45,808 bases of DNA from positions 1 through 45,808 of the forward strand of contig JAFDXD010000028.1 of the NCBI GenBank assembly GCA_018268135.1, read 5' to 3'. Position numbers and translations under genes: made by a program. The DNA is from Bacteroidota bacterium. GTDB lineage: Bacteria > Bacteroidota > Bacteroidia > Chitinophagales > Chitinophagaceae. Positions 1 through 45,808 of this stretch are shown piece by piece. Numbering within the stretch: position 1 is the first letter of the stretch; each line of letters opens with the position of its first letter. Under the pieces are notes generated by a model that did no database searches, was not told the DNA's origin, and was given only the letters and a program-made list of their open reading frames with translations.

Positions 1-1573
1 TGCTTAACCCTTTTACTTCTACATTTATATGCAAACCTTCCTGCGGTTGTTCAAATAATTTTTTTAATTTTTCTGCATCTTCTTTGCTTAAAACACTTTC
101 AGCAGCTTCCGCCTTATCAATCAGGTTATCTGCTATATCAGCATCTACTCTTGTAAACAGCACATCGCTCCATTTCATTTCTCTACTATTTATAAATGCA
201 GCATCTACAAGGGTCTCGGCTTTTACTACAATATACCCTTTGCTCGTAGCTTGTTGTATATAAGCATCTTGCTGCACCGGGTTAGTCGTATAAATAATTA
301 CCTGTTTTCCCTCTTTATTTTTTTGTGAAGTAGCCGCCGCTTTATATTCATCTAAAGTATAAAACTTGCCCGTTGTATCTTCCATCACAAAAAAACTATT
401 CGCTTTTTCTAAAAATTTATCGTCAGTCATCATACCGTACTTCACAAAAAGCCCAAGGCTTTCCCATTTTTCTTCAAATGATTTTCGTTCATTCCTAAAA
501 ATTTCATCTAACTTATCTGCCACCTTTTTGGTGATGTGAGCATTAATCTTTCTTACATTAGGATCTCCCTGCAAATAACTCCTGCTTACATTTAAAGGTA
601 TATCGGGGCTATCAATTACTCCCTGCAGCAACATTAAAAATTCGGGTACAATATCTTTCACCTCGTCTGTTACAAATACCTGGTTGCAGTACAATTGTAT
701 TTTATCTTTTTGTATTTCATAACTCTGCTTTATTTTGGGGAAATATAAAATACCGGTCAGGTTGAAAGGATAATCAACATTTAAATGAATCCAGAATAAA
801 GGGGTTTCATTATACGGATACAACTCTTTATAAAAATTTTCATAATCTTCCTTTGTTAATTCTGATGGCTTTTTGGTCCAGGCGGGGTGTGTGTTATTAA
901 GTGGCTTTACTTCAACAGCTCCCTGTCCTTCTTTTACTTCTTCTTCTTTTTCATTTACATCTTTAAAATAAATAGGTACCGGTAAAAATCTGCAGAATTT
1001 ATCTAACACTGATTTTACTTTGTATCCATCCAAAAACTCTTTACTCTCTTCATTGATATGTAAAATAATATCTGTTCCCCTGGTTTCTTTTTCTACCGGC
1101 CCTACAATATATTCCGGACTTCCATCACATTCCCAACGCACAGCCTGGGCATTTTCTTTAAAGCTTTTTGTAATTACTTCTACTTTTTCGCTCACCATAA
1201 AAGATGAGTAAAAGCCCAGCCCAAAATGGCCAATAATATTATTTTCGTTTTGACCTTTATATTTTTCTAAAAACTCTTCTGCGCCACTAAATGCCACCTG
1301 GTTTAAGTATTTATCTACTTCTTCTGCCGACATCCCTACTCCCCGGTCGCTTATAGTAAGTGTTTTATTCTTTGCATCTAATTTTATATCAATTCTCAGT
1401 TCGCCCAAATCGCCCTTTGCTTCTCCAATAGATGAAAGGGTTTTTAGTTTCTGCGTAGCATCCACTGCATTACTGACAAGTTCCCTGATAAAAATGTCAT
1501 GTTCTGAATATAAAAACTTCTTAATAATCGGGAAGATATTCTCTGTTTGAACCCGTATGTTACCTTTTTGCAT
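1..1573 (-). CDS. htpG: Molecular chaperone HtpG (Hsp90), 3' end cut by window edge
   Basis: ATP-dependent bacterial Hsp90 chaperone of the cytoplasm, which helps late folding and stability of client proteins. The reading frame starts with ATG at 1573 (MQKGNIRVQTENIFPII) and stays open to base 1, giving about 524 codons of the roughly 610-630 usual for the family, so the C-terminal dimerisation region lies outside the window. The GHKL ATPase signatures are visible on the N-terminal side: the helix ELVSNAVDA with the Mg-binding Asn, DRGVGM, and the lid-side glycine motif GHFGLGFYSSFMV. The middle domain shows the family segment DIPLNVSRSYLQ. The downstream neighbour is outside the window; upstream is a divergent secreted-protein gene about 180 bp away. 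I found no clear TAnnTTTG box in front of it. Identity is very likely. Confidence 0.97.
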   Translation of the reverse strand, partial: MQKGNIRVQTENIFPIIKKFLYSEHDIFIRELVSNAVDATQKLKTLSSIGEAKGDLGELRIDIKLDAKNKTLTISDRGVGMSAEEVDKYLNQVAFSGAEEFLEKYKGQNENNIIGHFGLGFYSSFMVSEKVEVITKSFKENAQAVRWECDGSPEYIVGPVEKETRGTDIILHINEESKEFLDGYKVKSVLDKFCRFLPVPIYFKDVNEKEEEVKEGQGAVEVKPLNNTHPAWTKKPSELTKEDYENFYKELYPYNETPLFWIHLNVDYPFNLTGILYFPKIKQSYEIQKDKIQLYCNQVFVTDEVKDIVPEFLMLLQGVIDSPDIPLNVSRSYLQGDPNVRKINAHITKKVADKLDEIFRNERKSFEEKWESLGLFVKYGMMTDDKFLEKANSFFVMEDTTGKFYTLDEYKAAATSQKNKEGKQVIIYTTNPVQQDAYIQQATSKGYIVVKAETLVDAAFINSREMKWSDVLFTRVDADIADNLIDKAEAAESVLSKEDAEKLKKLFEQPQEGLHINVEVKGLS

Positions 1574-1753
1574 ATTAATATGTGATTTTTTTATTAGTGA
1601 TACTGTTTAGGCAAATTCAGTACCATAGCCCATGAAACGGAAAATCTGTCAGTGTATGTTATAAAATTATGATGTGTACAAAATTTTTAGAAAAATAATT
1701 ATTTGATACATAATTTATATAAATTCGGCTTCAAAAAAATAAATTTTATTAAA

Positions 1754-4700
1754 ATGAAGAACAAAATCTACCTTTTTTTTATTTTACTACTTACTACTTT
1801 TTCCCTAAATGCGCAGGTTGTTATCAATGAAGTATACGGCGGAGGAGGCAACTCTGGCTCTACTTACAAAAATGATTTTATTGAATTATTTAACAACGGC
1901 AACACTGCGGTAAACCTTAACAATTGGAGTGTACAATATGCCAGTTATAATGGTAGTACCTGGAGCTCTACCCCTCTTTCGGGCAGCATTCCGGCACATG
2001 GATATTACCTTATACAGGAAGCCGCAGGAAGTGGCGGTACTACCAGCCTGCCTACACCCGATGCAACTGGCTCTTTAGCACTTTCTGCTTCAAATGGCAA
2101 GGTAGCTTTAGTAAGTTCCACTACTGCACTTACAGGAAGTTGCCCTACAGGAGGCAGTATTATAGATTTTGTTGGCTTTGGTACCGCCAACTGCTATGAA
2201 GGTACTGCGGCAGCGCCTGCACCTTCTGCCAGCACATCTATTCAGCGTACTCCGATTGGTGCAGATAATAACCAAAACTCTACCGATTTTACTTCAGGCA
2301 GTCCCAGCCCCGTTAATAGTACCGGAGCTATTGATGTTACCCCTCCCACAATTTCTTCATTAACACCTATAAATGCTGCAACTAATGTAGCTACTACTTT
2401 TACAGCCACTGTTACATTTAATGAAGCAATTATTAAAGGCACCGCAGGCACCATTACTTTAAAAAAAGTTTCAGACAATTCTGTTATACAAAGCTTTGAT
2501 ATTTTAGATGCAGGTGTCATCGTTTCTGCTTCTAATTTGTCTTTTAATATTTCAGGGCTTGCCATAAACACATCTTACTATTTAGAAATAAGCTCAGGCA
2601 CTGTTACAGATATTTCAGGCAATGCTTTTGCAGGTATTAGTGGCAGTAGTACATGGTCGTTTACAACCGGCTCTATTGTATCTGCAGGTATTGTGGGCAA
2701 TATATATGATTTTAATACTTGCACGGGTACTGTATCGGATGGTTTTGTGCAATATAGTGTTACCGGCCCCCAGATATGGGGATGTACTACCTTTGGCAGA
2801 GACCCGGCAAACCCCAGTGGCACAGCAGCATATCCCTATGCAGTTCAAATAAATGGATTTAGTGGCACAAATATTTTAAATGAAGACTGGCTCATCTCTC
2901 CGGCATTCGACTTAACTTCTACCACTTATCCACTGCTATCATTTTGGAGCCGCACTGCTTTTAATGGGGCGCCACTTACATTAAAAGTATCTACTGATTA
3001 TCCGGGTAGCGGCAATCCCAATTCTTATACCTGGACAGATTTAAACGGTCATTTTCCCGGTCAGACAAGTAATATTTGGACACAAAGCCAAAATATTAAT
3101 CTTTCGGCATTTAAATCTGCCAATACTTATTTTGCATTTGTGTATCATTCTTCAAATGATGATGGAGCCAGATGGACAATTGATGATGTTAGCATTACTA
3201 ACTCATCTACACCACCGCCCCCATCTCTTACTTCAAGCACTTTAGATATTGATTTTAATTATGTAGCAAATGGCTCTTCTGCTGTAAAAACATTTACATT
3301 AACCGGAAATGATATTACAGGCCCAATTACTTTAACTTCTACCGGAAAATTTTTAATATCTAAAACCAATGGAAGCTTTACCAACAGCATCTCTTACACA
3401 CAGGCTGAGGCAAATAATATTCCTCAAGTTGTATATGTACAATTTTCGCCCGATGCTCCAAGCTTAGACTTTAGCGGAAATATTACTATCAGCACTCCTT
3501 CGGTTACAGATATTACAGAAAACTTAAAAGGCAATAGCATTGATCCGGCTCTTACATTAGATGTGGTAAACTGGAATCTTGAATGGTTTGGAAGTACCAC
3601 ACTTGGCCCAAGCGACGACAATCAGCAAGAAGCCAATGTGAAAACGATTACTCAAAATATTGGTGCAGACCTTTTTGGTCTTGTAGAAGTAGTTGATGAA
3701 AGCAGGTTACAAAATGTGGTTGCCAACCTTAATAGTGTATATGGCGCCGGCACTTATGCCTATGTAATTTGCAATTATGGCTCTCATGCAAATCCTTTTG
3801 AAAGTGGCGCCAGTCCCTTATCTGAGGTGCAGAAAGAAGCTTTTGTTTATAAAACATCTGTAATAAGCCCAATAGGAACTCCGGGACCTTTGGTAACAAA
3901 TGGAGTAAATACAGCAGCTGACTTAACGAACCCAGCCTATAATTATTTTTCAAGTGGAAGATATCCATACATGATGAATGCAAATGTTACATTGGGTGGC
4001 GTAACCAAACAAGTACGTTTTGTATTATTACATGCAAAAGCAAATACATCCCCTACTGCAACATCTTATGCCCGTAGAAAATCGGGGTCGGATACTTTGA
4101 ATTATACATTAAACAATCTTTATCCCAATGATAATATCATGGTATTAGGAGATTATAACGACGACCTGGATCAAAGCATTACAGCCGGGTTTACCACTAC
4201 ATCTTATTCTGCTTTTACTACAGATGTTACTGATTTCTTCTCTCCTACTTTAGCACTTAGTCTTGCTGGCAAAAAATCTACCGTGAGCTATAATGATATG
4301 ATTGATCATGTAATGGTTTCAAATGAATTACAACCATATTACATGGGCTCCACCGCAAGTGTACTTACTGATGTAACATCATTGGTTTCTAACTATGGCA
4401 ATACTACTTCTGATCACTACCCGGTATTTACCAGGTATGCATTTGATGCTTCGCTTTTGCCGGTTAATCTAGTAAAATTTAATGTAGTTAAACTAAATAA
4501 TACTGCTGTACTAAGCTGGACTACTGCACAGGAAATTAATAGTAAAGATTTTGTTATTGAAAAATCTACTGATGGTATTACATGGACTGTACTTTCTACT
4601 GTAAATGCCGCTGGTAATAGTACGCATGAAACCAATTATACATTTACTGATAATAACCCTCATACAGGTGTTAATTCTTACAGGCTTAGGCAGGTTGACA

Positions 4701-4990
4701 AGGATAATAAATTCACCTATTCTCTTGTAAGAACAGTTGTATTTAATAAAGCTTATGATGTTAAGATCACTCCAAACCCGGCAAGTGATTTTGTAAAAAT
4801 AAATTTTGAAAAAAACAACAATGAAGCATCGCAGATAATTATCTCAAATGCTCTTGGTAAAACAATTGAAAAATTTACAACCTACAATTCATCAACACAG
4901 GTAAATATTAGTAAGTATGCCACTGGCATCTACTTTATTAAAACTATTTCTGGCAATAATGTCAATACGCAAAAGATAGTAAAGCAATAA
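1754..4990 (+). CDS. Secreted multidomain endonuclease/exonuclease/phosphatase-family protein with lamin-tail domain and T9SS sorting tail
   Basis: A 1078-residue exported protein. The frame can extend to a TTG at 1703, but the ATG at 1754 directly begins a signal peptide (MKNKIYLFFILLLTTFSLNA, cleavage before Q21), so I use 1754. Domains seen, in order: lamin-tail-like domain (about 21-188, starting VVINEVYGGGG); SbsD/Big_5-like Ig domain (about 196-305); choice-of-anchor J-type beta sandwich (about 315-490, with NEDWLISPAF and GARWTIDDVSI); a further Ig-like segment; an endonuclease/exonuclease/phosphatase domain (about 603-905) with NWNLEWFG (N608, E610), GDYNDDLD and SDHYPV (D887, H888); then a fibronectin-like region and a Por secretion tail (last 75 residues, ITPNPASDF to KIVKQ). 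It probably acts at the cell surface or outside the cell, cutting extracellular nucleic acid or a phosphoester. The substrate is inferred from the family only. Confidence 0.87.
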   Translation: MKNKIYLFFILLLTTFSLNAQVVINEVYGGGGNSGSTYKNDFIELFNNGNTAVNLNNWSVQYASYNGSTWSSTPLSGSIPAHGYYLIQEAAGSGGTTSLPTPDATGSLALSASNGKVALVSSTTALTGSCPTGGSIIDFVGFGTANCYEGTAAAPAPSASTSIQRTPIGADNNQNSTDFTSGSPSPVNSTGAIDVTPPTISSLTPINAATNVATTFTATVTFNEAIIKGTAGTITLKKVSDNSVIQSFDILDAGVIVSASNLSFNISGLAINTSYYLEISSGTVTDISGNAFAGISGSSTWSFTTGSIVSAGIVGNIYDFNTCTGTVSDGFVQYSVTGPQIWGCTTFGRDPANPSGTAAYPYAVQINGFSGTNILNEDWLISPAFDLTSTTYPLLSFWSRTAFNGAPLTLKVSTDYPGSGNPNSYTWTDLNGHFPGQTSNIWTQSQNINLSAFKSANTYFAFVYHSSNDDGARWTIDDVSITNSSTPPPPSLTSSTLDIDFNYVANGSSAVKTFTLTGNDITGPITLTSTGKFLISKTNGSFTNSISYTQAEANNIPQVVYVQFSPDAPSLDFSGNITISTPSVTDITENLKGNSIDPALTLDVVNWNLEWFGSTTLGPSDDNQQEANVKTITQNIGADLFGLVEVVDESRLQNVVANLNSVYGAGTYAYVICNYGSHANPFESGASPLSEVQKEAFVYKTSVISPIGTPGPLVTNGVNTAADLTNPAYNYFSSGRYPYMMNANVTLGGVTKQVRFVLLHAKANTSPTATSYARRKSGSDTLNYTLNNLYPNDNIMVLGDYNDDLDQSITAGFTTTSYSAFTTDVTDFFSPTLALSLAGKKSTVSYNDMIDHVMVSNELQPYYMGSTASVLTDVTSLVSNYGNTTSDHYPVFTRYAFDASLLPVNLVKFNVVKLNNTAVLSWTTAQEINSKDFVIEKSTDGITWTVLSTVNAAGNSTHETNYTFTDNNPHTGVNSYRLRQVDKDNKFTYSLVRTVVFNKAYDVKITPNPASDFVKINFEKNNNEASQIIISNALGKTIEKFTTYNSSTQVNISKYATGIYFIKTISGNNVNTQKIVKQ

Positions 4991-5012
4991 AATACCCAGC
5001 ATTTCGCTTTTT

Positions 5013-5038
5013 AGCCCTTGATTTTCAAGGGCTTTTTT
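5013..5038 (+). terminator. Rho-independent terminator after the secreted nuclease gene
   Basis: Nine-base stem AGCCCTTGA / TCAAGGGCT (5013-5021 with 5025-5033) around a three-base loop, followed by a T run to 5038. It lies 22 bp after the nuclease stop codon and separates that gene from the next secreted-protein gene. Confidence 0.85.
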
Positions 5039-5158
5039 GATGCCTATATTCTAAAACAAATTAATAACAAACCATCAATTTAAAATTCCATTCTTTTCTT
5101 ATATATTACACTTTAATTATAAAATATATTTACCAGAACACACTTAAAGTACTTTTTC

Positions 5159-6289
5159 ATGAAAGCAATTTTAATAATATTTTTCTCTGCTTTACTTTTT
5201 CTTTCAAAAACAAATGCTCAAAATGTAGGAATTGGCACTCCCACACCTACTGATGCCAAATTGGAGGTAATTGCAACTTCGGGCAACCAGTTTGTAGTAC
5301 GAAATGCTCAAACCGGAGTTGGCGTATCATCATTTATTACTACCAATTTTCCTACCATAGGTTTTAATGGAATGCTTACTAACGGGTATGGGTACATGGG
5401 CACCGGGTTTGGAAGTTTTTTACAATTTGACCCCACTACAGGCAAGCTAAGTTATTTTGCAAGCACTACCGGAGGCGCTACTGCAAACTCAAATATGGCA
5501 GCTCTTACAGGCTCTTTATTAACCATTGATAATGCCGGTAATTTTGGGCTTGGTCAATCTACTCCTTTAGAAGGTTTTCATCTTAAAAATAAAAATATCA
5601 GGTTAGATGATAACAATAATGCCAAATCGGTTATCCTGTCCAATACCGGCGATGCAGGTGTAAACGATGGAGGTGAGATAAAACTTTTTTCGCATGGAAA
5701 TACAGATAGTACTTTAATACTGAGAGGGAGCAGCGCTGCCGGAAAAGGAGGGGAAATTATTTTTGTAGATCAAAGTACCGGCACCCGTACCATGGAAATA
5801 GATGGTAATTATACCGGATCTGCCAGGAGCCGTATTATAGTGGATGAACTTCAAATAAAGGGCGGTGCCGACTTTGCAGAATATTTTGACATTTCAAATA
5901 TTGCAGATACAAAGCCAGCCGCAGGAATGCTTGTAAGTATTGATGAAAAAAATATTGGCAAACTGGTAATTAGCAGTAAAGCTTACGATAAAAAAGTAGT
6001 TGGAATTATTAGCGGCGCTAATGGAATAAAACCGGGCATGATGATGGGGCATAAAAATACAATTGCAGATGGCGAATACCCTGTAGCAATTTCGGGTAGG
6101 GTATATGTAATGGCCGAAGCGCTAAAACACCCGATTGCACCCGGTGATTTGCTTACTACATCTGATATTGAAGGCTATGCCATGAAAGCCTCTCATAACA
6201 AAAAAGCTGTAGGAGCCATTATTGGGAAAGCAATGAGCAGCTTACAAAATGGCAAAGGAATGGTTTTGGTATTATTAAGTATCCGCTAA
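5159..6289 (+). CDS. Secreted protein with conserved all-beta C-terminal domain (phage-tail-like organisation), function unknown
   Basis: A 376-residue exported protein with a clear signal peptide (MKAILIIFFSALLFLSKTNA, then QNVGIGTPTPTDAKLEV). The N-terminal half, which opens with VGIGTPTP followed by an LEV strand, is typical of Bacteroidota proteins resembling tail fibres, where a beta-rich stalk precedes a C-terminal chaperone or capping domain. From about residue 235 (GGADFAEYFDIS) to the end there is a conserved-looking domain with KPAAGMLVSIDE, VVGIISGANGIKPG, YPVAISGRVYVMAEA, PGDLLTTSDIEGYAM and GAIIGKAMSSLQNGKGMVLVLLS. I recognise this pattern from many bacterial surface proteins but cannot name a biochemical activity. 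It is not the S74 type of intramolecular chaperone, as no SDxRLK motif is present. No T9SS sorting tail is visible. The protease gene follows 20 bp downstream, so co-transcription is likely. Confidence 0.75.
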   Translation: MKAILIIFFSALLFLSKTNAQNVGIGTPTPTDAKLEVIATSGNQFVVRNAQTGVGVSSFITTNFPTIGFNGMLTNGYGYMGTGFGSFLQFDPTTGKLSYFASTTGGATANSNMAALTGSLLTIDNAGNFGLGQSTPLEGFHLKNKNIRLDDNNNAKSVILSNTGDAGVNDGGEIKLFSHGNTDSTLILRGSSAAGKGGEIIFVDQSTGTRTMEIDGNYTGSARSRIIVDELQIKGGADFAEYFDISNIADTKPAAGMLVSIDEKNIGKLVISSKAYDKKVVGIISGANGIKPGMMMGHKNTIADGEYPVAISGRVYVMAEALKHPIAPGDLLTTSDIEGYAMKASHNKKAVGAIIGKAMSSLQNGKGMVLVLLSIR

Positions 6290-6309
6290 TTATAAATTTA
6301 CAAGTTTTC

Positions 6310-8211
6310 ATGAAGAAGTTTTTTCTTTTGGCATCTATATTAATATTATCTCTTTCCCTATTTGCACAGGAGCAAAATTGGAATGACAACAGGTGGCAAC
6401 AATTTATGAAAAAAGAAGAGCCTGCCAATTTAAAAATGAGTTCACAATTATACCAATTGGCAAGCCTGGCTTCTACAGATAAAGTAGAGGCGTATAGCAG
6501 GTTACAACATTCCAAATTAAGATTTGATAAAAACTCAAGCCTGGTAAACGTAGAAATCATTTATAAAAATGATGAAAACATTAATAAAATAAATGACGGC
6601 ATTAATACTGATTTGCTTGTAAAATCCGGTTGCAAAGTTACCTCTGTTTGGAAAAACCGTGCTAGTGTATGGGTAAAAATTGAAGATGTGCTTCCCCTGG
6701 CAGAAAAGTTAGGCAAGGATTATTTTTTCTCAATGGTTTTGCAACAAAAGCCCGATCAAGAAGCCCCGGCATTAATGAATAGCTTATCTTATAAAACCGG
6801 TGCAGGGCCTGGTGGGTCTGGCCGTAGAGTTGCAATATTTGATTATGGGTTTACTGATATGGCTGGTTCAATATCTGCCGGCACTGCTACTACTCCTGCC
6901 TATGTAGGAATGGGAGGTACGGCAAGCACCCTTGCTGCTGTAAATACACCCGGTAATGAACATGGCACAGCTTGTGTGGAAACTTTATTTGATCATGCTC
7001 CCAATGCTACCTACGAATTATATGCAAATGGAAACACTACAGAAAGAGGCGCAGCAGTGGCTAGTTGTATTTCACATGGTGTAAACGTAATTTCTCAATC
7101 TCTGAGTGAATACAATTTGGGATGGTTTGATAATACCGGTGCGGCATGTGCTTATGCTCAGGCAGCAGCAAGTGCAGGAATATTATTTTTTACAAGTTGT
7201 GGCAATAGGGCTACTACTCATTACGAGGCTACATTTAAAGATGCAAATAATAATGGCATTCATGAATTTTCGGGTACAGATGAAAAACAAAGGATTACAA
7301 CAAGCTTAGCAAATGGAGACAATGCCACTTGTTATTTAAGCTGGGATAACACTACTGGTACCGACCTGGATATTTACATTTGCCGTACTTCTAATAATGC
7401 TATTCTTGCCACTGCCAATACAAGGGGTACAGGAGTGAGCGCTTATGAAACAGTATCGTGGGTAAATAATACTGGCTCAAGTGTAGATGTTTATTTTAGA
7501 GTGGTAAAATTTAGTGGCCCTGCTACTACTTTTGAAATGTTTAGCCCCATTTCCGGTGTTTATCAATACCAGGTTGCTGCAGGCTCTAATACTTCTCCAA
7601 GCAATTCTACCGATCCCAATATTATTTCATGTGGCGCACTTGATTTTAGCGGCTATAGCGAGCCTCCGGGTTCTACCGGCATCATAGCAGATTATAGCAG
7701 TCAGGGGCCAACCAATAGTGGCAATTTAGCACCAAAACTTGTAGGCCCAACCAATACTTATACAAGAATATATGGCGGAGGATTTGGAGGTACAAGTTGC
7801 TCTACCGCTAACCTTGCAGGGGCTGTTACTGCCTTTTGGAGTGCTAATAGTTATTTAGATGCCAGAGGCGCTATTCAGGTTTGCAATAGAATGGCTCAAC
7901 TATATTATGACTGGGGGGCTGCTGGTATTGATAATATTTATGGAAATGGAGGGTTGTATTTATATAGTTGGGAACCAAATCTTAGGTATTTATACCGGCT
8001 GCCCGAAAATGCTTTAATTACAGATGCTTCTAAGCCTTTTTATAATTTATCAGTTGCAGAAACAAATGCTCCCACCAACTCAAAAGTAATCATCTTAAAC
8101 TCCGGAAATTACAGCGAAACCGGTGTTTATGGCAATGGCGCTACCGGCGGTGGAAAAAATATTTTATATATCGCTCCATTTAGCAACTCTCCCGGCAACT
8201 TTGGGTTTTAA
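6310..8211 (+). CDS. Secreted subtilisin-like (S8) serine protease
   Basis: A 633-residue exported protease of the subtilase family. Signal peptide at the N-terminus (MKKFFLLASILILSLSLFA, then QEQNW), followed by a propeptide-like region to about residue 165. The catalytic set can be placed: Asp178 in VAIFDYGF, His218 in NEHGTAC, oxyanion Asn299 in FFTSCGN, and Ser496 in GGTSCSTANLAG. Between Asn299 and Ser496 about 110 residues (roughly 305-410) form what looks like a beta-sandwich insertion resembling a pre-peptidase C-type domain (LSWDNTTGTDLDIYICR). The C-terminus (NSPGNFGF) carries no recognisable T9SS tail, so the export route past the periplasm is unclear. It lies 20 bp behind the previous gene. 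Its stop overlaps the stop of the convergent exonuclease gene by 4 bp. Confidence 0.9.
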   Translation: MKKFFLLASILILSLSLFAQEQNWNDNRWQQFMKKEEPANLKMSSQLYQLASLASTDKVEAYSRLQHSKLRFDKNSSLVNVEIIYKNDENINKINDGINTDLLVKSGCKVTSVWKNRASVWVKIEDVLPLAEKLGKDYFFSMVLQQKPDQEAPALMNSLSYKTGAGPGGSGRRVAIFDYGFTDMAGSISAGTATTPAYVGMGGTASTLAAVNTPGNEHGTACVETLFDHAPNATYELYANGNTTERGAAVASCISHGVNVISQSLSEYNLGWFDNTGAACAYAQAAASAGILFFTSCGNRATTHYEATFKDANNNGIHEFSGTDEKQRITTSLANGDNATCYLSWDNTTGTDLDIYICRTSNNAILATANTRGTGVSAYETVSWVNNTGSSVDVYFRVVKFSGPATTFEMFSPISGVYQYQVAAGSNTSPSNSTDPNIISCGALDFSGYSEPPGSTGIIADYSSQGPTNSGNLAPKLVGPTNTYTRIYGGGFGGTSCSTANLAGAVTAFWSANSYLDARGAIQVCNRMAQLYYDWGAAGIDNIYGNGGLYLYSWEPNLRYLYRLPENALITDASKPFYNLSVAETNAPTNSKVIILNSGNYSETGVYGNGATGGGKNILYIAPFSNSPGNFGF

Positions 8212-8945
8212 TTTATAATATCCACATCCTCTAATGGAATTGGTGGAATATTTTTAAACCGCAAAATAATATTCCCGGTAGTTACCACATCTTTTTGGCA
8301 ATACACTGCAATTCTTTTTAATGCATTGTTTCTTTCTTCTTCGGTTCCTTTCCAATAAAGCTCTCCCACCATACTACCATCAATATCATCTTTGGGAGAA
8401 GGTATTCCCATTGCTGCTGCAAGCAACTTTAAGGAAGTAAAATTTTTATAGTCGCCAAATCTCCAATATTGAAAAGTATCCACAATATTTGTTTCCCATG
8501 GTTTCATATTTTGAAAATCAAGGTAGCGAGGTATGGTTAAATTATTTATTAATAACCTTCTGCAGATAAATGGAATATCAAATTCTTTGATATTATGGCC
8601 GGCAAAACACCATTTATTATTTATCGTTTCAATTTTATTTAAAGTAGAAATAAAATCCTCTAGAATTTTTTTTTCATTATGACCGTAAAACGATTTCACA
8701 CGAAGATGCAAGTTTTGCTCTTTATTGAAATACCCCATGCTGATACAAACAATTTTAGAAAACTCTGCCATTACCCCTGCCCTTGCACTATAAAATTCAG
8801 CGGCAGAAATTCCATCTGGCAAAATTTTAAAAGTCTTTTCTTCCCATAACTTTTGCCACTCATGGTTCATTTTGTCAAAGGATGCATTTTCAGAAGCAGT
8901 CTCTATATCAATAATAATAAGATCTTCGGTACGGATATTATGCAT
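8208..8945 (-). CDS. PolB-type DEDDy 3'-5' exonuclease
   Basis: A 245-residue protein similar to the stand-alone 3'-5' exonucleases related to the proofreading domain of family B DNA polymerases. It should remove nucleotides from a 3' end with two metal ions. Exo I is LIIIDIET (D13, E15); Exo II is AGHNIKEFDIPF with the second aspartate; Exo III is VYCQKDVVTT, where Y-x3-D marks the DEDDy subtype. No polymerase or helicase domain follows, so it works alone or with a partner in trans. No signal peptide is present, so it is cytoplasmic. It is convergent with the protease gene (4-bp overlap of stops) and 75 bp from the barrel-protein gene upstream on the same strand. The in vivo role (repair, RNA processing) is not known. 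Confidence 0.85.
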   Translation of the reverse strand: MHNIRTEDLIIIDIETASENASFDKMNHEWQKLWEEKTFKILPDGISAAEFYSARAGVMAEFSKIVCISMGYFNKEQNLHLRVKSFYGHNEKKILEDFISTLNKIETINNKWCFAGHNIKEFDIPFICRRLLINNLTIPRYLDFQNMKPWETNIVDTFQYWRFGDYKNFTSLKLLAAAMGIPSPKDDIDGSMVGELYWKGTEEERNNALKRIAVYCQKDVVTTGNIILRFKNIPPIPLEDVDIIN

Positions 8946-9020
8946 GAATGATATTTTTACTTCAAGTTATCAAATGTTTTAGAAAAAGCTAATAGATTCC
9001 TTACCAATCCTAATCATTTT

Positions 9021-9641
9021 TTAAAAAGTAATACCTGCAAATACCTGAATGGCCTGACTTTTCCATTTTTCTTTATCATCAATATCATTAAGATTAGTAA
9101 GCCCAAGCTTATACCTTGCGCCAATATTTACCAGAGGAAGCTGTATCCATACTCCTCCAATAGCGCTCCAGTCGCTATTCTTATAAATATTACCATTATT
9201 TTTCAGGCTATCGAGGGTTTGCTTCAGCAGTCCTCCATAAGCAGGGCCTAACTGTAGTTTCACTCTTTTACTTGGCCCTATATTTATATTTAAAAGCAAA
9301 GGCACTTCCAGGTAATTTAATTTTGCTTTATGCTGGTCTCCACCACTAAATAAATCATCATAAATATTATTGGGGTCATTTGAAAACTCTGACTGTGATT
9401 GTACAAAACTAATCTCAGGCTGCAGCCCAATGATATCACTAAAATTGAATTGCATAAAGCCACCTATCTGAAAATTATAATTAAACCCGTTAGAATAGGA
9501 TTGACCGCTAATCTTATTAATATTTACCCCTGCCTTTGCTCCCACCCTAAAAAAATTCTCATGATCCTTATTTAAATTATTTCGTTGGGCATTTCCTGCA
9601 AAACTTGACAATATAAATACAACTAAAATAATCTTCTTCAT
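9021..9641 (-). CDS. Outer-membrane beta-barrel protein (PorT-like)
   Basis: A 206-residue exported protein with signal peptide (MKKIILVVFILSSFAGNA, then QRNNL) and the pattern of the small eight-stranded PorT-like barrels common in Bacteroidota: VGAKAGVNINKIS at the first strand, FQIGGFMQFNFSDIIGLQPEISF, LNYLEVPLLLNINI, LQLGPAYGGLL, and a terminal strand ending in an aromatic residue (QVFAGITF). No enzymatic motif is visible. Members range from the T9SS component PorT to uncharacterised porin-like proteins. The sequence alone does not say which this is, so I do not use a gene symbol. It is a single gene on the minus strand with no obvious terminator behind it. Confidence 0.85.
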   Translation of the reverse strand: MKKIILVVFILSSFAGNAQRNNLNKDHENFFRVGAKAGVNINKISGQSYSNGFNYNFQIGGFMQFNFSDIIGLQPEISFVQSQSEFSNDPNNIYDDLFSGGDQHKAKLNYLEVPLLLNINIGPSKRVKLQLGPAYGGLLKQTLDSLKNNGNIYKNSDWSAIGGVWIQLPLVNIGARYKLGLTNLNDIDDKEKWKSQAIQVFAGITF

Positions 9642-9661
9642 GCAAATAAAATTATAGAATT

Positions 9662-9699
9662 AAAAATAAAAATACTGCAACAATTGCTTGCTGCAGTAT
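9662..9699 (-). terminator. Rho-independent terminator for the YXWGXW-repeat genes
   Basis: On the minus strand ATACTGCAGCAA / TTGTTGCAGTAT (9688-9699 with 9672-9683) forms a 12-bp stem with a GCAA loop and one G-U pair, followed by TTTTATTTTT. It stands just after the stop codon of the downstream YXWGXW gene. Confidence 0.85.
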
Positions 9700-9722
9700 G
9701 TACTTATCAAAAATGATGCTCA

Positions 9723-10019
9723 TTATCTCCAATGACCCGGTATCCAAAACCATCCCCTTCTTTTATGCTTCCAATGGCCTTGTACCCACACAGCTCTTCC
9801 AGATGGTGGTACTGCCCAATACCCGGGTACTACTTCATACCTGTTATTTCTATATACATATTCATCTGCCACCCATATATGCCGTGCACTAGGTGCTACT
9901 GGCCTTACTTTTACAACTGCTACTGGCCTTACTTTTACAAATACCTGCGCATTACCTGCCAATGCAAATCCTGCTGAAAAAAATATCAGCAACATCGCCT
10001 TTAAAAAATTTTTCTTCAT
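9723..10019 (-). CDS. Small exported YXWGXW-repeat protein
   Basis: A 98-residue protein with a signal peptide (MKKNFLKAMLLIFFSAGFALAGNA, then QVFVKV), a short repeat VKVRPVAVVKVRPVAP, and an aromatic repeat region: HIWVADEYVYRNNRYEVVPGYWAVPP, then RAVWVQGHWK and GWFWIPGHWR. Tryptophan/tyrosine repeats ending in GxW are the YXWGXW signature found in many short Bacteroidota and proteobacterial envelope proteins of unknown role. It has no lipobox cysteine, so it is predicted to be periplasmic, unlike its neighbour. The two repeat genes are in tandem, 33 bp apart, and share the terminator at 9662-9699. They are probably paralogues in one operon. Confidence 0.85.
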   Translation of the reverse strand: MKKNFLKAMLLIFFSAGFALAGNAQVFVKVRPVAVVKVRPVAPSARHIWVADEYVYRNNRYEVVPGYWAVPPSGRAVWVQGHWKHKRRGWFWIPGHWR

Positions 10020-10052
10020 CTTTCTTAATTTAAAATTTAATAAAAAAACTTT

Positions 10053-10337
10053 TTACCATCTGCCCGGTACCCATTTATAACCATTGGGGGTAGGCTGCCA
10101 ATATCCTTTGTGATACACTCTTCCCCTTCGTGGTGGCGCCCAGTACCCCTGGCGATAAACATATCCATGACCACTTCTTACATATTCGCCTTCTATCCAA
10201 ATATAAGTTGGCGCTGGTCTCACGGGCCTTACATATACAGGCTCTACGGGCCTTTCCCTTACTACTACAGCACTAGGAGCACAGCTTACAAGGGAAATAG
10301 AAGCCATTACAATAATGGCAGATATCAATTTTTTCAT
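10053..10337 (-). CDS. Small YXWGXW-repeat lipoprotein
   Basis: A 94-residue protein with a lipoprotein signal (MKKLISAIIVMASISLVSC, lipobox LVSC, lipidated Cys19), a Val/Pro-rich linker (VVVRERPVEPVYVRPVRPAP) and three aromatic repeats: YIWIEGEYV, YVYRQGYWAPPRRGRVYHKGYW and YKWVPGRW. It is probably tethered to the outer membrane facing the periplasm. First gene of a two-gene unit with the exported paralogue 33 bp downstream. The repeat family is named for its motif; no biochemical function is known to me. The high Arg, Tyr and Trp content would fit binding to an anionic polymer such as LPS or peptidoglycan, but that is only inference. Confidence 0.85.
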   Translation of the reverse strand: MKKLISAIIVMASISLVSCAPSAVVVRERPVEPVYVRPVRPAPTYIWIEGEYVRSGHGYVYRQGYWAPPRRGRVYHKGYWQPTPNGYKWVPGRW

Positions 10338-10444
10338 AACTTTTTTTTATTTTGATATGAAAACGATAAAATAGTTTAATAACGCATTTTAAATTATTCA
10401 AAAACTTTTAAGAACATTATTCAATAGTTATATATTATTACAAA

Positions 10445-10477
10445 TAAAAAATCCTGTTTTTTTCAAAACAGGATTTA
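10445..10477 (-). terminator. Rho-independent terminator of fusA
   Basis: On the minus strand AAATCCTGTTTTGAAAAAAACAGGATTT forms a stem of about 12 bp with a short A-rich loop, followed by a T-rich run (TTTTATTTG). It lies about 25 bp after the EF-G stop codon. Confidence 0.85.
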
Positions 10478-10499
10478 ATTTTTACTTATTTACAAAAGC

Positions 10500-12653
10500 T
10501 TATTCTTCTACTTTCATCTTGCCTTTTGCTTTTGCCATCACCTCTTCTGCAATATTGTTAGGTGCAGGTGAGTAGTGGCTAAACTCCATGGTAGATGTAG
10601 CACGGCCGCTCGATAAAGAACGCAACTGAGTTACATAACCAAACATTTCGCTCAATGGCACTTTGGCTTTAATAACCTGTACACCATGTTTGCTATCCAT
10701 ACCTTCCAGCATACCACGGCGGCGGTTAAGATCACCAGTTACATCACCCATGTACTGATCTGGTGTAAGTACTTCTACTTTCATGATAGGTTCTAGTAAT
10801 ACAGGTTTTGCTTTGCGGCCGGCTTCACGATATCCTTGTTTAGCACAAAGTTCAAAACTCATCGCATCACTATCTACCTGGTGAAAAGAGCCATCAAACA
10901 CACGTACTTTCATACTTTCCATTGGATAACCTGCAAGTACACCCGTGGTCATTGCAGATTCAAATCCTTTTTGTATAGCAGGTACAAACTCTTTTGGAAT
11001 TGAGCCACCAAATAAACCATTTACAAATTGGAAGTTGGTTTTACCATCATTTTCTTTTAAGAACTCCTCATCAGCAGGCCCTATTTCAAAAACAATATCC
11101 GCAAATTTACCACGACCACCTGTTTGCTTTTTCAAAGTTTCTCTATGTTCTACAGTTGTTTTAAATGCTTCTTTATAAGCAACCTGTGGCGCACCCTGAT
11201 TTATTTCTACTTTAAATTCACGACGCATACGGTCAATAATAATTTCCAGATGCAATTCGCCCATTCCACTCAAAATGGTTTGGCCGGTTTCTTCATCAGT
11301 TTTTACACGAAGTGTAGGATCTTCCTCAACTAATTTTGCAATAGCCATACCCATTTTATCTACATCAGCCTGGGTTTTAGGCTCCACAGCTACTGATATT
11401 ACAGGCTCTGGAAAAGTCATCGCTTCTAATACTATTGGATGATCTTCATTACACAAGGTATCGCCGGTTTTAATATCTTTAAATCCAACTGCTGCCCCAA
11501 TATCACCTGCTTCAATAAAATCTACAGGATTTTGCTTATTCGCATGCATCTGCATAATACGGCTGATACGCTCATTTTTGCCGGTACGGGTATTTAATAC
11601 ATAAGAACCCGAATCTAAACGGCCACTGTAAGCACGGAAGAATGCCAACCTACCCACAAACGGGTCAGTCATAATCTTAAATGCCAATGCACTGAATGGT
11701 TCTTTTGGATCAGAATGACGAACCAGTTCTTCACCCGTATCAGGATTTGTTCCTTTTATAGCTTCAATATCCAATGGCCCGGGCAGGTAACGTACTATTG
11801 CATCCAATGCAGTTTGTACACCCTTATTTTTAAAAGAAGAACCACACATCATCGGAATAATAGAAATATCAATAGTAGCCTTACGAATAGCTTCATGTAT
11901 TTCAGTTTCAGTTATCGTGTTAGGGTCATCAAAGAATTTTTCCAATAAATTATCATCATAGTCTGCAACGGCTTCTATCAGGTGTTGTCTCCATTCATTC
12001 ACTTCTTCTACCATATCTTCCGGAATGGGCACTTCGTTATAAGTCATGCCTTGTCCGGCTTCGTCCCATATCATTCCCTTCATGGTAATTAAATCTACCA
12101 CTCCTTTAAAACTATCTTCAGCACCAATTGGTAACTGCAAAGGCACTGCTTTTGCACCCAACATTTCTTTAATTTGTTTTACCACATTTAAAAAATCAGC
12201 ACCGGCACGATCCATTTTATTTACAAACCCAATACGTGGTACTTTGTAACGATTAGCCTGGCGCCAAACTGTTTCACTCTGCGGCTCTACTCCACTTACT
12301 GCACAAAACAAAGCAAGCAATCCATCCAATACTCTAAGCGAACGCTCTACTTCCACAGTAAAATCCACGTGGCCCGGAGTATCAATGATGTTAAATTTAT
12401 ATTGCTTTGTTTCTGCTGTCTTTTTATTTTGAACCATCGGGAAGTTCCAAAAGCAGGTAGTAGCAGCACTCGTAATAGTGATACCTCTTTCCTGTTCCTG
12501 AGCCATCCAGTCCATAGTTGCAGCGCCATCATGCACCTCTCCTATTTTATGGTTTACACCGGTGTAATAAAGAATACGCTCGGTAGTGGTGGTCTTACCG
12601 GCATCAATATGTGCGGCAATACCAAAATTTCGTTGATAACGTAAATCTGCCAT
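10500..12653 (-). CDS. fusA: Translation elongation factor G
   Basis: A 717-residue EF-G, the GTPase that drives mRNA-tRNA translocation on the ribosome and, with RRF, ribosome recycling. G motifs are complete: G1 [15 protein letters not shown], switch [11 protein letters not shown]3 DTPGH, G4 NKMD, and G5 in the CGSSFKNKG segment. Domains II-V follow, with domain IV beginning near [14 protein letters not shown] and domain V near [17 protein letters not shown]. The start [19 protein letters not shown] fits the family. It is transcribed alone here: rpsL and rpsG, its usual str-operon partners, sit more than 5 kb away on the same strand behind other genes. Expression is probably governed by the promoter at 12913-12942 and a leader of about 250 nt (separate entries). 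Confidence 0.98.
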
Positions 12654-12686
12654 TGTTTTATTTTTTTAAATTGATTTTTAAGTTTT

Positions 12687-12791
12687 TTATTTTTTAGTGT
12701 TATTCCCTTTTATTTTTTTGGGACCCGGCCAATTATCTTTTCTCAGCTTCATGGGCGTCGCACTCTTGTACTGTATCACTTTATTGAGCAT
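12687..12791 (-). CDS. Candidate 34-residue basic small protein or leader peptide upstream of fusA
   Basis: An ATG at 12791 opens 34 codons ending in TAA at 12687, 33 bp before the fusA start. The product begins MLNKVIQYKSATPMKLRKD and continues NWPGPKKIKGNNTKK; it carries ten Lys and one Arg and would be strongly basic. A stop codon lies two codons upstream in frame, so the ATG is the only ordinary start. In favour: it sits on the fusA transcript, its composition suits RNA or ribosome binding, and its start codon is buried in a predicted helix (12786-12792 with 12850-12856). Against: I recognise no family, third codon positions are much richer in G and C than in neighbouring genes, and the same bases may instead be fixed by RNA structure. 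It may be a ribosome-associated peptide, a regulatory leader peptide, or chance. Confidence 0.35.
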   Translation of the reverse strand: MLNKVIQYKSATPMKLRKDNWPGPKKIKGNNTKK

Positions 12792-12906
12792 AGCTTACCC
12801 GTAGTTTAGTCGGCTTTGTCACCGGCTCTGGGTCTTGATATGATGTGTTTATGCTCTCATATTATGCTAAATTGATCAGCCCCATCCTAAACTGCTGAAA
12901 CTTTTA
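12792..12906 (-). promoter_or_regulatory. Structured 5' leader of fusA (candidate cis-regulatory RNA)
   Basis: The first half of the fusA transcript has much higher GC than its AT-rich surroundings (28 G+C in the 60 bases 12781-12840, against 8 of 60 in 12661-12720). On the minus strand these pairings are possible: TCAGC with GCTGA (12894-12898 with 12876-12880); GAGCATA with TATGCTC (12850-12856 with 12786-12792); inside that, ACCC with GGGT (12830-12833 with 12797-12800); and a small CGG/CCG hairpin within. GTTTAG in the first loop (12887-12892) can pair with CTAAAC (12804-12809), a possible pseudoknot. GACCC (12830-12834) could instead pair with GGGTC near 12721-12726, giving two exclusive folds. 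It does not match the riboswitch or leader families I know. Transcription start is inferred from the promoter. Confidence 0.55.
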
Positions 12907-12912
12907 GCGGCG

Positions 12913-12942
12913 CAAAGGTAAGCATATTTTACTTAAAAACAA
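12913..12942 (-). promoter_or_regulatory. fusA promoter, Bacteroidota type (TTG-N19-TACCTTTG)
   Basis: On the minus strand a TTG (-33 element, 12940-12942) is followed by exactly 19 bases and then TACCTTTG (-7 element, 12913-12920), matching the Bacteroidota primary-sigma consensus TTTG-N19-TAnnTTTG. Transcription should begin near 12906, leaving a leader of about 250 nt before fusA. Confidence 0.75.
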
Positions 12943-13530
12943 GCTTTTTTTAGGTAAACATCACGAAGATGGTTGCCCCAATTACTTACTTAAATTAAAA
13001 TGAAACCATACAATAATTCCTTTAAACTGAAGCTTATTGGCTTTCAATTCTGTTTAAAAAGTACCTCAGCAAACCATTTATACCTAATGCTGTTTCTATA
13101 TAATTTTCCCTGATTTTTTATTCACATTTTTACTCATCCAAAGTGGAAATTTCATTAAAGCCTTTATCCATCGCAAATCCTGCTTTTTATCAACAATGAG
13201 TGAATAAGTACTTTACAATTATTTAACATTCATTAGTAACGTTGCTACTCATTTATATCTGTTTCATTTTTTTTAATAAAAATGAAGTAAAAACAGGCCA
13301 CTGTTTCAAACAGTACTGTTCTTGTAGTTATAAATATTTTCCACCGTTACAGTGGATTTTTTTCTGTAAGTCTTTAAATGCTTTATTGCATATAAAGAGC
13401 AACAAATAAAAACAACCGGGAGTTAAAAAGCCCAAACGACTATTAAAATTTTAAAACGCTAAAAACAGGTCAACTGATTTTTCAATAAAATCTCCCTACT
13501 GTTTTTTGAAAAAAATAAAAAAAAATTGCA
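12943..13530. other. AT-rich divergent intergenic region between fusA and nrdB
   Basis: Almost 590 bp without a gene I can support. The longest plausible frame is 37 codons (13000-13113, plus) and has no supporting context. The region holds a 7-bp inverted repeat with a one-base centre (ACTGTTTCAAACAGT, 13300-13314), and a hairpin TCCAC/GTGGA (13340-13344 with 13352-13356) followed by seven T's on the plus strand. That hairpin lies about 170 bp before nrdB and could act as a weak terminator or attenuator. I see no convincing NrdR box, cobalamin riboswitch or TAnnTTTG promoter for nrdB. Confidence 0.5.
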
Positions 13531-14502
13531 ATGCAAATTGAAGATGAAATCTTATTAAAAGAAAATAAAGATCGCTTTGTAATCCTCCCCATTAAATATC
13601 CAAAAATTTGGGAGCAGTATAAAAAACATGAAGCCAGTTTTTGGACTGCAGAAGAGATAGACCTCAGCAGCGATATGAAAGATTGGAATGCAATGAATGA
13701 CGGAGAGCGCCATTTTATATCACATATCCTCGCATTTTTTGCGGCAAGCGATGGTATTGTAAATGAAAACCTCGCCGTTAATTTTATGAGCGAAGTGCAG
13801 TTACCGGAAGCCCGCTGTTTTTATGGGTTTCAGATAATGATGGAAAACATCCATAGCGAAACTTATGCCTTATTAATTGACACTTACATTAAAGACCCTG
13901 TAGAAAAAGACCGCTTGTTTCATGCCATAGAAACTGTACCGGCTGTAAAGAAAAAAGCTGAGTGGGCTTTGCGTTGGATTGAGAACGGAAGTTTTGCAGA
14001 ACGCCTTGTTGCTTTTGCAGCAGTAGAAGGAATATTTTTTAGCGGAAGTTTTTGCTCTTTATTTTGGTTAAAGAAAAGAGGCTTAATGCCGGGTCTTACT
14101 TTCAGTAATGAACTCATCAGCCGTGATGAAGGATTACATTGCGAATTTGCCTGCCTGCTTTATAGCATGCTAAAAGGTAAACTTTCAAAAGAAGAAGTAT
14201 TTGCAATTATTGGCGATGCAGTAGAAATAGAAAAAGAATTTATCAGTGAAGCATTGCCTGTAAAATTGATAGGGATGAATGCAGATTTAATGAAGCAATA
14301 CATTGAGTTTGTAGCAGACAGGTGGCTTGGAGAATTAGGCTATCCTAAAATGTTTAATGCTACCAATCCATTTGATTTTATGGAAATGATATCTCTTGAA
14401 GGAAAAACCAACTTCTTTGAAAAAAGAGTTGGCGATTATCAAAAGTCAGGAGTGATTGGTGGTGCCAAAGAGCAAGCCTTTTCAATAGACGAAGATTTTT
14501 AA
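13531..14502 (+). CDS. nrdB: Ribonucleoside-diphosphate reductase, beta subunit (class Ia type)
   Basis: A 323-residue R2 subunit that holds the diiron-tyrosyl radical cofactor for making deoxyribonucleotides. Ligands can be assigned: Asp44 (AEEIDLSSD), Glu105 and His108 ([10 protein letters not shown]), Glu166 (AAVEGIFF), and Glu200 and His203 ([10 protein letters not shown]). Tyr112, four residues after His108 in the HSETY motif, is the expected radical tyrosine, so this is not the class Ic form that has Phe there. The C-terminus, AFSIDEDF, is the acidic/aromatic tail that docks to the alpha subunit. nrdA follows after 47 bp on the same strand, so the order is nrdB-nrdA. The leader region upstream is long (see 12943-13530). 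Oxygen is needed for this class, which suggests aerobic growth. Confidence 0.97.
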
Positions 14503-14549
14503 TTCCCCAATTTCTTACACATTACTACTAACACATTAAAATATATAAA

Positions 14550-16943
14550 ATGCAGGTTATTAAAAGAGATGGCAAACTTGAGAGTGTAAAGTTTGACAAA
14601 ATTACAGCAAGAATAGAGAAGCTTTGCTACAGCTTAGACAGACGATTTGTAAATGCAGTAGATGTTGCCAAAAAAGTAATTGAAGGCTTGTATGATGGTG
14701 TAACTACAACAGAGTTAGACAACCTTGCCGCAGAAACTGCAGCATCACTTACTGTAAAGCATCCTGATTATGCATTGCTTGCAAGCCGCATAGCAGTAAG
14801 CAATTTGCATAAAAATACTACTAAAAGTTTTTCGCAAACTATGAAGCAGTTGTATGCCTATACCGATAGCAAAACCGGCAAATATATGCCTCTGCTTGCA
14901 GATGACGTAGCAGATATCATTGAAAAAAATGCTCCCTTATTAGATTCTACCATCATCTACGATCGTGATTATGGATTTGATTACTTCGGCTTTAAAACAC
15001 TTGAAAAATCGTACCTGCTAAAACTAAATGGTAAAATTGTAGAGCGACCACAACACATGTTTATGAGGGTAGCCATTGGTATTCATAAAAATGACATTGA
15101 TGCAGCTATTAAAACCTATCATTTAATGAGTGAGCGTTGGTTTACTCATGCTACCCCTACTTTGTTTAATGCAGGTACCCCAAAGCCACAGATGAGCTCC
15201 TGCTTTTTATTAACCATGAAAGATGACAGTATTGATGGAATCTATGATACTCTAAAACAAACTGCAAAAATTTCGCAAAGTGCCGGCGGCATTGGCTTAG
15301 CTATACATAATATCAGGGCCACAGGTAGTTATATCGGAGGCACCAATGGCACCAGCAATGGTATCATACCGATGCTAAAAGTATTTAATGATACTGCCCG
15401 ATATGTTGACCAGGGAGGCGGCAAACGTAAAGGCGCTTTCGCTATTTATTTAGAACCCTGGCATGCTGATATTTTTGATTTTCTTGACCTCCGTAAAAAT
15501 CATGGCAAGGAAGAAATGCGTGCAAGAGACCTTTTCTATGCTCTTTGGATATGCGATTTGTTTATGAAAAGAGTAGAAGCAAATGAAGAGTGGAGCCTAT
15601 TTTGCCCAAATGAAGCTCCGGGCTTACAAGACTGTTATGGTGAAGTATTTGAAAAACTTTATCAAAAATATGAAACCGAAGGAAGAGCCCGGAAAGTAGT
15701 AAAAGCTCAGGAATTGTGGTTTGCTATTTTAGATGCACAAATAGAAACCGGTACACCCTATTTATTATACAAAGATGCAGCAAACAGCAAAAGCAATCAG
15801 CAAAATTTGGGTACTATAAAAAGCTCAAATCTTTGCACAGAAATAATAGAATATACTTCGCCTGATGAAATTGCAGTTTGTAATTTAGCTTCGCTGGCAT
15901 TGCCCCGGTTTGTAATGGATGGCAAATTCAACCACGATAAATTATACGAAGTAACCTACCAGGCAGCTATTAATCTTAACAAAATAATTGATAATAATTA
16001 TTACCCTGTAGAGGAAGCAAAAAATTCAAACCTGCGCCATCGCCCTATTGGCCTGGGTGTGCAGGGCCTGGCAGATACTTTTATTTTGCTTCGCCTTCCT
16101 TTTGAAAGCGATGAGGCTAAACAACTTAATAAAGAAATTTTTGAAACCATTTACTTTGCTGCAATGACGGCCAGTAAAGACCTTGCGAAAATAGATGGAC
16201 CATACGAAACTTATGCTGGCTCTCCGGTTTCAAAAGCAATATTTCAATATGATATGTGGAATACCGAGCCAACAATGCGATGGGATTGGTACACATTAAA
16301 AGCAGAAGTATTAAAACATGGCGTACGCAATTCTTTATTGGTTGCTCCTATGCCGACGGCTTCTACTTCGCAAATATTGGGCAACAATGAATGCTTTGAA
16401 CCTTATACCTCCAACATTTATGTACGCAGGGTATTAAGTGGCGAGTTTGTAGTAGTGAATAAACATTTACTAAAAGATCTTGTAGATTTGAACTTGTGGA
16501 ATGATGAAATGAAAAACTACATCATGTCGCACAATGGCTCCATTCAAAATATTAGCAACATCCCTGATAATATTAAAGAAATTTACAAAACCGTATGGGA
16601 AATTAAACAAAGAGCATTAATAGATATGGCGGCAGACAGGGGGGCATACATTTGCCAGTCGCAATCTCTTAATTTATTTATGGATGCTCCTACCAGTAGC
16701 AAATTAACCTCCATGCATTTTTATGGATGGCGCAAAGGCTTAAAAACTGGCATGTATTATTTGCGTAGCAAAGCTGCTTCGCAGGCCATTCAGTTTACTG
16801 TAGAAAAACAAGGCGGAAAAACTACTGAACCTTTAATAGACACTCATCATCTTACTATTGTTGAAAACAATACTGAAGAAACAACTCAATTAAATGGTGG
16901 CACTTGTAGCATGGAAGACGGCTGTATTAGTTGCAGTGGTTAA
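14550..16943 (+). CDS. nrdA: Ribonucleoside-diphosphate reductase, alpha subunit
   Basis: A 797-residue R1 subunit that reduces ribonucleoside diphosphates using the radical from NrdB. An ATP-cone is at the N-terminus ([18 protein letters not shown], about 1-90), so overall activity is probably allosterically switched by ATP/dATP. Active-site residues are visible: Cys218 (MSSCFLLT), Cys429 with Asn427 and Glu431 (SSNLCTEI), and Cys444 (AVCNLAS); Cys429 fits the thiyl-radical position and Cys218/Cys444 the redox pair. The C-terminal tail [15 protein letters not shown] supplies cysteines that exchange disulfides with thioredoxin or glutaredoxin. The twin tyrosine segment for radical transfer sits in [10 protein letters not shown]. 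It is followed by a strong terminator at 16977-17016, so the operon ends here. Confidence 0.97.
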
Positions 16944-16976
16944 AAAAATAAATAAATTCAACTTCAGTTAAAACGG

Positions 16977-17016
16977 AAACGGTTTTCAAAAATACTATTT
17001 TGAAAACCGTTTTTTT
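16977..17016 (+). terminator. Rho-independent terminator of nrdBA
   Basis: Thirteen-base perfect stem ACGGTTTTCAAAA / TTTTGAAAACCGT (16979-16991 with 16998-17010), six-base loop, then a run of T's. It may also work in the reverse direction for the FkbM gene, because A's precede the stem. Confidence 0.9.
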
Positions 17017-17055
17017 ATTTTAGATAAATTTCAGGGAAAATTTAGGCTGATAATA

Positions 17056-17826
17056 TTACATTCGAAGCCTTTTCAAAATTTCAGTATTTTCTCTGTGAAT
17101 AAAAATATAATCGCCGGGAAGAGGGTTTTTAATTTCCTGCAATGGTTTTAATTCAGCATTGTCGAGACAATATTTTTCATAACCATTATTTAATAAGAAG
17201 GTCTCAATTTTTGGTTGATGTTCTCCCCAGGTTTCTAATTGTATAGGGGGCTTAAATTTTATCAATATGTCATGCATTTCAGGCAATACAATTTCTTCAT
17301 AGCCTTCAATGTCACATTTTATAAAATCAAGCCTTTCAATATTTGCAAATAAATCACTCCCCTTTTTCATTTGTGCTTTAAATGTAAATTCAAGGTTCTT
17401 TGCTTCTTCATTGTTATCAATCACATGAGCCAGGCCGGTTCTTAAATAACCAAAGTTATTGGGAGTGGCTAATATTACTTCTTGTTCTTTCTCCCCAAGC
17501 GCATAGTTGTATAATTTGATATTATGGCATTTTTTTGCCGCCCATTGTATAGTTTCTGCAAATTCTTTTACAGGCTCCACAGCATATACCATTCCATTTG
17601 GCCCTACCCATTTTGAAAATAATAGGGTATAATATCCAAGATTAGCGCCAATATCAAGCACCACATCGCCTTCCTTTATAAATTTTTTATCAAAATAATG
17701 ATACTTATAAATATTGTCTTTTGACAATAAATGAAGGCTATACGAAAGGTGAAAACCCTTGTGTAGTACCTTTAAATAGTTTTTTAATCCAAGTGCCTTA
17801 AATAATATTTTTTTAAATACAGCCAT
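17056..17826 (-). CDS. FkbM-family SAM-dependent methyltransferase
   Basis: A 256-residue protein with the class I methyltransferase fold of the FkbM family, usually O-methyltransferases acting on sugars or other small or polymeric glycans. Motif I for SAM binding is VVLDIGANLGYYTLLFS (about 54-70), followed by the acidic post-I residue in MVYAVEPVKEF. The FkbM signature after motif IV is LDFIKCDIEGYEEIVLPEM, with the conserved D-x-E-G. No signal peptide or membrane span is present. It is a lone gene between the nrdBA terminator and the ribosomal-protein genes, without glycosyltransferase or polysaccharide genes beside it, so the substrate cannot be predicted from context. Family assignment is firm, substrate unknown. 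Confidence 0.85.
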   Translation of the reverse strand: MAVFKKILFKALGLKNYLKVLHKGFHLSYSLHLLSKDNIYKYHYFDKKFIKEGDVVLDIGANLGYYTLLFSKWVGPNGMVYAVEPVKEFAETIQWAAKKCHNIKLYNYALGEKEQEVILATPNNFGYLRTGLAHVIDNNEEAKNLEFTFKAQMKKGSDLFANIERLDFIKCDIEGYEEIVLPEMHDILIKFKPPIQLETWGEHQPKIETFLLNNGYEKYCLDNAELKPLQEIKNPLPGDYIFIHRENTEILKRLRM

Positions 17827-17949
17827 AAAAAATAATTAGAAAAACAAAGTTGAATAATTCAATCATCACTTTGCTCTATCGTACTGAATATTTTCACAAA
17901 TAATCAAACTAACTATAACCATACGATAAAAAAACAAATCCCAATCTAA

Positions 17950-17980
17950 TAAAAAAAGCCGCTCCTAAAAAAGCGGCTCT
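17950..17980 (-). terminator. Rho-independent terminator of rpsL-rpsG
   Basis: On the minus strand AGCCGCT / AGCGGCT (17972-17978 with 17957-17963) pairs with a short loop and is followed by a run of seven T's. It stands about 20 bp after the rpsG stop codon. Confidence 0.88.
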
Positions 17981-18000
17981 TATTTCAATTATATAAAAAA

Positions 18001-18468
18001 TTAAACTTTAAAGTGTGCAAATGCTTTGTTAGCTTCTGCCATACGGTGTGTATCTTCTTTCTTTTTAAACGAAGCACCTTCTCCTTTACTTGCTGCTACT
18101 ATTTCATTGGCTAATTTATCAGCCATGCTTCGCCCGTTTCTTTCACGGCTATAGCGAACCATCCATTTAATACTCAAAGAAATTTTCCTGTCCGGACGAA
18201 CCTCTGCCGGAATTTGAAAAGTGGCGCCACCAATTCTACGGCTGCGAACTTCTACACCCGGGGTAATATTAGCTAAAGCTTTTTTCCAAACTTCATATCC
18301 ATCTTCACCTGTTACTTTTGCTACTTTATCCAGGGCATCATAAAAAATATTGTAAGCTCCGCTTTTTTTACCTTCCCACATCAGGTTGTTTACAAACCTT
18401 GTTACCAGTTTATCATTAAACTTAGGATCAGGTGCTAAAGGGAGTTTTTTGGCTTGTGCTTTACGCAT
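18001..18468 (-). CDS. rpsG: 30S ribosomal protein S7
   Basis: A 155-residue S7, the primary binder of the 3' major domain of 16S rRNA and nucleator of head assembly in the small subunit; it lies near the exit site. Length and sequence fit the family: [31 protein letters not shown] at the N-terminus, the conserved [19 protein letters not shown] segment, and the basic [15 protein letters not shown] motif. It follows rpsL by 52 bp and is the last gene of this transcript, ending at the terminator 17950-17980. In many bacteria fusA comes next, but not here. Confidence 0.98.
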
Positions 18469-18520
18469 TGTTCTTTATTTTTTTGTTTTAGTAACTACTA
18501 CTAAATACTGTTTAGTTTAA

Positions 18521-18895
18521 TTATTTTTTTGCTTTTTTAGTTCCGTATTTGCTACGGCTTTGTTTACGGTCTTTTACTCCGGCAGTATCTAAGCTACCAC
18601 GTACAATATGGTAACGTACACCTGGCAAGTCTTTTACCCTGCCGCCACGAATCAATACGATACTGTGTTCCTGTAGATTATGTCCTTCACCTGGTATGTA
18701 GGCAATAACCTCTACTTTATTTGTTAAGCGAACTTTGGCTACCTTACGCAAAGCTGAGTTTGGTTTTTTGGGGGTAGTAGTATATACCCTGGTACATACG
18801 CCACGGCGTTGAGGACAGGCGTCAAGCGCCCTCGATTTGCTCTTCGCTTTAATGATTTCTCTACCTTTTCTTACTAATTGTTGAATTGTTGGCAT
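18521..18895 (-). CDS. rpsL: 30S ribosomal protein S12
   Basis: A 124-residue S12, part of the decoding centre and a control point for translational accuracy. The key loops are intact: [16 protein letters not shown] with Lys43, and [17 protein letters not shown] with Lys88 and Asp89. These are the residues altered in classical streptomycin-resistance mutants (Lys43, Lys88) and the site of methylthiolation by RimO in other bacteria (Asp89), so the protein looks wild type. First gene of an rpsL-rpsG unit. A promoter box TACCTTTG lies at 18921-18928, giving a leader of roughly 20 nt. Confidence 0.98.
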
Positions 18896-18920
18896 TTAAT
18901 TGACCTTTTTTTTCGGACGG

Positions 18921-18928
18921 CAAAGGTA
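18921..18928 (-). promoter_or_regulatory. -7 element of the rpsL-rpsG promoter
   Basis: TACCTTTG on the minus strand, within TTACCTTTGC, 25 bp before the rpsL ATG. No exact TTG is seen 19 bp upstream, so only the -7 box is called. The same ten bases occur in front of fusA, yidC and rplY. Confidence 0.6.
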
Positions 18929-18996
18929 AGTATAATGAATTAAAAACAGAAAATAAATATCAAATTTGTTATAGATTTATACACATTTATTGAAAA

Positions 18997-19018
18997 AAAC
19001 CCTTCGAATGAAGGGTTT
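18997..19018 (-). terminator. Rho-independent terminator of ilvE
   Basis: AAACCCTTC / GAAGGGTTT (19010-19018 with 18997-19005 read on the minus strand), four-base loop ATTC, then T's. It lies about 24 bp after the ilvE stop codon and separates it from the rpsL promoter. Confidence 0.85.
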
Positions 19019-19041
19019 TAAAATAAAATTGAGGTGCAAAA

Positions 19042-20112
19042 CTAAATTTTTACCATCCAGCCATGGGTATCTTCTACTTTTCCATAGCGGATAGCATTGA
19101 GTCTTTCCAATACTTCGGGAGCTGCTTTCCATTGAGTAATATCATATTCCATTACATAATCTTTGTACCTCAGTTCTTTAATGAGAGAAATAGTAGCAGC
19201 AGTGCCGGTACCAAATACATCATGCAAATTTCCGGCCTTATGTGCTTCTATTATTTCGTCAATAGTTATGGGCCTTTCCTCTACCCGGTAACCCATCTCT
19301 CTTAAAATTACTATTACGCTATCACGAGTTATTCCGGATAAGATAGTACCCGATTCAAGATCGGGAGTAATGGCAGTGTTTCCAATAATAAAAAACACAT
19401 TCATGGTACCACATTCCTGCACATATTTATGTTCCAAAGCATCTGTCCACAATACCTGGTCGTATCCTTTCTTTTTTGCCTCTGCAGTAGCATACATGGC
19501 AGCTCCGTAGTTGCCGGCCGTTTTGGCAAACCCTACTCCACCGGCTGCAGCACGTACAAAGTACTCTTCTACATAAATCCTCATAGGAGCGCTATAATAT
19601 GGCCCGGTGGGGCTTAATATTATTAAAAATTTGTACTTTTCACTTGGCTTTACTCCTACAGATTCTTCTGAACTAAACATAAAAGGCCTAATGTATAATG
19701 AATGATTAGGCTGAGAAGGGATCCAATTATTGTCAATCTCTATCAACAATTTCATGCCATCCATAAATATTTCTTCAGGTACAGGAGGCATTTGCATCCT
19801 TTCTGCAGAAATATTAAATCGCTTAAAATTATCCTGTGGCCTAAAAATAAAAGCTTCGCCTTTATCGTTTTTATAGGCTTTTATTCCTTCAAATATTGCC
19901 TGGCCATAATGAAGGGCTGCAAGCGAAGGATCCATCAAAATTGGCTGGTATGGCTTAATTTCAGGTGTTTTCCATTCGCCATTTTCATAATCAACTTCAA
20001 GCATGTGATCGGTAAAATATTTTCCAAAGGGAATATTTTCCAGGCTTATATCTTTTAATTTGCTATTAGATGCTTTTGTAATTTTAAAATCTTCTACTGC
20101 TGTCATATTCAT
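19042..20112 (-). CDS. ilvE: Branched-chain amino acid aminotransferase
   Basis: A 356-residue fold-type IV PLP enzyme that interconverts leucine, isoleucine and valine with their 2-oxo acids, using glutamate/2-oxoglutarate. It belongs to the longer BCAT-II group: ALHYGQAIFEGIKAYKND, FRPQDNFKRFNISAERM, YIRPFMFSSEESVGVKPS, and the lysine region GGVGFAKTAGNYGAAM, where Lys197 should form the Schiff base with PLP. QVLWTDALEHKYVQECGTMN and the glycine/threonine phosphate-binding segment VFGTGTAATIS complete the family pattern. A second Met two codons downstream (20106) is an alternative start. The gene stands alone with its own terminator, and is divergent from the 166-residue protein gene with 50 bp between them. 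Confidence 0.95.
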   Translation of the reverse strand: MNMTAVEDFKITKASNSKLKDISLENIPFGKYFTDHMLEVDYENGEWKTPEIKPYQPILMDPSLAALHYGQAIFEGIKAYKNDKGEAFIFRPQDNFKRFNISAERMQMPPVPEEIFMDGMKLLIEIDNNWIPSQPNHSLYIRPFMFSSEESVGVKPSEKYKFLIILSPTGPYYSAPMRIYVEEYFVRAAAGGVGFAKTAGNYGAAMYATAEAKKKGYDQVLWTDALEHKYVQECGTMNVFFIIGNTAITPDLESGTILSGITRDSVIVILREMGYRVEERPITIDEIIEAHKAGNLHDVFGTGTAATISLIKELRYKDYVMEYDITQWKAAPEVLERLNAIRYGKVEDTHGWMVKI

Positions 20113-20162
20113 TAATTTTACTACAAAGAAACAAAAAATTTCGGGCAGTAAACTTACTAATT

Positions 20163-20663
20163 ATGAGTTTAGACAATATTCAATTATCAACAGAATTAAT
20201 TACCGGTTTATATAAAAAATCATTGATAGAGTTAAATGATGAAGCAATAAAAGAGATGCCGGCTGCAAAATTCCATTGGCCCATTCTGGGCAATAACCTA
20301 AAAAGAATTTTAATAATTGTAAATGAAGAACAGGCAGCATTTTTACCAGAGGGCGATTTAAATTTTTTAATTGGCGTATTAGCGGCTTGTAAACTAACCA
20401 TGGCAGATGTAGCTTTATTAAATTACTTTCAAAATAAAGGGGTCAAAATAAAAGAGCTTAATGAAAACCTTTCTCCTGATAAAATCATTATGTTTGGTAC
20501 AGATACTGCAACTCTTGATATTCCATTACAATTTCCAAATTACCAAATTCAGAAATACAATAACCAGGTGTATGTATCAGCTCCCTCATTATCCATACTC
20601 TCTAAGGATGTAATGGCAAAAAAAGAACTTTGGAAAACTTTAAAAACATTATTTGAAATATAG
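20163..20663 (+). CDS. Uncharacterised 166-residue cytoplasmic protein upstream of rdgB
   Basis: No signal peptide or membrane segment. The sequence has an N-terminal helix-rich part (MSLDNIQLSTELITGLYKKS), a hydrophobic strand (NLKRILIIVNE), LPEGDLNFLIGVLAACKLTMADV, then KIIMFGTDTATLDIPLQ and a C-terminal pattern VSAPSLSILSKDVMAKKEL followed by WKTLKTLF. This order (LPxGD, a GTD segment, then a PSLxxLxxD...K..LW helix) vaguely recalls the psi subunit (HolD) of the proteobacterial DNA polymerase III clamp loader and its uracil-DNA-glycosylase-like fold, but similarity is too low to name it. It is the first gene of a compact operon: rdgB starts 6 bp after its stop and the thioesterase gene overlaps rdgB. 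A role near DNA metabolism is therefore only a suggestion. Confidence 0.8.
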   Translation: MSLDNIQLSTELITGLYKKSLIELNDEAIKEMPAAKFHWPILGNNLKRILIIVNEEQAAFLPEGDLNFLIGVLAACKLTMADVALLNYFQNKGVKIKELNENLSPDKIIMFGTDTATLDIPLQFPNYQIQKYNNQVYVSAPSLSILSKDVMAKKELWKTLKTLFEI

Positions 20664-20669
20664 TAAAAA

Positions 20670-21263
20670 ATGAAAGACCTGTTAATATTTGCAACCAACA
20701 ATCAAAATAAAGTAAACGAAATAAGAGCTGTCTTAAAAAATAATTTTGAAATAATCACCCTTAAAGAAGCCGGTATTAATATTGAGATACCTGAGCCATA
20801 TAATACTTTAGAAGAAAATGCTAAAGAAAAATCTACAGTAATACATTCTCTTACCGGCAAAAATTGCTTTAGCGAAGATACCGGCCTTGAGGTACAGGCT
20901 TTAAATGGAGAGCCGGGAGTAAGAAGCGCAAGGTATGCAGGTGATGATGCTGATAACAAAAAAAATATTGAGAAACTATTACACAACTTAAAAGGAATTT
21001 CTAACAGAAGTGCACAGTTTAGAACAGTCGTTTCATTAATTATAGATAACAAAGAATACCAATTTGAAGGAATTTGTGAAGGGCAAATTATTACAGAGCA
21101 GTTGGGTACTAATGGATTTGGATATGATGCTATTTTTATTCCAAATGGAAGTACAAAAACCTTTGCACAAATGGAGATGGACGAAAAAAATATTTACAGC
21201 CACCGCAAAAAAGCTTCACAAAAATTTATTGACTTTTTAAATAAATATCATGCCCAGAGTTAA
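20670..21263 (+). CDS. rdgB: XTP/dITP pyrophosphatase (HAM1/RdgB family)
   Basis: A 197-residue house-cleaning enzyme that hydrolyses deaminated purine nucleotides (dITP, ITP, XTP) to monophosphates and keeps them out of DNA and RNA. Family motifs: ATNNQNKVNEIRAVL at the N-terminus, ENAKEKS, the metal/substrate segment FSEDTGLEVQALNGEPGVRS with ARYAGDDAD, GFGYDAIFIP, and the C-terminal SHRKKASQKFIDFL with the purine-recognising SHR. Length is normal. Second gene of the plus-strand operon: 6 bp after the 166-residue protein, and its end overlaps the longest form of the thioesterase gene by 14 bp, which suggests translational coupling. Confidence 0.96.
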   Translation: MKDLLIFATNNQNKVNEIRAVLKNNFEIITLKEAGINIEIPEPYNTLEENAKEKSTVIHSLTGKNCFSEDTGLEVQALNGEPGVRSARYAGDDADNKKNIEKLLHNLKGISNRSAQFRTVVSLIIDNKEYQFEGICEGQIITEQLGTNGFGYDAIFIPNGSTKTFAQMEMDEKNIYSHRKKASQKFIDFLNKYHAQS

Positions 21264-21672
21264 ATTGACCATGCCTGAAAATTATCTGGCTGTAATAAGC
21301 ATTCCGGTGCGAATTACAGATATCAATTATGGAAATCATTTAGGAAACGACAGTCTGGTAAGCATTCTGCATGAAGCAAGGGTACAATGGCTTGCTCAAA
21401 ATAATTATACTGAGCTTAATATTGAGGGGCGTAGCCTCATAATGGCTGACCTGATGGTAGAATATAAAAAAGAATGTTTTTTTGGAGATATATTAGAAAT
21501 AAAAATTGCAGTTGGCGATATTACGTCTATCAGTTTTAGTCTTTATTACACCGTATGCAATCAAAAAAATATTTTGATTGCACTTGCAAAAACAGGCATG
21601 GTATTTTTTGATTACAGTAATAAAAAAATAACGCCAATGCCAGAAAAATTCCAGGAGAAATTATCCATTTAA
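21250..21672 (+). CDS. Hotdog-fold acyl-CoA thioesterase (4HBT-like)
   Basis: A 140-residue protein of the 4-hydroxybenzoyl-CoA thioesterase/YbgC-like hotdog family. The motif RITDINYGNHLGNDSLVSILHEARVQWL holds the conserved Asp-x-x-x-Gly-His/Asn pattern near the N-terminus and the start of the central helix, followed by MADLMVEYKKECFFGDILEI and SFSLYYTV for the sheet. It should hydrolyse an acyl-CoA thioester; the acyl chain is not predictable. Two starts are possible: ATG at 21250, overlapping rdgB by 14 bp, or ATG at 21271 (MPENYLAVISIPV), 7 bp after the rdgB stop. Last gene of the operon. It converges with aroE only 5 bp away, with no terminator between them that I can see. Confidence 0.85.
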   Translation: MPRVKLTMPENYLAVISIPVRITDINYGNHLGNDSLVSILHEARVQWLAQNNYTELNIEGRSLIMADLMVEYKKECFFGDILEIKIAVGDITSISFSLYYTVCNQKNILIALAKTGMVFFDYSNKKITPMPEKFQEKLSI

Positions 21673-21677
21673 TTCAA

Positions 21678-22412
21678 CTAACTATTCCAGATTTTCCAAT
21701 TTTCTTCGGCTTGTAAGATCAGCATGTCATACCCGTTTTTTACGATTGCCCCATTTTGCCTACCCATTTTTAAAAACATGGTTTCTTCAGGTGTGTACAC
21801 TAAATCGTACAAGTAATGTGATGCGTTTATAAATTGAAAAGGTATGGCAGGCATGGTATCTACATTGGGTGTCATGCCCAAAGGTGTGCAATTAATAATA
21901 ATTGTAAATTCTTCTAATAACTTTTTATTGATGTCAGCATAAGTAATAATATTTTCTGCATCTTGCCTGCGGGATACCAGTAAAAATGGAATGTTTAACT
22001 GTTTAAGTGCAAATTGTACAGCTTTAGAAGAGCCGCCTGTGCCTAGCACCAACGCTTTTAGATGATGAGCTTGTAAAAGCATTTTAAATGACTGCTCAAA
22101 TCCTATAACATCAGTATTATATCCAATAAGTTGCTCGGGCAAAATTTTGATACAGTTTACTGCACCTATTTCTATTGCCTCCCTACTAAATGATTGTAAA
22201 AAGGGCATTACTGTTTGCTTATAGGGAATGGTAACTGCTATGCCTTTTAATAAAGGATATTGCTGTAAAAGTGCAGGAAAATCTTCAATTTGTGGAATTG
22301 GAAACAAATCAAAAACACAATTATCAATGCCTTCTTTTTCAAATTTTTGGGTAAAATATTTTTTTGAAAAAGAATGACCAAGTGGAAAGCCAATTAAACC
22401 ATAAAGATTCAT
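21678..22412 (-). CDS. aroE: Shikimate dehydrogenase
   Basis: A 244-residue NADPH-dependent enzyme that reduces 3-dehydroshikimate to shikimate in the pathway to chorismate and aromatic amino acids. Substrate site: GLIGFPLGHSFSKKYF (serines of the SxS motif), Lys65 in GIAVTIPYKQTVMPFL, and Asp101 in LIGYNTDVIGF; these match the catalytic Lys-Asp pair. The nucleotide site is ALVLGTGGSSKAVQFAL, followed by VSRRQ. It is slightly shorter than the usual 270 residues. It begins 4 bp after the phosphosulfolactate synthase-like gene and is almost certainly co-transcribed with it. The promoter box is upstream of that gene. Confidence 0.95.
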   Translation of the reverse strand: MNLYGLIGFPLGHSFSKKYFTQKFEKEGIDNCVFDLFPIPQIEDFPALLQQYPLLKGIAVTIPYKQTVMPFLQSFSREAIEIGAVNCIKILPEQLIGYNTDVIGFEQSFKMLLQAHHLKALVLGTGGSSKAVQFALKQLNIPFLLVSRRQDAENIITYADINKKLLEEFTIIINCTPLGMTPNVDTMPAIPFQFINASHYLYDLVYTPEETMFLKMGRQNGAIVKNGYDMLILQAEENWKIWNS

Positions 22413-22416
22413 TTGC

Positions 22417-23178
22417 TTATTTTTCTAAGTATAATTCAAATGTATCGCCACGCAATCCAATACGCATTGCCTCTAATGCCAATACTTCATTGGGTGCAAT
22501 ATTCCCAAGGTTTACATTACAGCCAATTAATTCCAAAAAATACAATTGCTGAGCCTTTTGAGGTGCTTCCCAAAGTATCTTTTCTTCTGGTATTTGGGTA
22601 AGTATTTCCTGTACTAATCCTTCTCTTACTTCGCCTGTACCCCTGTATATACCTACATTACCGGCTTCCCTTGCTTCTGCTATTACGTAGGTAGAACCTG
22701 CCGACAACTCTGCTTTCATTAATTCTATCCATTTGTAAGGTGGAATAATGTGAGCTGCATCTTTACTTCCTACTTCACTTAGTACTACTCCATGCTTTGC
22801 CAATTTTTCAATATACCCACACTTTTCTGCATGAGGGATGGTAATAGAGCCATCACTTACTTCCATATAACTTACTCCATAATCCTTACAAATTTTGATA
22901 TAATCATCAAATTGGTTTCTTATTAAAAATGCTTCAAATAATGTACCTCCAAAATATACAGGCATATTATATGACTTATACATTTCTAATTTTTCACGCA
23001 ACTTTGGCGTTACAAAAGCAGTACCAAAGCCAAGCTTTACAATATCAACATAGGGCCCGGCAATATCCATTAAATTTTCGGCTTCTCTTATACTTAGCCC
23101 TTTATCCATTACCATCGTTAGTCCACTGGTACGGGGCTGGCTTGTGCGCTCAGGTATTTGGGTTAAATCAAAATTCAT
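22417..23178 (-). CDS. Phosphosulfolactate synthase (ComA family)
   Basis: A 253-residue TIM-barrel protein matching the ComA family, which joins phosphoenolpyruvate and sulfite to give (2R)-3-phosphosulfolactate. Family features: RTSGLTMVMDKGLSIREAE near the N-terminus, YVDIVKLGFGTAFVTP, MPVYFGGTLFEAFLIRNQ, YMEVSDGSITIP, VLSEVGSKDA, STYVIAEAREAGNVGIY, and ILWEAPQKAQQLYFLELIG. The frame is open for 11 more codons to 23211, but a TATCTTTG promoter box (23198-23205) falls inside that extension, so the ATG at 23178 (MNFDLTQIPERTS) is preferred. In archaea this is the first step to coenzyme M; in Bacteroidota the product could feed cysteate and sulfonolipid (capnine-type) synthesis, which is inference. 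aroE follows after 4 bp. Confidence 0.87.
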   Translation of the reverse strand: MNFDLTQIPERTSQPRTSGLTMVMDKGLSIREAENLMDIAGPYVDIVKLGFGTAFVTPKLREKLEMYKSYNMPVYFGGTLFEAFLIRNQFDDYIKICKDYGVSYMEVSDGSITIPHAEKCGYIEKLAKHGVVLSEVGSKDAAHIIPPYKWIELMKAELSAGSTYVIAEAREAGNVGIYRGTGEVREGLVQEILTQIPEEKILWEAPQKAQQLYFLELIGCNVNLGNIAPNEVLALEAMRIGLRGDTFELYLEK

Positions 23179-23197
23179 ATTTCTACCATTTTGGGCG

Positions 23198-23205
23198 CAA
23201 AGATA
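23198..23205 (-). promoter_or_regulatory. -7 element of the comA-aroE promoter
   Basis: TATCTTTG on the minus strand, an exact TAnnTTTG match, 20 bp before the preferred ATG at 23178. No clear -33 TTG is present. It decides the start codon of the phosphosulfolactate synthase-like gene. Confidence 0.6.
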
Positions 23206-23262
23206 AGCCATGAATTTTGTAATTTTTTGAATAAACCATTGCTTTATTCAATCAGAATGATT

Positions 23263-24684
23263 TTACAGAGATTTTTTCTTTTTATACCTGGCAATAATTT
23301 CTACCACCTGCTGAAATTGCAGAATAGAAGGATTTAATTCAATTATTTTTTTTAGAAGCTTTGGATTTGATTCCATTCCATTTTCTAAATACAGCATAGC
23401 CTCTTTAAACCTGCCTTGGGCAAATAGAAACATACTTTTGTAAAATAAGAAAATTGGCTTGCCATCTGTTTGCTCAAAAGCAAAATCTGCATATTCTACA
23501 CCATCTACATACATATCTGCATTAAATAAACATTTCAATAACTCTACCCAGCCATTTATATTTTTTGGCCTCACCCTTACTACATTACCAAAATAAGTAA
23601 TGGCTTCTTCTATATTGTTTATTTGCATATAGCATTGGCCTAAAGCAAGATTGTACTCTGGTTGCATTTTATGTATTCGGGTAGCCGTAAGTAAGTTTTT
23701 AATGGCACTTTGCCAGGCTCCTTCATTCATATAAGTACAGGCTATTTTATAATACATCTGGCTATCTTCTGCATTTAAATGGCTCGCTTTTTTATAATGA
23801 AACCTTGCCTGAGGAAATTTATTGAGTTTATCATAACAGTGACCAATGGCCTCATAAATTACTTCTTCAGGCCGGGATAGTTCCAACACTTTTTCTAAAG
23901 CCTCAATAGCTTCTTTATACCGCCTAAGCCTCAAATAGGCATCTCCTAAATTGCGATAAGCAAAATCAAACTTTTCATTAATTGCTACTGCATATAAATA
24001 GGATTCTATTGCTTTTTCATGCAACTTAATACCCTGATACGCAGCCCCAAGGTTAAACCATGCTAATTCATTGTAAGGATATTCATCAATAATCCATTGA
24101 TGCAGTTTTATGCTTTCTTCATTTCGGCCGGTAAAATCCGTCCAAAAACAAATTTTATATAGAGCTTCTTCATTATTAGCATCCATTCTTAAAATAGATG
24201 CCAGGCAATCAAATACTTTTTCAAAATTTTCATAATCGTCATATACATCTGCCAGTTCAAACAGCAGGTCTATTTTTTCTTCTCCTCCAAAAATTTCGAG
24301 AGCATCTTCTAATACTTCTGCTGCTTTTTCCTGTAAGTCAAGTGCTAAATAAACATCTGTTTTTAAAATATACAATGCAGTATCATACATATCCAGCAAT
24401 TCTACCTGCTCAAGGGTAAAAAGCGCCTCATTGTATTTTCTTAAAAAAACCAGCAGGTTTGCTTTTTGAAGCAATAAAGAAGATGAATAAGGGTATTGTT
24501 GAATTCCATACTCGGCAGCTTCTAAAGCCAGAGAAGTTTGCTCTTTTTCATCAAAATAATCTATAACACGCTCAAAACCATCTTCTTCTATAAATGAATT
24601 TGGCTTTCCCGTTTTCAAATTCTGATATTGCTGTAACAGAGCTTTTAATTCTTCTCTATCCTGGCGAAAGGGGTTTTTACTCAT
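23263..24684 (-). CDS. Tetratricopeptide-repeat protein
   Basis: A 473-residue cytoplasmic protein built almost wholly of TPR units. After a charged N-terminus (MSKNPFRQDREELKALLQQY) repeats run from about residue 45 to 440. Clear units are PYSSSLLLQKANLLVFLRKY, AWFNLGAAYQGIKLHEKAIE, AYRNLGDAYLRLRRYKEAIE, QMYYKIACTYMNEGAWQSAI and EYNLALGQCYMQINNIEEAI, all with the W/LG/Y/A/P spacing of the fold. The C-terminus is basic (ARYKKKKSL). No enzymatic domain, signal peptide or membrane span is seen, so it is probably a scaffold for other proteins. Partners are not indicated by the context. Related TPR proteins are widespread in Bacteroidota without a known role. Confidence 0.85.
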   Translation of the reverse strand: MSKNPFRQDREELKALLQQYQNLKTGKPNSFIEEDGFERVIDYFDEKEQTSLALEAAEYGIQQYPYSSSLLLQKANLLVFLRKYNEALFTLEQVELLDMYDTALYILKTDVYLALDLQEKAAEVLEDALEIFGGEEKIDLLFELADVYDDYENFEKVFDCLASILRMDANNEEALYKICFWTDFTGRNEESIKLHQWIIDEYPYNELAWFNLGAAYQGIKLHEKAIESYLYAVAINEKFDFAYRNLGDAYLRLRRYKEAIEALEKVLELSRPEEVIYEAIGHCYDKLNKFPQARFHYKKASHLNAEDSQMYYKIACTYMNEGAWQSAIKNLLTATRIHKMQPEYNLALGQCYMQINNIEEAITYFGNVVRVRPKNINGWVELLKCLFNADMYVDGVEYADFAFEQTDGKPIFLFYKSMFLFAQGRFKEAMLYLENGMESNPKLLKKIIELNPSILQFQQVVEIIARYKKKKSL

Positions 24685-24824
24685 GATGTATAGGTAGGTT
24701 AGTGTAATTTAATACTTATTTACAAAAAAACTCAATTTATAAATACTAAAAATTATAAACATACGTTGAGAAATAAATTATAAAATTCTTTATAAACGGT
24801 AATAATTTTGTTAAAATAAGTTAA

Positions 24825-24832
24825 TATATTTG
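24825..24832 (+). promoter_or_regulatory. -7 element for the small secreted protein gene
   Basis: TATATTTG, an exact TAnnTTTG match, 23 bp before the ATG at 24856. A TTTG lies upstream at 24807-24810, but the spacing of 14 is shorter than the usual 19-20, so the -33 element is uncertain. Confidence 0.5.
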
Positions 24833-24855
24833 CATATAAATTAATAACACCTACT

Positions 24856-25209
24856 ATGAGTAAATTAACCAAGATATTACTGCTTTCAGGTATTTTTACC
24901 GGGCTGGTACTTGCTGGTTTTGCTGATAGGGGTATTGGTAAAAAAAGTAAGTACAAAATTTCTCTTAATATTAAAACCACCGGTAGTTTTTCAAATAATC
25001 TTTCTTTCAATTTAAAATCCGGCTTAACGTATAAAGGCTCTTTATTAAATAATAATTTAGAAACACAACAATCTTTTATTATTAATAATAGTTTTTCTAC
25101 TTATCAAAAAGGCAATACAGTTTATATAGTTCCATTTAAACAGAAAATATTGGTGCCTGAAGTACAACAAGGTTACACCGGGATGAAACTCATCATCAGA
25201 CATAATTAA
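24856..25209 (+). CDS. Small exported protein of unknown function
   Basis: A 117-residue protein with an N-terminal hydrophobic segment (MSKLTKILLLSGIFTGLVLAG, then FADRGIGKKSKYK) that reads as a signal peptide, or possibly an anchor. The mature part is rich in Asn, Ser, Lys and beta-strand-forming residues, for example YKISLNIKTTGSFSNNLSFN, TYKGSLLNNNLETQQSFI and QKGNTVYIVPFKQKILVP, ending MKLIIRHN. I recognise no family and no catalytic motif. It has its own promoter box and a terminator 2 bp after the stop, so it is a single-gene transcript. It converges with the GLPGLI-like gene, sharing the terminator. Likely periplasmic or surface. Confidence 0.75.
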   Translation: MSKLTKILLLSGIFTGLVLAGFADRGIGKKSKYKISLNIKTTGSFSNNLSFNLKSGLTYKGSLLNNNLETQQSFIINNSFSTYQKGNTVYIVPFKQKILVPEVQQGYTGMKLIIRHN

Positions 25210-25210
25210 A

Positions 25211-25240
25211 AAAGCCTCATTTTTTGAGGCTTTATTTTTT
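25211..25240. terminator. Bidirectional terminator between two convergent genes
   Basis: AAAGCCTCA / TGAGGCTTT (25211-25219 with 25225-25233) with a five-base T loop, a T run on the plus side and a matching T run on the minus side. It serves the small secreted protein gene and the convergent GLPGLI-like gene. Confidence 0.87.
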
Positions 25241-25913
25241 AGTTCCCTTTTTTCAATTGCTGGTTTTCTTCGTAAGTCATTATTCTAAACCCGGTTTTTG
25301 GTGTATCAAACTTTGATGCTGCTACCGGATCATTGTTGATATCCGTAAGTTGATATTTAAAAACGAGGTTGCCTGATTTTAATTCAAACTGTACCGGCAA
25401 TCCGGGAAGATTATCAAATGAATTATTATACTCTTTATTAGCAACGGTAATACCCGGAGCATAATACACTGTTATCATTTTACCTTCGCTTGTAATACCG
25501 GTAGCTTTTTTACATTCATAACCGGCTATTGATTTCACTTCGTTTGAAATTGTAAATTTTAAATTATTATTCCATTCATTTTTTTGCAACCAATTTTCTT
25601 TATTAAGTGTAATCATTAACTTTTGACCACTATATTCTTTTAGGATAAATCCTTTGCCCGAATTATTATTGTACACATTGGTTTCTGTACCTAAAGTACT
25701 AATCATTTCTGTGCGGCTTTCTGTAGGAGTAAGGTACACATTAAAGGTAGCCCCATTCAACTTATTGGCCAGAGGTGCATCAGTTTTAGAAGACTCAATA
25801 GAAATACTATATTTTATTAGCCCTTCCGAAATATTTTTTTGTGCTACTACCTCTTGCCCTATTATTAGAAAGGCAACTGCAGCAATTGATTTATGTATTA
25901 AGTTCATTTTCAT
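25239..25913 (-). CDS. Exported GLPGLI-like protein
   Basis: A 224-residue exported protein with signal peptide (MKMNLIHKSIAAVAFLIIGQEVVA, then QKNISEGLIKYSISIE). The middle contains an extended beta structure (TFNVYLTPTESRTEMIST, KGFILKEYSGQKLMITLNK), a conserved pair VKSIAGYECKKATGIT, and the segment FDNLPGLPVQFELK, which resembles the GLPGLI motif that names a Bacteroidota-specific family of periplasmic or surface proteins. The proposed strand after it, NLVFKYQLTDINNDP, also fits. Function of the family is not established to my knowledge. It is a single gene on the minus strand, ending at the shared terminator 25211-25240. An alternative Met two codons downstream gives the same signal peptide. 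Confidence 0.75.
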   Translation of the reverse strand: MKMNLIHKSIAAVAFLIIGQEVVAQKNISEGLIKYSISIESSKTDAPLANKLNGATFNVYLTPTESRTEMISTLGTETNVYNNNSGKGFILKEYSGQKLMITLNKENWLQKNEWNNNLKFTISNEVKSIAGYECKKATGITSEGKMITVYYAPGITVANKEYNNSFDNLPGLPVQFELKSGNLVFKYQLTDINNDPVAASKFDTPKTGFRIMTYEENQQLKKGN

Positions 25914-25973
25914 TTTTTAAAGCAATTAAAGATAATACAATTCATATCATTTAACTCTTAGACTGCAAATAAT

Positions 25974-26002
25974 CAAAAACTGCACCTTTTACAGTGCAGT
26001 TT
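25974..26002 (-). terminator. Rho-independent terminator of yidC
   Basis: On the minus strand AAACTGCAC / GTGCAGTTT (25994-26002 with 25977-25985), loop of eight bases, followed by T's. It lies 13 bp after the yidC stop codon. Confidence 0.85.
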
Positions 26003-26015
26003 GTACAATTTTAAC

Positions 26016-27869
26016 TTATTTTTTATTTCCTTTATTTTTCAATTCCTGCATTTTTCGCTGGGCTTCCTGCATGGCTTCCATACGCTCCGCCAATTTCGAT
26101 TTTTTTACAGGCTGCTTTCGCTTCTCACTTATTTCTGCTAATATTTTTTCGTGGTTAATAATATACTTCTGAATAACTATTTGAAGTATTAGGGTAATAG
26201 TGTTAGAGATGGTGTAATACCAGGTAAGTGCTGAGGGAAGCCTGTTAAATACACCCAACAATAATACCGGGAAAATATATGGCATATACTTCATGAGAGG
26301 ATTGCTATTGTCCTGCATAGAGTTCATACTATATATAGAAATTAATAAGCTGGTAACAACTGCTGTTAATGTAAACAAACTTACATGGTCGCCATAAAAA
26401 GGAATATTAAAAGGCAATTTATAAATGCTATCATAAGAAGCAAGGTCTTTCGCCCATAAAAAACTTTTGCCACGCAAATCAATATTAGATTGAAAGAAGT
26501 AATACAGTGACATGAAAATAGGAATTTGCAATAATGCAGGCAAGCAACCTCCCAAGGGGCTTACTCCTGCACTTTTCCATAGTTTCATTTGTTCCATACT
26601 GAATGCCTGCTGATCCATTTGCTTTGTTTTTGGATCTGTAAACTTTAGCTTCAATGCATCTACTTCAGGTTTCAGCAATTTCATTTTGGCGCCACTCAAA
26701 TAACTTTTATATAAAATAGGAGAAGTAATTAAACGAATTAAAAGAGTAAGCAATAAAATAACCATACCCATACTAGCCACATTCTTTTGCAAAAACTCAA
26801 ATACAGGTAATAAAAAATACCTATTAATATATTTTACAAATGCAAAAATACCACTGCCATAAGGCACCATATTTTCCATTTTATTATCATATTTTTTTAA
26901 AATATTATAATCGCTGGGGCCGTAATATAGTTGCAATGCTACACTTGCATCTCTGCCGGGCTGTAGGTTTAGCCGGGCGTTGGTTGTACTTCTTACCAGA
27001 TAGGTATTGGTATCAGATGGCACTTTCCATTCAGTTGTAACGTTGGTCATTTTATCCTTTGCCGAAAGAGCTGCAATAAAAAATTGTTGCTTTACTCCAA
27101 TCCAGTCTAATGGCTGGTTAAAAGTTTTCGTATCTCCTTTCCCTGCATATTCAAAATCAAATTTGTTATCTTTTACAAAACTGATATGAGTTTGAGTTTC
27201 TTCATATTTATAATCTTTCTCTATTTGGTCGGCTTCAGTTTGCCATACCAGGTTTAAGGCATTTTGCGAAAAAAGATTATTGGCATCTTTGATGATGATA
27301 TTAAAGTTTATCATGTAGTCATTTGCCGGAATGATATATTGATGTGTAATTTGCCTACCGGAAGAATCGCCGGCAGTAAATACAAGTGTTTGGCTTTTAT
27401 CTGCATTTACTATTACTGGCTGGGCAGTAAATATTAGGTCGGACGAGTTTTCAGTATGGTTGGCTTTATCCTGAAAAGGATATGATATTTTATTAAAATC
27501 GCCATGCTGCAATACTACATTTGTGCTGTCGTATTTTTTATAATTCTTTAAAATTACTTCTTCGGGCTGGGCGCCTTTTGAGCTAAAAGTAATTTTCATT
27601 ACTTCATTTTCAATAGTTATATTTTGTGCCTTAGCACCCTCAGCCTGAAAGCTGCTTTGACTTTCTGTGCTTTTTAAAGAGTCAGTTTTTAAAGAATCTA
27701 AATGAGCAATTTTAGGGTCAATTTTTGGCTTTGCTGCTTCAATAGAATCTGCAATACGTTTTTGCTCTCCTTCATACTTAAGCCTGCTCTTACTGTTAAT
27801 CGCAAACATTCCAATTAGAAGGGCGCCTATTAAAATAAATCCAATAATCGTATTTCTATCCATTCCCAT
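26016..27869 (-). CDS. yidC: Membrane protein insertase YidC
   Basis: A 617-residue Oxa1/YidC/Alb3 insertase of the inner membrane that inserts and folds membrane proteins with or without SecYEG. The order is: an N-terminal transmembrane segment (TIIGFILIGALLIGMFAIN), a large periplasmic beta-sandwich domain (about 60-350), and the core membrane domain from about 355 (YFLLPVFEFLQ). MVILLLTLLIRLITSPI contains the conserved arginine of the hydrophilic groove. GGCLPALLQIPIFMSLYYFF is the next span, then LFTLTAVVTSLLISIYSM, and the last span LTWYYTISNTITLILQIVIQ. A basic C-terminal tail (KRKQPVKKSKLAERM...KNKGNKK) fits ribosome contact. It is transcribed alone from a promoter box at 27892-27899. 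Confidence 0.97.
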   Translation of the reverse strand: MGMDRNTIIGFILIGALLIGMFAINSKSRLKYEGEQKRIADSIEAAKPKIDPKIAHLDSLKTDSLKSTESQSSFQAEGAKAQNITIENEVMKITFSSKGAQPEEVILKNYKKYDSTNVVLQHGDFNKISYPFQDKANHTENSSDLIFTAQPVIVNADKSQTLVFTAGDSSGRQITHQYIIPANDYMINFNIIIKDANNLFSQNALNLVWQTEADQIEKDYKYEETQTHISFVKDNKFDFEYAGKGDTKTFNQPLDWIGVKQQFFIAALSAKDKMTNVTTEWKVPSDTNTYLVRSTTNARLNLQPGRDASVALQLYYGPSDYNILKKYDNKMENMVPYGSGIFAFVKYINRYFLLPVFEFLQKNVASMGMVILLLTLLIRLITSPILYKSYLSGAKMKLLKPEVDALKLKFTDPKTKQMDQQAFSMEQMKLWKSAGVSPLGGCLPALLQIPIFMSLYYFFQSNIDLRGKSFLWAKDLASYDSIYKLPFNIPFYGDHVSLFTLTAVVTSLLISIYSMNSMQDNSNPLMKYMPYIFPVLLLGVFNRLPSALTWYYTISNTITLILQIVIQKYIINHEKILAEISEKRKQPVKKSKLAERMEAMQEAQRKMQELKNKGNKK

Positions 27870-27891
27870 GATGTAGTATTATTTAAGGGGG

Positions 27892-27899
27892 CAAAGGTA
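27892..27899 (-). promoter_or_regulatory. -7 element of the yidC promoter
   Basis: TACCTTTG on the minus strand, in TTACCTTTGC, 22 bp before the ATG at 27869. The position of a -33 element (about 27919) falls inside the terminator stem of the gene upstream. Confidence 0.6.
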
Positions 27900-27913
27900 A
27901 TTTAATAAAAAAA

Positions 27914-27940
27914 GAAATGCCCTTTTTAAAGGGCATTTTT
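27914..27940 (-). terminator. Rho-independent terminator of rplY
   Basis: On the minus strand AATGCCCTTT and AAAGGGCATT form a stem of about 10 bp with a very short loop, followed by TCTTTTTTT. It stands about 20 bp behind the rplY stop and directly before the yidC promoter. Confidence 0.82.
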
Positions 27941-27958
27941 ATCTTAGATTGAGAATTG

Positions 27959-28588
27959 TTATTTTTTTGCAGCAGATGCAGCGGCGGCGGGTGCGGCAGC
28001 AGCTGGAGCAGCGGCTTTAGGTGCGGCAGCTTCTTCCTGTTTCAACTGGCGTGTCATGGTTACAGAAGCTATTGGAATTCTTGGAGAATTTAATACTTCC
28101 ATATTGTCTGCCTTAATATCCTGAACCCTGATATTTTGGTTAAGCTCTAAACTATTAATATCTACCTCAATGGATTCTTTTAAATACTTTGGTAAAGTTT
28201 TTACCTTAATATTTTTCATTTTGGTAACTAATTTACCGCCGGCTTTTACACCTGCAGGAGTACCTACATATTTTAAAGGAAGCGTTGCAATTACCTTTTT
28301 ATCTTCTACTAATTCAAGAAAATCCACATGGGTAAGTACATCAGATACTTTGTTAAATTGTAAATCTTTCAAAATACAGCGATAAGTATTGCCCGCAACT
28401 TTTATTTCGGCAAGCATAAACTCAGAAGTGTAAACAATAGATTTAAAAGATGCTGCTGGTGCAGAGAAATTTACTTCAGCCTTGCCACCGTAAATTACAC
28501 CTGGCACAAGTTGCTGAGAGCGAAGTTGGCGGGTGGCTTTTTTTCCGCTTTCGGTCCTCAGTTGTCCTTCGATTGTAATTGATTTCAT
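27959..28588 (-). CDS. rplY: 50S ribosomal protein L25 / general stress protein Ctc
   Basis: A 209-residue long-form L25 (Ctc/TL5 type), which binds 5S rRNA on the large subunit. The N-terminal L25 domain (about 1-90) begins MKSITIEGQLRTESGKKATR and includes LVPGVIYGGKAEVNFSAP and CILKDLQFNKVSDVLTHVDFL. The C-terminal TL5 beta domain (about 95-180) has LPLKYVGTPAGVKAGGKLV and LPKYLKESIEVDINSLELN. The tail after about 185 is a low-complexity Ala/Pro/Lys extension (AAAPKAAAPAAAAPAAAASA), common in Bacteroidota ribosomal proteins. It lies 97 bp behind prs on the same strand and has its own -7 box, so it can be transcribed both with prs and alone. Confidence 0.95.
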   Translation of the reverse strand: MKSITIEGQLRTESGKKATRQLRSQQLVPGVIYGGKAEVNFSAPAASFKSIVYTSEFMLAEIKVAGNTYRCILKDLQFNKVSDVLTHVDFLELVEDKKVIATLPLKYVGTPAGVKAGGKLVTKMKNIKVKTLPKYLKESIEVDINSLELNQNIRVQDIKADNMEVLNSPRIPIASVTMTRQLKQEEAAAPKAAAPAAAAPAAAASAAKK

Positions 28589-28611
28589 TTGTATGATTTT
28601 TTTATGAGGCG

Positions 28612-28619
28612 CAAAGGTA
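28612..28619 (-). promoter_or_regulatory. -7 element of the rplY promoter
   Basis: TACCTTTG on the minus strand, in TTACCTTTGC, 23 bp before the rplY ATG and within the prs-rplY intergenic region. No clear TTG 19 bp upstream. Confidence 0.58.
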
Positions 28620-28685
28620 AGTTATAAAACTCAAATTACTTCTCTAATTCCCAAAAATCATAAAATTAAAAAAAGGGATAAATAA

Positions 28686-29639
28686 TTATTTTTTTATGCC
28701 TGCTCTCCCCCTGATAAACAAGCTGTTAATACTCTTATTTTCGTAAGCATTACGCAATGCTACTGCAAATAATTCATCTACACTTAATACTTTAATTTTA
28801 TCGCAGAGAGGTTTAATTGGTATAGTATCACATACTACAAGCTCTTCTAATACGCTATTTTGGATATTTTCATAAGCTTTACCACTCAATACCGGGTGCG
28901 TACAAAGCGCCCTTACACTTCTTGCGCCTTTTTCCTTCATAAGGCCGGCACTTTTGGCAAGAGTGCCTCCGGTATCACATATATCATCAATTAATACAAT
29001 ATCCCTGTCAGTAACATCTCCAATTACCACCATGCTGGCTATTTCATTTGCTCTTTTTCTATGCTTATCGCAAATTACCATATCACATTCAAAAAAACTG
29101 GCAATTTCTCTTATCCTGTTAGCACTTCCAACATCCGGGGCTGCAAATGTGAGGTTTGCCAACTGCAAATTTTCAATATAAGGTATAAAAATGGCTGAAG
29201 AATCCAGGTGATCTACCGGGATATCGAAATAGCCTTGTATTTGAGGTGCATGAAGATCCATAGTAACTACCCTGTCGGCTCCGGCTGCTACCAACATATT
29301 GGCTACCAGTTTTGATCCTATCGCTACTCTTGGCCGGTCTTTTCTATCCTGCCGGGCAAACCCATAGTAAGGGATAACAGCTATTACTTTATAAGCAGAT
29401 GCTCTTTTTGCAGCATCAATCATTAACAACAATTCCATTAGGTTATCTGTTGGCGAAAAAGTACTTTGCACCAAAAAAACAAAGCGGCCCCTGATACTTT
29501 CTTGAAATTCTACCCCTATTTCTCCATCACTAAATCTTTGAATATTGACCCTGCCAAGCGGTTCACCAAATTTTTTAGCTATTTTTTCTGCCAGGTACTT
29601 TGATCCGGTGCCTGAAAATATTTTTGCATTAGACTCCAT
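28686..29639 (-). CDS. prs: Ribose-phosphate pyrophosphokinase (PRPP synthetase)
   Basis: A 317-residue enzyme that makes PRPP from ribose 5-phosphate and ATP, the precursor of purines, pyrimidines, histidine, tryptophan and NAD. Class I features are intact: KIFSGTGSKYLAEKIAKKFG at the N-terminus, QRFSDGEIGVEFQESIRG, the flexible-loop region IPYYGFARQDRKDRPRV, the cation-binding HAPQIQGYFDIPVDHL, and the PRPP loop VLIDDICDTGGTLAKSA. The start codon (29639) is immediately preceded by TATCTTCA, a near match to the -7 element. It is followed by rplY after 97 bp, a link seen in other bacteria. Confidence 0.97.
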   Translation of the reverse strand: MESNAKIFSGTGSKYLAEKIAKKFGEPLGRVNIQRFSDGEIGVEFQESIRGRFVFLVQSTFSPTDNLMELLLMIDAAKRASAYKVIAVIPYYGFARQDRKDRPRVAIGSKLVANMLVAAGADRVVTMDLHAPQIQGYFDIPVDHLDSSAIFIPYIENLQLANLTFAAPDVGSANRIREIASFFECDMVICDKHRKRANEIASMVVIGDVTDRDIVLIDDICDTGGTLAKSAGLMKEKGARSVRALCTHPVLSGKAYENIQNSVLEELVVCDTIPIKPLCDKIKVLSVDELFAVALRNAYENKSINSLFIRGRAGIKK

Positions 29640-29850
29640 GTGAAGATAAGTTGGTTGATAGAAGTGCGAAATTACAGTTTAGTTTACATGTAAAATGTTT
29701 CAATAAAAAAAATGTTGAAATACTGTTTAGAAATATATTATTGCCCTGTATAAAAGTTACAAAATATTGCTTACTGTTTTAAAAAAACAATCGGGAAATG
29801 CAGGGATAACATATAAAAAAATGTAACTTGATACCCTATCTTTACCGTTA

Positions 29851-30552
29851 ATGACAGAAAAAACTACTTCTACCAACTCTATAAAAAACTGGGCTACCGA
29901 TGATCGACCCAGAGAAAAGATGGCCAGCAAGGGCGCCGCAGCATTAAGTAATTCTGAGTTGCTTGGAATCATTATTAATAATGGCAATAAAGAAAAATCT
30001 GCAGTAAGTATTGCAAAAGAAATTTTAAAGCTTAGCCATGATAACCTGAGCGAATTAGGCAAAATGTCTATTAAAGACCTTCAAAAGATTAAAGGCATTG
30101 GCATTGCAAAAGCCATAACCATTGCGGCTGCCTTAGAGCTTGGCCGCAGAAGACAAACTGAAGATATATTGGAGAGAAAGGTAGTAAGAAACAGTAACGA
30201 AATTGCAGAATACCTTAAGTTAAATTTGAAAGATTACCGCCACGAAGTATTTGCAGTGCTGTACTTAAACAGAGCTAATAAAATAAAAAGTTTTCAGGTG
30301 CTTAGCAGTGGTGGATTAACGGGTACAATTGCCGACCCTCGTATTATTTTAAAAAAAGCAATTGAAGAAGAAGCTACTTCAATTATTTTAACGCACAATC
30401 ATCCCTCCGGTAGCTTAAAACCAAGCAAAGCCGATGAAGAAATTACCTATAAAATAAAACAAGCTGCAGCTTACCTCGATATAAAGGTACTGGACCATAT
30501 TATTGTAAGCGAAGAGGGCTATTTTAGCTTTGCAGATGAAGGTATTTTATAA
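29851..30552 (+). CDS. radC: RadC family JAB/MPN-domain protein
   Basis: A 233-residue protein of the RadC/YkfG family. The N-terminal part (about 1-95) holds a UPF-type helix-hairpin-helix (MSIKDLQKIKGIGIAKAITI) and the C-terminal part (about 105-233) the JAMM metalloprotease-like fold. That fold is seen in HEVFAVLYLNRANKI, GTIADPRIILKKAIEEE, and the zinc-binding pattern LTHNHPSGSLKPSKADEE (H-x-H-P...D), ending LDHIIVSEEGYFSFADEG. The old annotation as a repair protein is doubtful in the literature; a role linked to natural transformation has been proposed in some species. Near match to the -7 box (TATCTTTA, 29837-29844) lies 7 bp before the ATG. It converges with the DUF3467 gene. Confidence 0.93.
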   Translation: MTEKTTSTNSIKNWATDDRPREKMASKGAAALSNSELLGIIINNGNKEKSAVSIAKEILKLSHDNLSELGKMSIKDLQKIKGIGIAKAITIAAALELGRRRQTEDILERKVVRNSNEIAEYLKLNLKDYRHEVFAVLYLNRANKIKSFQVLSSGGLTGTIADPRIILKKAIEEEATSIILTHNHPSGSLKPSKADEEITYKIKQAAAYLDIKVLDHIIVSEEGYFSFADEGIL

Positions 30553-30556
30553 AAAA

Positions 30557-30871
30557 TTATGCCTGTGCAGCAGGGCCCCCAAAATTAAAAGGCAATTCTA
30601 CTGACTCAATATCCTGAATGACACCATTTGCATTTTCAAATTTTTGCACATTTTCAATCATTGCTTTCATCAAGCGTTTGGCATGAAAAGGGGTCATAAT
30701 AATCCGGCTTTTCACTTTACTTTTAGGTGTACCAGGCATTACATTTACAAAGTCTATTACAAATTCAGCATGGCTATGGGTAATGATGGCCAGATTTGCA
30801 TAAGTGCCTTCAGACATCTCTTCTGATATTTCGATATTAATTTGGTTGGCTTGGTCTTTTGGAATATCCAC
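30557..30871 (-). CDS. DUF3467 family protein
   Basis: A 104-residue cytoplasmic protein of the DUF3467 family, identified from its strongly conserved pattern: INIEISEEMSEGTYANLAII, THSHAEFVIDFVNVMPGTPK, KVKSRIIMTPFHAKRLMKAM and NVQKFENANGVI. No known catalytic residues. Members are short, widespread in Bacteroidota and other phyla, and have no established function that I know. The C-terminus (LPFNFGGPAAQA) is not part of the conserved core. It is convergent with radC, 4 bp between stops, and no terminator lies between them. Confidence 0.87.
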   Translation of the reverse strand: MDIPKDQANQINIEISEEMSEGTYANLAIITHSHAEFVIDFVNVMPGTPKSKVKSRIIMTPFHAKRLMKAMIENVQKFENANGVIQDIESVELPFNFGGPAAQA

Positions 30872-30914
30872 TTTTATTTTTTTTCGGAAGGTAGTATTTA
30901 AAAACTTTTTCTAA

Positions 30915-30946
30915 AAAAAAGTTGCCTTTTTTAAGGCAACTTTTTT
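30915..30946. terminator. Terminator behind the SusC/SusD operon (may act in both directions)
   Basis: AAGTTGCC / GGCAACTT stem around a short T-rich loop (about 30920-30942), with T's on both sides depending on strand. On the minus strand it lies about 20 bp after the last gene of the SusC-SusD-lipoprotein operon. Confidence 0.82.
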
Positions 30947-30963
30947 AAAATAACTATGAAATA

Positions 30964-31854
30964 TTATTGTCTTTGAAATTGGATAACATTGGCTCCGAAA
31001 CTTCCTGCTGCTACAGTATGTATTAAAGAAATACTTACAATATGATCGCAGGGAGCTACATAATCATCAGGTCCCGGAGGTGTAGCGCTATTAACCGAAA
31101 TGGGGCCATAAGGCCATCCTGGAGGGTAGCCTATTGGGCCATACACCTGTTTTGCTACAGAAGTAGTATTGTTTGCAGGGTTCACTGTAATAATGATGGG
31201 CAATCCCTGAGGAGCTCCGTAGAAAAAAGAAAGATGTGTAGCATCAATTACCGTTACAGCAATTGGGTCTCCTACACCATAGTCTGCCCAATCATCTCTT
31301 AATACTTTGTAGCTGCCTACAAAATCAGCAGAGTTGAATGCACAAATAGCTGAATAACGGATACTGGTAACCACACCGCCATATTCACCGCCTACACCAG
31401 AGCCATAAGGGATACCCACTAATGGAAAGGCTTCAAATTTTCCACCATCTTTAGTATAAATATCTACACCAAAATCATAATTATCTCCCAAAGCTATGGG
31501 AGCGCCAAAAGCGCTAATAATATCACTTCCTTTTACATTAATAGTAGCTGGCCATGAAGTAATTCCGGCTTTAAACAATTTAACATTGGCATTATTTCCA
31601 TTTTTTCTAACTACTACATCCATTTTAGTTGGTGGTACATCGTTCGGAAATTTTAATGTAATTGTAAAATTTGCATTAAATGCCGCAGCAGATGTAGGAG
31701 TTGAAACTGAAATAGCCTGATCACCGGTAGTACCTGCAATTAAATTAGGTACCGGTACCCTGATAAGGGTAGGTATTTTAGGATTATCACTTTTTCGGCA
31801 AGCACCCAATACCAATAGTAGAGAGATGATTCCGTATGATACTATATTTTTCAT
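30964..31854 (-). CDS. Putative outer-membrane lipoprotein of the SusC/SusD operon
   Basis: A 296-residue lipoprotein with signal MKNIVSYGIISLLLVLGAC (lipobox LGAC, Cys19) followed by RKSDNPK. The mature part is beta-rich with no motif I recognise: a repeated-looking N-terminal sheet (FTITLKFPNDVPPTKMDVVV), a Gly-rich region GSGVGGEYGGVVTSIRYSAI, and SYKVLRDDWADYGVGDPIAV. It is the third gene after SusC and SusD homologues (26 bp from SusD), the place where SusE/SusF-type surface glycan-binding lipoproteins usually sit. A surface-exposed accessory binding protein is the likely role. The substrate is unknown because no enzyme gene is nearby. Confidence 0.78.
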   Translation of the reverse strand: MKNIVSYGIISLLLVLGACRKSDNPKIPTLIRVPVPNLIAGTTGDQAISVSTPTSAAAFNANFTITLKFPNDVPPTKMDVVVRKNGNNANVKLFKAGITSWPATINVKGSDIISAFGAPIALGDNYDFGVDIYTKDGGKFEAFPLVGIPYGSGVGGEYGGVVTSIRYSAICAFNSADFVGSYKVLRDDWADYGVGDPIAVTVIDATHLSFFYGAPQGLPIIITVNPANNTTSVAKQVYGPIGYPPGWPYGPISVNSATPPGPDDYVAPCDHIVSISLIHTVAAGSFGANVIQFQRQ

Positions 31855-31880
31855 TTATTAATATTTAAAGTTTATAAAAT

Positions 31881-33548
31881 TTATGGTTGCCAAAATACTT
31901 TATAAGATGAAGGTACCTTTTGAGCCGGAGCATTTGAGTTAGAGGACAATTCTTCTGCTGGCCAGTAAAATGACAGAGGGTATGGCACACTTTGCGAAAC
32001 AGGAACCGGCAATTGTGGGTCAACCAAAGGATTGCCATGAAGTGGAGGTTGTACAAAACCACCCGGAGCCATGGTTGGGTCATTGGGGTTAAATAATACT
32101 GGGAAACCTGTTCTCCTGTAATCAGAATAAGAATCTACAGCATTACCATAAAATGCCTGAATCCACTTTTGAGTAATAATTATTTGCAATTGCTTATTAG
32201 CATCATTGGCTGTAACAGCAGCATCATACTCGGCCATTACATTACTAATATAAGTAGTAGCTGCAGAGGTAGAAGCTAATGCAGGAGCAGCATTTCCGCT
32301 AGCAGTAACTACATAATCTACCTGTTTAAACGATTCAGTAATTGCAGCAAGCAATTTAGCCCTGGCGTCACCTGGGATAACTCCGGTACTTATTAGTTCT
32401 GCTTCCATATAAAGCCTGTCAGCATAAGTAATAATTCTGTATGGTACTGCACCAGAAGCGCTTGAAGCTGAAAGTGTTTTTCCGGCTCCATCATCATACA
32501 ATCCACCCACGGGGTAAATACCTTCTGTAGTTAAAGTTTTTTGTTGAGAAAACCCAGAGTTAATACCATTTGTTCCAAAATAAATTGAAATGAATGATCC
32601 ATCCCGATATTCGGTAGCATTGTTATCATTGGTATTAGTTTGCCCTGCTTTTACCTGATTGTAAAAGTAATATGGAATACGTGGGTCAGGATTGTTTTTA
32701 AAAATCTTCTGATTGTACCCTTTCATTATTTCATAAAACCAGGGGCTGATATACTGTGTTTTTTGTGAAGCAGAATATTCTCCATAACCCGGAGTTTTAT
32801 TAACTGTGCTGTGTGGAAGGTTAAAGCTTTCTGTAGTAGAGCTAATCAAATTACCACTGGCAATAAGTGCAGCTACATCAGCGCTCACATTTTTCACCCT
32901 TCTTTCTTTTAACAACATATCTAACTTGATGGTATTAGCACATTTAATCCATTTTGATACACTGCCATTATAAATCACATCATCTGTCCCTGGATTAAGT
33001 GCATTTGGGGCAGGGTTATTTAGATTAGAAATACCCTCATCTATCAAAGCTAATAATTTAGGGTAAATATCAGAGCCTTTATCAAACTTTGGATTTTTAA
33101 TGCCTGCAATAAATTGGTTAGCTTCTGTATAAGGAATATCTCCCCACACATCTACTAACTGGCTAAAAGCAAATGCCTTGATTATTTTTGCAATACCGGC
33201 ATATTTGTAATTACCATCTTTTGTCGCTTTATCAATAATGATATTTACATTGGTTAGAAGTGTTATATAATATGAATCCCACATTCCTCCTATATCAGAG
33301 GGGCCGGAACCGTAATCATTGGCACTTTCCCTCACCACTATCCTGTGCATATATACTTCTAAGGTACTTTGAATGCCACTTTCATTAGCATTACCAATAT
33401 TGGCTTCTACTGTAGGAAGTAAAATATTTACCGGTAGTGAAGCAGGGTTGTTAGGATCCACATTTATATCGTACTTGCTTTTAGTACATGAATTCCCTAA
33501 AATGCCCATGAGAGCAATCGGGATAATATATTTAAATTTATTTATCAT
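31881..33548 (-). CDS. SusD/RagB-type nutrient-binding outer-membrane lipoprotein
   Basis: A 555-residue lipoprotein that caps the SusC transporter and binds ligand. Signal MINKFKYIIPIALMGILGNSC with lipobox GNSC, then TKSKYDINVDPNNPASLPVN. The all-helical core shows IDVNPNNP-type opening, TLLTNVNIIIDKATKDGNYK and IIKAFAFSQLVDVWGDIPYT, the typical SusD segment in which AFAFSQLVD and GDIPY mark the TPR-like helices. The C-terminal half includes KTQYISPWFYEIMKG, ITQKWIQAFYGNAVDSYSDY, and RRTGFPV. The sequence fits the SusD-like_2 subgroup. It lies 20 bp after the SusC gene and 26 bp before the accessory lipoprotein. The ligand cannot be read from the sequence. Confidence 0.92.
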   Translation of the reverse strand: MINKFKYIIPIALMGILGNSCTKSKYDINVDPNNPASLPVNILLPTVEANIGNANESGIQSTLEVYMHRIVVRESANDYGSGPSDIGGMWDSYYITLLTNVNIIIDKATKDGNYKYAGIAKIIKAFAFSQLVDVWGDIPYTEANQFIAGIKNPKFDKGSDIYPKLLALIDEGISNLNNPAPNALNPGTDDVIYNGSVSKWIKCANTIKLDMLLKERRVKNVSADVAALIASGNLISSTTESFNLPHSTVNKTPGYGEYSASQKTQYISPWFYEIMKGYNQKIFKNNPDPRIPYYFYNQVKAGQTNTNDNNATEYRDGSFISIYFGTNGINSGFSQQKTLTTEGIYPVGGLYDDGAGKTLSASSASGAVPYRIITYADRLYMEAELISTGVIPGDARAKLLAAITESFKQVDYVVTASGNAAPALASTSAATTYISNVMAEYDAAVTANDANKQLQIIITQKWIQAFYGNAVDSYSDYRRTGFPVLFNPNDPTMAPGGFVQPPLHGNPLVDPQLPVPVSQSVPYPLSFYWPAEELSSNSNAPAQKVPSSYKVFWQP

Positions 33549-33568
33549 GATTAAATGATTTTTTTGAA

Positions 33569-36500
33569 TTAAAAAGTAAGAGATAAGTTAACCCCAATTC
33601 TTCTTGTAGTAGGAGCTGCAGAAAACTCTAATCCTTGTACACTTGAGTTACCAAAGCTACTAACTTCCGGATCGAAATGAGTATATTTAGGGAAACCAGG
33701 TGCATAATAGAATATGTTTCTTGCACTTATGCTAAAAGTAATACCTGATATACGAGATTTACCTAATAATGATTTTGGTAAATCATAACCTAAAGTTACT
33801 TCCCTTAACCTGTAAACGGTAGCATCATACACATTCCACTCTGTAGCAGTGTTAATAGCAAAAGTATTACCATTTGAAGGAGAGAACCACAGGTCATTTG
33901 GAGTAATACGGGTTTGATTTGGAACAGTTTTACCATTCACCAAAATAGCTTTACCGGTTAATGGATCACCATAAACTCCAGGAATTACAAAACCTGTTTC
34001 TCTGTCCTCAGTATCTTTAGTAACACCTCTACCTAATTCTGAAGAAATTGTAACACTTGAAATATCTCCACCTTTAGTCATATCAAACAGCACACTGGCA
34101 AAAAATCCTTTGTACTTGAATGTGTTAGTAATACCTAACTTATAATCTGGGTTAGGATTTCCAATTTGATACATTTGATTGGGATCTTCAATCATTGAAC
34201 CGTTTGCAGGATTAATTAACAAAGCACCGGTAGCGCTATCCCTGAACACTTTACTACCGTATAAGAAACCAAATGGTTTACCGGGTTCCAATTCAGTAGT
34301 ATTATCAGTAAATCCACCACCAAGGTTGATTCTTTGAACACCTTCTGTTAAGGCAACTACTGTATTTCTGTTTTGAGTGAACGCTCCTTTAATTTCCCAA
34401 TTAAAAGATTTGCTTTGTATTGGGCGTAAGGTAAGTTCAATTTCAACTCCTTTGTTTCTGATGCTACCGGCATTTGTAAATGAATTAGAATAACCGGTAG
34501 ATGGAGCTAATGTAACAGGTGTAAGTAAGTTGTAGGAAAATTTATTATAATAAGTGAAATCTAATGAAACATATCTTTTATAGAAGGTTAATTCAGTACC
34601 TACTTCCGTTTCTCTTGAAAATTCCGGTTGCAAATCAGGATTTTTTGAAGAAGAACTAATAGCACCATTAGGCTGTCCTAAATAACCAGAACCTAAACCA
34701 AATGTATTGTACACATTATAAGGATCAGTATCGTTACCTACTTTAGCCCAACCTGCTCTTAACTTGCCATATTCCAAAAATCCTTTACCCATTTTAAATG
34801 CATCGGTAAAAACAAATGATCCGGATACAGATGGGTAAAAATAACTCCTGTTTTGTATTGGCAAAGTAGAGGATATATCATTGCGACCTGTAAGCGTAAG
34901 AAATGCAAAGTTTTTATATCCTAAGTCCACTTCTCCCAAAAATCCTATAATTCTTTTTTCAGAATAGCCATTTGAGGTTCTAACATCCGCAGGTAAAAAG
35001 TTCGCAATAGTATGTAATCCCCTCACAATATAACCACCCCCACCGGTTTCGCCACCACTTGTAAATATGCTTGTAGCAAGTCGTTGGTTAAAATCTGTAC
35101 CTGCAAGTACTTTAGTAGTAAAGTTATCGCCTGTATTAGGGGTAAGGGTAAACATCAGGTTTGCCTGAGTTTCTTGTTTTTTATAATTGGTTAATTCTAA
35201 TGAACCTAATCCGCCACGGGAACTAACTTCCTGAACGGTAGTACGGCCTAACTGGCTAATATCAGTACCGGCACCTACATCTACTTTAACCCATTTAGCT
35301 ATTTGATAATCTAAATGTGTGTTAGCAATTATCCTTTCAGAAATTGTATTAACAGTATTGTATTTGGCAGCCCAAAAAGGGTTATCAAACTGAGTACCCA
35401 CAAAAGAAATGCTGTTTCCAAGTTTATCTTCATAAGGCAACGACATATCCCAACTACGGCCAAGAAACATAGAGCGGCCAAATTGAGAAGAAGCGCCAGC
35501 CTGATTTTCACCAAATAATCCACCATTTTGGTTAGAGCGGCTATAACTAAAGTTAGCCCTTACTCCTAAGCCATTGGTTAGCCTGCTAAAACCACCAAGA
35601 CCAATATTAGTTCTGGTAAAGCGGTTATTAGGTACATACCCTGAGTGAGAAAGCTGTGAAGCAGTTAAAGCAAAACTGGTTTTTTCATCACCGCCGGTAA
35701 ATCCTATAGAATTTTCGGTAACTACCCCGGTTTTAAATTGATCTTTAACATTATTGGGATAAGCTCTGTAAGCCACTAATCCTGTTGGGAAAAGTTCGGG
35801 ATAGGTTCTTTTATAATCTGCCCATACTGCAACGGAGTCATTGCCCGGAGAGCCAAAGCGTGCTCCCCAAGAGCCATTAGAACCGCCACCAGCAACGCCT
35901 TGCGAGCCTGTACCATATTTATTTTGATAATCAGGCAGGTTAGAAATATTTTCAAATGAAATAGAAGATTTTGCATTTACTTCCATTCCTTTACGAGCCC
36001 TACTTACGCTACCTGATTTAGTAGTAATAAGCACTACACCATTAGAAGCACGTGAGCCATAAAGTGCAGCCGCAGAAGCACCTTTAAGAATAGTCATATT
36101 TGCTATATCATTAGGGTCTAAGTCAGAAAGACCAGTACCATACGCACCGGAGCCTCCTAACGAGTTATCACCTACCTGGTCGTTACTAAAGGGAACACCA
36201 TCTACTACTATTAAGGGTTGGTTATCTCCATAAAAAGAGGAGTTACCACGAATTTGAATACGGGTGGCCGAGCCAGGAGTTCCTTGAGAAGTACGGATAT
36301 CTACACCCGCAACTTTACCTTGTAAACCTTTTAGTACATCCGGCTCAGACTTTTGAAGTAATACACCAGGATCTACTTTTGTAACGGCATATCCGGTTGT
36401 TTTTTCTGACCTTCTGATACCTGCTGCTGTTACAACAACTGCAGTAAGTTCAGGAGCGCCGGAGCGGGAAACCGTAACATTTACAACAGATTCAGTACCA

Positions 36501-36748
36501 ACATGAACATCTTTTGCAGTAATACCAACGCCGCTAATTGTTAAAACAGCGCCCTTGGGTACTGATAATCTGTAAAAACCCTGAGCATCAGCAGAAGCCC
36601 CTGATCTTGTACCTTTTACTCTAATGGATGCCCCTTCTACAGGAGCCCCTTTGTCGTCTGTGATTGTACCGGTCACCACCCGGTTTTGCGCAAATGCAAA
36701 TACTCCGCAAAGCATAAGCATTGTGAACAGTGATAAAAATCTTCTCAT
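33569..36748 (-). CDS. SusC/RagA-family TonB-linked outer-membrane transporter
   Basis: A 1059-residue TonB-dependent channel. Signal peptide MRRFLSLFTMLMLCGVFAFA; then the carboxypeptidase-regulatory-like beta-sandwich (about 22-100: VVTGTITDDKGAPVEGASIRVKG); then the plug domain (about 115-240: KVAGVDIRTSQGTPGSATRI, IRGNSSFYGDNQPLIVVDGV, ASAAALYGSRASNGVVLITT), which holds the SusC signature with the short TonB-box-like segment preceding. The remainder is a 22-strand barrel ending in a terminal Phe (IGVNLSLTF). It imports oligomers captured by the SusD partner, using energy from TonB. First gene of a three-gene unit. A near -7 match (TACTTTTA, 36777-36784) lies about 30 bp upstream. No sigma/anti-sigma pair or hydrolase is adjacent. 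Confidence 0.95.
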   Translation of the reverse strand: MRRFLSLFTMLMLCGVFAFAQNRVVTGTITDDKGAPVEGASIRVKGTRSGASADAQGFYRLSVPKGAVLTISGVGITAKDVHVGTESVVNVTVSRSGAPELTAVVVTAAGIRRSEKTTGYAVTKVDPGVLLQKSEPDVLKGLQGKVAGVDIRTSQGTPGSATRIQIRGNSSFYGDNQPLIVVDGVPFSNDQVGDNSLGGSGAYGTGLSDLDPNDIANMTILKGASAAALYGSRASNGVVLITTKSGSVSRARKGMEVNAKSSISFENISNLPDYQNKYGTGSQGVAGGGSNGSWGARFGSPGNDSVAVWADYKRTYPELFPTGLVAYRAYPNNVKDQFKTGVVTENSIGFTGGDEKTSFALTASQLSHSGYVPNNRFTRTNIGLGGFSRLTNGLGVRANFSYSRSNQNGGLFGENQAGASSQFGRSMFLGRSWDMSLPYEDKLGNSISFVGTQFDNPFWAAKYNTVNTISERIIANTHLDYQIAKWVKVDVGAGTDISQLGRTTVQEVSSRGGLGSLELTNYKKQETQANLMFTLTPNTGDNFTTKVLAGTDFNQRLATSIFTSGGETGGGGYIVRGLHTIANFLPADVRTSNGYSEKRIIGFLGEVDLGYKNFAFLTLTGRNDISSTLPIQNRSYFYPSVSGSFVFTDAFKMGKGFLEYGKLRAGWAKVGNDTDPYNVYNTFGLGSGYLGQPNGAISSSSKNPDLQPEFSRETEVGTELTFYKRYVSLDFTYYNKFSYNLLTPVTLAPSTGYSNSFTNAGSIRNKGVEIELTLRPIQSKSFNWEIKGAFTQNRNTVVALTEGVQRINLGGGFTDNTTELEPGKPFGFLYGSKVFRDSATGALLINPANGSMIEDPNQMYQIGNPNPDYKLGITNTFKYKGFFASVLFDMTKGGDISSVTISSELGRGVTKDTEDRETGFVIPGVYGDPLTGKAILVNGKTVPNQTRITPNDLWFSPSNGNTFAINTATEWNVYDATVYRLREVTLGYDLPKSLLGKSRISGITFSISARNIFYYAPGFPKYTHFDPEVSSFGNSSVQGLEFSAAPTTRRIGVNLSLTF

Positions 36749-36897
36749 GTGCGATTAGTTAAATTTTTATGAAACGTAAAAGTAAGGATATTCTATTAAG
36801 ATAAAAAAATTGTTAAATCTTTTTTTAAGTGTAACCTTCTTTAACCTAATAGTGGACAACTCAGTTATAAAAAGTGCTGCAAAGTGTTTAAAAAATC

Positions 36898-38964
36898 TTA
36901 AAATTTATATATCATCTGAAGTCTAACCTCAGTTTTATGGTTTTTATTAATCAAATCCAGCCCGGAGCTGATGCTTTGCTGGTTAGGATAAATGGTTTGG
37001 GCAAATTTGCCCCAAAAAGATAGTTTTTTACCGGCATCATAATTTAAGTTGATATAATATTTATACCCAGTTCCATAAAATACGGGAATGGAAAAATTAT
37101 ATAAAACATCGCTTTCATAAGCATATAAGCGGCTATTGTAGTCATCTGTTTGAAAATATTGAAGCCTTATATTTCCTGAAAATTTGGCCATGGGAGGCAC
37201 ATAGAATACATCTGTATAAAATAAAAATCCCTGTGAGGCATCATCGCCTTTTTTATCATACCATACTACTTCTGCCCTGCTTCTTAAAGTAACAACAGGA
37301 CTTACTTTGAAGGTAAATTGGGTACGCCAGTCTTTTTTGGGCTTAGGCACAATAGGATTTAGGGTAATATCATTAGGATTATCATTAATTGATTTTGTTT
37401 CTGACTTATAGCGCATATACATTTCCAACTGCTTATTGGGTTTATAAGTAGCTTGTAGTAGGTAATCAGAGCCAGTGCTTGGAGCATCAATCCGGAATTT
37501 TAGCCACGGAAATTTATACATATCTGCATACGCATCTATGCGCCAAGCATCATTTGGCCTCACTGATATACCAGAAAAAAAACCTCTTTCGTTAGTAGGA
37601 TAAGTACCTTCTGTAAAGGCATTGGAATATAAAGACTGATACCCTTTAGATATATTCCTGTATAAAAAACTCATATCTACATTTTTAGCAACACTAATCA
37701 ATAAACCGCTAACAAGTGCCCCATATTTTTTTTGAGAAGTGGCTGCTTCGCCAAAAAAGTGCATATTCTTATATGTATAACTATAATCTAAACTATAGTT
37801 ACCAAAGCTTTTGCCTGAAAGGGCATATAAATTATAAGGATAATTTTCTTTAATAAGGGGGTATTTAAAATGATATTGAATAGCATTGATACCCAGGTGG
37901 AGGCGGTTAAGTTGGTAACTAAAATTGCCGCCAAATGCCATTTGCGTTTGAGAGCCTTTGTTAGCCAATTCGCTTGGGGTACGGTGGTAACCTGATGTTT
38001 GCAGAGATGACACAAATTCATCCATTGACTGAGAAGTATCGGCAGCATTAAAATTGGCATCTACTTTTTTATAAGAGCCAAAAATAGTTGCCTCCCATTT
38101 ATTTTTACCAATGGTAATACCTGCCCCTCTGTGAAAATTAATTTCACCAGAAGAGCTATATGGGCGCAATACCGGAGACTCTCTTTTTACTGACAAAATA
38201 TCGGGGCCTTTTTTGTAAGCCAGGTTCATCCATTGAGTAAGCCCCTGCCCCAAATTAACAGTGTAATCACCCAAAGCAAGTGATTTAATGATACCGGAAT
38301 TTCTTAGAAAAAAATGTGCTGAATAAAAATCAAACCCCTGTTTTTGCCCTCCTTTAAAAAATTGCTCCCCGGGATCTTTTTCTCCTACCACACCATACTG
38401 CAAAAGATTTTTATAACTATATTTAAAACGCACAAATAGCTTTTGTGGTGAGCCTGGGTAATAACTGTTTGATACGGAAGGGTCGACCAAATACCCTTTG
38501 GCTTTTTCTAAAGTTTGGCCTGCTCTTACTAATAAAGACCGATTTCCACCTTTTAGCCTGTCTTTGAAAGAACTAAACAGGTTAGCTTCTTCACTAACGG
38601 TGATGTATGGACGAATTTTTCTTATGGTATTAATATCCCAACCAGGTATGGCCTGTATTTCATAAATGCTTAAAAATTTTCCTAAAATAGTACGGTAAGA
38701 AATCAGGTTTTGTACCTGCATTGGGCTAAGCACTTTCAACTCATTTAAATCATCTGCATCAGCGTAATTGAGGTTAATGGGGTTTCGTTGAAATTGTACC
38801 ATTTCCTGCAGATAAGAATCGTCTTCCGTTTCCATATCATCATTATTGGCAGTAATATTTTCTAACTCTTCTTCTGTAGAGGAAGATACAGGCGTTTCTT
38901 TTACCTGGGCCTTTGCAAGTCCAAATATCAGGAGGAGAAAGCTGAGAAAAAATAATTTTTTCAT
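36898..38964 (-). CDS. Outer-membrane barrel protein with N-terminal helix-hairpin-helix motifs
   Basis: A 688-residue exported protein. Signal peptide MKKLFFLSFLLLIFGLAKA; an acidic linker (EEELENITANNDDMETEDDS); then a ComEA-like double helix-hairpin-helix (about 63-122: NPINLNYADADDLNELKVLS, FLSIYEIQAIPGWDINTIRK); then about 550 residues of alternating aromatic strands ending in Phe (VRLQMIYKF), as in an outer-membrane barrel. HhH motifs of the ComEA type usually bind DNA non-specifically. Seen together, this suggests a periplasmic-facing DNA-binding head on an outer-membrane barrel, but no experiment for this family is known to me. It overlaps the upstream barrel gene by 4 bp (ATGA), so the two are translationally coupled. 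dprA lies about 4.5 kb away. Low-GC composition is like the neighbours. Confidence 0.8.
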   Translation of the reverse strand: MKKLFFLSFLLLIFGLAKAQVKETPVSSSTEEELENITANNDDMETEDDSYLQEMVQFQRNPINLNYADADDLNELKVLSPMQVQNLISYRTILGKFLSIYEIQAIPGWDINTIRKIRPYITVSEEANLFSSFKDRLKGGNRSLLVRAGQTLEKAKGYLVDPSVSNSYYPGSPQKLFVRFKYSYKNLLQYGVVGEKDPGEQFFKGGQKQGFDFYSAHFFLRNSGIIKSLALGDYTVNLGQGLTQWMNLAYKKGPDILSVKRESPVLRPYSSSGEINFHRGAGITIGKNKWEATIFGSYKKVDANFNAADTSQSMDEFVSSLQTSGYHRTPSELANKGSQTQMAFGGNFSYQLNRLHLGINAIQYHFKYPLIKENYPYNLYALSGKSFGNYSLDYSYTYKNMHFFGEAATSQKKYGALVSGLLISVAKNVDMSFLYRNISKGYQSLYSNAFTEGTYPTNERGFFSGISVRPNDAWRIDAYADMYKFPWLKFRIDAPSTGSDYLLQATYKPNKQLEMYMRYKSETKSINDNPNDITLNPIVPKPKKDWRTQFTFKVSPVVTLRSRAEVVWYDKKGDDASQGFLFYTDVFYVPPMAKFSGNIRLQYFQTDDYNSRLYAYESDVLYNFSIPVFYGTGYKYYINLNYDAGKKLSFWGKFAQTIYPNQQSISSGLDLINKNHKTEVRLQMIYKF

Positions 38965-39851
38965 TTTGCAGCTCCCTTAAAGTTTACAATTAGCAATAGC
39001 CCCGGTGAAAAACCCAATTGGGGATGATAGCTTGCTGACACATCCAATCTTAGATTTTTCCAAGCCACTCCTGCCCCTGCAAAACCCCCTCCTGTTTCAC
39101 TCATAAAGCCTGCCCTTGCAAAAAACTGTTTTGCAAACTGGTACTGCACCCCACCAATTACATTAATGGATTTGTCTTCTTCTTTTACCATCTCAGCGCT
39201 TGCATAAAAATGATCCGATACATCATAGCCCAATCCAAATTTATAAGCAGAGGCGAGTTTTTCATCCGTATACTTATCCAGCTTTCCTCCTACAGGATTG
39301 TACACATGAATACCTGCATTTAATTGATCGGTAAGATGAATGATGGTACCAATTTCAAAATTTACTGTTGAAGCGCTATTATATCCCGGAATACGGTATC
39401 CATAATAATTAAACTGCACCCCCAAATCTACCTTGCTACCCAAACTACGTGCATAAGCTAGCCCAATTTTATTTTCTGAAAAATTGCTGAAGCCGCCATA
39501 ATTGGCCTGCAGGCCAAAATTTCCCATTTTTGTGGGCATTGCTAAGGCTACGCCATAAACACTGTTTTCTGCTAATAAAAATCTTCGCTCGCCATACACA
39601 CCTACTCCTGCAGTTTTTACCTGTGCTAAAGCTGCCTGGTTGTTTGTAAATGAAAAAGGATCAACCTGCTTTGTAGAATACGCCCCCAAACTAAGATAAG
39701 GCATACTTAAGCTATAACGAAGTGATTGCGAATAAACGTTACTATTGCTTATGCATAAAAAAGCCCAAAGTAACAAAGCTTGTAACTTATTTCTCAAAAC
39801 AGTAATTTTTAATACGATTGCCAAGTTATGTAAAATATGCAAAAAGACCAC
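38961..39851 (-). CDS. Outer-membrane barrel protein, PorV/PorQ-like
   Basis: A 296-residue exported protein. ATG at 39851 gives a long N-terminus; the most regular signal peptide (LRNKLQALLLWAFLCISNSNVYS, then QSLRYSLS) begins at codon 19, a TTG at 39795-39797, which may be the real start. The mature part is a 14-strand-like barrel with the FadL/PorV/PorQ look: LSLGAYSTKQVDPFSFTNNQ, YGVALAMPTKMGNFGLQANY, GVQFNYYGYRIPGYNS and a repeat-like C-terminus (FSPGLLLIVNFKGAAK). PorV and PorQ are T9SS shuttle and attachment proteins, but many relatives have no assigned role. It overlaps the HhH barrel gene by 4 bp and is divergent from folD, 48 bp apart. Confidence 0.8.
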   Translation of the reverse strand: MVFLHILHNLAIVLKITVLRNKLQALLLWAFLCISNSNVYSQSLRYSLSMPYLSLGAYSTKQVDPFSFTNNQAALAQVKTAGVGVYGERRFLLAENSVYGVALAMPTKMGNFGLQANYGGFSNFSENKIGLAYARSLGSKVDLGVQFNYYGYRIPGYNSASTVNFEIGTIIHLTDQLNAGIHVYNPVGGKLDKYTDEKLASAYKFGLGYDVSDHFYASAEMVKEEDKSINVIGGVQYQFAKQFFARAGFMSETGGGFAGAGVAWKNLRLDVSASYHPQLGFSPGLLLIVNFKGAAK

Positions 39852-39887
39852 GCATTTTTTAATACCAGTAGTTCAATTTTTGTTTAA

Positions 39888-39895
39888 TATTTTTG
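39888..39895 (+). promoter_or_regulatory. -7 element of the folD-queE promoter
   Basis: TATTTTTG, an exact TAnnTTTG match, ends only 4 bp before the folD ATG at 39900. The transcript would therefore start at or next to the start codon, suggesting leaderless mRNA. No clear -33 TTG. Confidence 0.5.
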
Positions 39896-39899
39896 CAGG

Positions 39900-40778
39900 A
39901 TGCAAATATTAGATGGCAAACTTGTATCGCAAGCAGTAAAAGAAGATTTAAAGAATAAAACTGATATTCTTATAAAAGAAAATAAAAAAGTACCTCATCT
40001 GGCAGCTATTTTGATTGGTAACAATGGCGCCAGCGAAACTTACGTGGCAAGTAAAATAAAAAATTGCCATGATATTGGTTTTAAAAGTACCCTAATTAGG
40101 TTTGATGCAGCAGTTAATGAAGCAGAAGTAATTGAAGCTATCCATACTTTAAATGAAGACGAAGATGTGGATGGCATATTGGTACAGCTACCCTTACCTA
40201 AGCAAATAAATGAAGAAAAAATTATTAATCTAATACACCCATCAAAGGATGTGGATGGGTTTCATCCAATAAGTGTAGGCAAAATGGTACAGGGCCTTCC
40301 TTCTTTTATTTCGGCAACCCCCTATGGCATAATGCTATTACTACAACATTACAAAATAGATACTGTAGGCAAACATGCGGTAGTTATTGGCCGCAGCAAT
40401 ATTGTAGGCAGGCCAATGAGTATCCTACTTAGTCAAAACACTAATCCCGGAAATTGTACAGTTACTCTCTGCCATAGCCGTACACAGCATTTAAAAGAAA
40501 TTTGCCTTCAGGCAGATATAATAGTGGCAGCATTAGGCATACCCGGATTTTTAAAAGAAGATATGGTAAAGCCCGGAGCCATAGTTATTGATGTAGGTAT
40601 TACAAGGATAGAAGACAAAACTAAAAAAAGCGGCTATGCATTAAAAGGCGATGTAGATTTTGAAAATGTTGCAGCAAAATGCAGCTATATTACTCCAGTG
40701 CCGGGTGGCGTAGGCCTTATGACAATTGCCGCATTATTAACCAATACCTATCAGGCAGTTTTACAAAAAAATAATTAA
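39900..40778 (+). CDS. folD: Bifunctional methylene-THF dehydrogenase / methenyl-THF cyclohydrolase
   Basis: A 292-residue enzyme of one-carbon metabolism that converts 5,10-methylene-THF to 10-formyl-THF, supplying purine synthesis and initiator-tRNA formylation. Motifs: YVASKIKNCHDIG with the YxxxK pair Tyr48-Lys52, DGILVQLPLPKQI, VDGFHPISVGKM, the NAD(P) region VVIGRSNIVGRPMSILL, and the C-terminal signature ITPVPGGVGLMTIAALL. Length is normal. It is followed after 4 bp by queE, so the two are one transcript. The promoter box directly abuts the start codon. Confidence 0.96.
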   Translation: MQILDGKLVSQAVKEDLKNKTDILIKENKKVPHLAAILIGNNGASETYVASKIKNCHDIGFKSTLIRFDAAVNEAEVIEAIHTLNEDEDVDGILVQLPLPKQINEEKIINLIHPSKDVDGFHPISVGKMVQGLPSFISATPYGIMLLLQHYKIDTVGKHAVVIGRSNIVGRPMSILLSQNTNPGNCTVTLCHSRTQHLKEICLQADIIVAALGIPGFLKEDMVKPGAIVIDVGITRIEDKTKKSGYALKGDVDFENVAAKCSYITPVPGGVGLMTIAALLTNTYQAVLQKNN

Positions 40779-40782
40779 GTAA

Positions 40783-41400
40783 GTGAGTTCAAATAATGAC
40801 AGTAATATGTTGCCGGTAATGGAGCATTTTTATACCCTTCAGGGCGAAGGAAACCATCAGGGCCGAGCCGCTTATTTTATTAGGTTAGGCGGCTGCGATG
40901 TTGGTTGTGTATGGTGCGATGTAAAAGAAAGTTGGGAAGCAGATAATCATCCAAAAATTTCGATACCTGATCTTGTAAGTGCTGTAAAAAAAACGCCTGC
41001 AAAATTGGTTGTGATTACCGGCGGCGAGCCTTTATTGCATCAACTGGATGCTTTAACAAAAAGCTTGCAGGAAAATGGATTTGAAACAAATATTGAAACT
41101 TCGGGCTCCTCTCCATTAAGCGGAAGCTGGGACTGGGTATGCCTTTCTCCCAAAAAATTTAAAGCGCCATTGCCTGAAGTTATTGCAGTTGCCAATGAAT
41201 TAAAAATAATTGTATTCAATAAATCCGATTTCGCATGGGCTGAAAAATATGCAGCTCAGGTTCCTTCCACTTGCAAAAGATACTTACAACCGGAATGGGG
41301 GAAGTCTGCTGAAATTATGCCCGCAATTATTGATTATATAAAAGATAATCCACAATGGCAGCTAAGCTTGCAAATACACAAGTTTATCAATGTGCCTTAA
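40783..41400 (+). CDS. queE: 7-carboxy-7-deazaguanine synthase (radical SAM)
   Basis: A 205-residue radical-SAM enzyme that converts 6-carboxy-tetrahydropterin to 7-carboxy-7-deazaguanine in queuosine biosynthesis. The 4Fe-4S cluster motif is CDVGCVWC (Cys38, Cys42, Cys45), a CX3CX2C arrangement as in canonical radical SAM enzymes. FYTLQGEGNHQGRAAYFIR is the substrate segment and ITGGEPLLHQLDAL the GGE motif for SAM binding. The frame begins with GTG at 40783, 4 bp after folD; an ATG at 40807 (codon 9, MLPVMEHFYTLQ) is a more ordinary start. Other queuosine genes are not in the window. Co-transcribed with folD. No terminator between queE and the next gene 76 bp away. Confidence 0.95.
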   Translation: MSSNNDSNMLPVMEHFYTLQGEGNHQGRAAYFIRLGGCDVGCVWCDVKESWEADNHPKISIPDLVSAVKKTPAKLVVITGGEPLLHQLDALTKSLQENGFETNIETSGSSPLSGSWDWVCLSPKKFKAPLPEVIAVANELKIIVFNKSDFAWAEKYAAQVPSTCKRYLQPEWGKSAEIMPAIIDYIKDNPQWQLSLQIHKFINVP

Positions 41401-41476
41401 GTAAAAATGCTTATTTAACAGTATTGAAATATTTTAGTAATTAATTCGTTTTAACTTCATTCCTCCAAAGAATAAG

Positions 41477-43414
41477 ATGAAACATTTGAAACCTTTTTTT
41501 TACAAAACCGCCTTCCTTATATTTTTAACAGGTATATTTTATTTTACTTCTTACGCACAGTGGTACAATCCTGATAAGGTAAATAAAAAAGCCGGCAATA
41601 TTTATGCACAGGCTTATGAAGAAGCTACAGACGGCAAATACAATGAAGCCATTGTACACCTAAATGAAGCGTTAAAAGCAGACCCTAAATTTGTAGATGT
41701 GTACTTATCACGGGCAGGCATATACGCAAATTTAAAAAATTATACTGCTTCTGTTGCCGATTTTGAAACGGCATTAAGCATGGATAAAATGTATGCATCT
41801 ACCTATCTGCTACCTTATTCCATTTCTTTGGCCGGACTGGGTGAATTTGTAAAAGCCCTTCAGGCGGTAGATAGCTTTTTAAGCAATCCCACATTGAATA
41901 AACAAAGTATCAATGCAGGAAATTACAGAAAGAAGACTTATGAATTTGCAATTGATTTTGCAAAAAAACACCCATCGGCTGGTTATATTTTTGCGCCAAA
42001 AAATATGGGCGACAGCATTAATAGTACTGCATTGGAATATTTTCCATCTTTAACTATTGATGGCAGCAAAATGATTTTTACAAGGCGCATCAACAATGAT
42101 GAAGATTTTTATGAAAGTGATTATACAAATGGGCATTGGAGCAAAGCCAGGCCGGTAGGCGGCAAAATCAATACTAACCTTAATGAGGGTGCACAAAATA
42201 TTTCGCAGGATGGAAACTGGCTGATATTTACAGGATGCAATTATCCCGAAGGGCAGGGAAGTTGCGATTTGTATATAGCTTATAAAACAAAAGCCGGAGG
42301 CTGGACGGAACCGGAAAATCTCGGGCCAATTGTAAATACTGATTTTTGGGAATCATCTCCCTCATTATCGCCTGATAAAAGAGACTTATACTTTGCAAGC
42401 GACAGGCCTGGAGGGTATGGTGGTAAAGATATTTGGGTAACACATAGAAGTATTACCGGAAAATGGAGCAGGCCCGAAAATGCCGGCCCCACCATCAACA
42501 CAAAAGGAGATGAAGGTTGCCCTTTTATTCATGCTGATAATGAAACCCTATATTTTAACAGCAATGGCCATGAGGGGTATGGTATGACAGACTTGTTTGT
42601 AGCCAGAAAGCAGGCAGATGGTTCGTGGAGTGAGCCTGAAAATTTAGGATATCCAATTAATACTATTGATGATGAAGGCTCTTTGATTGTATCATCAGAT
42701 GGCAAAACATCATATTATGCCAGCGATGGAGCCGACACCCGTGGGGGGCTTGACCTTTACAGTTTTACTTTAAGAGATGATATCAGGGCCCAAAAAACAC
42801 TTTGGGTAAAAGGTAAAGTGTATGATAAAAAAACTAATGCCGGCCTACCCTCTACGGTAGAACTAACGGACATCAGTACCCGAAAAACTGTATCGACCCT
42901 GCAAACGGATGAAGAAGGACAATACTTAGTAACATTGCCTGTAGGGAAAGATTATGCCTTTAATGTAAATAGGAAAGGGTACCTGTTTTATTCAGACAAT
43001 TTTTCCATGCAGGGCAACCTTCCAGATTCAGCAATGGTTGTAAATATTCCGCTACAACCAATAGAAAAAGGGGCTTCCATCGTTTTAAAAAATATATTCT
43101 TTGATGTAAATAAATTTAACCTAAAGCCCGAGTCGCTTACAGAATTAGATAAGGTGATACAGCTCCTAACAGACCATCCTAAACTAAGCATACAGATAAG
43201 CGGGTTTACCGATAATGTAGGGAAGCCATCGGATAATATGTTGCTTAGCATTCAAAGGGCTAAAGCTGTTACCAATTACTTTCAAAGCAAAGGTATAGAC
43301 AGCAAAAGGCTTTCTGCCAAAGGATTTGGCGAGCAAAAACCCATTGCTGATAATCAAACTGAAACGGGCAGGGCAATGAACAGGCGAACAGAACTTAGCA
43401 TTCTTTCTGATTGA
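41477..43414 (+). CDS. PorE-like OmpA-family outer-membrane lipoprotein/periplasmic protein (TPR, PD40, CRD, OmpA)
   Basis: A 645-residue exported protein with the order of domains known from PorE of the type IX secretion system: signal sequence (MKHLKPFFYKTAFLIFLTGIF), TPR region (about 35-150, GKYNEAIVHLNEALKADPKF), a WD40-like/PD40 beta-propeller (about 185-430, with repeats SPSLSPDKRDLYFASDRPGG and GCPFIHADNETLYFNSNGHE), a carboxypeptidase-regulatory-like domain (about 438-525), and an OmpA C-terminal domain (about 532-645, NIFFDVNKFNLKPESL and GFTDNVGKPSDN) that binds peptidoglycan. PorE anchors the T9SS to peptidoglycan in P. gingivalis, but Bacteroidota have several paralogues, so T9SS function is inferred. 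No lipobox Cys is obvious. Confidence 0.88.
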   Translation: MKHLKPFFYKTAFLIFLTGIFYFTSYAQWYNPDKVNKKAGNIYAQAYEEATDGKYNEAIVHLNEALKADPKFVDVYLSRAGIYANLKNYTASVADFETALSMDKMYASTYLLPYSISLAGLGEFVKALQAVDSFLSNPTLNKQSINAGNYRKKTYEFAIDFAKKHPSAGYIFAPKNMGDSINSTALEYFPSLTIDGSKMIFTRRINNDEDFYESDYTNGHWSKARPVGGKINTNLNEGAQNISQDGNWLIFTGCNYPEGQGSCDLYIAYKTKAGGWTEPENLGPIVNTDFWESSPSLSPDKRDLYFASDRPGGYGGKDIWVTHRSITGKWSRPENAGPTINTKGDEGCPFIHADNETLYFNSNGHEGYGMTDLFVARKQADGSWSEPENLGYPINTIDDEGSLIVSSDGKTSYYASDGADTRGGLDLYSFTLRDDIRAQKTLWVKGKVYDKKTNAGLPSTVELTDISTRKTVSTLQTDEEGQYLVTLPVGKDYAFNVNRKGYLFYSDNFSMQGNLPDSAMVVNIPLQPIEKGASIVLKNIFFDVNKFNLKPESLTELDKVIQLLTDHPKLSIQISGFTDNVGKPSDNMLLSIQRAKAVTNYFQSKGIDSKRLSAKGFGEQKPIADNQTETGRAMNRRTELSILSD

Positions 43415-43447
43415 AATTTTTATTAATATTGTTCATTAAAATACCCG

Positions 43448-44545
43448 ATGAACAACGATTTTTTATACCAACTGGCGCTCACTCAAATTCCGAAAATTGG
43501 AGATGCAAGGGCAAAAGCACTTTTAAACGAATTTGGTACGGCAGAAGCTGTATTTAAAGCTTCGCAAAAAAAATTAGAACATATAGAAAATATTGGATCC
43601 CTTATTGCCAAAAACATTAAATCTTTTAATGATTTTTCTGCCTGCGAAAAAGAAATTCAGTTTATTGAAAAATACAAGATTACACCCCTTTTTATTTTAG
43701 ATAATAAATATCCGCAGCGTTTATTACAATGTTATGACAGCCCTATAATGCTCTACTATAAAGGCACTGCCGATTTAAATACTTCAAAAATTGTTTCGAT
43801 AGTTGGTACCCGAAACCATACAGATTATGGAAAAAATATCTGCGAAAAATTAATGGAAGAATTACAGGATGAAAATATACTGGTAGTTAGCGGCCTTGCA
43901 TTTGGCATTGATACCATTGCTCATAAAGCCGCATTAAAAAATAAATTACAAACAGTAGGTGTACTTGCACATGGGCTCGACAGAATATACCCCAAGCAAA
44001 ATACTTCTCTTGCAAAAGAGATGGCAGAGCATGGCGGATTGCTTACAGATTTTATAAGTGGCACCAACCCTGATAAACAAAATTTTCCGAAACGAAATCG
44101 AATTGTAGCAGGGATATGTGATGCCCTAATAGTAATAGAGAGCAGTAAAAAAGGTGGATCATTGATTACAGCAGAGTTGGCAAACGGCTATAACAAAGAT
44201 GTATGTGCTTTACCCGGCAGAGCCAATGATACTAAAAGCGAAGGTTGTAATTATCTGATTAAAACCAACAAAGCCTCTTTACTAACAAATGCAGCCGACC
44301 TATTACAACTGATGGGATGGCATGATAAAAAACCACAGGTAAAAAAACAAAGAGAATTATTTATAGAATTGCAACCCGACGAAAAAATTATATTTGATAT
44401 TTTACAAACAAAAGAAACTACACAAATAGATGAATTGTATTTTAAAAGTGGCCTTAGCAGTAGTACTGTAGCAAGTGCCTTACTAATGCTTGAGATGCAG
44501 GGCATTGTACTATCATTGCCTGGCAAAGTGTATAAATTAGCCTGA
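43448..44545 (+). CDS. dprA: DNA-processing protein DprA
   Basis: A 365-residue DprA/Smf protein that binds incoming single-stranded DNA and loads RecA during natural transformation. N-terminal helix-hairpin-helix/SAM-like part (about 1-70, LTQIPKIGDARAKALLNEFG); the Rossmann-fold core (about 80-285) with SIVGTRNHTDYGKNICEKL, VVSGLAFGIDTIAHKAAL, NFPKRNRIVAGICDALIVIE and KKGGSLITAELANGYNKDVC; and a C-terminal winged-helix (about 305-365, QIDELYFKSGLSSSTVASAL). It lies 33 bp behind the PorE-like gene on the same strand. Competence is plausible but not shown; DprA also occurs in species not known to be transformable. Confidence 0.95.
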   Translation: MNNDFLYQLALTQIPKIGDARAKALLNEFGTAEAVFKASQKKLEHIENIGSLIAKNIKSFNDFSACEKEIQFIEKYKITPLFILDNKYPQRLLQCYDSPIMLYYKGTADLNTSKIVSIVGTRNHTDYGKNICEKLMEELQDENILVVSGLAFGIDTIAHKAALKNKLQTVGVLAHGLDRIYPKQNTSLAKEMAEHGGLLTDFISGTNPDKQNFPKRNRIVAGICDALIVIESSKKGGSLITAELANGYNKDVCALPGRANDTKSEGCNYLIKTNKASLLTNAADLLQLMGWHDKKPQVKKQRELFIELQPDEKIIFDILQTKETTQIDELYFKSGLSSSTVASALLMLEMQGIVLSLPGKVYKLA

Positions 44546-44616
44546 TTGTATCCCCCTAAAAAAAATAAAAAATGTTTTAAATATCATTAGATTTTTAGTG
44601 TATGGATCAATTCATT

Positions 44617-44624
44617 TATCTTTG
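44617..44624 (+). promoter_or_regulatory. -7 element of the guaB promoter
   Basis: TATCTTTG, an exact TAnnTTTG match, ends 3 bp before the guaB ATG at 44628. If used, the message would be leaderless. A weak TTTAG lies near the -33 position. Confidence 0.5.
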
Positions 44625-44627
44625 CCT

Positions 44628-45808
44628 ATGGCAACAAACAATACTACAAGCAGCAATAAAAAATCTGAAAGATTTTACGGCGAGGGTCTCACTTTTGATG
44701 ATGTACTTTTAATGCCGGCCTACTCACAAATTCTTCCCCGTGATGTAGATATAAGCACACAACTTACTAAAACGATCACTTTAAAAATACCGATGCTGAG
44801 TGCAGCAATGGATACCGTAACTGAAGCAGCCATGGCAATAGCATTGGCAAGAGAAGGCGGCTTAGGTATTTTGCATAAAAATATGAGTATTGAGCATCAG
44901 GCCGACCAGGTACGTAAAGTAAAAAGAAGTGAAAATGGGCTTATTTTAGATCCCATTACCTTAATGCCAGATGCCACTATTGGCGAAGCTTTGAGGCTTA
45001 TGAGAGAAAACAAAATTGGCGGCATCCCCATTGTAGATGCTCAACAAAAACTGGTAGGCATTTTAACTAACAGGGACTTGAGGTTTGAAACAAACTACCA
45101 ACAAAAAGTAAGCACGGTAATGACCTCAGAAAATCTTATTACCGCCCCTGCCGGCACCGACCTTAAAAAAGCTGAATTAATTTTTAAAAAAAATAAGATT
45201 GAAAAACTTCCTGTAGTAGATAAATCTGGTAAACTTACTGGCCTGGTAACTTTTGGCGATATACTAAAACTAAAAAGTCATCCACATGCCGTAAAAGATA
45301 CTTTTGGAAGATTACTTGTTGGTGCAGGTGTTGGCATTACAAAAGACACTTTGCAAAGAGTAGATGCATTGCAACATGCAGGGGTGGATGTAATATGCCT
45401 TGATAGTGCACATGGCCATACCAAAGGAGTAATGGATACCTTAAAGAAGGTAAAAAAATCTTTTAAACACTTACAGGTTATTGCAGGCAATGTAGGCACG
45501 GCATCAGGCGCTAAAGCATTGGCAGATGCGGGTGCAGATGCAGTAAAAGTGGGCATTGGCCCGGGGTCTATTTGTACTACAAGAATAGTAGCGGGAACAG
45601 GAGTGCCACAAATAACTGCCGTAATGGAAGCTGCTGCTGCCTTAAAAAATAAAAATATTGGCATCATAAGCGATGGTGGTATCAGGTACACAGGTGATAT
45701 GGTAAAAGCGCTTGCAGCCGGCGCTACCTGCGTAATGATGGGCAATGTATTTGCTGGTACTGAAGAAAGCCCCGGCGAAACCATCATTTACGAAGGAAGA
45801 AAATTTAA
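44628..45808 (+). CDS. guaB: IMP dehydrogenase, 3' end cut by window edge
   Basis: The enzyme that oxidises IMP to XMP with NAD, the committed step to GTP. The frame starts at ATG 44628 ([20 protein letters not shown]) and is still open at the last base, about 393 codons of the roughly 490 usual. [20 protein letters not shown] begins the barrel; CBS domains occupy about 110-230 ([30 protein letters not shown]). The catalytic loop [18 protein letters not shown] contains Cys316, and [22 protein letters not shown] is the phosphate-binding region. The extra Ser/Asn-rich N-terminus is slightly long. The gene is 82 bp behind dprA. Confidence 0.96.

Follow-up and report, generated by a model that had tools for sequence, protein, structure and literature searches.

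The supply of elongation factor G (EF-G), the product of fusA, is regulated in E. coli via S7 and the str operon, according to the scheme outlined in PMC10931766. EF-G acts together with RRF, and the two have been described as taking ribosomes apart at the first codons and after stops (PMC10158994). Two-codon leader minigenes have been reported to act in cis, with message protection as the authors' favoured explanation (PMC8708949). The ribosomes of Bacteroidota are described as making no use of Shine-Dalgarno pairing (PMC9976891). The main texts of PMC7247131, PMC2864571 and PMC6429828 contain no entry for fusA or EF-G. No description of the present leader, or of the repeat within it, was found in the literature searched, a search that subscription papers mostly lay beyond.

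The locus described here lies in a window of 45,808 nucleotides, the whole stretch of DNA analysed, from a Bacteroidota bacterium of the Chitinophagaceae. The fusA leader in this window is real and conserved, and is made of two unrelated modules, a 5′ device and a 3′ dispersed repeat. The 5′ device, a conserved hairpin and a frame of a few codons placed on fusA in one family of environmental bacteria, looks like a built-in control device.

The fusA gene and the layout of its leader

The gene, its promoter and the two modules of the leader are as follows.

10500..12653, minus strand: fusA, elongation factor G (TIGR00484 match above cut-off)
12913..12942, minus strand: promoter, TTG-N19-TACCTTTG (from the sequence; the box and a TTTGCGsCGC context recur 5′ of the leader in relatives)
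12826..12910, minus strand: the conserved 5′ module of the leader in full (R2 covariance model, 76.9 bits)
12708..12791, minus strand: copy of a dispersed repeat, core 12755-12771 GTACAAGAGTGCGACGC (from genome copies; not part of the conserved fusA device)

An earlier note on this DNA had called the gene EF-G, which is borne out by TIGR00484 (1059.6 bits against a cut-off of 659.4). The promoter proposed there is present at 12942-12913 of the minus strand, and the end of its box lies 259 nt upstream of the fusA ATG (12653). Transcription probably starts at about 12906-12908, at the first bases of the P1 helix described below. The leaders of about 20 nt ascribed to three other genes with the same box were not reproduced; with a stricter form of the box, the window has just two such places at 400 nt or less from an ORF of at least 80 aa, and one of these is fusA. 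The genes nrdB and nrdA (ribonucleotide reductase; 13531-16943, plus strand) are divergent from fusA across an A/T-rich gap of about 600 bp.

The same note had described a GC-rich, structured leader. Its GC counts are exact (8, 30 and 28 of 60 in 12661-12720, 12721-12780 and 12781-12840) and the 5′ half is indeed conserved, but the GC-rich block is largely the repeat at 12708-12791, common to dozens of other loci, and its dispersed nature had been missed. When the leader was compared with its own genome, 28 places were found, namely itself and 27 that match only the 3′ part (query 209-313). As the other places match this part only and the 5′ part adjoins fusA in same-genus genomes, 12708-12791 was assigned to the repeat and the 5′ part was taken as the candidate leader.

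The single leader folds no better than shuffled sequences (z of -1.31 for 254 nt and -0.07 for 190 nt), and the fold of the window sequence alone was rejected as evidence on these values. Rfam 15 gave no match in the window at the gathering score and none at E≤10 in 12500-13100, in agreement with the earlier statement that no known family could be recognised. In nine relatives, Rfam gave one sub-threshold match, outside the leader (L288:2474-2577). Since the single sequence gives no indication of unusual folding and Rfam has no match there, the case rests on relatives.

Conservation of the 5′ module before fusA

In all 80 leaders read, which span 13 genus codes of the family to which the window belongs, the 5′ module precedes fusA, and a downstream gene other than fusA was not seen among the module matches read. 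EF-G starts were sought in 59 same-genus genomes at E≤1e-60, with 49 genomes positive at 50 places, two of which were left out as the script did not locate the EF-G start. The 5′ module, including the motif ATGAGA(G/T), is present in all 48 readable fusA upstream regions, so that ATGAGA itself is found in 48 of 48 fusA genes with a readable start.

A covariance model, R1, was built from 49 distinct leaders after four of 53 had been removed as duplicates. It matches 51 of the 59 genus genomes, with a single match in 49 and two matches in each of the other two. Of these 53 places, 50 are at EF-G genes and three at contig ends without a readable gene; the latter (L305, L307 and L308) were left out, as were L270 and L271, which repeat included genomes. 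The eight genus genomes without an R1 match are all among the ten without an EF-G start. One same-genus genome holds a second, more distant EF-G-like gene (L167, G021:C21), with 77% identity over the N-terminal part.

At family level, R1 matches 28 of 294 genomes and 12 of 101 genus codes. An EF-G start lies 103-241 nt downstream of ATGAGA in all 27 family loci read, 22 of which come from 11 other genus codes. A wider model, R2, built from 74 leaders that include the window sequence itself, has 12826-12910 as its sole match in the window at E≤10. It matches 37 of the 294 family genomes; on reading, 33 (13 genus codes) lie at fusA, and the four weak matches in G150, G205, G222 and G219 were rejected as chance. 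A scan of 198 genomes of the order gave family members only, plus one chance match (G470), and a scan of 247 genomes of the class gave two own-genus matches and two more (G737 and G557) that were rejected as chance, there being no EF-G in the locus. The large genome scans were run with strict filters, under which diverged leaders may be missed. Among 80 named EF-G loci, 61 were readable, the script not having located the EF-G start in the other 19, which were left out; the module is present in five (by title two Ferruginibacter, two Chitinophagaceae and one Bacteroidetes bacterium) and absent from 56.

The gene rpsG lies within 900 nt upstream of fusA in eight of the 80 leaders (L120, L131, L137, L143, L282, L291, L299 and L306). 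Because rpsG is still near fusA in these eight, the leader lies there within an otherwise ancestral str gene order.

The P1/P2 hairpin

The 5′ module opens with a hairpin made of two helices, P1 and P2.

12903..12908, minus strand: 5′ strand of P1, GCTAAA, partner 12866-12871 (covariation)
12894..12898, minus strand: 5′ strand of P2, TCAGC, partner 12876-12880 (covariation)
12876..12880, minus strand: 3′ strand of P2, GCTGA (covariation)
12866..12871, minus strand: 3′ strand of P1, TTTAGC, ending 5 nt before the ATG of the upstream ORF (uORF) (pairing at the 5-nt spacer)

The P1 pairing of the window, GCTAAA/TTTAGC, is exchanged in relatives for GCCAAA/TTTGGC, GCCGGA/TTCGGC, GTCAAA/TTTGAC, GCCGTA/TACGGC and others. 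In alignment A2, comprising 74 leaders fitted to the structure by R1, P1 cells are paired in 98-100% and P2 cells in 74.8%, with two-sided changes at all six modelled pairs of P2. The covariation score on A2 is 0.314, against 0.115 in shuffles (none of 500 reaching the observed value) and at most 0.071 for slid partners.

P1 was also counted from an anchor that ignores pairing. With four mis-anchored rows (L269, L277, L280 and L288) kept in, 426 of 444 cells are paired, where shuffles average 380 and reach 394 at most, and two-sided changes number 43 (shuffle maximum 22). The spacing between P1 and the uORF is exact: in 77 leaders, a 5-nt spacer gives 441 paired cells of 462, whereas spacers of 1-4 or 6-10 nt give no more than 229. 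On a quick tree from fusA DNA, leaving out three of the 80 leaders, the 5′ strand of P1 changed at least 18 times. An independent-pairs test on the tree for pair 3 of P1 had only two pairs on supported branches and did not reach significance. RNAalifold on the MAFFT alignment A1 found P1 alone; when P2 is named, 64% of its cells are paired on A1 and 75% on the model-fitted A2. The P1/P2 region folds better than shuffles on average (mean z -1.43, 74 leaders).

Covarying helices at a constant position before one gene, as found here, are characteristic of a structured cis-regulatory leader. The P2 pairing TCAGC/GCTGA had already been proposed in the earlier note, and is both present in the window and covarying in relatives; P1 had been missed. 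The lack of conservation or covariation that had been named as grounds for abandoning the idea does not hold for the 5′ half, and fusA almost certainly carries a conserved cis-acting leader.

The minimal uORF

Directly 3′ of P1 is a very short frame, followed by a second conserved element.

12849..12860, minus strand: minimal uORF ATG AGA GCA TAA, Met-Arg-Ala-stop (ATGAGA, early stop and tree counts)
12837..12842, minus strand: CATATC just 3′ of the uORF (conservation of CATA)

ATGAGA, which opens the uORF at 12860-12849 that had also escaped the earlier note, is present in 80 of the 80 leaders read, an invariance that is partly a sampling effect, as the rows were found with the motif or with a model containing it. 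Codon 2 is AGA in all 80 and never another Arg codon; GCN and GTN predominate at codon 3, and the frame is closed by TAA in 74 leaders, by TAG in 4 and by TGA in 2. An in-frame stop follows after at most four sense codons in 67 leaders and is missing from that range in 13. Early stops are found in 41 of 49 leaders, against 10 expected and a maximum of 22 when the next 40 bases were shuffled 2000 times. On the tree, no change occurred in ATGAGA, against at least 59 in nt 7-15, the nine bases after it, and at least 55 in the 6 nt before it. The early-stop state has at least 10 changes on the tree, so that the constraint on it, though strong, is not absolute.

From the uORF to fusA the distance is 98-302 nt. 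A conserved short ORF with a kept frame and stop, as seen here, is the mark of a regulatory minigene. The uORF is probably translated. CATA follows the uORF in 73 of 80 leaders, against 9.8 expected and a maximum of 18. The CATATC region and the start of the uORF may pair as P3 (12857-12862 with 12838-12843); the sequence of these pairs is nearly invariant and they have no two-sided change.

Other pairings proposed for the leader

Further pairings had been suggested from the single sequence, one of which falls in a distinct hairpin.

12797..12834, minus strand: P4, variable hairpin closed by ACCC/GGGT (folding z; alignment by eye)

The P4 region has a mean z of -1.81 over 74 leaders. The ACCC/GGGT helix is present in the window and many relatives have a CCC..GGG hairpin by eye, but the strict pattern occurs in only 21 of 74; as P4, the helix is plausible. 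GAGCATA/TATGCTC was rejected as a general helix, as relatives match shuffles: the longest helix between the uORF region and the downstream region averages 4.94 bp, against 4.91 in shuffled sequences (80 leaders). By eye, neither the GTTTAG/CTAAAC pseudoknot nor the competing GACCC/GGGTC pair is found in L126, which is among the most similar leaders, and the partner in the latter pair sits inside the dispersed repeat.

Three of the five proposed pairings are unsupported in relatives, and the switch between two folds is without support, even though the cis-acting RNA to which it was attributed stands in the form of a conserved, covarying 5′ half across 13 genus codes. Conserved and mutually exclusive pairings, as expected of a riboswitch or other two-state RNA, were not found, the uORF region pairing with the downstream region as shuffles do. 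No terminator-like site, as an attenuator would need, was found in 12600-13100 of the window. Just upstream of fusA, the predicted fold of the single leader leaves an A-rich stretch unpaired. Attenuation by a hairpin terminator and masking of the fusA start are therefore unlikely, and it is probably the amount of message that the leader controls.

The dispersed repeat of the 3′ half

The 17-base repeat core occurs 42 times exactly in its own genome and 46 times with up to one mismatch. It is present in 51 of 117 family genomes at up to 1283 copies, with 0 or 1 for the reversed control; the highest counts are 1283, 746 and 740 in three relatives, with 0 in many others. Its distribution is patchy within a single genus code (0 and 229 in g26; 115 and 0 in g27). 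The repeat is nearly always intergenic, lying in ORFs for only 3 of 44 own copies and, in two relatives, for one copy of 25 and one of 23. Copies were located in L169-L236 (own genome), G150 (L339-L344) and G143 (L345-L348).

The repeat is about 85 bp long, with a weak flanking consensus at fixed spacing. Where the next gene faces it stop-first, the distance from the end of the core to the stop codon is mostly about 40-60 bp. The sequence ATGAAGCTGAATAAAG..CCGGGTACAAAAAAATAA is found in many copies, with an in-frame small ORF MKLNKDxxPGTKK (e.g. L190:2480-2554 and L193:2501-2575), and inspection by eye gave a possible small coding frame, KSATPMKLNKDxxPG. The frame of the small ORF is broken by length variants of one base, and the opposite strand reads a hydrophobic stretch, FIGVALLY. 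As a structured RNA the repeat was rejected, since RNAalifold on 43 copies gave 4 pairs and -3.05 kcal/mol. A mobile repeat, an uptake-like sequence and a binding site are candidate readings.

Among the 80 fusA leaders the repeat occurs in only 23, which places it outside the conserved device. In these it lies 82-119 nt after the uORF start, always in the sense and never in the antisense orientation, with at least 13 gains or losses on the tree. The 3′ half was rejected as part of a fusA-specific RNA, its copies lying at many other loci. It is an example of a dispersed element entering the leader of an essential gene in one orientation.

Possible mechanism and alternative explanations

The reading put forward here, tentatively and at somewhat less than an even chance, is negative autoregulation of EF-G, in which the occupancy by ribosomes of a minimal uORF gated by P1/P2, and cleared by EF-G and RRF, feeds back on fusA. 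The loop is proposed from two elements of the literature introduced above, the disassembly of ribosomes by EF-G and RRF and the cis-acting leader minigenes. The fusA transcript would open with the P1/P2 hairpin. As only 5 nt separate the end of P1 from the start of the uORF, the geometry should make the hairpin and an initiating ribosome mutually exclusive; they would compete for the same RNA, and the hairpin would gate initiation at the uORF. A ribosome that initiates would read AUG AGA, usually one or two further codons and then a stop, and would be cleared via translocation, termination and EF-G/RRF-dependent recycling. When EF-G is short, the ribosome would dwell longer near the 5′ end. 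This occupancy might yield more fusA message through shielding from decay or from early (e.g. Rho-dependent) termination in the long untranslated stretch; it is taken to raise message yield because the A/T-rich start of fusA looks permanently open. Little EF-G would thus lead to slow clearance of the uORF and to more fusA message. What the relatives establish is the conservation of the leader, its restriction to fusA among the matches read, the covariation of P1 and P2, the exact spacing and the uORF frame, whereas uORF translation, a signal from EF-G and RRF and a change in message level are inferred.

Sensing of EF-G and RRF by the fusA leader is possible rather than probable. That the minimal uORF is a gauge of EF-G/RRF-dependent ribosome clearance, setting EF-G supply from its own leader, is rather doubtful. 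Several observations speak against the EF-G model: the uORF, at 98-302 nt from fusA, is too far for simple coupling; 13 of 80 leaders lack the early stop, a state that also changed repeatedly on the tree; EF-G sensing leaves unexplained the invariant AGA where any Arg codon might serve; and of the 294 family genomes sampled only 33 have the module.

A purely stabilising leader, in which a long-lived and highly translated mRNA is protected, with no sensing, by the 5′ hairpin together with a ribosome that sits on the minimal uORF, would fit a hairpin at the probable 5′ end with a minimal uORF adjoining, and leader mini-ORFs that protect mRNA have been described (PMC8708949). Such a leader should also occur on other highly expressed genes, yet there is one copy per genome, with two genomes having two, and this explanation is unlikely. 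Control by a ribosomal protein, S7 or another, which binds P1/P2 and blocks the leader, with the uORF as the cistron whose initiation is blocked, is also quite unlikely. The location of fusA in the str operon, repressed by uS7 as described in PMC10931766, the eight leaders with rpsG nearby, and a variable apical part on a conserved helix base, which suits a protein site, are all consistent with it; against these, the module is on fusA and never on rpsL or rpsG in every match read, and the shortness of the uORF and its ATG AGA start are left unexplained.

A tRNA-Arg sensor, in which the uORF works as a leader peptide with a single regulatory codon and responds to the charging of tRNA-Arg(UCU), is very improbable. 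Codon 2 is AGA in 80 of 80 leaders and no other Arg codon, which speaks for it; against it, control by just one codon is weak, neither a terminator nor an alternative fold was found, and arginine has no link with fusA. The least probable reading, to be given hardly any weight, is direct binding of EF-G to the mRNA that encodes it. On the ribosome, the site of EF-G is the sarcin-ricin loop of 23S rRNA (UACGAGAG), and UAUGAGAG of the leader agrees with it in seven of eight letters, in a gene that encodes EF-G. Imitation of the loop was rejected, as the loop-closing bases neither pair nor covary: nt -1 and nt 9 pair in 43 of 80 leaders (shuffles 44.8) and nt -2 and nt 10 in 32 of 80 (shuffles 30.8). 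The 3′ side is also variable, and conservation ends at the codon boundary.

If EF-G autoregulation through the uORF is true, Bacteroidota would have a direct, gene-specific control of EF-G through the invariant minimal uORF of a fusA leader. A translation cycle of the least possible length, with a 5′-terminal hairpin as its gate, would report the activity of the factor that its mRNA encodes. How cells measure EF-G activity would become testable, and the leader would be a natural reporter of ribosome recycling.

Comparison with known systems

The fusB leader peptide of Staphylococcus is likewise a short ORF, there ahead of a gene for coping with stalled EF-G; fusB is a plasmid resistance gene, and its sequence and phylum differ from those of the present leader. 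In the str operon of E. coli, the S7 site between rpsL and rpsG resembles it in that an mRNA structure in the same gene neighbourhood sets EF-G supply. There, S7 is described as acting at rpsG by translational coupling (PMC10931766), whereas the present leader is a separate one, directly before fusA, that has a promoter of its own and a uORF. Structured RNAs before fusA are also found in the rpsL-leader upstream of fusA in streptococci and in the Pelagibacter elements before rpsL and fusA, as reported in PMC2965389. The streptococcal element is given there as a premature terminator; in the present leader no terminator was found in the window, and it has a uORF and belongs to another phylum. 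Among Bacteroidota, rpsU (bS21) of Flavobacterium is likewise a translation gene with proposed translational autoregulation, but one that works via an extended Shine-Dalgarno sequence (PMC9976891). The leader minigenes of axe-txe and ler are alike in being cis-acting ORFs of two to few codons 5′ of the controlled gene, and are described as two-codon ORFs with Shine-Dalgarno sequences, close to the gene (PMC8708949). Unlike these, the present uORF is conserved over genera, is preceded by a covarying hairpin and lies 98-302 nt upstream.
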